DNA from: a virus
Reading direction: 5' to 3' (one strand)
IMG/VR virus record: IMGVR_UViG_3300032073_000163
Coordinates: 1-29,211 of that record
DNA: 29,211 nucleotides
Part shown: in pieces, positions 1 to 29,211 of the stretch
How the letters are laid out: each line of letters begins with the position of its first letter
How positions within the stretch are numbered: the stretch's first letter is position 1
The notes under the pieces: generated by a model
Told to the model about the DNA's origin: nothing
The model's input: only the letters and a program-made list of their open reading frames with translations
Database searches by the model: none
Position numbers and translations under genes: made by a program

Positions 1-1
1 T

Positions 2-550
2 CAGGGAGATATCCACACTGCTAACCAAAAGGCCGCTGGTCTACCAACTAGAGCAGATGCCAAAAAGTTCATCTACGCATTCCTTTATGGTGCGGGTCAT
101 GAAAAGATTGGTTCGATTGTTGGCGGCGGAATGGCTGAGGGGAAAAGTCTTCAAGCGAAATTCCTGAAGGCTCTGCCCGCTTTGCAAAGTCTCCGTAAAG
201 CGATAGGAAATGGCATCAAGCATCGTGGTTATCTCATCGGTCTTGATGGAAGACGTTTGCCTATCCGTTCAAAACACTCTGCTCTCAACACACTCCTTCA
301 AAGTGCTGGGGCAGTTATCATGAAGCAAGCCACGGTGGACTTGCATCGAAAACTCAAGGCCAGAGGGATTGAATTCCATCAGGTCGCACATATTCACGAC
401 GAAGTGCAGCTCGTAGTTAGAGAGGACGATAAGGATGTCGCAGGCTCAATCGCGGTTGATTCGATCAGGGAAGCGGGACTTCCCTATAACTTCAAATGCC
501 CCCTCGATGGCGAGTACCGTGCTGGTCGGTCATGGGCTGAGACGCATTGA
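2..550 (+). CDS. T7-like DNA polymerase, family A, C-terminal part (partial)
   Basis: The frame is open from the window edge, so only the last 182 residues are visible. They cover the palm/fingers core of a family A (T7 gp5-like) replicative polymerase. Motif B reads K(21)KFIYAFLYGAG. The stretch GRRLPIRSKHSALNTLLQSAGA (broken here as GRRLPIR, then SKHSALNTLLQSAGA) matches the T7-type region before motif C, which is HDEVQ at about residues 132-136. The C-terminus, SWAETH, resembles the end of T7 polymerase, so the gene is intact at this side. It replicates the phage genome in the host cytoplasm. The homing endonuclease gene starts 4 bases after its stop. The exonuclease domain, if present, lies outside the window. 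Confidence 0.95.
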   Translation, partial: QGDIHTANQKAAGLPTRADAKKFIYAFLYGAGHEKIGSIVGGGMAEGKSLQAKFLKALPALQSLRKAIGNGIKHRGYLIGLDGRRLPIRSKHSALNTLLQSAGAVIMKQATVDLHRKLKARGIEFHQVAHIHDEVQLVVREDDKDVAGSIAVDSIREAGLPYNFKCPLDGEYRAGRSWAETH

Positions 551-554
551 AGAG

Positions 555-1100
555 ATGGCGTACTACGCCGGTATCATGGATGGTGAGGGCTGTATTGGAT
601 ATTACAGATCCCTAAGTGTCGCAGTGGAAGGTCTGTACCCAAAGACCATCATTGATCTTCACACCGTCTTTGGCGGTTCTGTCTCTGAAATCAAACGGGA
701 AAACAAACGACGGTACTACCGGTGGCGTATCTACGGTCAAGACGCAGCTCGCTGCCTTCAAATGCTTTTGCCCTATCTTCGTGAAAAGAAGGAGCAAGCA
801 GAAGTTGGGTTAGAGGCCATGTGTTATCCTAAAGATAGCGATAAGCGGAAGATGCTTACGACTCGCCTAAGGGATCTTAAGAAAGTAGAACATGGACCAG
901 AACCCACTCGACTTTGTGACAACGGAGACTCTCCTATCGGTTCTCAAAAGCAGGCTGGATTCGCTAGTGGTGCTGGGGACAAAAAAGATGACGGGGGAGG
1001 CGGACGATATGGTGATGGTCTTTCACGGATCTCTGGCGGAATGTCTTGGCCTAACGATCCTTTCACAGGAGATGCTGAAGGCGGGAGGACTGAGGGATGA
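555..1100 (+). CDS. Freestanding LAGLIDADG-type homing endonuclease
   Basis: The 181-aa product opens with MAYYAGIMDGEGCIG, a clear single LAGLIDADG motif (residues 4-12, Asp9 and Glu11). A beta-rich DNA-binding body with many aromatic and basic residues follows (to about residue 100), then a helical K/R-rich segment. One motif implies a homodimer, as in single-motif members of the family. I chose the ATG at 555 because it sits just before the motif and 4 bases after the polymerase stop; an earlier in-frame ATG at 435 would lie inside the polymerase gene. The last ~70 residues are Gly/Asp-rich, low in complexity, and overlap the next gene in another frame, so they are probably read-on rather than folded enzyme. 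By analogy with T7 gene 5.3 the position after gene 5 is a known site for such elements. The cleavage target is unknown. Confidence 0.82.
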   Translation: MAYYAGIMDGEGCIGYYRSLSVAVEGLYPKTIIDLHTVFGGSVSEIKRENKRRYYRWRIYGQDAARCLQMLLPYLREKKEQAEVGLEAMCYPKDSDKRKMLTTRLRDLKKVEHGPEPTRLCDNGDSPIGSQKQAGFASGAGDKKDDGGGGRYGDGLSRISGGMSWPNDPFTGDAEGGRTEG

Positions 1101-1119
1101 CGAAGACGATATTGATTGA
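892..1119 (+). CDS. Small unknown protein between polymerase and exonuclease
   Basis: This 75-aa product (start MDQNPLDFVTTETLLSVLKS) has a regular mix of hydrophobic and charged residues and an acidic end (RDDEDDID), which looks more protein-like than the homing-endonuclease tail it overlaps by 209 bases. It also overlaps the exonuclease start by 23 bases, typical of compact phage gene pairs. The upstream ribosome-binding sequence is weak (AAGAAAG). The position corresponds to T7 genes 5.5-5.9, but I recognise no family. The arrangement suggests the original order polymerase, this gene, exonuclease, with the endonuclease inserted in front. Confidence 0.6.
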   Translation: MDQNPLDFVTTETLLSVLKSRLDSLVVLGTKKMTGEADDMVMVFHGSLAECLGLTILSQEMLKAGGLRDDEDDID

Positions 1120-1831
1120 TGCTGACATCGTTCTCTACCAAGCGTGCTGTGCCTGTGAGGTAGCAACCGACTGGGGAAACGACATTTGGACTCTGGCTGC
1201 TGATGCGAAAGAGTGCCGCCAGCGGGTGGATGTGACCTTCGCTGACCTCAAGGAAGAACTCAAAGCTGACGAATTGGTCGTGTGCTTGAGCGATACGGAG
1301 AACTGGCGAAAGTCTGTTTATCCGGCCTACAAATCAAACCGCAAAAAGACGCGAAAGCCTTTGATCTACCCTGAGGTCAAGCAGTATCTCCTCAAGGTGT
1401 ACCGATCATTCATGTGGCCTCAACTGGAGGCTGACGATGTTCTTGGGATCTTGGCGACCAGCAACCGGTACATCAAGGGAGAGAAGATCATTGTCTCTGA
1501 GGACAAAGACCTCAAGACAATACCTGGACTTCTCTACAACCCCGGTAAGCCGGAACTCGGCGTGGTTGAAATCACAAAGAAGGAAGCCGACCGTAACCAC
1601 CTGATCCAATCATTGGCTGGCGATCGTACTGACGGATACCCCGGATGCCCCGGCGTTGGCCCCAAAGGGGCTGAGAAAGTCGTAGATGAGGGGTGGGACG
1701 GTGTTGTTCAGGTGTATGAGAACGCCGGTATTACTGAGCAAGAAGCGTTGGTTCAAGCCCAAGTGGCTCGGATTCTCAGGGCCAACGAGTGGACGAAGAC
1801 CAAGGGAGTAAAACTATGGCAACCAAAATGA
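1097..1831 (+). CDS. T7 gp6-like 5'-3' exonuclease
   Basis: The 244-aa product is a FEN/5'-nuclease superfamily exonuclease. Visible landmarks in order are: N-terminal ILIDADIVLY (metal-binding Asp8 and Asp10), a basic arch region SVYPAYKSNRKKTRKP, EADDVLG with paired acidic residues, VSEDKDLK, and SLAGDRTDGYPGCPGVGPKGA, which is the metal site followed by the helix-3-turn-helix DNA-binding loop. In T7 this enzyme removes RNA primers and degrades host DNA for nucleotides. A GGGAGG ribosome-binding sequence precedes the ATG by about 9 bases. The gene follows the polymerase as in T7. Confidence 0.92.
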   Translation: MTKTILIDADIVLYQACCACEVATDWGNDIWTLAADAKECRQRVDVTFADLKEELKADELVVCLSDTENWRKSVYPAYKSNRKKTRKPLIYPEVKQYLLKVYRSFMWPQLEADDVLGILATSNRYIKGEKIIVSEDKDLKTIPGLLYNPGKPELGVVEITKKEADRNHLIQSLAGDRTDGYPGCPGVGPKGAEKVVDEGWDGVVQVYENAGITEQEALVQAQVARILRANEWTKTKGVKLWQPK

Positions 1832-2157
1832 ATCGTGAGGAATACTTCAAGTTCCACCAAAAACTCTGCGAAGAGGCTTTGTCGCTTTCCATCCGAAAGA
1901 ACCATGATTACTCCGGAGGTCAGGACGGAGCTGACCCGTTCCTCAACTTCAAAGCTGTGGAACACATGGGAATGGGAGTAACAACTGAGCAAGGTTTCTT
2001 GGTGCGTCTGGCGGATAAGATCCGTCGCCTCAGCGGTTTCTGTCGAACTGGTGAGTTCAAAGTGAGCGATGAATCCTTCAGAGATACCATCATTGACGGC
2101 ATCAATTACCTCGCTTTGTTGGCGGCATACTACGAATCCAAAGAAAGAGAGAGCTAA
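1816..2157 (+). CDS. DUF1599 / nucleotide-modification-associated domain protein
   Basis: The 113-aa product contains the signature KNHDYSGGQDGADPFLNFKAVEHMG, interrupted here for brevity as KNHDYSG...DPFLNF, followed by a helix with RLADKIRRLSGF and IIDGINYLALLAAY. This pattern is characteristic of DUF1599 (also called nucleotide modification associated domain 1), an all-alpha family common in phages and suspected to act on nucleotides; its reaction is not established. I set the start at 1816 because GGGAG lies about 8 bases upstream, rather than at an in-frame ATG 27 bases earlier. It overlaps the exonuclease end by 16 bases and lies in the replication block, which fits a nucleotide-pool role. 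Confidence 0.75.
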   Translation: MATKMNREEYFKFHQKLCEEALSLSIRKNHDYSGGQDGADPFLNFKAVEHMGMGVTTEQGFLVRLADKIRRLSGFCRTGEFKVSDESFRDTIIDGINYLALLAAYYESKERES

Positions 2158-2367
2158 ATGGCTTCCCCTATGAAGAACTTTCCTGAAGTCTCGAAAGCCC
2201 TTCTGGATGCTTTAGACAAGCGTTTCCCTGATCGATGCCCAAATGAGGGCATGAATGATCGTGAAATCTGGATGGAAGTGGGATGTCGCCGCGTGGTGCG
2301 ATTCTTGCAATCGGTATATCAGGAGCAGAACGAAACGAGAATGGAGTCTTCTCTCGATGTGCATTAG
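2158..2367 (+). CDS. Small hypothetical protein
   Basis: The 69-aa product starts directly after the TAA of the preceding gene (TAAATG). It is mostly helical in appearance, with FPEVSKALLDALDKRFPD near the N-terminus and REIWMEVGCRRVVRFLQSVYQ in the middle. No family is recognised with confidence; similar short proteins sit in this part of many T7-like marine genomes. Its end overlaps the next small gene by 11 bases. Gene-like composition and tight packing support it as real. Confidence 0.65.
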   Translation: MASPMKNFPEVSKALLDALDKRFPDRCPNEGMNDREIWMEVGCRRVVRFLQSVYQEQNETRMESSLDVH

Positions 2368-2545
2368 TACGCCCGATATACCCCCACCCCCGCCGCCTCC
2401 GCCGCCGCCTGCTCTACCACCACAAGAAAGAGTTAGACCGGCAACTCCTGCGAAAACTCGGTCACAACTCCGTAAAACCGGTGCTAAATCCCTCCGCATC
2501 CCTCTGATGTCCGGTGGTGGATCTGGCCTGAATGTGAACTACTGA
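2357..2545 (+). CDS. Small polyproline-containing protein upstream of the portal
   Basis: The 62-aa product begins MCISTPDI and then has an uninterrupted run of ten prolines, followed by a basic segment (TPAKTRSQLRKTGAKSL) and the ending RIPLMSGGGSGLNVNY. A short protein with MC near the start, a proline tract and a terminal RIPL..GGGSGLN motif just before the portal gene is a recurrent feature of T7-like marine phages as I recall them. I infer a virion or head-assembly role from position only. The chosen ATG follows a GGAG about 10 bases upstream; a longer upstream extension in the same frame lacks this character. A competing frame covering the same bases is rejected as a shadow. Confidence 0.65.
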   Translation: MCISTPDIPPPPPPPPPPALPPQERVRPATPAKTRSQLRKTGAKSLRIPLMSGGGSGLNVNY

Positions 2546-2553
2546 GGTACTAA

Positions 2554-4104
2554 ATGAAAACCGCTCAAGGCATGTATGACTCCCTTCAATCGGAGCGGTA
2601 TTCATATCTGGAGCGTGGCAGAGATGTCGCCAAGCTCACCATCCCGACCTTGTTGCCCGAGGAGGGAGCGAACTACTCCACCAAGTTCTCTACCCCCTAC
2701 CAGAGTGCTGGAGCCAGAGGCGTAAATAATCTGGCTTCGGCTCTTCTGTTGTCCCTGCTTCCCCCAAACTCTCCATTCTTTCGCTTGACGATTGATGACA
2801 TGGCGTTGCAGGAACTTGGGCCTGAAGCTGAAGAAATCAAGACAGAGATTGACATTGCATTGTCCCGTGTTGAACGGGCGGTGATGCGTGATATTGAGAC
2901 CAACAACATCCGAGTTGCGATGTTTGAGGCTCTCAAGCAACTTATCGTGACCGGAAATGCACTCGTGTTTTTACCTAAGGCAGGTGGAATGCGGGTCTTC
3001 CGGCTGGATAGATACGTTGTAAAACGCTGTCCACTTGGGTTTGTCCGAATGATGGTCACAAAAGAGACCATCGCTCCCTCCATGCTGCCTCCAGAGGTCG
3101 CGGCATTGGTGGATGGGCAGCAGTCCGCGATGGATACCGTGGATCTCTACACCTGTGTGAAGAGCATTGACCCTGAGAACTATGAAGTGTTCCAGGAGGT
3201 TGGTGGGCAAGAGGTGCCTGGATCTCGGGGAACCTTTGCCAAGAACGCTTCTCCCTACATTGCCCTGCGAATGAACCGCGTTGACGGTGAGTCCTATGGG
3301 CGTGGGTATGCCGAGCAATACTACGGCGACCTGAAGAGTCTTGAGGCTCTCTCGATGGCAGTTGTCGAAGGTTCGGCGGCTTCTGCCAAGGTTGTGTTCT
3401 TGGTCAATCCGAACGGAACCACCAGAGCAAGAACGCTATCGGAGGCCCCGAATGGAGCTATCAGGGAAGGCAGTGCTGCGGATGTGTCTACTCTGCAAGT
3501 TGGAAAGCAAGCCGATCTGCGCATTGCGTACGAGACAATCAACCAGATCAACGAACGGCTTGCGAATGCGTTCTTGCTTACTGAAGCGACCATCCGCCGT
3601 GCTGAACGTGTCACCGCAGAAGAGATCCGACTAGTTACCCAATCCATCGAGCGACAGCTTGGTGGTATTTACTCGGTTCTTTCGCAGGAGTTCCAACTTC
3701 CTTTGGTCAACCGGATCATGGAGCGGATGAAGAAGAACAACCTTCTTCCCCCTCTCCCAGCAGACATCGTGCAACCCACGATTGTCACAGGTATTGAGGC
3801 TTTGGGTCGGGGGCAAGACCTCAACAAACTCGATGTATTCTTGGCTGGTGTGGCTCAACAACTTGGGCCGCAAGCACTGGCACAGTTCGTAGACTTGCGT
3901 GAATACATTGATCGTCGAGCGGCATCTCTTGGGATTGACACTGAAAATCTTATCAAGAGCCAAGAACAGATCGCCGCTGAACAACAGGCTCAACAACAGG
4001 CTGCACTGACACAACAGTTCGGCCCGCAAGCCCTAGACCTCTTTGGTAAACAACAACTGAAGAGCATGGACATGCAGCAAGAGGAAACCCAACAAGATGG
4101 CTGA
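2554..4104 (+). CDS. Portal (head-tail connector) protein, T7 gp8-like
   Basis: The 516-aa product, close to the 536 aa of T7 gp8, is the dodecameric portal through which DNA is packaged and ejected. Recognisable features include an N-terminal helical region (SERYSYLERGRDVAKLTIP), the FRLDRYVVKR strand, a central MNRVDGESYGRGYAEQYYGDLKSLE segment typical of podoviral portals, TEATIRRAERVTAEEIRLVTQ in the stem/crown helices, and a Gln-rich C-terminus (EQQAQQQAALTQQ). GAGGT lies about 6 bases before the ATG. It overlaps the scaffold gene by 8 bases. Confidence 0.93.
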   Translation: MKTAQGMYDSLQSERYSYLERGRDVAKLTIPTLLPEEGANYSTKFSTPYQSAGARGVNNLASALLLSLLPPNSPFFRLTIDDMALQELGPEAEEIKTEIDIALSRVERAVMRDIETNNIRVAMFEALKQLIVTGNALVFLPKAGGMRVFRLDRYVVKRCPLGFVRMMVTKETIAPSMLPPEVAALVDGQQSAMDTVDLYTCVKSIDPENYEVFQEVGGQEVPGSRGTFAKNASPYIALRMNRVDGESYGRGYAEQYYGDLKSLEALSMAVVEGSAASAKVVFLVNPNGTTRARTLSEAPNGAIREGSAADVSTLQVGKQADLRIAYETINQINERLANAFLLTEATIRRAERVTAEEIRLVTQSIERQLGGIYSVLSQEFQLPLVNRIMERMKKNNLLPPLPADIVQPTIVTGIEALGRGQDLNKLDVFLAGVAQQLGPQALAQFVDLREYIDRRAASLGIDTENLIKSQEQIAAEQQAQQQAALTQQFGPQALDLFGKQQLKSMDMQQEETQQDG

Positions 4105-4831
4105 TCGAGTTCAAATGACAACTGAAGATGGCGGAATGCCTGACGAGATGATGACCAACGCACCTGAGGTCAATGAAGAGGCGGTGGCAGAAGAACGCCC
4201 TGAGTGGCTTCCAGAAAAGTTTGAGTCTGCCTCTGATTTGGCAAAGGCTTACTCTGAGTTGGAGTCTCGGATGGGAAGCAACGAGGAAACCGAGCAAGGT
4301 GATTTAGAGGCTGACGTTGATGCTTCGGATCGTGAAGCCTTGACGATGGATGACATCCGTCCGTTCTCTGAAGAGTTTGCCGAAAAGGGTGAACTTGGTG
4401 AGGAGTCCTACCGAAAGCTGGATGACCTTGGATTCCCGAGAGAGTTGGTTGACAACTACATCCAAGGCATGTCCGCTTATTCACAGCAGCAGTCCAATCA
4501 AATGATGTCGGCGGTTGGTGGCGAAGAGTCATACAACCAGATGACCGAGTGGGCCTCGAAGAGTCTCAGTGAAAACGAAATCAACGCTTACAACGCAATC
4601 ATGGATAGCGGCGATCCATCGCAGATCGATATCGCTGTCCGTGGCATGCACGCTCGTTTCAAAGCAAACGACACAGAACCAAGCCTTATCCAAGGAGATA
4701 CTGTCAATGTCAATAACGGCTTTAATTCGACGGCTGAAGTCACTGCTGCAATCAACGATCCTCGGTATCGCAAAGATCCCGCTTACCGTAAAGAGGTTCA
4801 GCAAAAAATTCAGATGTCGAAAGTGTTGTGA
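4097..4831 (+). CDS. Capsid assembly scaffolding protein, T7 gp9-like
   Basis: The 244-aa product is strongly acidic in its N-terminal half (runs of Glu/Asp such as NEEAVAEERPEWLPEKFESA) and ends in a short basic C-terminus (YRKEVQQKIQMSKVL). The motif PEWLPEKF..A.DLAKAYSELE is common to scaffold proteins of T7-like phages. It lies between portal and capsid, overlapping the portal stop by 8 bases. It is expected to guide capsid assembly inside the prohead and then leave. The basic C-terminal helix is the part known in the family to contact the coat protein. Confidence 0.9.
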   Translation: MADRVQMTTEDGGMPDEMMTNAPEVNEEAVAEERPEWLPEKFESASDLAKAYSELESRMGSNEETEQGDLEADVDASDREALTMDDIRPFSEEFAEKGELGEESYRKLDDLGFPRELVDNYIQGMSAYSQQQSNQMMSAVGGEESYNQMTEWASKSLSENEINAYNAIMDSGDPSQIDIAVRGMHARFKANDTEPSLIQGDTVNVNNGFNSTAEVTAAINDPRYRKDPAYRKEVQQKIQMSKVL

Positions 4832-5307
4832 TGATTGCTAATAAAACGGCAATCGGAATCGGAGCTGTTTGGGTGGCTCTGGGTGCAAGCATTTACTTCA
4901 TGTCTGGCTGCGCCCTTGATGACCTAGTTCAAGTCAGCGTCCCCAAGGGTGTCCAGACGGCAACCCAAACTGCATCCACCATCAAACTTTCTGATGCTGA
5001 ATACACTTGGACTGAGTGGCAGAACTTTGTTGATGTAAACACCGCAAAGTTTCAAGAGTCCATCGACGATGCCAACAAGGTTTGGGGCGTTGCCTCCAGC
5101 GTTGTGAACATCGGTGCTGACTCTGCTGCCGGTCCACTCTCTCAGCTCCCCGGCGGAGCGGCCCTAGTTTCGGGCCTGTCTCTTGCCACTGGTCTCTTCC
5201 TTCGTCGCCCCGGCGATGCCAAGCGTGAGGCCAAGGAAAAAGAACGATCATTCAACGCCGGTTTGGCTCAGGCTAAGGCTCTGGTCGAAACGGCTCCCAA
5301 ATCTTGA
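4831..5307 (+). CDS. Predicted lipoprotein or membrane protein between scaffold and capsid
   Basis: The 158-aa product has an N-terminal basic/hydrophobic segment (ANKTAIGIGAVWVALGASIY) ending in FMSGC, a plausible lipobox with Cys27, so it may be lipid-anchored. A second hydrophobic stretch lies near residues 108-127 (LPGGAALVSGLSLATGLFL), followed by a charged, coiled-coil-like tail (RREAKEKERS region). T7 has no gene here between 9 and 10. The function is unknown; possibilities include a superinfection-exclusion lipoprotein or a virion component. A TGATG junction with the scaffold stop favours the ATG at 4831; an in-frame GTG at 4828 is possible. Confidence 0.75.
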   Translation: MIANKTAIGIGAVWVALGASIYFMSGCALDDLVQVSVPKGVQTATQTASTIKLSDAEYTWTEWQNFVDVNTAKFQESIDDANKVWGVASSVVNIGADSAAGPLSQLPGGAALVSGLSLATGLFLRRPGDAKREAKEKERSFNAGLAQAKALVETAPKS

Positions 5308-5320
5308 CCCTCTTAGGGTC
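5306..5320 (+). other. Perfect 6-bp inverted repeat over a stop codon
   Basis: GACCCT, a CTT loop and AGGGTC form a short hairpin that includes the stop codon of the lipoprotein-like gene. There is no T tract, so it is not an intrinsic terminator by itself. It could be an mRNA-end or processing structure in the 116-base gap before the capsid gene. The rest of the gap holds a GC-rich patch (GCAGGCCCGCTGC), then a T-rich stretch (about 5381-5399) and a ribosome-binding sequence (AAGGAC). A phage promoter may be here, as T7 has one before gene 10, but I cannot define it. Confidence 0.35.
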
Positions 5321-5423
5321 GCCATAAGCAGGCCCGCTGCGGCGGACAACTTGACTGATGGGCGAATCTAACGGTCTGTGTTTTTCTTTAATTTTTTACT
5401 CCCTTTCATAAGGACTCTTTCCA

Positions 5424-6455
5424 ATGGCTAACGCTTCTGTTACCCGCCTTGGTCAGGCCAACTTGCAAGGGGACACAGACGCTCTGTTCCTCAAGGTATT
5501 CTCCGGCGAAGTTCTCGCCGCCTTTGAAGAACGGAACGTGATGATGCCCCTGCACAACGTCCGGACCATCACCTCGGGCAAATCTGCCCAATTCCCCGTC
5601 TTCGGTAAAGCACTTGCCAAGTATCACACGCCTGGTGAAGACATTATCGATAATGACAACGAACAGATCCCAATGAATGAGCGGACTGTTTCCATTGACC
5701 AACTCCTTCTCTCGAAGGTCTTCATCGCCAACATTGATGAAGCAATGGCTCACTACGACGTTCGTTCGATCTACTCTCGTGAACTCGGGTTCGCTCTTGC
5801 CAACCATGCTGATGAAGCATGTATTCGTACCGTCATTGCAGGTGCGCAAGACCAAATTACCTCTCCCAACCCTGTTGAAAACGGCGGGACTGGTAAAGAA
5901 GGTGCGCGTATCGATACCGGCACAACTGGTGATGGCGTTATTAGCGCGATCATCGAAGCTGCTCGCAAGATGGACGAAGCCAGCGTTCCTGCTGATGATC
6001 GTTACTGCCTCTTGGCTCCCGAGTATTACTACAAGGTTGTCGCAGCGGCTGGTGCTGCCAGTGTCGCTGGTGCAGTGATGAACCGTGACTTCGATGGCTC
6101 CGGTAGCATCTCATCTGGTCGGTTCACCAACGTCGCTGGTGTGACCGTGATGATGAGCAATCACATTCCAACCGCCAACGAAGATTCTGTCGCTGCGACC
6201 ACATTTGAATCCACCAGCATTGCTAACGACCTTCATGGTACGAATGGTGATGGTTACGGTGGTCTCAACTACACCAACACCAACGGAATCGTGTTCCAGC
6301 GAACCGGTATCGCAACTGTGAAGTTGTTGGATCTCGCCCTTGAAACCGAATACTCCATTCGGAACCAAGGCACGTTGATGGTTGCCAAGTACGCAATGGG
6401 TCACAACTTCTTGCGTCCTGAATGCTGCTACCACCTCCGTACGGCGGCGCCGTAA
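5424..6455 (+). CDS. Major capsid protein, T7 gp10A-like
   Basis: The 343-aa product is almost the length of T7 gp10A (345 aa) and has the HK97-fold coat features of the family: the N-terminal LGQANLQGDTDALFLKVFSGEVLAAF-type stretch (quoted in part: DALFLKVFSGEVLAAF), then RTITSGKSAQFPVFGKA, and MNERTVSIDQLLLSKVFIANIDEAMAHYDV-type residues (quoted in part: ANIDEAMAHYDV). The C-terminal segment ends with AKYAMGHNFLRPE. It forms the icosahedral shell. It stands alone between a 116-base leader and a strong terminator, consistent with separately tuned high-level expression. Confidence 0.95.
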   Translation: MANASVTRLGQANLQGDTDALFLKVFSGEVLAAFEERNVMMPLHNVRTITSGKSAQFPVFGKALAKYHTPGEDIIDNDNEQIPMNERTVSIDQLLLSKVFIANIDEAMAHYDVRSIYSRELGFALANHADEACIRTVIAGAQDQITSPNPVENGGTGKEGARIDTGTTGDGVISAIIEAARKMDEASVPADDRYCLLAPEYYYKVVAAAGAASVAGAVMNRDFDGSGSISSGRFTNVAGVTVMMSNHIPTANEDSVAATTFESTSIANDLHGTNGDGYGGLNYTNTNGIVFQRTGIATVKLLDLALETEYSIRNQGTLMVAKYAMGHNFLRPECCYHLRTAAP

Positions 6456-6487
6456 GCGGATTTTCGAGGAACCTTTCTCCTCTTCAC

Positions 6488-6523
6488 GGGTAGGCTCACT
6501 TCGGTGGGCCTGCCCCTTTTTCT
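6488..6523 (+). terminator. Intrinsic terminator after the capsid gene (T-phi equivalent)
   Basis: A 12-bp stem (GGGTAGGCTCAC pairing with GTGGGCCTGCCC, with two G-T wobbles) is closed by a TTCG tetraloop and followed by a run of five T. In T7 the terminator T-phi lies at exactly this place, between genes 10 and 11, and lets some transcripts through to the tail genes. The structure is read directly from sequence. Confidence 0.9.
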
Positions 6524-6534
6524 AAAGGAACCCT

Positions 6535-7137
6535 ATGGCTCTCGCAAAAACTACAAGGCTTCAAGCCGTGAACACCATGCTGAGTACGATTGGTGAAGCA
6601 CCTGTCAACACTCTTACCGGCACGCTTGGAGTTGATGTGGCAACCGCAGAGCGGGTTCTGGATGAGACATCTTTAGAAGTCCAGTCGATGGGCTGGCATT
6701 TCAATACTGTTCCTGAGGTTGAGTTGACACCGGACTCATCAACAAAACTCATCACGGTGGCCCCGAATGTTGTTCGGATCGATCTTGAGAGTTCAGCAAC
6801 GCATGACTTGGTTCTCCGAGGAGATACGCTCTTTGATCGCAAGAACAACACCAACCTGTTTGACAAATCCATCAAGAAAGTCACGGTCGTAACGGCCTTG
6901 GATTTCACGGATCTGCCACAACTGGCCCGTCACTACATCACTATTCGAGCGGCCCGAATCTTTCAGGATCGGGTTGTTGGCTCAGAGAAGCACCACTCCT
7001 TTACCCTGCGGGATGAGATGATGGCCTTGTCGAAGCTGCGAGAATACGAGATGGACACTGGAGATCACTCGATCTTCGACAACTTCACTGTTTCACGTGC
7101 ATTGCGTAGAGAGCCACCTATCAACGAGGTTCACTGA
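6535..7137 (+). CDS. Tail tubular protein A, T7 gp11-like
   Basis: The 200-aa product matches T7 gp11 (196 aa) in length and character: N-terminal LQAVNTMLSTIGEAPVNTL, a central MGWHFNTVPEVEL-type segment and a C-terminal helix EMMALSKLREYEMDTGDHSIFD. It forms the adaptor ring between portal and nozzle. AAAGGA precedes the ATG. Its TGA overlaps the ATG of the next gene by one base. Confidence 0.93.
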   Translation: MALAKTTRLQAVNTMLSTIGEAPVNTLTGTLGVDVATAERVLDETSLEVQSMGWHFNTVPEVELTPDSSTKLITVAPNVVRIDLESSATHDLVLRGDTLFDRKNNTNLFDKSIKKVTVVTALDFTDLPQLARHYITIRAARIFQDRVVGSEKHHSFTLRDEMMALSKLREYEMDTGDHSIFDNFTVSRALRREPPINEVH

Positions 7138-10037
7138 TGGCATTCATTTCTCAGAACGTCCCTAACTTGATTCAGGGAATTTCTCAGCAGCCAGCGGCAC
7201 TCAGATACAACACTCAGGCACAAAAGCAGGACAACGCCTACGGAACTCCTGTGGATGGATTGATGAAGAGGCCGCATACTGAATACATCGACAAGCTGTC
7301 GAGTGCAAATGCGGCATCGTCCCAGTTCTTTCACTCTTTGGATCGAGATGAAAGCGAACGCTACATCTTGGAGATAACTGAAGCATCTACTCCCACCGTG
7401 AAGGTCTATGACACCACGGACGGGGCAGAGAAGACAGTGCATGTCCCAGACGGCACAACCTACTTGGATGCCACATCCCCTCAAACTGCTTACAAGGCGT
7501 TGACCATCAGCGATGTCACGTTCATTGTGAACAGTGAAACAAAGGTACTGGCTGATGATGACTCAGCAGATTTAGGGCCGCAGTTGTCCTCGGTCTCCCT
7601 GAGCGACTTTACGTTCAGGTACGAGGAAGACACCAGCACCTTGATTACGCCTGTAGGTGTCATCACAAATGAGAAGTTGGTCTACTTCCGTCAGGTAGTC
7701 CTTGATACGACTTATCGAATCAAGATTACAACCGATAGCCATACGATTGCTAGAACTCAATCTGGCGGTGGCACAAGCAATGTCACGGTAGATGGCAATC
7801 TTACCATTGAGTATGGCACACTTAACGCAGCGGGCGCTAATAACCACTCAAATGTTGCCAACCCGTTCCCATCAGAATCTCTCGATGACGGCCCCGGTTC
7901 TTCCACCGAAGAACTTGCTGCTGCTTTTATCAACGCGATGGTTGATACTAGAGGCACGCAGGCTAACGGAACCACAGGTCCGCATGTTGTGAGAACTATT
8001 GCGGAAAATGACAGTGCGGATGATTCTGAAGCTATTGAACAGACCGGAGAACCGGGAACAGGCGGAGAGCATTTCGGAACCGGATCGTTTCAAGGGGCGT
8101 TACTTGTCAGACAAGGCAATGTGACAGGTAGAACCACAGAATCAAGTGATGATACCAATCAGAGTTTTACCGCTGGTGGTGTTGGTCCATGCCTGCACTT
8201 TGTGGGGCTAGATCACATCAACTACAAAATTGATGTAGATGCTGAACTCCTTAACAACACCTTGGTTGTGGTTGATAGCCTAAACGGTGTTCAAGCCTTT
8301 ACCGACCTTCCTCCTTACGCTCCGCATGGATTCATTGCCAAAGTCAACGGCGATCCTGAGTCATCCTCGGATGATTACTACGTCAAGTTTGAGGCCAACG
8401 ACGGAAACTTTGGCTCTGGATATTGGAAAGAAACCTTAGGTGTCCAGGCGGATGCCACCCATACCCACGAAGCTGCCGGTATCCCTAAGAGTTTCAAGTT
8501 TGACACGATGCCTCACATATTGATCCGTCAGTCGGACGGGACGTTTATGTTCAAAAAGGCTGATGGTGTTACGCCTACTACCGGAAACGGTCGCCCCTCA
8601 CTCGATGCTGCGGATGTCTACTCTGGATTCAAGTGGGCAGACCGAACTGTTGGGGATGAGGAGACAAACCCGTTCCCATCGTTCGTCAATAAGAAGATTG
8701 GCACAATCTCACTACACCGTGGCAGGCTGGCGTTGACCGCAGATGAGTCAATAGTTATGTCATCGGCTAACGAGTTTTTCAACACTCATAGAACCACGAT
8801 GATCACCGTTGTAGATGGCGATCCGATTGATACCGATGTGTCTTTCCGTAAGGTGTCCTTGATTCGGCACGCGATCCCGTTCAACGAGAATCTCATTCTG
8901 TTCTCTGATACTGATCAGTTTGCACTGACAGGGAATCCAACGCTGACCCCAGTGACGGCCCGGATTGTCCCAATCACCTCTTATGACAGCGTGATCGACA
9001 CTTCGCCAGTGCCAGCAGCGTCTAGTCTGTTCTTTGGGTTCAACCACGGAACCTTTGCGGGAGTCAGAGAACTGTTCCCGACAGACTCGACAACCTTTGA
9101 AGCCATCGACATCACCGAGGCGGCTCCTGCATACATACCTGGAAAGATCCGGCAGTTCGCTTCATCCACTGACGAAAACATTGTGGCTGCTCTTTCTTCA
9201 ACAGAGACAAGCTCGATCTACATCTACCGATACTACGAGGTCGGAAGCGGGTCTCAAAAGAAGAAGGTTCAGTCCGCCTGGAGTCGGTTCACATTTGGCT
9301 CTGATGCGAACATCCGTCACATCTCGTTCATGGATGAGGATCTGTTCCTGATTGTTCAGCGAACCGATGGTTTGCACATGGAGAAGATGCGGATTGAGCC
9401 AAAGCTGGTGGACACGGGCCTGACCTTCAGGGCCATGCTGGATCGTCGGATTACCTATGCCGGAACCAATGGGACAATTACAGCATCATTCTCAGCGGCG
9501 ACTGGTAACACCACATTCACGTTCCCGTATGCCAAGCGGGGCCGTACTCTTGATGGTCTAATCAACAACGGTGTTCGAGTCAATATCGTCACCCAGCCGT
9601 CAGATGGTGGCAACACGTTGGTGGTGTCTGGAGACCTGACATCAAACACGGTCTTCTTGGGCGAATCCTACGAGATGGACTATGAGTTCTCCAAGGCTTA
9701 CCTGCGGACATCTAACCAATCTGGAGGCCAGCAGCCCATCATCAGTGGTAGATACCAACTGAGATTCGGCAACCTGATCCACGAAGACACAGGGTTCTTC
9801 ACGATTGAAGTGGCAAGTCCGAATCGAGACACCGCAGTCACCACATTCACGGGCTTGGTCGTGGGGCAGGACGGGACTGATGGGTTGAACCTGTCTGATG
9901 GAACGTTCCGGTTCCCCATCCTGCTTAAGAATCTAGATGCTAGTATCAGCATCAAGAATGACTCACCGTTCCCAAGTAGATTCATGGCTGCTGAGTTTGA
10001 AGCATCCTTCAACACCAAGGTTCGCCAACGGCTCTAA
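7137..10037 (+). CDS. Tail tubular protein B (nozzle), T7 gp12-like, enlarged
   Basis: The 966-aa product begins with NVPNLIQGISQQPAALRY, the hallmark start of gp12-type nozzle proteins. The core pattern includes NEFFNTHRTTMITVVDGDPIDTDVSF-type sequence (quoted in part: VVDGDPIDTDVSF) and EMDYEFSKAYLR near the C-terminus. At 966 residues it is about 170 longer than T7 gp12 (794 aa). A Gly/Ser/Asn/Thr-rich stretch at about residues 205-385 looks like an insertion, perhaps a surface-exposed domain. The protein forms the tail nozzle and fibre-attachment platform. Confidence 0.92.
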   Translation: MAFISQNVPNLIQGISQQPAALRYNTQAQKQDNAYGTPVDGLMKRPHTEYIDKLSSANAASSQFFHSLDRDESERYILEITEASTPTVKVYDTTDGAEKTVHVPDGTTYLDATSPQTAYKALTISDVTFIVNSETKVLADDDSADLGPQLSSVSLSDFTFRYEEDTSTLITPVGVITNEKLVYFRQVVLDTTYRIKITTDSHTIARTQSGGGTSNVTVDGNLTIEYGTLNAAGANNHSNVANPFPSESLDDGPGSSTEELAAAFINAMVDTRGTQANGTTGPHVVRTIAENDSADDSEAIEQTGEPGTGGEHFGTGSFQGALLVRQGNVTGRTTESSDDTNQSFTAGGVGPCLHFVGLDHINYKIDVDAELLNNTLVVVDSLNGVQAFTDLPPYAPHGFIAKVNGDPESSSDDYYVKFEANDGNFGSGYWKETLGVQADATHTHEAAGIPKSFKFDTMPHILIRQSDGTFMFKKADGVTPTTGNGRPSLDAADVYSGFKWADRTVGDEETNPFPSFVNKKIGTISLHRGRLALTADESIVMSSANEFFNTHRTTMITVVDGDPIDTDVSFRKVSLIRHAIPFNENLILFSDTDQFALTGNPTLTPVTARIVPITSYDSVIDTSPVPAASSLFFGFNHGTFAGVRELFPTDSTTFEAIDITEAAPAYIPGKIRQFASSTDENIVAALSSTETSSIYIYRYYEVGSGSQKKKVQSAWSRFTFGSDANIRHISFMDEDLFLIVQRTDGLHMEKMRIEPKLVDTGLTFRAMLDRRITYAGTNGTITASFSAATGNTTFTFPYAKRGRTLDGLINNGVRVNIVTQPSDGGNTLVVSGDLTSNTVFLGESYEMDYEFSKAYLRTSNQSGGQQPIISGRYQLRFGNLIHEDTGFFTIEVASPNRDTAVTTFTGLVVGQDGTDGLNLSDGTFRFPILLKNLDASISIKNDSPFPSRFMAAEFEASFNTKVRQRL

Positions 10038-10507
10038 TGAGTGAGTTCGTCCGCTACGCTCGGATGCGTGACATCAAGTATGTCTCGAAGAACATGCGTG
10101 AGGTTGACATTCAGGAGATCCAAGCACACACAGGCAGAGATCCGTACTCGACCCTGAGGTCTGGATATGAGAACTCACATGAGTGTCATGCGATTCTCTA
10201 CCCCTATGACAAAAAAGAGGTCATGGGAATCTTCGGGGTATCTCCAAGTCCTGAAGACAAACTTGGCATCATCTGGATGCTGGGTACGGACAGGATCGCT
10301 GAGGTTCCGATGCACTTCCTCAGGCACTCCCGCTCTGTGATTGACGAACTACACCGCCGCTATCCGTTGCTTGCCAACGTGATGGACGAGCGGAACAAAG
10401 TGCATCAAAAGTGGCTTCAATGGTTGGGGTTCACATTTATTCAAAGGCATCCAGAGTATGGCGTTGAGAAGCGACCATTCTTGGAATTTGTGAGGTTGAA
10501 GGACTAG
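10037..10507 (+). CDS. Internal virion protein, T7 gp13-like
   Basis: The 156-aa product lies in the gene 13 position and resembles gp13-type proteins in starting with a short YARMRDIKYVSKNMREVDIQEI-like segment (quoted in part: KNMREVDIQEI) and having a GNAT-like layout: MGIFGVSPSP strand, GIIWMLGTD, then KVHQKWLQWLGFTF. The acetyltransferase-like fold in this family is thought to be structural; no activity is implied. Its ATG overlaps the preceding TAA by one base. The family is needed for virion assembly or ejection. Confidence 0.82.
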   Translation: MSEFVRYARMRDIKYVSKNMREVDIQEIQAHTGRDPYSTLRSGYENSHECHAILYPYDKKEVMGIFGVSPSPEDKLGIIWMLGTDRIAEVPMHFLRHSRSVIDELHRRYPLLANVMDERNKVHQKWLQWLGFTFIQRHPEYGVEKRPFLEFVRLKD

Positions 10508-10510
10508 ATT

Positions 10511-11047
10511 ATGTGTACTCCCGAAGCCTATATCGCGTTGACGATTGCCTCTGCGGCAACGTCGTATGCTTCAGCCAGTGCATCCGCTAAGGGGCAGCAA
10601 AAGCAGTATGAGTACAACGCCGAGCTGGCTGAACAGAGTTCCAGAAATCAATACAACCAGATTCGCCAGCGTCAGGCCCAAGAGAACGAAAAGTCTTCTC
10701 AGGAAATCTCTGAGGTAAGCCGGAGAGCCTTGAAGGCCCGGTCTACTGCAATGGTGCAGGCGGCTGAGAAGGGCGTGGGGGGTCGGAACATTCAAGACCT
10801 CCTTCAAGACTTCGAGCGTCAAGAGTCCGAGTACCGCAACATTTCACTTAGAAACCGTGCGTTCCGTGAACTGGCGTATGAAGATCAACTCGAATCTATC
10901 CGGCTTGGCACGCAGTCACGAATCATCAACGCATTGCCAACCCAAGCGAAGCCATCATTCTTGGGAACTGCTCTGAAAATCGGTGGTCAGATTGCCGGTG
11001 GATTGGGCGACTTCAATGATCCAGATCCAGAAAGAGAGATTGTCTAA
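10511..11047 (+). CDS. Internal virion protein, T7 gp14-like
   Basis: The 178-aa product begins with a hydrophobic Ala/Ser-rich helix (YIALTIASAATSYASASASA), followed by a long Gln/Glu/Arg-rich helix (about residues 28-130) and a Gly-rich end (LKIGGQIAGGLGDF). This matches T7 gp14 (196 aa), which is ejected first and forms a pore in the outer membrane. The TAA overlaps the next ATG by one base. Confidence 0.87.
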   Translation: MCTPEAYIALTIASAATSYASASASAKGQQKQYEYNAELAEQSSRNQYNQIRQRQAQENEKSSQEISEVSRRALKARSTAMVQAAEKGVGGRNIQDLLQDFERQESEYRNISLRNRAFRELAYEDQLESIRLGTQSRIINALPTQAKPSFLGTALKIGGQIAGGLGDFNDPDPEREIV

Positions 11048-13257
11048 TGGGACAATTCCAGAATGACCTACAGCTCTACAAGAGTCTGGAACCAGCCGCA
11101 CGACCTATAGATACCTACGCACCTATTCGTCTGCCCTCCGCTGGTCCGCAACTTAATGAACTGGCTGAGGGACTTTCTGTATTCAATCGTGGTCTCAGAA
11201 AATTCGCAGTGGAGGAAAGAGCTGAATTCCAAGAAGAAGAACGTAAGGCTGGCGAGACGTTTGCTAACCAACTCACGGAAGCAGACCGAATCGAAATTGC
11301 ACGACAAGGAATCCGCGATGCTGAGAAAGCGGGACTCATCCCAAAGGGAGCAAGCCCCACGCGATTGATTGCAATTCAAGAGGCAATTGGTAGGGAGCTG
11401 GCACGCGATTACGAAAAGAGAGCATTTGAACAAGTTGCTCGACTGAGTGATCCCACCAATGTCGAGGATATTGATGAAGCATTCCGAGAAGAGTGGAGTA
11501 AGACCAACCTTGGAAACTCGTTCTACATCACCGCAGCAGCGGTAGAAGAGCAAACAAAAATTGATAATCGCCTCGTCAGGCAAGTCCATGCTCAACGAGC
11601 CGCGAACACTCTTGATCTCAACAAAGAGCAACACACTAATGAGCTGGAATACCAACTGGATGTCGCCGGTACGAGAGGCGAGGTGTATTCCACTGAAAAG
11701 ATTGAAGCATGGATGAACGAAGGGTTCAAACAGTTCGGCTCCTCATTCTACGAAGAAGGATGGCGAGCCATTCAACAAGAAGCACTCAGTCTGGCCCAAG
11801 ACGGAAAAGCCGATGAGGCGATTGCATTGGTGAACAGCTTTAAAAATGCGAATCCAACTAAGCAAAAGAATGCAGGAATGGATCGAAGGTTCTCTAATGA
11901 AATCGATTTGTTTGAGGATGACATTCGGAAGGCGGAAGACCGGTTTGAGGCACAAGAACTTGCCGAACAAGAACAACAGCGAAGTGCCTCTCGAAACGCG
12001 GACATAGATGCGGCCCGAAAAGCTGCAAAAATTATCAGCGGAGTAGCCTTTAATTTGAAAGATGATCGCCCATCATTTACTGAATTCAGGGAAGCATCAA
12101 TCACCGCTCTGACTGAAGCGGGGGTGGCTAACGAAGTTATTGGTGCGGCTTTGGGAGATATCACAAACGCCTTCAATACTCTTGAAAACCCTCAAGAGGC
12201 AGCAGAACGACGGTTACTTCTTGTCCAAGGTAATCCATCAGTTGCAGAACTTGAGGCTCGTGGTGAAGAACTGGGCGCACCTGCGACTGAGATCGAAGCC
12301 GCTAGAGAGGTTATAGATAGTAAAGAACGAGTCATGCGTGCCGAGGCGTTTCGACAAGTAAAGGGTGTTGAGGACCGCTGGGAAGATGCACTGTCCCTAT
12401 CAGTGGCTGACCTCGACGATACGCAATTCCGTCAATCCGATGAAATCAAAACCGAACAACGTAATCGGTTCAAAGAGGAACTTGAGGCAACCATTAAGAG
12501 AGTGAGAAAAAACAACCCCGGACTTCGATCCGATGAGATTGCAGCGTTGGTTGAAGATGAAATGGATCAGTGGGTCACAAGTAACTTGGATTCAGTGTTG
12601 AACCCAGACAATGTCAACTCTTCGATCACCAAAGCTAGGCAAGTAACCTTCGTCATGCCTTCAGTCTCGCAGCTTCCTGCGGCTCCTCCCAGTGATGAGT
12701 TCACGGAGGAGGGAGCATTGTTTGGTGCAATCGGGGGGCGATTGGCAAACAGAGTAGGTGATTACTTTGAGGAGACAACTGCCCAAGGTCGAGAACGGTA
12801 CGCACGCGAGAATGTTCAACCCGTCATTCAAGAAGAGTTGAAAGCTGCTGACTTCCAGATTAGGAAAATAACTCGCGGATTTACTAGGCCCGCAACCTCA
12901 CTGACACCTGCCACTCCAGTTCCCGGTCGAGAATTAGATCAAAACGGAATCGACGCTCGTCGCTACCGCTCTGCTGTTCTGTTTACTGGAGTCTCCATTG
13001 AGGATCTTGAACGTGGCACGTTTAAGAACGGGGTGACGATTGTTGACGATCTTAGAGAACCACGGATTACGCCGTACTTCCCAAACAAAAAGGCATTGTC
13101 AGATGCTCTGGATGAGTACGACAACGCCGACCCTGAAGCCCAAAGTGGAACACTGATTGGGCGACTGATTACTGAACTAGGGGGCAACAAAACAGGAACC
13201 GCAGATCAGTTTGCCACGATGCAAGGTCTTCTTCTTCAACGTAGAGGTATGAACTAA
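11047..13257 (+). CDS. Internal core protein, T7 gp15-like
   Basis: The 736-aa product is near T7 gp15 in length (747 aa). It is Glu/Arg/Ala-rich and overwhelmingly helical, with charged stretches such as RAEFQEEERKAGETF and RIEIARQGIRDAEKAG. In T7, gp15 and gp16 form the internal core, are ejected into the periplasm and build the DNA translocation channel. The position between gp14-like and gp16-like genes supports the call more strongly than any single motif. No enzymatic motif is seen. Confidence 0.87.
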   Translation: MGQFQNDLQLYKSLEPAARPIDTYAPIRLPSAGPQLNELAEGLSVFNRGLRKFAVEERAEFQEEERKAGETFANQLTEADRIEIARQGIRDAEKAGLIPKGASPTRLIAIQEAIGRELARDYEKRAFEQVARLSDPTNVEDIDEAFREEWSKTNLGNSFYITAAAVEEQTKIDNRLVRQVHAQRAANTLDLNKEQHTNELEYQLDVAGTRGEVYSTEKIEAWMNEGFKQFGSSFYEEGWRAIQQEALSLAQDGKADEAIALVNSFKNANPTKQKNAGMDRRFSNEIDLFEDDIRKAEDRFEAQELAEQEQQRSASRNADIDAARKAAKIISGVAFNLKDDRPSFTEFREASITALTEAGVANEVIGAALGDITNAFNTLENPQEAAERRLLLVQGNPSVAELEARGEELGAPATEIEAAREVIDSKERVMRAEAFRQVKGVEDRWEDALSLSVADLDDTQFRQSDEIKTEQRNRFKEELEATIKRVRKNNPGLRSDEIAALVEDEMDQWVTSNLDSVLNPDNVNSSITKARQVTFVMPSVSQLPAAPPSDEFTEEGALFGAIGGRLANRVGDYFEETTAQGRERYARENVQPVIQEELKAADFQIRKITRGFTRPATSLTPATPVPGRELDQNGIDARRYRSAVLFTGVSIEDLERGTFKNGVTIVDDLREPRITPYFPNKKALSDALDEYDNADPEAQSGTLIGRLITELGGNKTGTADQFATMQGLLLQRRGMN

Positions 13258-13259
13258 AT

Positions 13260-16200
13260 ATGTCACGACTTGATGAACTACTCGCTCAAGTACCCCAAGA
13301 AGAGATTGATGCCGCAGCTCAAGAAGAATCTGGATTCTTCGACGTTGCTGGCGACATCCTTGCGGCTCCATTCCGTGGTGTCGAGGGGGCAGTCCAAGGC
13401 ATCTACAACCTCGGGGACATGCTGACGTTTGACCTCTTGCCTGACTACGACAACCGTTTGCTGGGCGAGTCATCAACCACTGCCGGTGGGATTGTCGAAG
13501 GTATCTCTCAGTTCGCCAGCGGCATGTTTGTTCCAGGCGTTGGTGGCCTCTCGATTGCCTCGAAGCTGGGCAAGTTGGGTAAGGCTCGCACGTTGCTGAC
13601 GCAGGGTTCCAAGACGCGAAGGATCGTCGAGGCGGGTGTTGGCGGTGTGGTCACGGACTTTGCGTACTTCGATGGTAAGCAAGGTCGGCTGTCTGATCTG
13701 ATTCAACAAAACCCCTCGCTTCAGAACCCGATCACTGAGTTCTTGCAATCAGAGGAGGACGATACTCAGATCGAAGGTCGCCTCAAGAATGCCGTGGAAG
13801 GCTTGGGTCTTGGTCTTCTTGCTGATGGAATCATCGCAGGAGCCAAGGGGCTTCGTGCTGGAGGCAAGGCCAAAGCGGACGGAGCGTCTCCCTCTGCTGT
13901 CGAAGAGGCGATGAGAAAGGCCGAGGGTGAGCATGCTCCTGCTCCCAAAACAGAGCCAGATGATTTGGTCTTTGAAGCTGAGGAAGGAGCCTTTTATCAC
14001 GGAACCGCCTCAGATTTAGATGCTGGTTCGGTTGATCCATATGCAACTTCAGTGTCAGGTCTGTATGGTCCGGGTCTGTATCTCACCGACAATCCCAATG
14101 TTGCATACGGATACGCCAAGACCAGATCCAAGCAAGCAAAAGGCGATAAAGCTGCCAAGGTCTTCAAAGTCAACTTGGGTGAAACAAACTTGATTGATCT
14201 CGATGCAAAAGCGGTCGATGCTGATCCAGCGGTTCGGGAGAAGTTTGAGGGTTTCTACAACGGGGCTTTAGGTTTTGAGGGGAACCTTAAAGAATCCTCA
14301 AGTTATTTCGACAACATGACTTTGGGTCAAATCTACGAAGAAGCTACTGACATTCTGTCTGAGGCACGAATCAGTCGAGACGAAGCGTTGAGCTATATTG
14401 ACCCATTCCAAGGTGACATCATGTCTTTGGGTTATGACGGGTTCCGTCACCTTGGTGGAGGGCGGGTAGGAAAAGTTCGTCACAATGTTGCCATCCTTTT
14501 CGATCCATCCGGAAAGACTTCATCAGGCCGTCCGAATCCGATTCAGGGTATGGAAGACATCGTGGGTTCTGGAAAGCCTCGTCCAAAAGCTACGCCTGTA
14601 GAAGAAGATGCCACTCCGGGTGCGGGGCCAACGCCTGAGCCTCCAAAAGAACCCGAGTCAGCCAGTGAGTTCCTCGCTGGTGTTGAGGCTGACGATCTCA
14701 CAGGAAAGCCGCCAGAAGAACTAATGAACATTGGTCGGGTATCCGATCAGGACAGTGCTAAACGAGTTCAAAAAGCCACACTTGACAAGATGGAGGCTGA
14801 GGGCAAGTTTGATGACATTCGATCCAAGTCTTTTGAAGAACAACGGGCCGAGGCTGCATCGGTGGCTGCTGACTTGGCTGATGCCACAGGTGATGCTTCA
14901 CTGAAGAATCTTCAGGGCGTTCTCAAAGATAAAGAAGATGCTCTTACCGAAGCATTGCCAGCGTTGACTGCGGTTCGTGAAACTCTTTCTCAGGCTGCCG
15001 CTGAAGCCGGTCAGATTGCCCGTAAGGGTGCGAGGGCAACTTCCTCGGAGAAGATGGAGTTCTTGCTTCTTCAACAACGCATCGAAGTCTTGTCAAAGAC
15101 TGCGGTGAACATGCAGCGAGCCGTGGCTCGGCAGTTGGGCCTTCAGCGGTACATCCCCAGCGTGGACGCAAACGTCAGACTTCTGCCTGACGACTTGGTG
15201 AAGGGGGGAACAGACGCTGGGAAAGCGGCACAAGATCAACTTCTCCGTGACCTCGGAGGCGGTGATGCGGCTGAAGGTCTTGCACGGGTTGATTCGATGA
15301 TGGAGAAGTTTGCTGCTGCTGCTGATCGAAACCCAATGCGTGCGGTCGGTCTGGCTAAAAACGGCGGCAAACTCAACTTTATTGGGTACTGGATGAACAG
15401 CATCCTGTCTGGCCCAACGACTCACATGGTCAACATCGCATCCGGTGTCTTTACCACAGCGTTCCTCCCGATGGAACGAGCATTAGGACAACTCCTCACC
15501 GGCAACCTTGAAGCCGCAGGCCGAGAGGTGGCAAAGTACGGGTATATGTTTGAAGCATTCAACGATTCTCTTTCAGCCGCCAAGTTGACGCTGAAGCAAG
15601 GTGAGAATGTCTTGGACTCTTCAGTCATGGTTCGTGATGACCTGAAGGCCGGAATCATTTCCACGATTGATGAGAATGTGGATGATGCTGTGTCCGCTTC
15701 TCAGAAATGGATCACCGGCATCATCAACACACCCAGTAGATTCTTGGCGGCAGAAGACGAGTTCTTTAAGCAACTGAACTACCGTGCCGAGGTCAAGGCT
15801 GGACTCTATGACGAAGCGGTACGCCGTGGACTCAAGGGCGATGAAGCCGCTGTGTTCGTTGCTGATAGTTTCGAGAGGGTGACTAAGAACGGGCAGCTCT
15901 ACAACGAGAAGAACCTTCTTCAGCGTGCGGACATTGAGGCCAAGAGATTGAACCTCGATCCGCTGAATACCCCCGATCAATATCAGAGATTTGTCAAAGA
16001 GTTCATGGCAAAGAACTTCGACAAGCAGTTTGCTGACATTGCTGAGAGAGGTCTTGGACAGGCGAGAGAAGCCACCTTTACAACTCCGTTGACGAAGGAT
16101 CGCGTTGGGGTTGTTACAGTTGGTCGAGCCGCTAACAAAGCGGTAAACGAACTTCCGATATTGAGGTTTGTTCTCCCGTTCGTCCGAACACCTGCAAACC

Positions 16201-17348
16201 TTCTGGACTTCTTCTTCAAACGCTTTGTTCCTACTGAAGCTGGATCAATGATTATAAGAAAAACCAGAAGGGATCTTCTGTCATCCGATCCTCAAGTCCG
16301 TGCTGAATTTGTCGGAAGAATGGCAACCGGAACAATGATGATCTCAGGGGGAATAATGTTGCACGCCTCTGGTCGGCTCACTGGAACCGGTCCAAGAGAT
16401 CCATCTCGCCGTGCGTTGCTCGAAGAGGCCGGATGGCAACCTTATTCGATTCTCGTTGGTGACAAGTATGTCTCATACCGACGATTCGACCCGTTTGCTG
16501 GATTCTTGGCTGCTGTTGCTGACTATGCGGAGGGTGCGAGCTACGCCGAGGAAGAATCAGCGGACGAACTTCGGAACGGGTTTGCTGGACTTGTCTTTGC
16601 TGCTGCTCAGTTCAATAAGAACCGTTCGTTCTTCCAAGGTATTTCCAACCTTCTGAGTGCAGCGTCGGAACCAGAGCGGTTCGGCCCCGGACTTGCGGAA
16701 CAGTACGCAGGTTCGCTGGTCCCCTCATTTCTCGCTCAACTCAAGCCTGCGTTCGGTGACCCCGAAATTCGAGAGGTTCGAGGACTCGTCGATGCGATGC
16801 GTAATCGTATTCCTGGACTTGCGGAAGGCTTGGAAGGTCGCCGGAACATCTTCGGAGAGAACGTCACTCGTCCCACCGGACCTTTGGCAATCGACCCGTT
16901 CCCCTACACCGAGGTCAAGGAAGATGTCATCTCAGAGGAGTTCATGAAGATTGGTATGCGGAACGGTATCTCTCGCCCGCGTGTCCGTAAGAATGGACTG
17001 GACTTGACCAACTACACCAACTCCAAGGGTCAAACTGCATACGACCGTTGGCAAGAACTTCATGGCAAGGTCAAGCTCAAGGGTCGGACGATGCGTGACG
17101 CAATGAGTCGCCTGATCCGATCCCGCGATTACCAGCGGCTCACCGAAGAATCGAACTCCACCTACGACTCACCTCGGGCTGAGGCTCTGCGTCGGTTGGT
17201 GTCTCGATACCGTGCCGAGGCATATCAGCAACTCATCCGTGAGTTTGATGACCTTCGTACTGACGATGTAAACAACAACTTGAACCGTAAGGCTCTCCGA
17301 ACTGGTAAGAGCCTGTCTCAACTTCGTGCTTTGATTGGAGAAGAATAA
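13260..17348 (+). CDS. Ejected internal virion protein (gp16 position) with ART-like domain
   Basis: The 1362-aa product matches T7 gp16 (1318 aa) in size and position, so it should be part of the internal core and be injected. Residues 1-130 are helical and partly hydrophobic. Residues ~243-420 look like an ADP-ribosyltransferase domain: AFYHGT (His247), GLYGPGLYLTDNPNVAYGYAK (Tyr274; quoted minus context), then GYDGFRHLG and HNVAILFDPSG (residues 391-418), the typical closing strand of ART domains in phage polyvalent proteins. The third catalytic position of the His-Tyr-Glu set is not clearly acidic: the residue that aligns is about Val410. Residues ~690-1362 are the helical region with NSILSGPTTHMVNIASG, common in large polyvalent/ejection proteins. 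I see no lytic transglycosylase signature like that at the N-terminus of T7 gp16. The gene starts 2 bases after the previous stop. Confidence 0.85.
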   Translation: MSRLDELLAQVPQEEIDAAAQEESGFFDVAGDILAAPFRGVEGAVQGIYNLGDMLTFDLLPDYDNRLLGESSTTAGGIVEGISQFASGMFVPGVGGLSIASKLGKLGKARTLLTQGSKTRRIVEAGVGGVVTDFAYFDGKQGRLSDLIQQNPSLQNPITEFLQSEEDDTQIEGRLKNAVEGLGLGLLADGIIAGAKGLRAGGKAKADGASPSAVEEAMRKAEGEHAPAPKTEPDDLVFEAEEGAFYHGTASDLDAGSVDPYATSVSGLYGPGLYLTDNPNVAYGYAKTRSKQAKGDKAAKVFKVNLGETNLIDLDAKAVDADPAVREKFEGFYNGALGFEGNLKESSSYFDNMTLGQIYEEATDILSEARISRDEALSYIDPFQGDIMSLGYDGFRHLGGGRVGKVRHNVAILFDPSGKTSSGRPNPIQGMEDIVGSGKPRPKATPVEEDATPGAGPTPEPPKEPESASEFLAGVEADDLTGKPPEELMNIGRVSDQDSAKRVQKATLDKMEAEGKFDDIRSKSFEEQRAEAASVAADLADATGDASLKNLQGVLKDKEDALTEALPALTAVRETLSQAAAEAGQIARKGARATSSEKMEFLLLQQRIEVLSKTAVNMQRAVARQLGLQRYIPSVDANVRLLPDDLVKGGTDAGKAAQDQLLRDLGGGDAAEGLARVDSMMEKFAAAADRNPMRAVGLAKNGGKLNFIGYWMNSILSGPTTHMVNIASGVFTTAFLPMERALGQLLTGNLEAAGREVAKYGYMFEAFNDSLSAAKLTLKQGENVLDSSVMVRDDLKAGIISTIDENVDDAVSASQKWITGIINTPSRFLAAEDEFFKQLNYRAEVKAGLYDEAVRRGLKGDEAAVFVADSFERVTKNGQLYNEKNLLQRADIEAKRLNLDPLNTPDQYQRFVKEFMAKNFDKQFADIAERGLGQAREATFTTPLTKDRVGVVTVGRAANKAVNELPILRFVLPFVRTPANLLDFFFKRFVPTEAGSMIIRKTRRDLLSSDPQVRAEFVGRMATGTMMISGGIMLHASGRLTGTGPRDPSRRALLEEAGWQPYSILVGDKYVSYRRFDPFAGFLAAVADYAEGASYAEEESADELRNGFAGLVFAAAQFNKNRSFFQGISNLLSAASEPERFGPGLAEQYAGSLVPSFLAQLKPAFGDPEIREVRGLVDAMRNRIPGLAEGLEGRRNIFGENVTRPTGPLAIDPFPYTEVKEDVISEEFMKIGMRNGISRPRVRKNGLDLTNYTNSKGQTAYDRWQELHGKVKLKGRTMRDAMSRLIRSRDYQRLTEESNSTYDSPRAEALRRLVSRYRAEAYQQLIREFDDLRTDDVNNNLNRKALRTGKSLSQLRALIGEE

Positions 17349-17710
17349 TGGCTGTTGCCTCGCTTAGTTACAGTGGTTACTCAGGCGGGACCACGACCTT
17401 TTCGACCGCCTTCAGTGGGGGAACAGCTCTTGATCCCTCTCACCTTGTCGTAAAAGTCGGCGGTGTCACAAAGACCATCACCACCCACTACACCGTGGCT
17501 ACGGATCGAAACTCAATCACATTCACCGCTGGGAATGAACCCACTGGAACTGTGGTGGTATCCCGAGTCACCCCCGCAACCAACGCAACTCGGCTGGTGG
17601 ACTTTGTAAACGGGGCCACCCTCAAAGCCGAAGACCTCGACAACATTGTCCTACAGGTCTTGTATGTCACTCAAGAAGTCAGCGACCGCGTGACTGTGCT
17701 GGAGTCTTGA
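17348..17710 (+). CDS. Tail-fibre adaptor: T7 gp17 N-terminal domain only
   Basis: The 120-aa product corresponds to the phage T7 tail-fibre N-terminal domain: FSTAFSGGTALDPSHLVVKV, a HYTVATDRNSITF strand pair, then VVSRVTPATNATRLVDFVNGA-type sequence (quoted in part: ATRLVDFVNGATLKAEDLD) and a closing helix VLYVTQEVSDRV. That domain anchors the fibre to the tail. T7 gp17 is 553 aa; here the gene stops right after the anchor, so shaft and receptor-binding parts must come from other proteins. No frameshift continuation is evident downstream. The ATG overlaps the preceding TAA. Confidence 0.9.
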   Translation: MAVASLSYSGYSGGTTTFSTAFSGGTALDPSHLVVKVGGVTKTITTHYTVATDRNSITFTAGNEPTGTVVVSRVTPATNATRLVDFVNGATLKAEDLDNIVLQVLYVTQEVSDRVTVLES

Positions 17711-17711
17711 G

Positions 17712-17921
17712 ATGGAAGACAGTAATCAGATCATGCTGGCCTTGGGCCGTCTTGAGGGCAAGGTAGATGCCATGCTCACCAAGCAGAAAAGCCAAGATGA
17801 AACCTTGGAAAAGCATGACCGACGAATCCGAACCCTTGAGCAAAGTCGCTCTTGGCTCCTTGGAGCATCCGCAATCATTGGTGCTTCAGTCTCTTTCCTT
17901 ATGAAGTACCTAATGAGGTGA
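17712..17921 (+). CDS. Holin-like protein, class II type (T7 gp17.5 position)
   Basis: The 69-aa product has an N-terminal heptad-like helix (LGRLEGKVDAMLTKQKSQDE, then KHDRRIRTLEQS) and one C-terminal hydrophobic segment (SWLLGASAIIGASVSFLMKYL, about residues 47-66, quoted as SWLLGASAIIGASVSFLMKY). The size equals T7 gp17.5 (67 aa), and the location right after the tail-fibre gene is the same. The layout also resembles XhlA-type lysis proteins. The inferred role is permeabilising the inner membrane at lysis. It starts one base after the previous stop. Confidence 0.72.
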   Translation: MEDSNQIMLALGRLEGKVDAMLTKQKSQDETLEKHDRRIRTLEQSRSWLLGASAIIGASVSFLMKYLMR

Positions 17922-17927
17922 ATTACC

Positions 17928-18215
17928 ATGAAAATTGTAAAACTGCTTGATGGAGTCTCCGTGAACGGAGATTCATTTGTGTACGAATCTGAATTTCTTC
18001 GGGACAACGAAACTGGCTTGGTTCAAGCTGTGTTCGGCGGAGATCGAACGGGAACCTTGAAACTTCAAGGCAGCCTAGATGGAACCAACTTCATCGATGT
18101 GGCCTCCTTTACCGCGTCGGGATCTGTGGCTGTGACCATCTTCCCGTTTCTGAAAGGCAACCTCGCCAGCATCGGTGGATCATCCGGAACCGTGTCCCTG
18201 CTCTTGGGAGATTGA
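17928..18215 (+). CDS. Putative small virion/tail protein
   Basis: The 95-aa product is beta-rich (VYESEFLRDN, LKLQGSLDGTNFIDVASFTA, VAVTIFPFLKGNLASIGGSS). The phrase LQGSLDGTNFIDV recurs in small phage structural proteins. It lies between the holin-like gene and the LamG-like gene, where the missing distal fibre parts would be expected, so a tail decoration or fibre-connector role is possible. No named family is recognised. GAGGTGA lies before the ATG. Confidence 0.65.
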   Translation: MKIVKLLDGVSVNGDSFVYESEFLRDNETGLVQAVFGGDRTGTLKLQGSLDGTNFIDVASFTASGSVAVTIFPFLKGNLASIGGSSGTVSLLLGD

Positions 18216-18216
18216 T

Positions 18217-19086
18217 ATGGCACTTTGGAAGCCCAGTAACGACTCGACTTTGTTTGCGTGGTTTGACGCTGACAGTTTTTCCGCTAGAGACGGGGGAACT
18301 GCGTCCAAATGGGCAAACAAAGAAGGAACAACTGCTCGGGACATGATCGGAGGCAGTGATGCAACAACAGACCCACAACTTTGCGGATCAAGCGATTTTC
18401 TAAATGGTCGGGCTGGGGTTGAATTTGACCAAGACAGCGGCGAACTGGACATACTCCAAACCTCTAGCACGGTTGCTGACTTAGACAACCAACCGTACAC
18501 CGTGTGCCTAGTTGTCAAAGATGCAAATCAGGCGGACGTTGATTACTTTTTGTATTTCTTCGAGGGTAGCAATGTCTCCAGTTTCTTCCAAGGCGAGTTA
18601 GCATTCGGCGGCAACGTGTATCTTTACGGACAGTCGGGTGGGTTTAGTTTTAGTCCACCACAAGCCTACAGCCACATCCTGACAAGTGATGAAAAAACGG
18701 CTCTTGCAGCCGGAGCAACTCTAACCACTGTTGCCGACGGGTCCAACTTCACACCCTTTTTCAACGGCGTAGCATTGGACATTGGGCAGGATCTTCAACA
18801 AGACTCGACCACCAACGCAGCCTCGTTGGTTGTTGGTGCGTTGCAAACATTAGGCATGGATGCCACTTTGTACGAGATTGTCATCTGCCTCGGCACTGGG
18901 TCAAACGAGAATGCCAAGCGGATTGAAGGATATTTGGCACACAGGTATGCAAGAACCCTTTCAGCCACACACGAATACAAGAATCACGCCCCCACCGAGT
19001 CCCTCGAAATCTCAGGAACCTCTGGAGATATCGAAGGCGGTCTCACGCAATCAATCTCATCTGAACTAACCACAGTGAGAATCTAA
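18217..19086 (+). CDS. Putative receptor-binding/tail protein with LamG-like fold
   Basis: The 289-aa product resembles concanavalin/LamG-like lectin domains in marine phage tail proteins: an opening LFAWFDADSF...GGTASKWANKEG, the central RAGVEFDQDSGELD, and the characteristic late segment YEIVICLGTGSNENAKRIEGYLAHRYA, quoted in part as NENAKRIEGYLAHRYA, followed by HEYKNHAPTE. The ATG at 18217 follows a GGGAG and lies just after the previous TGA; an upstream in-frame ATG at 18175 would overlap. I infer that it supplies the host-binding function missing from the truncated fibre gene. Confidence 0.75.
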   Translation: MALWKPSNDSTLFAWFDADSFSARDGGTASKWANKEGTTARDMIGGSDATTDPQLCGSSDFLNGRAGVEFDQDSGELDILQTSSTVADLDNQPYTVCLVVKDANQADVDYFLYFFEGSNVSSFFQGELAFGGNVYLYGQSGGFSFSPPQAYSHILTSDEKTALAAGATLTTVADGSNFTPFFNGVALDIGQDLQQDSTTNAASLVVGALQTLGMDATLYEIVICLGTGSNENAKRIEGYLAHRYARTLSATHEYKNHAPTESLEISGTSGDIEGGLTQSISSELTTVRI

Positions 19087-19298
19087 TGGAAGAACTACTC
19101 AAGAAGCTGCACACAGGCATGTGTGAAACTCTTCTGGCCCGGATTGAGTCAGGTGAGGCGACCGCTGCTGATCTCGGCGTTGCCCGTCAGTTCCTCAAGG
19201 ATAACGGGATTGATGCATCTGCTAACAAATCAGAACCACTGGCAAACCTTGCCAGGTCTTTACCATTCGATCCCAGTATCGAGAAGGAAGCCATCTAA
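19086..19298 (+). CDS. Small terminase subunit, T7 gp18-like
   Basis: The 70-aa product has the TerS-type layout of this group: an N-terminal helix EELLKKLHTGMCETLLARIE, then ATAADLGVARQFLKDNGID, which is the typical T7/marine podovirus TerS segment, and an acidic tail. T7 gp18 is 89 aa. It directs the large subunit to phage DNA concatemers. One-base overlaps join it to the gene before and after. It is separated from TerL by about 1.6 kb of small basic genes. Confidence 0.85.
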   Translation: MEELLKKLHTGMCETLLARIESGEATAADLGVARQFLKDNGIDASANKSEPLANLARSLPFDPSIEKEAI

Positions 19299-19441
19299 TG
19301 AAGCATAAGAAAATGACTGCAAAGGATCGTCGTTTGGCGGCTCTTGCTGAACCCAAAGACAAAATCACCCAAGCCGATGTCATCGCTGGTCGAACGATGA
19401 AGATCAAGAAGGGCAAGAAGAAAAATGGAATGCGGGCCTGA
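19298..19441 (+). CDS. Tiny Lys-rich protein 1 (47 aa)
   Basis: Reading from the ATG that overlaps the TerS stop gives MKHKKMTAKDRRLAALAEPK and ends in a lysine block (IKKGKKKNGMRA). The 47-aa product is highly basic. No family is recognised. It is the first of six or seven short genes packed between TerS and TerL, where T7 keeps its spanin genes. Continuous one-to-few-base spacing supports translation as part of one operon. Confidence 0.6.
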   Translation: MKHKKMTAKDRRLAALAEPKDKITQADVIAGRTMKIKKGKKKNGMRA

Positions 19442-19442
19442 T

Positions 19443-19529
19443 ATGTATCACACCAAGCGAAAAGTCGGAAAGATGAAGTCCAAAGCTGCGGCAAAGCCAA
19501 AGAAGACCAAGCCAAAGAAAAAGGGCTGA
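19443..19529 (+). CDS. Tiny Lys-rich protein 2 (28 aa), KRKVGK motif
   Basis: The 28-aa product MYHTKRKVGKMKSKAAAKPK is followed by KTKPKKKG. About half of the residues are Lys or Arg. It shares the KRKVGK motif with the next two genes. The alternating Ala-Lys-Pro-Lys end looks like a histone-H1- or protamine-type tail. It starts one base after the preceding stop. The gene is very short, but the shared motif argues that it is real. Confidence 0.5.
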   Translation: MYHTKRKVGKMKSKAAAKPKKTKPKKKG

Positions 19530-19532
19530 TCA

Positions 19533-19712
19533 ATGGCAAAGCGTAAGGTTGGAAAGAAGGCCGAAGGTCTTACCAAGCGTCAAGAGGACACCATGAAGCG
19601 TCACTCTGTTCATCACACCAAAAAGCACATGGACATGATGCGGTCACTGATGATCAAGGGCGACACCTTTAGTCAGGCCCATAAGAAGGCCAAGAGAAAG
19701 GTCGGTAAGTAA
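19533..19712 (+). CDS. Small basic protein 3 (59 aa), KRKVGK at both ends
   Basis: The 59-aa product starts MAKRKVGKKAEGLTKRQ and ends KKAKRKVGK, with a His/Met-rich centre (HSVHHTKKHMDMMRSLMIKG) and the helix TFSQAHKKA. Having the same KRKVGK hexapeptide at both termini is unusual. The stop overlaps the next ATG by one base. It is probably a nucleic-acid-binding or virion-packaged peptide, inferred from charge only. Confidence 0.65.
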   Translation: MAKRKVGKKAEGLTKRQEDTMKRHSVHHTKKHMDMMRSLMIKGDTFSQAHKKAKRKVGK

Positions 19713-19882
19713 TGGCGAAGCGTAAGGTCGGAAAGAAGAAGCCGATCCCAACCGACAAGGCTTTGTATTCCAGAGTTAAGTCGGAAGCCAAACGTAAGTT
19801 CAAGGTGTACCCGTCTGCCTATGCCAACGCTTGGCTGGTGCGAACCTACAAGAAGCGTGGCGGAAAGTACCGGATGGGCTAA
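19712..19882 (+). CDS. Small basic protein 4 (56 aa), YPSAYANAW family
   Basis: The 56-aa product starts MAKRKVGKKKPIPTDKALYS and contains KFKVYPSAYANAWLVRTYKK followed by RGGKYR. The KxxPSAYAxxWxxxxYKKxGGxY pattern recurs in small proteins of cyanophages and other aquatic viruses, as I recall; the function is not known. It shares the N-terminal MAKRKVGKK with the preceding gene, so the two either arose by partial duplication or converge on a common localisation or DNA-binding tag. One-base overlaps join it to both neighbours. Confidence 0.75.
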   Translation: MAKRKVGKKKPIPTDKALYSRVKSEAKRKFKVYPSAYANAWLVRTYKKRGGKYRMG

Positions 19883-20385
19883 TGAGTTGTCCTGAATGCA
19901 ATAAGAGAGCGTCTGACGAAAAGAAGGCTCTTCTGGACTGCAAGGGCAACTGTGAAAAGCTCAACACCAAGGCCCAGCGTCTATCTCTGGTAGTCGCAGT
20001 CCTTGGCACGGTTCTCGGCAAAGAGACCCTTGATATGGCCTTGGGCTTGGAGTCAACTCTCAATCAACTGGCGGCAAAGACCGAAGACACCGGCGCAGCT
20101 CTGGCGTACTCTCCGCCCGTCATCGTCCCACCCAGTTCTCCAAAGGCTCCTGATCCCAGACCCTCAGGGTTGTCCTACATGAGTGCTGCGGTTGAGCGTG
20201 AAGACTCCTTGCTGTCTTATGTCCCACCCCTGACAACCTTTGAGTGGACTGAGCCAGACCCAGAGTTGTTCACTTGGCAGGATGACACATCGATACAAAA
20301 CTCAATGATTGTTCCGTTCCGCAACGGGTTGTTCCTGTTCGGACTCGCATATCTTGGACACCAGCAAAGGCGTAGAAATGGCTAG
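19882..20385 (+). CDS. Putative membrane protein with N-terminal Cys pairs
   Basis: The 167-aa product starts MSCPECNKRAS and has a second pair at DCKGNC, giving two Cys pairs that could bind a metal. A hydrophobic segment follows (LSLVVAVLGTVLG, about residues 34-46), then a Pro-rich linker (YSPPVIVPPSSPKAPDPRPS) and a C-terminal hydrophobic stretch (VPFRNGLFLFGLAYLG). It sits where T7 encodes Rz/Rz1 spanins (between genes 18 and 19), but shows no signal peptide, lipobox or long periplasmic coiled coil, so I do not call it a spanin. The start is fixed by the one-base overlap with the previous TAA. Confidence 0.65.
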   Translation: MSCPECNKRASDEKKALLDCKGNCEKLNTKAQRLSLVVAVLGTVLGKETLDMALGLESTLNQLAAKTEDTGAALAYSPPVIVPPSSPKAPDPRPSGLSYMSAAVEREDSLLSYVPPLTTFEWTEPDPELFTWQDDTSIQNSMIVPFRNGLFLFGLAYLGHQQRRRNG

Positions 20386-20632
20386 ACACTCAGGCGGACT
20401 CACCAAGTGGTTCAAAGAAGACTGGATCGACCTACGGACTGGTAAAAAGTGCGGGCGTTCTGGCGAGGAGATGTCCACTCGGAAGTACCCAGTATGCCGT
20501 CCCCGCAAGATTGCCAACCGGATGACCAAGAAAGAAAAGCAATCGGTCATCGCTAAGAAGACTGGTCCCGGTAAAGTCAAGTACCCCATCACTGCTGCTG
20601 GTCGCCGTAGGATGAAGATTAGGAAGGCGTAA
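20378..20632 (+). CDS. DUF5872-like small basic protein
   Basis: The 84-aa product reads GGLTKWFKEDWIDLRTGKKC, then GRSGEE...RKYPVCRPRKIANRM, KKEKQSVIAKK and ITAAGRRRMKIRKA. This layout (LTKWFKExWVDI, a Cys-Gly-Arg unit, YPxCRPxxxA, then a basic tail) is what I know as DUF5872, a family in cyanophages and large viruses without assigned function. The two cysteines may bind a metal. It overlaps the preceding gene by 8 bases and ends one base before the next. Confidence 0.75.
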   Translation: MARHSGGLTKWFKEDWIDLRTGKKCGRSGEEMSTRKYPVCRPRKIANRMTKKEKQSVIAKKTGPGKVKYPITAAGRRRMKIRKA

Positions 20633-20633
20633 G

Positions 20634-20891
20634 ATGGCTGAATACAAAGGCAAGAAAGTACCTTTGAACAAGGTCATGCGGATTCGCAAAGACGAGCCGG
20701 GGCATGGCAGAAAGAAGTCCAAGGTCTTCGTCAAGGATGGTGGTAAAGTCAAGAAGGTGATGTTCGGAGATCCCAACATGAAGATCCGAAAGAATGAGCC
20801 GGGGCGTAGAGCCAATTTCCGCGCTCGTCACAACTGCGACAACCCCGGCCCCAAGACCAAGCCTCGGTACTGGGCATGTAAGACTTGGTGA
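20634..20891 (+). CDS. Conserved marine-phage basic protein (RARHNCDNPGP motif)
   Basis: The 85-aa product contains KVKKVMFGDPNMKIRKNEPG, RRANFRARHNCDNPGPKTKP and ends RYWACKTW. This C-terminal pattern is strongly conserved in short proteins of many marine myo- and podoviruses, from memory; no function is established. Two Cys and a His could coordinate a metal. There is a partial internal repeat: MRIRKDEPGHGRK near residues 15-27 echoes MKIRKNEPGRRAN near residues 49-61. The TGA overlaps the TerL ATG by one base. Confidence 0.75.
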   Translation: MAEYKGKKVPLNKVMRIRKDEPGHGRKKSKVFVKDGGKVKKVMFGDPNMKIRKNEPGRRANFRARHNCDNPGPKTKPRYWACKTW

Positions 20892-22549
20892 TGGACGAGC
20901 GAATCCACGACTTTCGGAACTTCTTGTATCTGGCGTGGGAGCAGCTCCGTCTGCCGGACCCTACGCCTGTCCAATATGACATCGCGGACTACCTCCAGAA
21001 TGGACCCAAGCGGTCCTGCATCATGGCGTTCCGTGGGGTCGGCAAGTCTTGGATCACCTCCGCCTTTGTCTGCCACCAGCTCTTGCTGGACCCCCAGAGG
21101 AACATCTTGGTGGTCTCAGCGTCCAAGGCCCGAGCCGATGACTTCTCCACGTTTACCCTGAGGTTGATCTCAGAGATGCCCATGCTTCAGCATCTCAGAC
21201 CCAGAGAAAACCAGAGGAACTCCAAGATCGCCTTTGACGTTGGCCCCGCGACCGCCAGTCATGCTCCCTCCGTGACATCCCGAGGTATCACGGGACAGAT
21301 CACAGGGGCAAGAGCGGACCTGATCGTGGCTGACGATGTGGAGTCCCTGAACAACTCTGCGACCCAGACCATGAGGGACAAACTGTCCGAGTCCATCAAG
21401 GAGTTCGACGCGGTTCTCAAACCAGATGGTCGCGTGGTCTACCTCGGAACACCTCAGTCCGAACAATCCATCTACAACGTGCTGCCCCAGCGTGGATACG
21501 AGACCCGTATATGGCCCGCTAGAATCCCTCCTGAGAAGCAGCAGAAAAAGATGGAGGATACCTTGGCTCCGATGGTCAAGCGTCTCTCAGGGGATTCTAG
21601 GGACGATTACGGCAAACCTACAGATCCCCAGCGATTCGACGAGCATGACCTGCTGGAGCGTGAGGCTAGTTACGGTCGCTCTGGGTTTGCCCTCCAGTTC
21701 ATGCTGGATACGAGCCTGAGTGACCAGAGCCGATATCCGCTCAAACTCAGTGACCTTGTGGTCATGCACCTGAACCCTGAGACAGCTCCGGAGAAGGCCA
21801 TCTGGGCCGCTTCCCCCGATCTGATCTGGAAGGATCTCCCATGCGTGGGGTTCGCCGGAGACCGGTACTACCGACCAATGCAGGTACAGGGCGACTGGAA
21901 GCCCTACAGCGGCTCCGTGATGGCAATCGACCCCTCGGGTCGGGGTGCAGACGAAACCGCTTACGCGGTCGCCAAGACCCACCACGGGCAAATCCTGATT
22001 ACAGCCGCAGGTGGACTTCCAGGTGGATACGAAGAGGGAACCCTGCAACGGCTGGCGGACATCGCCAAGGAACAGAAGGTCAACAAGATCATCATCGAAT
22101 CCAACTTCGGTGACGGAATGTTCACCAAGCTGTTGACCCCATACGTCACCAAGACCTACCCCGTGACTCTGGAAGAGGTCCGACACTCCACCCAGAAGGA
22201 ACGCCGGATCATCGACACCCTCGAACCCGTGATGAACCAGCACAGGCTCATCGTGGACTACGGGGTGCTGATGGATGACTACGAGTCAACCAAGGGCAAA
22301 CCCCAAGAGATGGCCCTGAAGTACACCTTGGCCTACCAGATGACCAGAGTCACCAAGGACAGGGGAGCCTTAAAGCATGATGACCGCCTCGATGTCCTCG
22401 CAATGGCTGTCCAATATTGGGTAGACCATATGGCCCAAGACCGAGACAAAGCCATCTCCAGAGCCAAAGACCAAGCCTTCAGGGATGAATTGGAGAAGTT
22501 CACCACCCAAGTCATCGGGGGTAAACCAAAGTCCAACTCTTGGTTCTAA
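20891..22549 (+). CDS. Large terminase subunit, T7 gp19-like
   Basis: The 552-aa product is the packaging motor and nuclease. The ATPase domain shows the Walker A FRGVGKSW (residues 48-54 region), LVVSASKARADDFS, the Walker B LIVADDVES (about residues 144-152) and YLGTPQSEQS as the coupling motif. The nuclease domain shows AIDPSGRGADETAYA (Asp347), IIIESNFGDGMF, and HDDRLDVLAMAV (Asp498, Asp501). T7 gp19 is 586 aa. I start at the ATG that overlaps the previous stop (TGATG); in-frame TTG and GTG codons lie immediately upstream. The region is distinctly CCC/CTG-rich compared with the structural genes. Confidence 0.96.
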   Translation: MDERIHDFRNFLYLAWEQLRLPDPTPVQYDIADYLQNGPKRSCIMAFRGVGKSWITSAFVCHQLLLDPQRNILVVSASKARADDFSTFTLRLISEMPMLQHLRPRENQRNSKIAFDVGPATASHAPSVTSRGITGQITGARADLIVADDVESLNNSATQTMRDKLSESIKEFDAVLKPDGRVVYLGTPQSEQSIYNVLPQRGYETRIWPARIPPEKQQKKMEDTLAPMVKRLSGDSRDDYGKPTDPQRFDEHDLLEREASYGRSGFALQFMLDTSLSDQSRYPLKLSDLVVMHLNPETAPEKAIWAASPDLIWKDLPCVGFAGDRYYRPMQVQGDWKPYSGSVMAIDPSGRGADETAYAVAKTHHGQILITAAGGLPGGYEEGTLQRLADIAKEQKVNKIIIESNFGDGMFTKLLTPYVTKTYPVTLEEVRHSTQKERRIIDTLEPVMNQHRLIVDYGVLMDDYESTKGKPQEMALKYTLAYQMTRVTKDRGALKHDDRLDVLAMAVQYWVDHMAQDRDKAISRAKDQAFRDELEKFTTQVIGGKPKSNSWF

Positions 22550-22643
22550 CCGAAGTCTCTTCCCCTGTGAATACCTAACGGTGTTTGGCAACGATGGACT
22601 CACAAGGCTCAGGTGAAGATCACCAAGGCTGATCCGAGGCTGT

Positions 22644-22682
22644 CCCCCAGATACCCCATGTCAATCGTGGGGGGTTTGGGGG
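22644..22682 (+). other. G/C-run hairpin downstream of TerL
   Basis: CCCCCAGATACCCCA can pair with TGGGGGGTTTGGGGG across a 9-base loop, with wobbles and one mismatch. There is no T tract, so it is not a standard terminator. It lies in the 202-base gap after TerL. The same bases can be read as a 31-codon frame from a GTG at 22613 to a TAG at 22706, ending NFWIYKV, which I do not call. The structure could protect the end of the late mRNA or act at the packaging junction. Confidence 0.35.
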
Positions 22683-22751
22683 GCAACTTCTGGATCTACA
22701 AGGTCTAGGTGAATGGATACTGATAGATAAACCCAAGGTATACCCTAAGAT

Positions 22752-23057
22752 ATGACCATCAATGATATATCCCCACCCCCACCAATAATACCTCTACATG
22801 AGTCAGTAATGGTGACATGGGAAGATATCCAAGGTCATGAAAGACCTTGGGTAGACCTAGAGGAAGCTGAGGAACTGGAGCCAATCCTGATGAGGACCGT
22901 GGGTTTCCTGATGGCTCACGATCACAACAAGGTGGTCATAGCTTCGACCCTGAGTGATCCCGCAGGTCTTGCTGGGAATGTCAACTCGATACCCACAGGT
23001 TGTGTCATGAGTATCCGGAGGTTGACCGAGAGTGGCCAAGAACCTGCGACCATTTGA
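22752..23057 (+). CDS. Small conserved phage protein, unknown function
   Basis: The 101-aa product has a short Pro-rich start (DISPPPPIIPL), then VTWEDIQGHERPWVDLEEAE, ILMRTVGFLMAHDHNKVVIA, and IPTGCVMSIRRL. The order tryptophan-acidic segment, hydrophobic VGFL strand, D.NKVVIA strand and a closing IP.GCV.SI.RL strand recurs in short proteins of many phages, often adjacent to terminase or early genes. I recall no assigned function. An internal ATG at 22809 (MVTWED) could be the true start; neither has a strong ribosome-binding sequence. It marks the last gene with the composition of the virion block. Confidence 0.65.
   Translation: MTINDISPPPPIIPLHESVMVTWEDIQGHERPWVDLEEAEELEPILMRTVGFLMAHDHNKVVIASTLSDPAGLAGNVNSIPTGCVMSIRRLTESGQEPATI
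22829..22850. repeat. 8-bp perfect inverted repeat inside the small gene
   Basis: CCAAGGTC and GACCTTGG flank a 6-base spacer. Further CCAAGG/ACAAGG words occur nearby (about 22624, 22702, 22734). It may be a protein-binding site or chance within coding sequence. Confidence 0.3.
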
Positions 23058-23327
23058 CGCAAAAATTTGAAACGGGTTATACGCGTATCGTAGCCGCGAT
23101 GACCCCCCGTGCCTGGTGCGTGTGCGAGCGTCGCGGGGGCGTGATTCGGGCGGGTGACGGTCCACAATCGGCGAACCTGCCGCCACAGGTAGCGGTTCCG
23201 AAAGATTCAGAGTCTGTCGGGGGTCAATGATGGACGGGGACGGGGGGACATCCGGACCGGCGGGGGTCGTTCGGTGTCTCTCTTTTATTACCCGTCTTTT
23301 GGTGTTGAACGAATCCGGAAAGAACAT
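23058..23327. other. Gene-free GC-rich gap at the start of the early cassette
   Basis: From about 23058 the base composition changes abruptly to GC-rich with many CGG, CCG and GGGG words. I see no convincing gene: short frames here lack ribosome-binding sites and protein-like composition. No tRNA or clear terminator was found. In T7 order, the region between TerL and RNA polymerase contains the concatemer junction and terminal repeat, so the physical genome end may lie here or near the tandem repeats at 24048-24155. Confidence 0.4.
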
Positions 23328-23356
23328 TGGACAAACCCGGACGGGGAGCCGATACT
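23328..23356 (+). promoter_or_regulatory. Sigma70-like promoter P1 (early cassette)
   Basis: TGGACA (23328-23333), a 17-base spacer and GATACT (23351-23356) form a plausible host-type promoter. The same -35, spacing and -10 recur at 24170-24198 before the DUF932 gene, which makes a chance match unlikely. Predicted start is near 23363. Confidence 0.7.
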
Positions 23357-23404
23357 GTCGGGGTAGGGTTCATTCGGAACCCGTTCTAAGTAAGGATTGA
23401 CACA
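23349..23404 (+). repeat. Duplicated 56-bp leader, copy 1, with operator-like dyad
   Basis: This block, from the -10 region to the base before the ATG, matches 24191-24246 with 5 differences in 56. It contains the dyad GGGTTC-ATTCG-GAACCC (23366-23382), just downstream of the predicted start, and the ribosome-binding sequence TAAGGA. The dyad could be a repressor operator or an mRNA hairpin. Confidence 0.85.
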
Positions 23405-23653
23405 ATGACAAACGAATACGCTATCCGGACCTATGCCCGCCTAATTGAGATGATGTCCAACGGTGACGCTAAATGGGTCGACAAATCAGAATTTGTTCCG
23501 CCGTCTTTCTTTTGGGATCAAGAGGAAAAAGGCCAATTGGACCGCGAGACGCTTGTAGAGGAACTCGGAACCATCTCGGAGATGATTGTGGAGTTCGCAT
23601 GCGACCTAGCCGAAGAGGCCGTAGACCATTTGTCAAAAGAGATGAACGCATGA
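23405..23653 (+). CDS. Small acidic early-cassette protein, unknown
   Basis: The 82-aa product (start MTNEYAIRTYARLIEMMSNG) is acidic and mostly helical, with the late segment ETLVEELGTISEMIVEFACD and LAEEAVDHLSKEMN. No family is recognised. It is the first gene after promoter P1, with AAGGA about 8 bases before the ATG, and its TGA overlaps the next ATG (ATGA), so the two are translationally coupled. Small acidic early proteins of T7-like phages often block host functions (T7 Ocr is the classic case); that is only an analogy from position and charge. Confidence 0.75.
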   Translation: MTNEYAIRTYARLIEMMSNGDAKWVDKSEFVPPSFFWDQEEKGQLDRETLVEELGTISEMIVEFACDLAEEAVDHLSKEMNA

Positions 23654-23979
23654 ACCACGCAAAAGCATTCACACTCAAGTCCGGAACCAACAAAGGCAAC
23701 CGCCGGATATGGATCGAGGGAAGCCGTCTAGCGTCTAACGGGTTCCGCCGGGGTACTCGCCTAGCGCGATACATGAACGACGGCGGGACCATGACCCTAG
23801 TACCCGTCAAAAGAGATATATGTCTTCCCAAGGGTGTAAAGGTTCACACCATCGCCGGGACCGCCGATCGTCCGATTCTGGACCTATGCGGTAAATGGGT
23901 GACGGAGTTCATTGGGGATTCCGAACGGTTCGCCGTGGAGATTCGCCCCGATTCCAGCATGATGATATATCCCGATTGA
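23650..23979 (+). CDS. Protein with two SymE/AbrB-like halves
   Basis: The 109-aa product appears to contain two similar beta units. The first is GNRRIWIEGSRLASNGFRRG followed by TRLARYMNDGGTMTLVP; the second is RPILDLCGKWVTEFIGDSER followed by FAVEIRPDSSMMIYP. Each reads strand, G-K/S-W/R-L, turn, strand, then a short strand ending I/L-x-P, as in SymE/SpoVT-AbrB-type swapped-hairpin proteins. A small family of phage and plasmid proteins with this double layout and a conserved RPI(I/L)D linker exists as I recall; its function is not assigned. DNA or RNA binding is inferred from the fold. The ATG overlaps the preceding stop, and a terminator follows. Confidence 0.7.
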   Translation: MNHAKAFTLKSGTNKGNRRIWIEGSRLASNGFRRGTRLARYMNDGGTMTLVPVKRDICLPKGVKVHTIAGTADRPILDLCGKWVTEFIGDSERFAVEIRPDSSMMIYPD

Positions 23980-24007
23980 CCCGCGATACATCCCGAAACC
24001 CTCATGG

Positions 24008-24034
24008 CCCCGGCGTAGTCCGGGGTCTTTTTTT
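24008..24034 (+). terminator. Intrinsic terminator after the first early unit
   Basis: CCCCGG and CCGGGG form the stem around a CGTAGT loop, extended by a G-T and a G-C pair, followed by TCTTTTTTT. It closes the two-gene unit started by P1. Confidence 0.9.
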
Positions 24035-24047
24035 GCCTATGCCCTGA

Positions 24048-24155
24048 GGGTTAGCCGTAGAGGGTCCACGGTCTAAGGTTAGCCGCTACGGGTCCGGGGT
24101 TCTCTTAGGGTTAGCCGCTACGGGTTCGGGGTTCTCTTAGGGTTAGCCGCCCCGA
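24048..24155. repeat. Tandem repeat, 32-bp unit (about 3.3 copies)
   Basis: Copies begin at 24048 (degenerate, 28 bp), 24076, 24108 and 24140 (partial). The unit contains GGGTTAGCCGCTACGGGTTC followed by GGGGTTCTCTTA; the second and third copies differ at two positions. It fills the non-coding gap between a terminator and promoter P2. The spacing of three helical turns suggests a site for a protein that binds repeatedly, such as an iteron, or a packaging-end array like the short repeats at the T7 genome ends. Confidence 0.85.
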
Positions 24156-24169
24156 TTCTAGAATTGGAC

Positions 24170-24198
24170 TGGACATATCCGAACCAATCTCCGATACT
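24170..24198 (+). promoter_or_regulatory. Sigma70-like promoter P2 (DUF932 gene)
   Basis: TGGACA (24170-24175), 17 bases, then GATACT (24193-24198): identical hexamers and spacing to P1, although the spacer sequences are different. Conservation of the hexamers but not the spacer favours real promoter function. Confidence 0.72.
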
Positions 24199-24246
24199 GT
24201 CGGGGTCGGGTTCACTCGGAACCCGTTCTATTTAAGGATTGACATA
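24191..24246 (+). repeat. Duplicated 56-bp leader, copy 2, with operator-like dyad
   Basis: Matches copy 1 at 23349-23404 with 5 differences. It keeps the dyad arms GGGTTC and GAACCC (24208-24224) even though the loop differs (ACTCG versus ATTCG), and keeps TAAGGA before the ATG. Confidence 0.85.
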
Positions 24247-25257
24247 ATGACTAACGCTACAACTAGCCGCCTCGATTCCAACATTCAGCTGTTCCCGTCC
24301 CCGGTTACGCCCCGCGAAGCCTTAAGCCTAGCGGACCTGGAATGGGGGATCGATTCGGTTCCCGTATGGTCCGGAACCCCTAACGTATTCGGACACCCCG
24401 ATGTTGAGAATGTCCGCCGAATCCCCGACCAATACGAATTACGCCGGGACGATACCGGCGGGCGCTTGGGGACGGTCTCGGATAAATACCATCCAATCGA
24501 GAATGGAACCCTTGCCGACATCATCGGCGAATCATTCGGGGCGGAACCGTCCATAGTCGCGGCGGCATGCTGGAACGGTGGACGGCGGGTAATGCTTCAA
24601 GCCAAGACCGGCGCGCATGATATCGCCGGGGTAGATGCGAATGAATTTTACGCTACGTTCTTAGCATCCCATGACGGGGGCGGGGCGGTTCGGTTCATTC
24701 CGTCCACCGTCAGAATGGAATGCATGAACCAGGTGAACGGGTTCATTCGGGCGGCGGATGCTATGGGCGGCGTGGTCCGAATGTCTCATGTAGATATCGG
24801 CGACCGTTCCACAATTGCCGATCTATTCGCCGGGGCTATTTCAAACGTGGACCGAGCTAACGCCGCCACCGTGGAACGTCTTGAAGACTACGCGAATCGC
24901 CCCGTTATGTCGGATACGGTTCGGGACTACATCGACCGTATAGCGTGGGAAATTGCCACGCCCCAAACGCGTCAGCTCTTAGGCAATACCGCCGGAACCG
25001 TAGCCGACAATCTAAAAGACCCCGCGACACAAAAGGCCGTTAGGCGGTTCGCCGGGGTTCGGGATTCCATGATGGAGCTGTACGCCTCATGCGATGCGGG
25101 GAACATGGCCCCGGCGGTCCGAGGTACTCGGTTCCACATGATGCAAGCCGCGACCGAATACCTCACACACAACGCGAACCGCTCCGATTCGTCTATTGTG
25201 GACGGTGAGACCGCGAAGCAAACGCGACTCGCGGTAGAACTCGCGGGAACCATCTAA
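24247..25257 (+). CDS. DUF932 family phage/plasmid protein
   Basis: The 336-aa product matches the DUF932 pattern: RRDDTGGRLGTVSDKYHPIE near residue 75, CWNGGRRVMLQAKTGAHDIA, then FYATFLASHDGGGAVRFIPS and VRMECMNQVNGFIRAADA, the conserved core in which a strand with SHDG is followed by R(M/V)xCMN. Such proteins are widespread in phages, plasmids and prophages; their function is not established. It is expressed from its own promoter P2 and ends before its own terminator. Codon use (CCG, CGG, CTA, GCC) differs clearly from the virion genes, suggesting separate acquisition or a different selection regime. Confidence 0.8.
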   Translation: MTNATTSRLDSNIQLFPSPVTPREALSLADLEWGIDSVPVWSGTPNVFGHPDVENVRRIPDQYELRRDDTGGRLGTVSDKYHPIENGTLADIIGESFGAEPSIVAAACWNGGRRVMLQAKTGAHDIAGVDANEFYATFLASHDGGGAVRFIPSTVRMECMNQVNGFIRAADAMGGVVRMSHVDIGDRSTIADLFAGAISNVDRANAATVERLEDYANRPVMSDTVRDYIDRIAWEIATPQTRQLLGNTAGTVADNLKDPATQKAVRRFAGVRDSMMELYASCDAGNMAPAVRGTRFHMMQAATEYLTHNANRSDSSIVDGETAKQTRLAVELAGTI

Positions 25258-25278
25258 AAGAATCCCCAAAAATACCCG

Positions 25279-25314
25279 CCCCGGTAGGTCTAACGGTCTA
25301 CCGGGGTCTTTTTT
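25279..25314 (+). terminator. Intrinsic terminator after DUF932 gene
   Basis: CCCCGGTAG pairs with CTACCGGGG across a short inner hairpin (GTC-TAAC-GGT), followed by TCTTTTTT. It is similar in style and base to the other cassette terminators. Confidence 0.9.
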
Positions 25315-25318
25315 CGTT

Positions 25319-25333
25319 CGGGGATCGTCCCCG
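25319..25333. promoter_or_regulatory. Palindrome upstream of the GP88-like gene
   Basis: CGGGGA-TCG-TCCCCG is a perfect 6-bp dyad followed, after GATACC, by eight T. It may be a second weak terminator or attenuator, or an operator. I find no clear -35/-10 pair for the downstream gene, so read-through from P2 is possible. Confidence 0.45.
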
Positions 25334-25366
25334 GATACCTTTTTTTTCAGTTTGAGGAGTGACATC

Positions 25367-26119
25367 ATGCAAACACAAGAACTGACGATAGGCGGCAAAC
25401 GTCCCGCCCTAGGTTCATTTGGCAAGGCTACCCGTGGATCGGTCGCCTTGAATTACGGTAGGTCCGGCGGGGCGAACTGCTCCAGCTCATGCCCCTATCA
25501 TCCGGAATCGACTAGCCCCCATGCGGAACCTAGCCGCGCCCGATGCTATGCCGCCGCCGGTGAAGCTAGGCCCGACCGTAAGCCATTAGCGGCGAAGCTA
25601 GACCGCCATGAATCCGCCGGTGGTGACGCGGTCACGTTCGCCGCCGATGCCGAGCTACGCGGCTACCGCTACCGTCTACCGTGGTTCCGTCTATCGGCAT
25701 TCGGTTCGGTTCCGCCGGAACCGCCCAAGGGGTTCCGCGACATGATCGGGAACCTATGCGATGCGGGGACCCCGATACACTTCCCGATCGAGTGTGACCA
25801 AAAGGCAGAACGCTACCGGCGGGAACTGGACGGTCTACCCGTAGCGGTTCGGGTATCGGTCGCATCGTTTGGCGAGTTCCTGGAACATTCGGGTCCGTGT
25901 TCTTTTGTCGCGGGGTCGATGGAATCTAGGCCACGGGAACGGGTAGCCGATGCTCGCAAGGCCGCCGCCGCTAGGCGTAGGGAATCGGGTAGGGGATGCG
26001 CGGTATGTCCCGCCGCCGCCGGTGGTCTTCTTAGGGTCAAGAATGACGCTTCAAAATGCGGAGCATGCACCCTATGTGCAAACCCCGATGTCGATATCAT
26101 CTATCCGGTTCACAGGTGA
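25367..26119 (+). CDS. Cys-rich GP88-like phage protein
   Basis: The 250-aa product carries NYGRSGGANCSSSCPYHPES at residues 29-48 and RCYAAAGE at 59-66 (Cys38, Cys42, Cys60), a central segment WFRLSAFGSVPPEPPKGFRD that resembles the R-x-S-xxGDF strand of the GP88 family, and a second cluster GCAVCPAAAGG...SKCGACTLC (Cys211, 214, 231, 234, 237) ending DVDIIYPVH. The paired Cys clusters and final aliphatic-x-H fit the actinophage gene-product-88/DUF7227-like proteins. I infer metal or Fe-S binding; the activity is unknown. GAGGAG lies 8 bases before the ATG at 25367; a TTG 15 bases upstream is less likely. Confidence 0.7.
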   Translation: MQTQELTIGGKRPALGSFGKATRGSVALNYGRSGGANCSSSCPYHPESTSPHAEPSRARCYAAAGEARPDRKPLAAKLDRHESAGGDAVTFAADAELRGYRYRLPWFRLSAFGSVPPEPPKGFRDMIGNLCDAGTPIHFPIECDQKAERYRRELDGLPVAVRVSVASFGEFLEHSGPCSFVAGSMESRPRERVADARKAAAARRRESGRGCAVCPAAAGGLLRVKNDASKCGACTLCANPDVDIIYPVHR

Positions 26120-26123
26120 AGCT

Positions 26124-26198
26124 ATGCGATACGTTCACGCCTTTTTTATGCTAGTCGGTCTCTCGATTCTATGGTGCATCATGACCCCGGACGATTGA
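26124..26198 (+). CDS. 24-aa predicted single-span membrane peptide
   Basis: The frame MRYVHAFFMLVGLSILWCIM ends TPDD and stops at TGA. About 17 consecutive residues are hydrophobic, enough for one membrane span, with a basic N-terminus and an acidic C-terminus. AGGTGA lies 5-6 bases before the ATG, and an intrinsic terminator starts 26 bases after the stop, so the frame occupies the last position of the transcript with the GP88-like gene. No family is recognised. It may be a small inhibitor of a host membrane protein or a toxin-like peptide. Confidence 0.5.
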   Translation: MRYVHAFFMLVGLSILWCIMTPDD

Positions 26199-26223
26199 CC
26201 CCGGAACCATCCCGAACCCCTAA

Positions 26224-26250
26224 CCCCCGCCCCGGCGGGGGTCTTTTTTT
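26224..26250 (+). terminator. Intrinsic terminator ending the early cassette
   Basis: CCCCCGC, loop CCCG, GCGGGGG, then TCTTTTTTT. It closes the GP88-like/micropeptide unit and marks the end of the GC-rich cassette. Confidence 0.92.
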
Positions 26251-26325
26251 GCCCCTATTCGCCCCGCACCAGCTCCCAAAATACCTGGCCCCCACCCGCC
26301 GGTCTCGGTCTAATCCCTCGGACCT

Positions 26326-26354
26326 GTTGTGTAATCCCTCGGACTTGGTATAAT
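26326..26354 (+). promoter_or_regulatory. Candidate promoter with consensus -10 upstream of integrase
   Basis: TATAAT at 26349-26354 has GTTGTG/TTGTGT 16-17 bases upstream. Repeat copy 2 fills the spacer and copy 3 overlaps the -10. The -35 is weak. Transcription would run into the terminator at 26373 within about 45 bases unless it is anti-terminated. Confidence 0.5.
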
Positions 26355-26372
26355 CCCTCTGTCAATCCTCCG

Positions 26373-26405
26373 CCCCCAGCGTGCTTCGGCATCTGGGGGT
26401 TTTTT
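26373..26405 (+). terminator. Intrinsic terminator / attenuator before integrase
   Basis: CCCCCAG pairs with CTGGGGG, a single C bulges, GTGC pairs with GCAT, and the loop is TTCG. Six T follow. It would stop transcripts from the early cassette or from the TATAAT promoter just before the integrase operon. Confidence 0.9.
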
Positions 26406-26406
26406 A

Positions 26407-26435
26407 TTGACGTAATCCCTCTGACTTATTACCTT
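26407..26435 (+). promoter_or_regulatory. Candidate promoter for the integrase-RNA polymerase operon
   Basis: TTGACG (26407-26412), 17 bases, TACCTT (26430-26435). The -35 fits sigma70 well and the -10 moderately. Repeat copy 4 sits exactly between them, adjoining the -35, as copy 2 does in the upstream candidate. It is the closest promoter to the integrase ATG at 26456. Confidence 0.5.
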
Positions 26436-26455
26436 GTGGGCATAGGAGTTTTGAC

Positions 26456-27265
26456 ATGCCCCAAGAAGAAGTAACCCTCGGATACCTCAGCGACTTTGTT
26501 TACCGGACAGAGTGGGCGCACACCAAAGGAGAAGTCACGGCTCTTCGCAACAGTGAAGAGGTTGTGTCATACTTCGATGGAGATACCATCGTGTCCGACA
26601 TCAGACCCATCCACATCAGCGAGTTCGTGTCCACCCTCAGAGACTCAGGGAACAGCAACGGCACAATCAATCGTAAGCTCGCGGCTCTCTCGAAGATGCT
26701 GACGGTTGCCTTGCGTAACGAGTGGATTGACACCAAGCCTCACATCCCGAGACAGAAGGAAGCGTCTCACCGTATCCGTTGGATTACTCCTGATGAGGAG
26801 TTGGTGATGACTCAGCATTCTGACCCAAGGTTCGCCAAGTTGTGGACATTGTTGATCGATACTGGACTTCGGGTTGGAGAAGCATTGCGTCTTGAGCCGA
26901 TGGATATTGACATGGGGCAGAACCGTATTCATGTCTGGGAGAACAAGGCTGACAAGCCACGGTCTATCCCGATGACCAAGCGTGTGCGTTCGATTCTCGA
27001 TGGTCATGACTTCATGGACATCACACAGGATCAGGTAACATACCAATGGAACAAGATGAGGAAAGCGATGGGTCTCTTGGATGACTCACACTTTGTTCCT
27101 CACATCTGTCGCCACACCTTTGCATCGCGGTTGGTGCAGCGAGGTGTTGGTATCACTGTGGTGCAGCAGCTCTGCGGTCATAAGACCTTGGAGATTACGC
27201 TGCGTTATGCTCACCTTGCCCCATCAAATCTGGATGAGGCAATCAAGAAACTGGAGGAAGAATGA
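26456..27265 (+). CDS. int: Tyrosine recombinase / phage integrase
   Basis: The 269-aa product has an N-terminal SAM-like core-binding domain (about residues 5-100, with NSNGTINRKLAALSKMLTVA) and a C-terminal catalytic domain with all expected residues: Arg139 in DTGLRVGEALRL, the beta-hairpin lysine around NKADKPRSIPM (Lys164 or Lys167), His216-x-x-Arg219 in PHICRHTFASRL, His242 in CGHKTLEITLRYAHL and the nucleophile Tyr251. It would integrate and excise the genome at an att site. ATAGGAG lies before the ATG. The gene starts an operon of five genes that ends with the phage RNA polymerase, the place where integrases also lie in integrase-bearing marine T7-like phages. Its small size and lack of a clear extra arm-binding domain fit simple integrases. 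Confidence 0.94.
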   Translation: MPQEEVTLGYLSDFVYRTEWAHTKGEVTALRNSEEVVSYFDGDTIVSDIRPIHISEFVSTLRDSGNSNGTINRKLAALSKMLTVALRNEWIDTKPHIPRQKEASHRIRWITPDEELVMTQHSDPRFAKLWTLLIDTGLRVGEALRLEPMDIDMGQNRIHVWENKADKPRSIPMTKRVRSILDGHDFMDITQDQVTYQWNKMRKAMGLLDDSHFVPHICRHTFASRLVQRGVGITVVQQLCGHKTLEITLRYAHLAPSNLDEAIKKLEEE

Positions 27266-27645
27266 ATCATCGCACTGAATTGGACCGCTTCAAACGAGCA
27301 GAAGCACAAACCAAGTTGGCATCTTGCCACGTTGACTGGGAGTTCTACTGCTCGGCTACCAAGAAAGATTGGATCATCAGTATGACCATTGGTGATACCG
27401 ATTCTCCGACCGCATTGATCGATACCCGTGTCCAAGAATGGAACGTCATTGCCACCACTGGCGATACCACAGTTCCGTACCATTGCAAAGAGACTTGCCG
27501 CAAGGTGATGGATTCTTTCTTTTGGTATTCTTTTGACAAGCCTTCGATCCACATGGATCAAGTTCATCCCGGTGTTTTCCAACAGCTGATGTCAACCGCC
27601 AGACGCATGGCTCATGATGATCCCGTTTGGGGAGGAGAAAAATGA
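27262..27645 (+). CDS. Hypothetical protein in integrase-methyltransferase operon
   Basis: The 127-aa product begins MNHRTELDRFKRAEAQTKLA and has a beta-rich middle (DWEFYCSATKKDWIISMTIG, DTRVQEWNVIATTGD) and a C-terminal aromatic region (MDSFFWYSFDKPS). No family is recognised. It overlaps the integrase stop and the methyltransferase start by 4 bases each (ATGA), so it is translated with them. Possible roles include a partner of the recombinase or methyltransferase; nothing in the sequence decides. Confidence 0.75.
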   Translation: MNHRTELDRFKRAEAQTKLASCHVDWEFYCSATKKDWIISMTIGDTDSPTALIDTRVQEWNVIATTGDTTVPYHCKETCRKVMDSFFWYSFDKPSIHMDQVHPGVFQQLMSTARRMAHDDPVWGGEK

Positions 27646-28415
27646 ATGACTGCGTTTCTCATTTGTCCTTGTGTGCTGGTATCGGGGGAATTGACCTTGG
27701 ACTGCGAAGAGTGGTCAGAAATCTCAACACCGTGGCTATGGTGGAGAGGGAAGCCTTCGCCATCTCAAACTTGGTGCAGAAGATGGAAGAAGGAGAGTTG
27801 GATTCGTGTCCTATCTACGCGGACTTGTTGCGGTTCCCTTGGCAGCGTTTTCGAGGCCGAGTGGATATCGTCTCTGGCGGATTCCCATGTACGCCGTTCT
27901 CGGTCGCTGGTAGTCGCAAAGCCACCGAAGACGAGCGACACCTCTGGCCCTACATACGCTCAGGGGTTGCTGTTCTCCAACCTAGAGTCTGCTTCTTCGA
28001 GAACGTCGATGGAATCGTCACCGCCCCCTCAGAGGGATATCACTCAGTTCTCCACCATGTCCTCAGCGACTTGGAAGAAATGGGTTTCAGCACAACGGCA
28101 GGACAGTTCTCAGCGCAGGAAGTCGGCGCACCCCAAATCAGAAAGAGATGGTTCATCCTCGCTGTGGCCCACCGCGACATCGAGGGATTGGAAAGATGGG
28201 ACGAACCCATCGATGAAAGCTCCGACGAATGGCCTGTTGGGCCGGGCTGTCCCCAGAGACCCGACGAGCCGCCCCGGACAATTGAATCCGACTTGGGTGG
28301 ACGGGTTGATGGGATTCCCAACAGGATGGACAGACTTAGAGCATTGGGGAACGCGGTAGTACCCGCAGTCGCTGCAAAAGCATTTAGTACCCTTTGGTGG
28401 AGGCTACACAAATGA
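27642..28415 (+). CDS. DNA (cytosine-5-)-methyltransferase
   Basis: The 257-aa product carries the C5-methyltransferase motifs in order: motif I LSLCAGIGGIDLGL (residues 8-21), motif IV SGGFPCTPFS with catalytic Cys83, motif VI FFENVDG (Glu120-Asn-Val), motif VIII QIRKRWFILA (165-174) and motif X RLRALGNAVVPAVAAKAF (from 231). The region between VIII and X, which holds the target-recognition part, is only about 60 residues, so the enzyme is small. Its likely task is methylating phage DNA against host restriction. No matching endonuclease gene is nearby. GGAGGAG precedes the ATG at 27642. The last third also reads well in a second frame (see findings). Confidence 0.93.
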   Translation: MNDCVSHLSLCAGIGGIDLGLRRVVRNLNTVAMVEREAFAISNLVQKMEEGELDSCPIYADLLRFPWQRFRGRVDIVSGGFPCTPFSVAGSRKATEDERHLWPYIRSGVAVLQPRVCFFENVDGIVTAPSEGYHSVLHHVLSDLEEMGFSTTAGQFSAQEVGAPQIRKRWFILAVAHRDIEGLERWDEPIDESSDEWPVGPGCPQRPDEPPRTIESDLGGRVDGIPNRMDRLRALGNAVVPAVAAKAFSTLWWRLHK

Positions 28416-28585
28416 AGTGTTATCTATGCGATACTGAACTTATTTGGGGCGGCGATCAGGATTGTGATGATGACTCGATGAATACCGACTTTCCTGTGGT
28501 TACAAACTTTTCCTGCCCGAACTGCGGAGCTGTTGTTGTTCTTTATCACCCGAAGGATGGCCCAAAGAGAGAGGGCGACGAATGA
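28412..28585 (+). CDS. Small zinc-ribbon protein
   Basis: The 57-aa product MKCYLCDTELIWGGDQDCDD has a CxxC pair at residues 3-6 and a second, SCPNCGAVVVLY, near residue 35, giving a classic two-knuckle zinc ribbon separated by an acidic stretch. Similar short proteins (KCxxCxxxLIWGGDxDC..) are common in phages; the function is unknown. It overlaps both the methyltransferase stop and the RNA polymerase start by 4 bases, and GGTGGAGG lies upstream. Confidence 0.8.
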   Translation: MKCYLCDTELIWGGDQDCDDDSMNTDFPVVTNFSCPNCGAVVVLYHPKDGPKREGDE

Positions 28586-29211
28586 GCAAACAACTTGATG
28601 CTGAGAAGAAGATGCTTGAGGCTGGACGGGAACGCTACTGGCGTAACTACCGAAAGTCACAAGCCGCTGGTATGGAAGCCAACACGCCTGTAGGACGCAG
28701 GCTCCTCGCTGAGTCAGTCACAAAGCTGACCAGAGGCATTGAGGAATGGAAACGCCAAGCATCCAAAGCACCTGGAATAAGACACCGTGCGTTGGATTAC
28801 ATCGAGCAGATACAACCCAAGGTCATCGCTGCGATCACCGCACGTTCAGTCATTGATTCGATCAGTCACGGTAAGAAGCTGACGCGATCAGCCATGACTG
28901 TGGCTCGTCTTCTTCAGGACGAACTGTTGTTCACAACGCTTCGCAAAGAAGAGCCGGACTTCTGGCGGTTGACTCAGATGAATCGCCAACGTGCGATGAA
29001 GTCAGGACCGCAGTATCACTCGGACTTCATCAAACGTGCCGCCAAGCATTCGGACATCATGTTCCCCAAGTGGCCCCAGCGTGACTCCCTTGCTGTTGGT
29101 CTGGTCTGCGTGGAACTGATGCGTCAATACACCGGCATCATTGAGATTAACCAACGCCGTGGGTTTGACGGCAAGACCACCACGATTGTCCAAGCCACCG
29201 ATGAAATGTTG
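28582..29211 (+). CDS. T7-like single-subunit RNA polymerase, N-terminal part (partial)
   Basis: The frame from ATG 28582 stays open to the window end (210 residues). It begins MSKQLDAEKKMLEAGRERYW and continues with TPVGRRLLAESVTKLTRGIEEW, quoted in part as GRRLLAESVTKL, PGIRHRALDYIEQIQPKVIA and ITARSVIDSISHGKKLTRSA. This is the N-terminal domain of Autographiviridae RNA polymerases, which is involved in promoter opening and RNA handling. The catalytic part lies beyond the window. The ATGA overlap with the zinc-ribbon gene places it last in the visible integrase operon. It drives middle and late phage transcription. Confidence 0.9.
   Translation, partial: MSKQLDAEKKMLEAGRERYWRNYRKSQAAGMEANTPVGRRLLAESVTKLTRGIEEWKRQASKAPGIRHRALDYIEQIQPKVIAAITARSVIDSISHGKKLTRSAMTVARLLQDELLFTTLRKEEPDFWRLTQMNRQRAMKSGPQYHSDFIKRAAKHSDIMFPKWPQRDSLAVGLVCVELMRQYTGIIEINQRRGFDGKTTTIVQATDEML

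Follow-up and report, generated by a model that had tools for sequence, protein, structure and literature searches.

The window, i.e., the whole stretch of 29,211 nucleotides analyzed, comes from a T7-like marine phage in which the interval between TerS and TerL contains six Lys/Arg-rich ORFs of 28–85 amino acids (g1–g4, g6 and g7; Table 1). With pI values of 10.7–11.1 and net charges of +12 to +20 per protein, they correspond to the six short basic genes described in the earlier note. The acidic g5, which sits in the middle of the cassette and lies outside the basic set, had been omitted from that note. In T7, the genes located between 18 and 19 are those of the spanins. The cassette occupies the same TerS–TerL slot, but its six proteins differ from spanins in being Lys/Arg-rich, and no lysis-family match of g1–g7 was obtained in Pfam or PHROG.

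Table 1. Position and assignment of the cassette genes, their flanks and the KRKVGK copies.
Feature	Position	Strand	Size and properties	Assignment
TerS (flank)	19086..19298	+		T7 gp18-type DNA packaging protein; PF11123, 2.9e-18
g1	19298..19441	+	47 aa, net charge +12	ORF; EF-hand-like loop (A.P.DKIT.AD) family
g2	19443..19529	+	28 aa, net charge +13, KRKVGK at residues 5–10	Own HMM
g3	19533..19712	+	59 aa; His-rich stretch, conserved ending R-x-(V/K)-G-K	F3 family (phrog_31838)
g4	19712..19882	+	56 aa	F1 module, DUF5872 N-terminal half; PF19197, 5.6e-11
g5	19882..20385	+	167 aa, pI 5.2, acidic	ORF
g6	20378..20632	+	84 aa	F2 module, DUF5872 C-terminal half; PF19197, 4.3e-7
g7	20634..20891	+	85 aa	F4 module; phrog_7595; C-terminal domain of phrog_9979 and ICP1 gp125
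TerL (flank)	20891..22549	+		T7 type; T7 RNase H domain PF22530, 1.4e-39
KRKVGK in g2	19455..19472	+		
KRKVGK, g3 N-terminus	19539..19556	+	MAKRKVGKK	
KRKVGK, g3 C-terminus	19692..19709	+	Q/MRKVGK in relatives	Family's own ending
KRKVGK, g4 N-terminus	19718..19735	+	MAKRKVGKK	

The cassette is carried by six other contigs (L009, L011–L014 and L045). Neither missing frames nor neutrality, either of which the earlier note had taken to speak against these genes, was observed in close relatives: all the frames were kept, with pN/pS values of 0.03–0.19 (six pairs of four distinct sequences). All six basic ORFs are real genes under purifying selection in close relatives. A search for near-identical phage DNA found none, and the comparison of g1–g7 with NCBIfam gave nothing at E values up to 0.01. 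Concerning the two smallest proteins, g1 had no match in Pfam or PHROG, and its own HMM reached 58 loci, with 55 ORFs overlapping the EF-hand-like family, a member of which also occurs in HTVC106P; the HMM of g2 reached 13 loci.

The families of g3, g4, g6 and g7 were each found in at least 600 stretches of IMG/VR, which bears out the earlier claim that at least three of them are recurrent in aquatic phages; the four proteins are members of recurrent families with no assigned function. Successive halves of DUF5872 (PF19197) were matched by g4 (43.5 bits, profile positions 1–39 of 116) and g6 (31.0 bits, positions 52–95 of 116), in both cases above the curated cut-off of 27.5 bits. DUF5872 is a single protein in the Pfam model, whereas here its halves are encoded by separate genes on either side of g5; the g4 and g6 families co-occur in nearly every locus. 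A DUF5872 protein is annotated in the haptophyte virus CpV-BQ1, an algal giant virus (PMC12085832). In unrelated marine phages, the same modules appear as stand-alone genes in shuffled combinations, and each of the 1034 distinct module domains measured in seven families had a net positive charge. P-SCSP2 has a module cassette between scaffold and MCP, and MED4-117 has one upstream of its coat gene. Several module genes of T4-like phages are found among replication genes rather than head genes. When 140 sampled flanking ORFs were surveyed with PHROG, 17 of the 25 commonest families were packaging, head, tail or structural, a descriptive count without a baseline.

In T4-like phages, the modules are found behind N-terminal leaders or linkers. 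The T4 protease gp21 is described as cleaving after L/I-x-E (PMC9026906), and in the T4-like set the motif [LI]xE ended at the module start in 24 of 28 distinct leaders of the g7 type (mean of 7.7 and maximum of 16 in 1000 shuffles), in 21 of 34 distinct linkers of the g4 type (shuffle mean 5.0, maximum 12) and in 11 of 46 of the DUF6321 type (shuffle mean 3.9, maximum 10), the latter being also enriched for [VF]xE (17/46). Clear [LI]xE enrichment was missing in F2 (4/24) and DUF5824 (5/20). In these tests the interval searched at the module start was lengthened by 4 residues after the first result, and control motifs were run alongside. The arrangement of [LI]xE, up to 3 residues and then (A)EYxG was present in 73 of 86 g7-type ORFs of the T4-like set versus 10 of 201 elsewhere. 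The g7 protein of the window starts with M-AEYKG, and this start coincides exactly with the mature end that [L/I]xE processing would leave. The g7-type leaders of T4-like phages resemble the T4 CTS class (e.g., MKKFKQYIDE, MKTFKEYE). The window proteins begin at the module itself, without the capsid-targeting leader of 10–19 residues, nor was a prohead protease found in their T7-like phage.

A further connection to prohead proteases is provided by fusions. The C-terminal domain of the XkdF-type prohead protease (ICP1 gp125, phrog_9979) is homologous to g7 (6.1e-20); the protease carries a Peptidase_S78_2 domain, while g7 has no protease domain. Fusions of this kind were rare, occurring in three contigs besides ICP1: two with the g7 domain joined to XkdF (L345 and L356) and one with F1+F2 (L198). 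The AlphaFold2 model of g7 (pLDDT 90.4, pTM 0.76) predicts a well-folded domain. Its comparison with the PDB gave nothing under an E value of 0.001, and no VIA Z of at least 2 among 100 chains; the small SH3-like DNA-binding folds Sac7d and Cren7 appeared in Foldseek only at E values of 4.6 and 8.9. Viral predicted structures gave matches of g7 to ChaB and XkdF proteins of phages (7e-10 to 2e-9) as well as to ICP1 ORF125 (4.4e-3). Sequence searches of solved structures gave no match for F1 and F2; the weak candidates for F3 (two zinc-finger chains, E 0.2 and 0.84) and for F4 (A5) (Erlin-2 and a sensor protein, E 0.62–0.9) were rejected. In the model of an F2+F1+DUF6321 fusion (pLDDT 70.1) the F2 and F1 parts were well folded, and its best fold match (VIA Z 3.4) was uninformative.

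The published virion proteome of S-CREM2 (PMC10665884) includes both module proteins of that genome: gp160, which is F1+F2, and gp137, a DUF6321 protein encoded between TerS and TerL. The only module protein of S-SZBM1 (SSZBM1_192, with a CTS-like start) was not among its 30 detected virion proteins. Among the S-CREM2 proteins that have no structural assignment, a CTS-like start was present in 5 of 9 detected and in 5 of 24 undetected ones (Fisher p 0.068); this comparison, which covers 33 CDS of one 37 kb stretch and is not taken as proof, links CTS-like starts to virion detection only weakly. No virion proteome was found in the P-SCSP2 paper, nor a published one for the Flavobacterium "immuto" phages.

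What was observed comprises the families to which the proteins belong, their selection, the shuffling of cassettes, the enrichment of [L/I]xE, the fusions to proteases and the overlap with one published virion proteome. In our moderately confident reading, g1–g4, g6 and g7 are probably a cassette of small proteins that lie inside the head, associate with DNA and are packaged together with the genome. They would be synthesized late in infection, get into the prohead or line its inside, and remain in the capsid alongside the packaged genome, their Lys/Arg charge touching the DNA, and some may be ejected along with it. In T4-like phages, the prohead protease would release the same modules from capsid-targeting leaders by cleavage at [L/I]xE. 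ICP1 and a few contigs have a module fused to that protease, and the window phage would encode the modules already mature, as stand-alone genes next to those for packaging. The earlier proposal of packaged peptides gains support from the homologues, namely through the protease sites, CTS-like leaders, protease fusions and S-CREM2 virions, though not from S-SZBM1; DNA condensation, also proposed there, would fit the charge of the proteins. The window proteins are small and basic, and may be compared in this respect with the head-associated T4 proteins IPI, IPII, IPIII and Alt. The likeness to T4 internal proteins, which have a CTS, are cleaved by gp21 and occur in many copies within the mature head, extends in marine T4-like phages to the CTS-like leader and the [L/I]xE at the module start; the window proteins differ from them in lacking leader and accompanying protease, and the modules in being common to several phage types, with DUF5872 reaching an algal giant virus. 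DVNP, described in marine giant viruses as a basic protein of the virion with proposed DNA binding (PMC11953307), is similar purely by analogy, and the Pfam search of the cassette proteins returned no DVNP match.

In a broader and more tentative interpretation, the DUF5872, DUF6321, phrog_7595, phrog_31838 and possibly DUF5824 families could form a mobile toolkit of nucleoprotein modules that reside in the head, common to T7-like, T4-like and other aquatic tailed phages and, via DUF5872, to algal giant viruses, which would pack or protect the genome in the capsid. Delivery would be either by polyproteins that the protease cuts or by stand-alone genes that are already "pre-matured". The same internal proteins could thus enter the heads of unrelated phages by leader and protease (T4-like) or as ready-made small genes (T7-like). 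This offers a testable function for several very common marine-virus families carrying only DUF names and, if true, the DNA of T7-like marine phages is accompanied by abundant accessory proteins. No such account was found in the literature on DUF5872, DUF5824, DUF6321 and the CTS of cyanophages or marine phages (one open-licence library, mostly at title level).

The packaged proteins could also be effectors rather than DNA condensers, ejected to act early on the host, with their charge helping them to stay on, or exit with, the DNA. T4 internal proteins are reported to be basic, packaged and injected, with IPI* acting in anti-restriction (PMC3012670, PMC9026906), and both the predicted folded domain of g7 and the reshuffling of cassettes between phages, as in arms-race genes, would suit such a role. 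Nevertheless, no target is known, and each module is strongly conserved across unrelated phages (g7 is 71% identical to its homologue in Roseobacter phage CRP-901), whereas the internal proteins of T-even phages are highly diverse. This role is considered unlikely, though deserving of consideration. It is rather improbable that the proteins are prohead core or scaffold cofactors, aiding scaffold, portal or protease assembly and mostly lost at maturation instead of staying bound to the genome: the XkdF fusions, including ICP1 gp125, and the position of the P-SCSP2 cassette would agree with it, but two of the proteins detected in S-CREM2 virions are module proteins, and every distinct module domain measured was basic. 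Even less credit is given to cytoplasmic nucleic-acid binders (RNA/ribosome or transcription) with no virion role and an incidental adjacency to terminase. The proteins are tiny and very basic, and several T4-like module genes lie in replication regions; against an exclusively cytoplasmic role stand the [L/I]xE placement, the protease fusions and the virion detection.

As to the motif KRKVGK, its occurrence in three successive proteins was confirmed, with four copies: one in g2, two in g3 (residues 3–8 and the last six) and one in g4. Its proposed meaning as a packaging-linked tag did not hold. The C-terminal copy of g3 is QRKVGK or MRKVGK in 6/6 of the other cassette contigs. A scan of the collection with the MAKRKVGK pattern, ATGGCNAARMGNAARGTNGGNAAR, retrieved 9 contigs of 2.9 million, six of them close relatives; in two others (L046 and L052) the match was the C-terminal end of a protein of the g3 family, and the remaining one (L047) had no matching ORF. 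Although KRKVGK is present at the starts of g3 and g4 and inside g2, and is kept in close relatives despite synonymous changes, it is very unlikely to be a functional targeting tag on packaging-motor cargo, because the N-terminal tag is found only in close relatives, being absent from g3 and g4 homologues elsewhere, and the C-terminal copy is simply how proteins of that small family normally end. In 2000 within-protein residue shuffles of the six proteins, a 6-mer occurring four times did turn up, because of the Lys runs, while a 7-mer occurring three times or an 8/9-mer occurring twice never did; the shared AKRKVGK is therefore not merely a matter of composition.

Judging from its sequence, the window phage is T7-like: family scans identified a portal (PF12236), a T7-type scaffold (PF05396), a gp10A-like capsid (PF21703), a T7-type tail fibre, TerS and TerL. 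No protease family was found among the nine window proteins scanned, head genes included, in this record, which is a 29,211-base fragment. The tyrosine recombinase and the C5 cytosine methylase encoded downstream of TerL suggest that the phage may be temperate; a DUF932 protein is also encoded there. The ORF calls between TerS and TerL gave seven genes, g1 to g7. The six small, very basic ones described in the earlier note were confirmed (pI 10.7–11.1, net charge +12 to +20), but they are accompanied by g5, which that note had not listed and which gave no match in Pfam and PHROG profile scans.

Genes between TerS and TerL of the window, and other located features (F3, g3-type module)
Feature	Location	Length (aa)	Remarks
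g1		47	basic
g2		28	basic
g3		59	basic
g4		56	basic
g5	window 19882-20385	167	acidic; Cys pairs at N-terminus; retained in close relatives
g6		84	basic
g7		85	basic
DUF932 protein	window 24247-25257		PF06067, 2.7e-18
Tyrosine recombinase	window 26456-27265		3′ of TerL; PF00589, 3.2e-23
C5 cytosine methylase	window 27627-28415		3′ of TerL; PF00145, 2.3e-31
F3 beside DUF6321-like basic gene	L046:10777-11198; L052:7273-7694		one near integrase-like ORF
ICP1 gp125	L547:13678-14514		XkdF (7.5e-10) + C-terminal g7-type domain (6.1e-20)
S-CREM2 gp136	L379:3302-4015		between TerS and TerL; pI 10.0
Cytidylyltransferase-like proteins	L367:1093-3984; L374:13070-14860; L379:20609-21469		two with T4-CTS-like starts

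The whole cassette is present in six IMG/VR contigs (L009, L011, L012, L013, L014 and L045), and L010 carries just its end. Comparison of four distinct sequences in 6 pairs gave a pN/pS of 0.027 for g1, 0.067 for g2, 0.150 for g3, 0.177 for g4, 0.191 for g5, 0.187 for g6, 0.034 for g7 and 0 for TerS. Hence, neither the missing frames nor the neutral evolution contemplated in the earlier note was observed, and by these comparisons the cassette ORFs are real genes. At about 60% TerL identity, relatives keep at most g7, directly 5′ of TerL (L016–L019 and L037), and the remaining ones show no recognisable cassette gene before TerL; the cassette is therefore an optional insert.

Four of the genes belong to recurrent families, in line with what had been anticipated. 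In DUF5872 (116 positions), g4 and g6 match successive halves, positions 1–39 and 52–95 (modules F1 and F2); g3 matches phrog_31838 (F3), and g7 phrog_7595 plus the C-terminal part of phrog_9979 (F4). DUF5872 is linked to giant viruses through Pfam's model and a single annotated record. Each family occurs in at least 600 IMG/VR stretches, the best 80 being kept as loci. Among these best matches, which are not a random sample and may count one contig more than once, the g6 family was present in 77/80 g4-seeded loci and the g4 family in 79/80 g6-seeded ones. The F1-F2 pair changes partners (F4-F1-F2, DUF6321-F1-F2, F3-F1-F2-DUF6321, F1-F2-F4 and more) and places. In P-SCSP2, the stretch between scaffold and major capsid protein encodes F1, an EF-hand-like protein, F3, F2 and DUF6321 in a row; CRP-2 has F4-F1-F2 about 2 kb upstream of TerS; C72C1 has F1-F2 5′ of the portal gene, with three ORFs in between; and in MED4-117 the set precedes the coat gene. 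HTVC111P, with the set after a lysozyme gene, is a counter-example to head-gene linkage.

Concerning KRKVGK, the cassette proteins contain three copies of AKRKVGK and two of MAKRKVGKK, with differing codons, and 0/2000 shuffles reached either; the 6-mer four times can come from Lys runs. The g3 family has its own ending, R-x-(V/K)-G-K (RQVGK in P-SCSP2, RSVGK in HTVC111P, RRKGK in MED4-117), with Q/MRKVGK at the g3 C-terminus of the window's close relatives. N-terminal MAKRKVGK was confined to those relatives in the IMG/VR collection scan, and was not found in homologues elsewhere. As the C-terminal copy is a family ending and the N-terminal copies are so limited, the proposed targeting tag is not upheld; the latter are taken as a local basic extension rather than a sorting signal, possibly copied from the g3 ending. 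The F3 proteins of L046 and L052 also terminate in AKRKVGK.

In marine T4-like phages, the modules are embedded in longer proteins. T4 prohead protease gp21 recognizes [LI]xE, and capsid-targeting leaders have 10–19 residues (PMC9026906). The motif was scored if it ended no more than 8 residues ahead of the module start or 4 residues past it, limits that were adjusted once after a first look at the data. In homologue sets of shared ancestry, picked by query (S-BM3 and C48C1, plus isolates) and not by marker genes, it was found in 24/28 distinct linkers of the g7 type (mean 7.7 and maximum 16 over 1000 shuffles), 21/34 g4-type (mean 5.0, maximum 12) and 11/46 DUF6321-type (mean 3.9, maximum 10), with no clear enrichment in g6-type (4/24) or DUF5824 (5/20). 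The g7-type controls ([AST]xE, [VF]xE, [KRDN]xE, [LI]xD, [LI]xQ and [LI]xK) were not enriched. The g4-type controls [AST]xE (16/34; mean 8.9, maximum 19) and [VF]xE (9/34; mean 4.0, maximum 12) were above the mean and inside the range, and DUF6321-type [VF]xE was enriched (17/46; maximum 13). The g7-type leaders (MKKFKQYIDE, MKTFKEYE, MKTFREFTEE) resemble capsid-targeting sequences, and the predicted mature peptide starts AEYQGKKV, the window g7 starting M-AEYKGKKV. The arrangement [LI]xE, up to 3 residues, (A)EYxG was found in 73/86 g7-type ORFs of this presumed T4-like set versus 10/201 others.

Fusions give a hint, at the sequence level, of where the modules may work. XkdF-type prohead protease is joined to the g7 domain in L345 and L356 and to F1+F2 in L198; in L171, DUF6321, F2 and F1 accompany a Peptidase_S78 match barely below cut-off (20.8 vs 21 bits). 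ICP1 gp125, a predicted procapsid protease (PMC9040626, PMC7567579), ends in a g7-type domain, and thus offers a genetically tractable homologue. Such fusions are infrequent, no further case appearing among the loci searched with an HMM derived from them. The g7 model is compact and confident (pLDDT 90.4, pTM 0.76), combining a beta portion with two helices that terminate in the conserved W-(S/A)-C-K-x-W. It had no PDB match under E 0.001, and the domain recurs in viral predicted structures, namely those of phage ChaB and XkdF proteins and of longer, uncharacterised ones. In a model of the F2+F1+DUF6321 fusion, the F2 and F1 parts were predicted well, block pLDDT reaching 98, and much of the remainder was not. 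The T4-like S-BM3 has an F2+F1+DUF6321 protein encoded between gp16 and gp17, a known hot spot in cyanomyoviruses (PMC3037559).

In the genome scan of S-CREM2 only two proteins carried modules, gp160 (F1+F2) and gp137 (DUF6321, between TerS and TerL), and both are in the virion proteome of 52 phage proteins (Table 3 of PMC10665884): ORF160 with 7 unique peptides and 13.1% coverage, and ORF137 with 4 and 4.1%, those authors warning of possible contaminants among the regulatory proteins detected. S-SZBM1 has a single module protein, SSZBM1_192, a DUF6321 protein that starts MKTFKQYITE and is likewise encoded between TerS and TerL; it is absent from the 30 proteins of that phage's virion Table 1.

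Linker sites, leaders, protease fusions and S-CREM2 detection, taken together, place the modules inside the head, which is probable for the modules in general and somewhat less so, while still favoured, for the window phage. Net charge was positive in 1034/1034 distinct module domains of seven families. The working model is the T4 internal proteins, which are basic, packaged in about 1000 molecules, with lysines touching DNA phosphate and, in some, an anti-restriction function (PMC3012670, PMC9026906). Condensation of the genome, suggested in the earlier note, is conceivable as the main role, the odds being slightly against it. The window modules differ in having no leader: in the T7-like phage they would be synthesized as mature proteins from the outset, and could enter the prohead by DNA carriage, scaffold contact or portal contact.

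Another S-CREM2 protein, gp136, gave no module match and is a candidate further internal head protein, since it is basic, occupies the terminase slot, is virion-listed and has a CTS-like start (MQTFSMFFSE). The cytidylyltransferase-like gp154 (start MKNFSSFLTE) is also listed in that proteome. Among the proteins of this type, those of L367 and L374 carry a DUF5824 module, and that of L367 an LPKVYLSG module as well.

Follow-up and report, generated by a model that had tools for sequence, protein, structure and literature searches.

Two accessory gene units of a T7-like phage are headed by copies of one predicted host promoter and one leader, and the ribosome-binding motif common to both leaders has its antisense at the predicted 5′ end of a short transcript just upstream of the integrase gene. 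The window, that is, the whole stretch of DNA analysed here, is an entire IMG/VR virus record of 29,211 bases from a phage of the Autographiviridae type that carries an integrase. The best explanation of the whole, to which we give about an even chance, would be that early cassettes were duplicated, that each opens with a hairpin in its mRNA, and that both may be silenced by one antisense RNA. The predicted RNA complementary to the leader motif (26361–26405) had escaped the preliminary description of this DNA.

Twin promoter-leader modules in the accessory block

The T7-like gene set of the window comprises a polymerase fragment, an exonuclease, a head-tail adaptor, the capsid and tail proteins. 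The nearest named relatives of its large terminase (20885–22549), about 60% identical, belong to roseobacter and pelagibacter phages of Autographiviridae. The terminase is followed by an accessory block, a tyrosine integrase (26456–27265, plus strand; Pfam PF00589, PHROG 1) and, at the right end of the window, the N-terminus of a T7-like RNA polymerase (28582–29211). The twin repeats lie on the same strand between terminase and integrase, where such phages hold their early genes. The accessory block (23112–26290) has sharp borders at 23111 and about 26290 and is replaced in close relatives; its G+C content reaches 60%, above that of the remainder of the window. A cytosine methyltransferase-like gene (27646–28356) spans 237 aa in the window and about 290 aa in another sequence, L044; it is matched in two separate pieces in the relative L008, and may be degraded.

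The two modules occupy nt 23328–23414 and 24170–24256 and are 83% identical over 87 nt at a distance of 842 nt. Each begins with TGGACA-N17-GATACT on the plus strand, the predicted host promoters P1 (23328–23356) and P2 (24170–24198). With spacers of 15 to 19 bases allowed, this pair of hexamers occurs exactly twice in the window, at the places given in the preliminary description, and in 0 of 100 shuffles. The hexamers are identical at 12/12 bases while the spacers differ at 9/17 (post-hoc p 0.002), as had been reported. A hairpin follows in each leader: GGGTTC-ATTCG-GAACCC in the first (23366–23382, plus strand), 9 nt past the −10 and where the mRNA is expected to begin, and CGGGTTC-ACTCG-GAACCCG in the second (24207–24225, plus strand). 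The ribosome-binding motif AAGGATTGAC then lies at 23392–23401 and 24234–24243, both on the plus strand, so that the dyad just past the predicted start and the common ribosome-binding site were described correctly for both leaders. The leader had been said to carry five differences. Five is the count ahead of the start codon, and a sixth stands just after it, giving 6 differences in the 58 nt that follow the −10 and run through coding base 10; the repeat thus extends into the first codons of both units. By the search that had been proposed, the only exact copies of GGGTTC-N5-GAACCC in the window are those of the two leaders, and sites with 2 mismatches are about as frequent as chance predicts. 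The extended dyad was searched for in viral contigs and not found.

As isolated sigma-70 matches, P1 and P2 each score 9/12. Four such matches occur in 7.2 kb where 5.2 are expected, and the score alone is unremarkable; 0.6% of random positions reach 9/12 at the same upstream distance. The promoters are credible because of their duplication and position rather than their score alone. The leader RNAs fold little better overall than their shuffles (z −1.0 and −1.5). The surroundings of the unit 1 terminator (24006–24033, plus strand) are 77% identical over about 62 nt to those of the terminator that ends the block (26223–26249, plus strand). Both ends of the cassette, and hence its whole frame, therefore seem to have been duplicated. 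The promoter and leader part of the interpretation, co-expressed early cassettes with a common leader, is likely. The earlier suggestion that the early units are co-regulated and transcribed by the host polymerase is backed by the gene order and by the mapped promoters P1 and P2 of phage LUZ100, which lie at the corresponding place.

The cassettes carry different genes. Unit 1 holds an 82-aa open reading frame (23405–23653, plus strand), for which family searches in Pfam and PHROG gave no match, and a 109-aa frame (23650–23979, plus strand) whose start overlaps the preceding stop in ATGA. The 109-aa protein had been labelled SymE/AbrB-like; family and profile searches lend this no support, and neither does the AlphaFold model of its last 108 residues, which is unusable at a pLDDT of 43. 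A comparison of the protein with designed toroid proteins in the PDB was dropped, as no stretch passes by itself. Unit 2 encodes a DUF932 protein of 336 aa (24247–25257, plus strand; Pfam PF06067, E 2.7e-18), with a terminator 3′ of the gene (25278–25313, plus strand); the nearest plasmid relatives of the protein are mostly on mycobacterial plasmids, at about 27% identity. The next open reading frame encodes a 250-aa Cys-rich protein (25367–26119, plus strand) that found no match in a family search. Its ribosome-binding region, GAGGAGTGACATC, is near but not identical to the leader motif. DNA searches and close protein searches recovered no relatives of the accessory proteins.

Some smaller features of the block are recorded here. 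About 3 copies of a 32-bp tandem repeat, GGTTAGCCGCTACGGGTCCGGGGTTCTCTTAG, fill 24049–24150 between the first terminator and P2. The final reading frame ahead of the block-end terminator (26124–26198) is a 24-aa peptide with a hydrophobic middle, conserved at 11840–11914 of L008 (MRYVHAFFMLVGLSILWCIMTPDD and MRYLYAFVMLVGLSAFWCILTPDD). Upstream of P1 a second hairpin is found in L008 (10335–10368, TTCCGGGAGATATTGAATCTCTCGGAA), with a weaker counterpart in the window at 23185–23225; it is perhaps tied to the genome end.

Leader layout in relatives and a predicted antisense RNA

Five close relatives, with terminases 95–98% identical, can be aligned with the window as far as base 23111. Homology resumes near the integrase, at about 26290 in L008 and at 26331 in L006. 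Past 23111, the alignment of L005 is limited to about 130 bases at the block-end terminator, and neither L003 nor L004 aligns; the available stretches of these three do not contain the integrase. In every relative with a readable block, the block differs from that of the window. The first accessory gene of L008, L004 and L006 is preceded by a promoter-like pair (7–8/12, weaker than in the window), a hairpin 6–9 nt downstream of the −10, and AAGGATTGA. The arms of the hairpin are GGGTTC/GAACCC in the window, GGCGA/TCGCC in L008 and L004, and CGCCA/TGGCG in L006. L008 and L006 each have a second hairpin with a copy of the motif and no recognisable promoter upstream, although the second L006 hairpin needs a G-U closing pair and does not count as a strict one. 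Of the 9 leaders with AGGATTGA, 6 have a strict hairpin; the figure is 1 in 32 for the remaining genes of the window and 6% for random stretches. Within the window and the close relatives, AGGATTGA is confined to accessory-gene leaders. The half of the motif that is not Shine-Dalgarno, TTGA, is retained in 9 leaders and in no other place.

A lack of conservation in related phages had been named as a refutation for the dyad and hexamers. The outcome is mixed: the letters of the dyad are not conserved, its exact form being absent from L004, L006 and L008, while the layout and the AAGGATTGA motif are kept; no operator sequence was seen to be kept together with a repressor across the relatives. 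The letters of the hairpin change and the hairpin stays, twice without a recognisable promoter, which favours an element of the mRNA over a repressor site in the DNA. Of the two forms of control offered in the preliminary description, one repressor or an mRNA structure, the latter fits better.

The motif appears once more, on the other strand. The antisense of AGGATTGA occurs in the window and close relatives only shortly before the integrase, where it forms the 5′ end of a predicted RNA of about 45 nt (26361–26405, plus strand). This candidate starts with GUCAAUCCUCC, antisense to the leader motif, and continues with a GC hairpin and a T-run; its −10, TATAAT, is at 26349–26354 on the plus strand. 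The arrangement recurs: past a conserved −10, as far downstream as a transcription start would be, comes (G/A)UCAAUCCUCC, and then a GC-rich stem and a T-run. The predicted promoter combines a conserved −10 with a poor −35, and the predicted terminator is strong and covarying. Across four sequences the 11 pairs of the stem are kept in 44/44 cells, with 3 pairs changed on both sides. G-U pairs in the stem identify the plus strand as the one present in the RNA, whose 5′ end is predicted to be unpaired.

The window contains a single candidate made up of a −10, a short transcript and a terminator, and it would pair with both leaders over 10 nt if transcription starts one base earlier, or over 9 nt from 26361. 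The corresponding lengths are 9 and 9 nt in L008 and 9 and 8 nt in L006. One change is matched on the two sides, motif GAC standing with RNA GUC in the window and motif GAU with RNA AUC in L008. Of random 11-mers from the window, 0.5% reach a complementarity of at least 9 nt with one or other of 34 ribosome-binding regions, and only two other sites in the window match both leaders at 9 nt or more. The contiguous complementarity to the target ribosome-binding regions is beyond chance, while the ranking by energy is not specific: the duplex energies do not place the leaders first, and GGAGGA-type sites (exonuclease, methyltransferase) and the integrase site are as good or better. Part of the match between RNA and leader is ordinary Shine-Dalgarno, and AAGGA..TTGA could also pair with the 3′ end of 16S. 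The short RNA is carried by only three or four related genomes, and its conservation is therefore not independent. The leaders are probably silenced by it, with the chances about evenly divided.

A pattern scan with liberal start sites also gave 10-nt chance matches at L025 and L053. A match at L047 was rejected as chance, having another sequence and lacking a T-run terminator. Rfam returned nothing at gathering score; a sub-threshold match to NsiR1 over the short RNA (22 bits versus 39) was taken to reflect a common terminator shape.

The short RNA and the integrase are both preceded by boxes. Two TAATCCCTCGGAC boxes lie exactly 21 bp apart at 26311–26344 on the plus strand. The −10 of the short RNA comes 17 nt after the start of the second box, and a further TAATCCCTCTGAC box lies upstream of the integrase at 26413–26425 on the plus strand. 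A pair of TAATCCCT boxes exactly 21 bp apart, with one more before the integrase, is present in 4/4 sequences (window 26311–26425, L008 12159–12286, L006 6182–6308, L044 261–388). The boxes are likely sites for an unnamed regulator or arm sites of the integrase. Their presence before both suggests that the short RNA and the integrase may be under common control. The TAATCCCTC repeats were also considered as promoters for the phage polymerase and rejected, since close matches occur only at 26311–26425 and none before late genes.

Proposed antisense silencing and its alternatives

In the mechanism that we propose, each cassette would have a host sigma-70 promoter, an mRNA opening with a small hairpin, and the extended motif AAGGATTGAC(A) ahead of one or two accessory genes, closed by a terminator. 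Duplication of the frame, with the promoter and leader in front and the terminator at the rear, would have given rise to the second cassette, around different genes. Host polymerase would transcribe both on entry. The hairpin would work in the mRNA, either by protecting the 5′ end or by holding the ribosome-binding site in a defined state, and not as a DNA operator. One ribosome-binding motif common to the leaders would make them addressable by one trans-acting RNA. With an unpaired 5′ end exactly antisense to AGGATTGACA, the RNA of about 45 nt would then, during activity of the integrase region, keep both units from being translated. A broader form of this proposal, which we consider unlikely, is that in a temperate T7-like group a protein repressor module has been replaced by the short RNA, which would be controlled together with the integrase through the TAATCCCT boxes and would silence interchangeable cassettes through the one motif that incoming cassettes keep.

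Alternatively, the modules may be ordinary twin early promoters with no trans regulator and with a leader that is stable and translated well, where the hairpin protects the 5′ end of the mRNA and AAGGATTGA is a strong ribosome-binding site favoured in early genes. The promoters have the same position as P1 and P2 of LUZ100, the hairpins begin 6–9 nt past the −10 and so near the expected 5′ end, and the pairing energies are nothing special, all of which suits this somewhat doubtful possibility; what it leaves unexplained is the TTGA half in 9 leaders and nowhere else, and the antisense with which a conserved short RNA begins. A dyad that is perfect, with arms of 6–7 bp and at an equal distance from both promoters, could instead be a DNA operator downstream of the −10, at which a phage repressor, perhaps the 109-aa protein, shuts both promoters, and a replaced block could bring its own repressor specificity. 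We hold this to be improbable, given that the window dyad gives way to GGCGA/TCGCC in L004 and L008 and to CGCCA/TGGCG in L006, that L008 and L006 have hairpin and motif together without a recognisable promoter, and that profile searches of the accessory block found no DNA-binding family.

The short transcript might also concern the integrase in cis. Here TCAATCCTCC within read-through transcripts would pair with the integrase ribosome-binding site, the terminator would attenuate the integrase, and the match to the leaders would be a by-product of a common consensus. Integrase ribosome-binding sites do resemble the motif (GGAGGATTCACATG in L008, with 8 nt complementary, and GGAGGCTTGACATG in L006), but the longest match to the integrase site is 5 nt in the window and L006, against 8–10 nt for the leaders, and we see little prospect for this reading. 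Least credible is that the similarity of the modules reflects only a recent segmental duplication or recombination with no regulatory meaning. It would agree with a repeat that reaches the coding start and with unit terminators that are alike too. It is hard to reconcile with changes that fall in spacer and loops and spare the hexamers and predicted stems, or with a hairpin-motif layout that recurs in unrelated accessory blocks.

Comparison with known control systems

The control of early genes in integrase-carrying T7-like phages is unsettled. A MarR protein has been proposed to hold back the early genes of LUZ100 (PMC10134795), and no repressor was found in T7-like cyanophages (PMC8776855). 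If antisense silencing as proposed here is true, a group without MarR that uses an antisense RNA would offer a concrete and easily tested RNA-based alternative. It would also account for one start sequence on accessory cassettes of unrelated content.

The Pseudomonas phage LUZ100 is T7-like and, as in the window, has its integrase just before the phage RNA polymerase. Its early region contains P1, P2 and P3, and in a further likeness to the window, a pair of conserved sigma-70 promoters for the host polymerase stands at the left end, before small early genes and terminators. Unlike the window, it has a MarR gene adjoining the integrase, and the available part of the report mentions no common leader with an antisense RNA (PMC10134795). 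A MarR-type match ahead of the integrase is found in L013, L014, L054, the pelagiphage HTVC119P and LUZ100; no such gene is among those scanned in the window, L008 and L006, where the TAATCCCT boxes take up its position. L054 is a distant prophage in a Hyphomicrobiales bin and the sole match of the terminase search in bacterial genomes, where the integrase search gave none.

The distant T7-like contigs L013, L009 and L014 have a repeated leader of their own, TTAACTATCCACTAAGGCAATTATTATG, which like that of the window heads accessory early genes in the region from terminase to integrase. The TATCCACTAAGGCAATTATTATG sites of this leader are at 10867–10956 and 11807 in L013, 10818 and 10896 in L014, and 8053 and 8825 in L009; the first gene after it in L013 encodes a GP88-family protein. 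It differs from the window leader in its unrelated sequence and in the presence of a MarR-like gene in L013 and L014. No antisense partner of the distant leader CACTAAGGC was found near the integrase.

A resemblance in layout is offered by the SAS/ESAS of cluster K mycobacteriophages. There, many translation starts carry a short conserved sequence, which is often directly preceded by an inverted repeat spelled differently from subcluster to subcluster, and the authors left open whether the partner is an RNA or a protein (PMC3203893). A start-site motif with a variable upstream inverted repeat is likewise what the window leaders show. The cluster K elements differ in having another sequence, imperfect repeats of 17 bp and another type of phage, and the window differs from them in having a candidate RNA partner in the same genome. 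By reading, the SAS consensus GGGATAGGAGCCC (at most 2 mismatches) is absent from either leader, where the motif is AAGGATTGA.

Phage antisense RNAs that block translation are known from c4 of P1/P7 and sar of P22 (reviewed in PMC12197685). Like the predicted short RNA, they are small and show complementarity to the region around the translation start of a phage mRNA, and they are tied to the lysogeny decision (PMC12197685). The RNA of the window differs from c4 and sar in being predicted only, in the common motif at its 5′ end by which it would address several units that do not adjoin one another, and in lying beside the integrase. The system proposed here would thus work like c4 of P1 and is laid out like the SAS of cluster K, and by sequence it is a member of neither.
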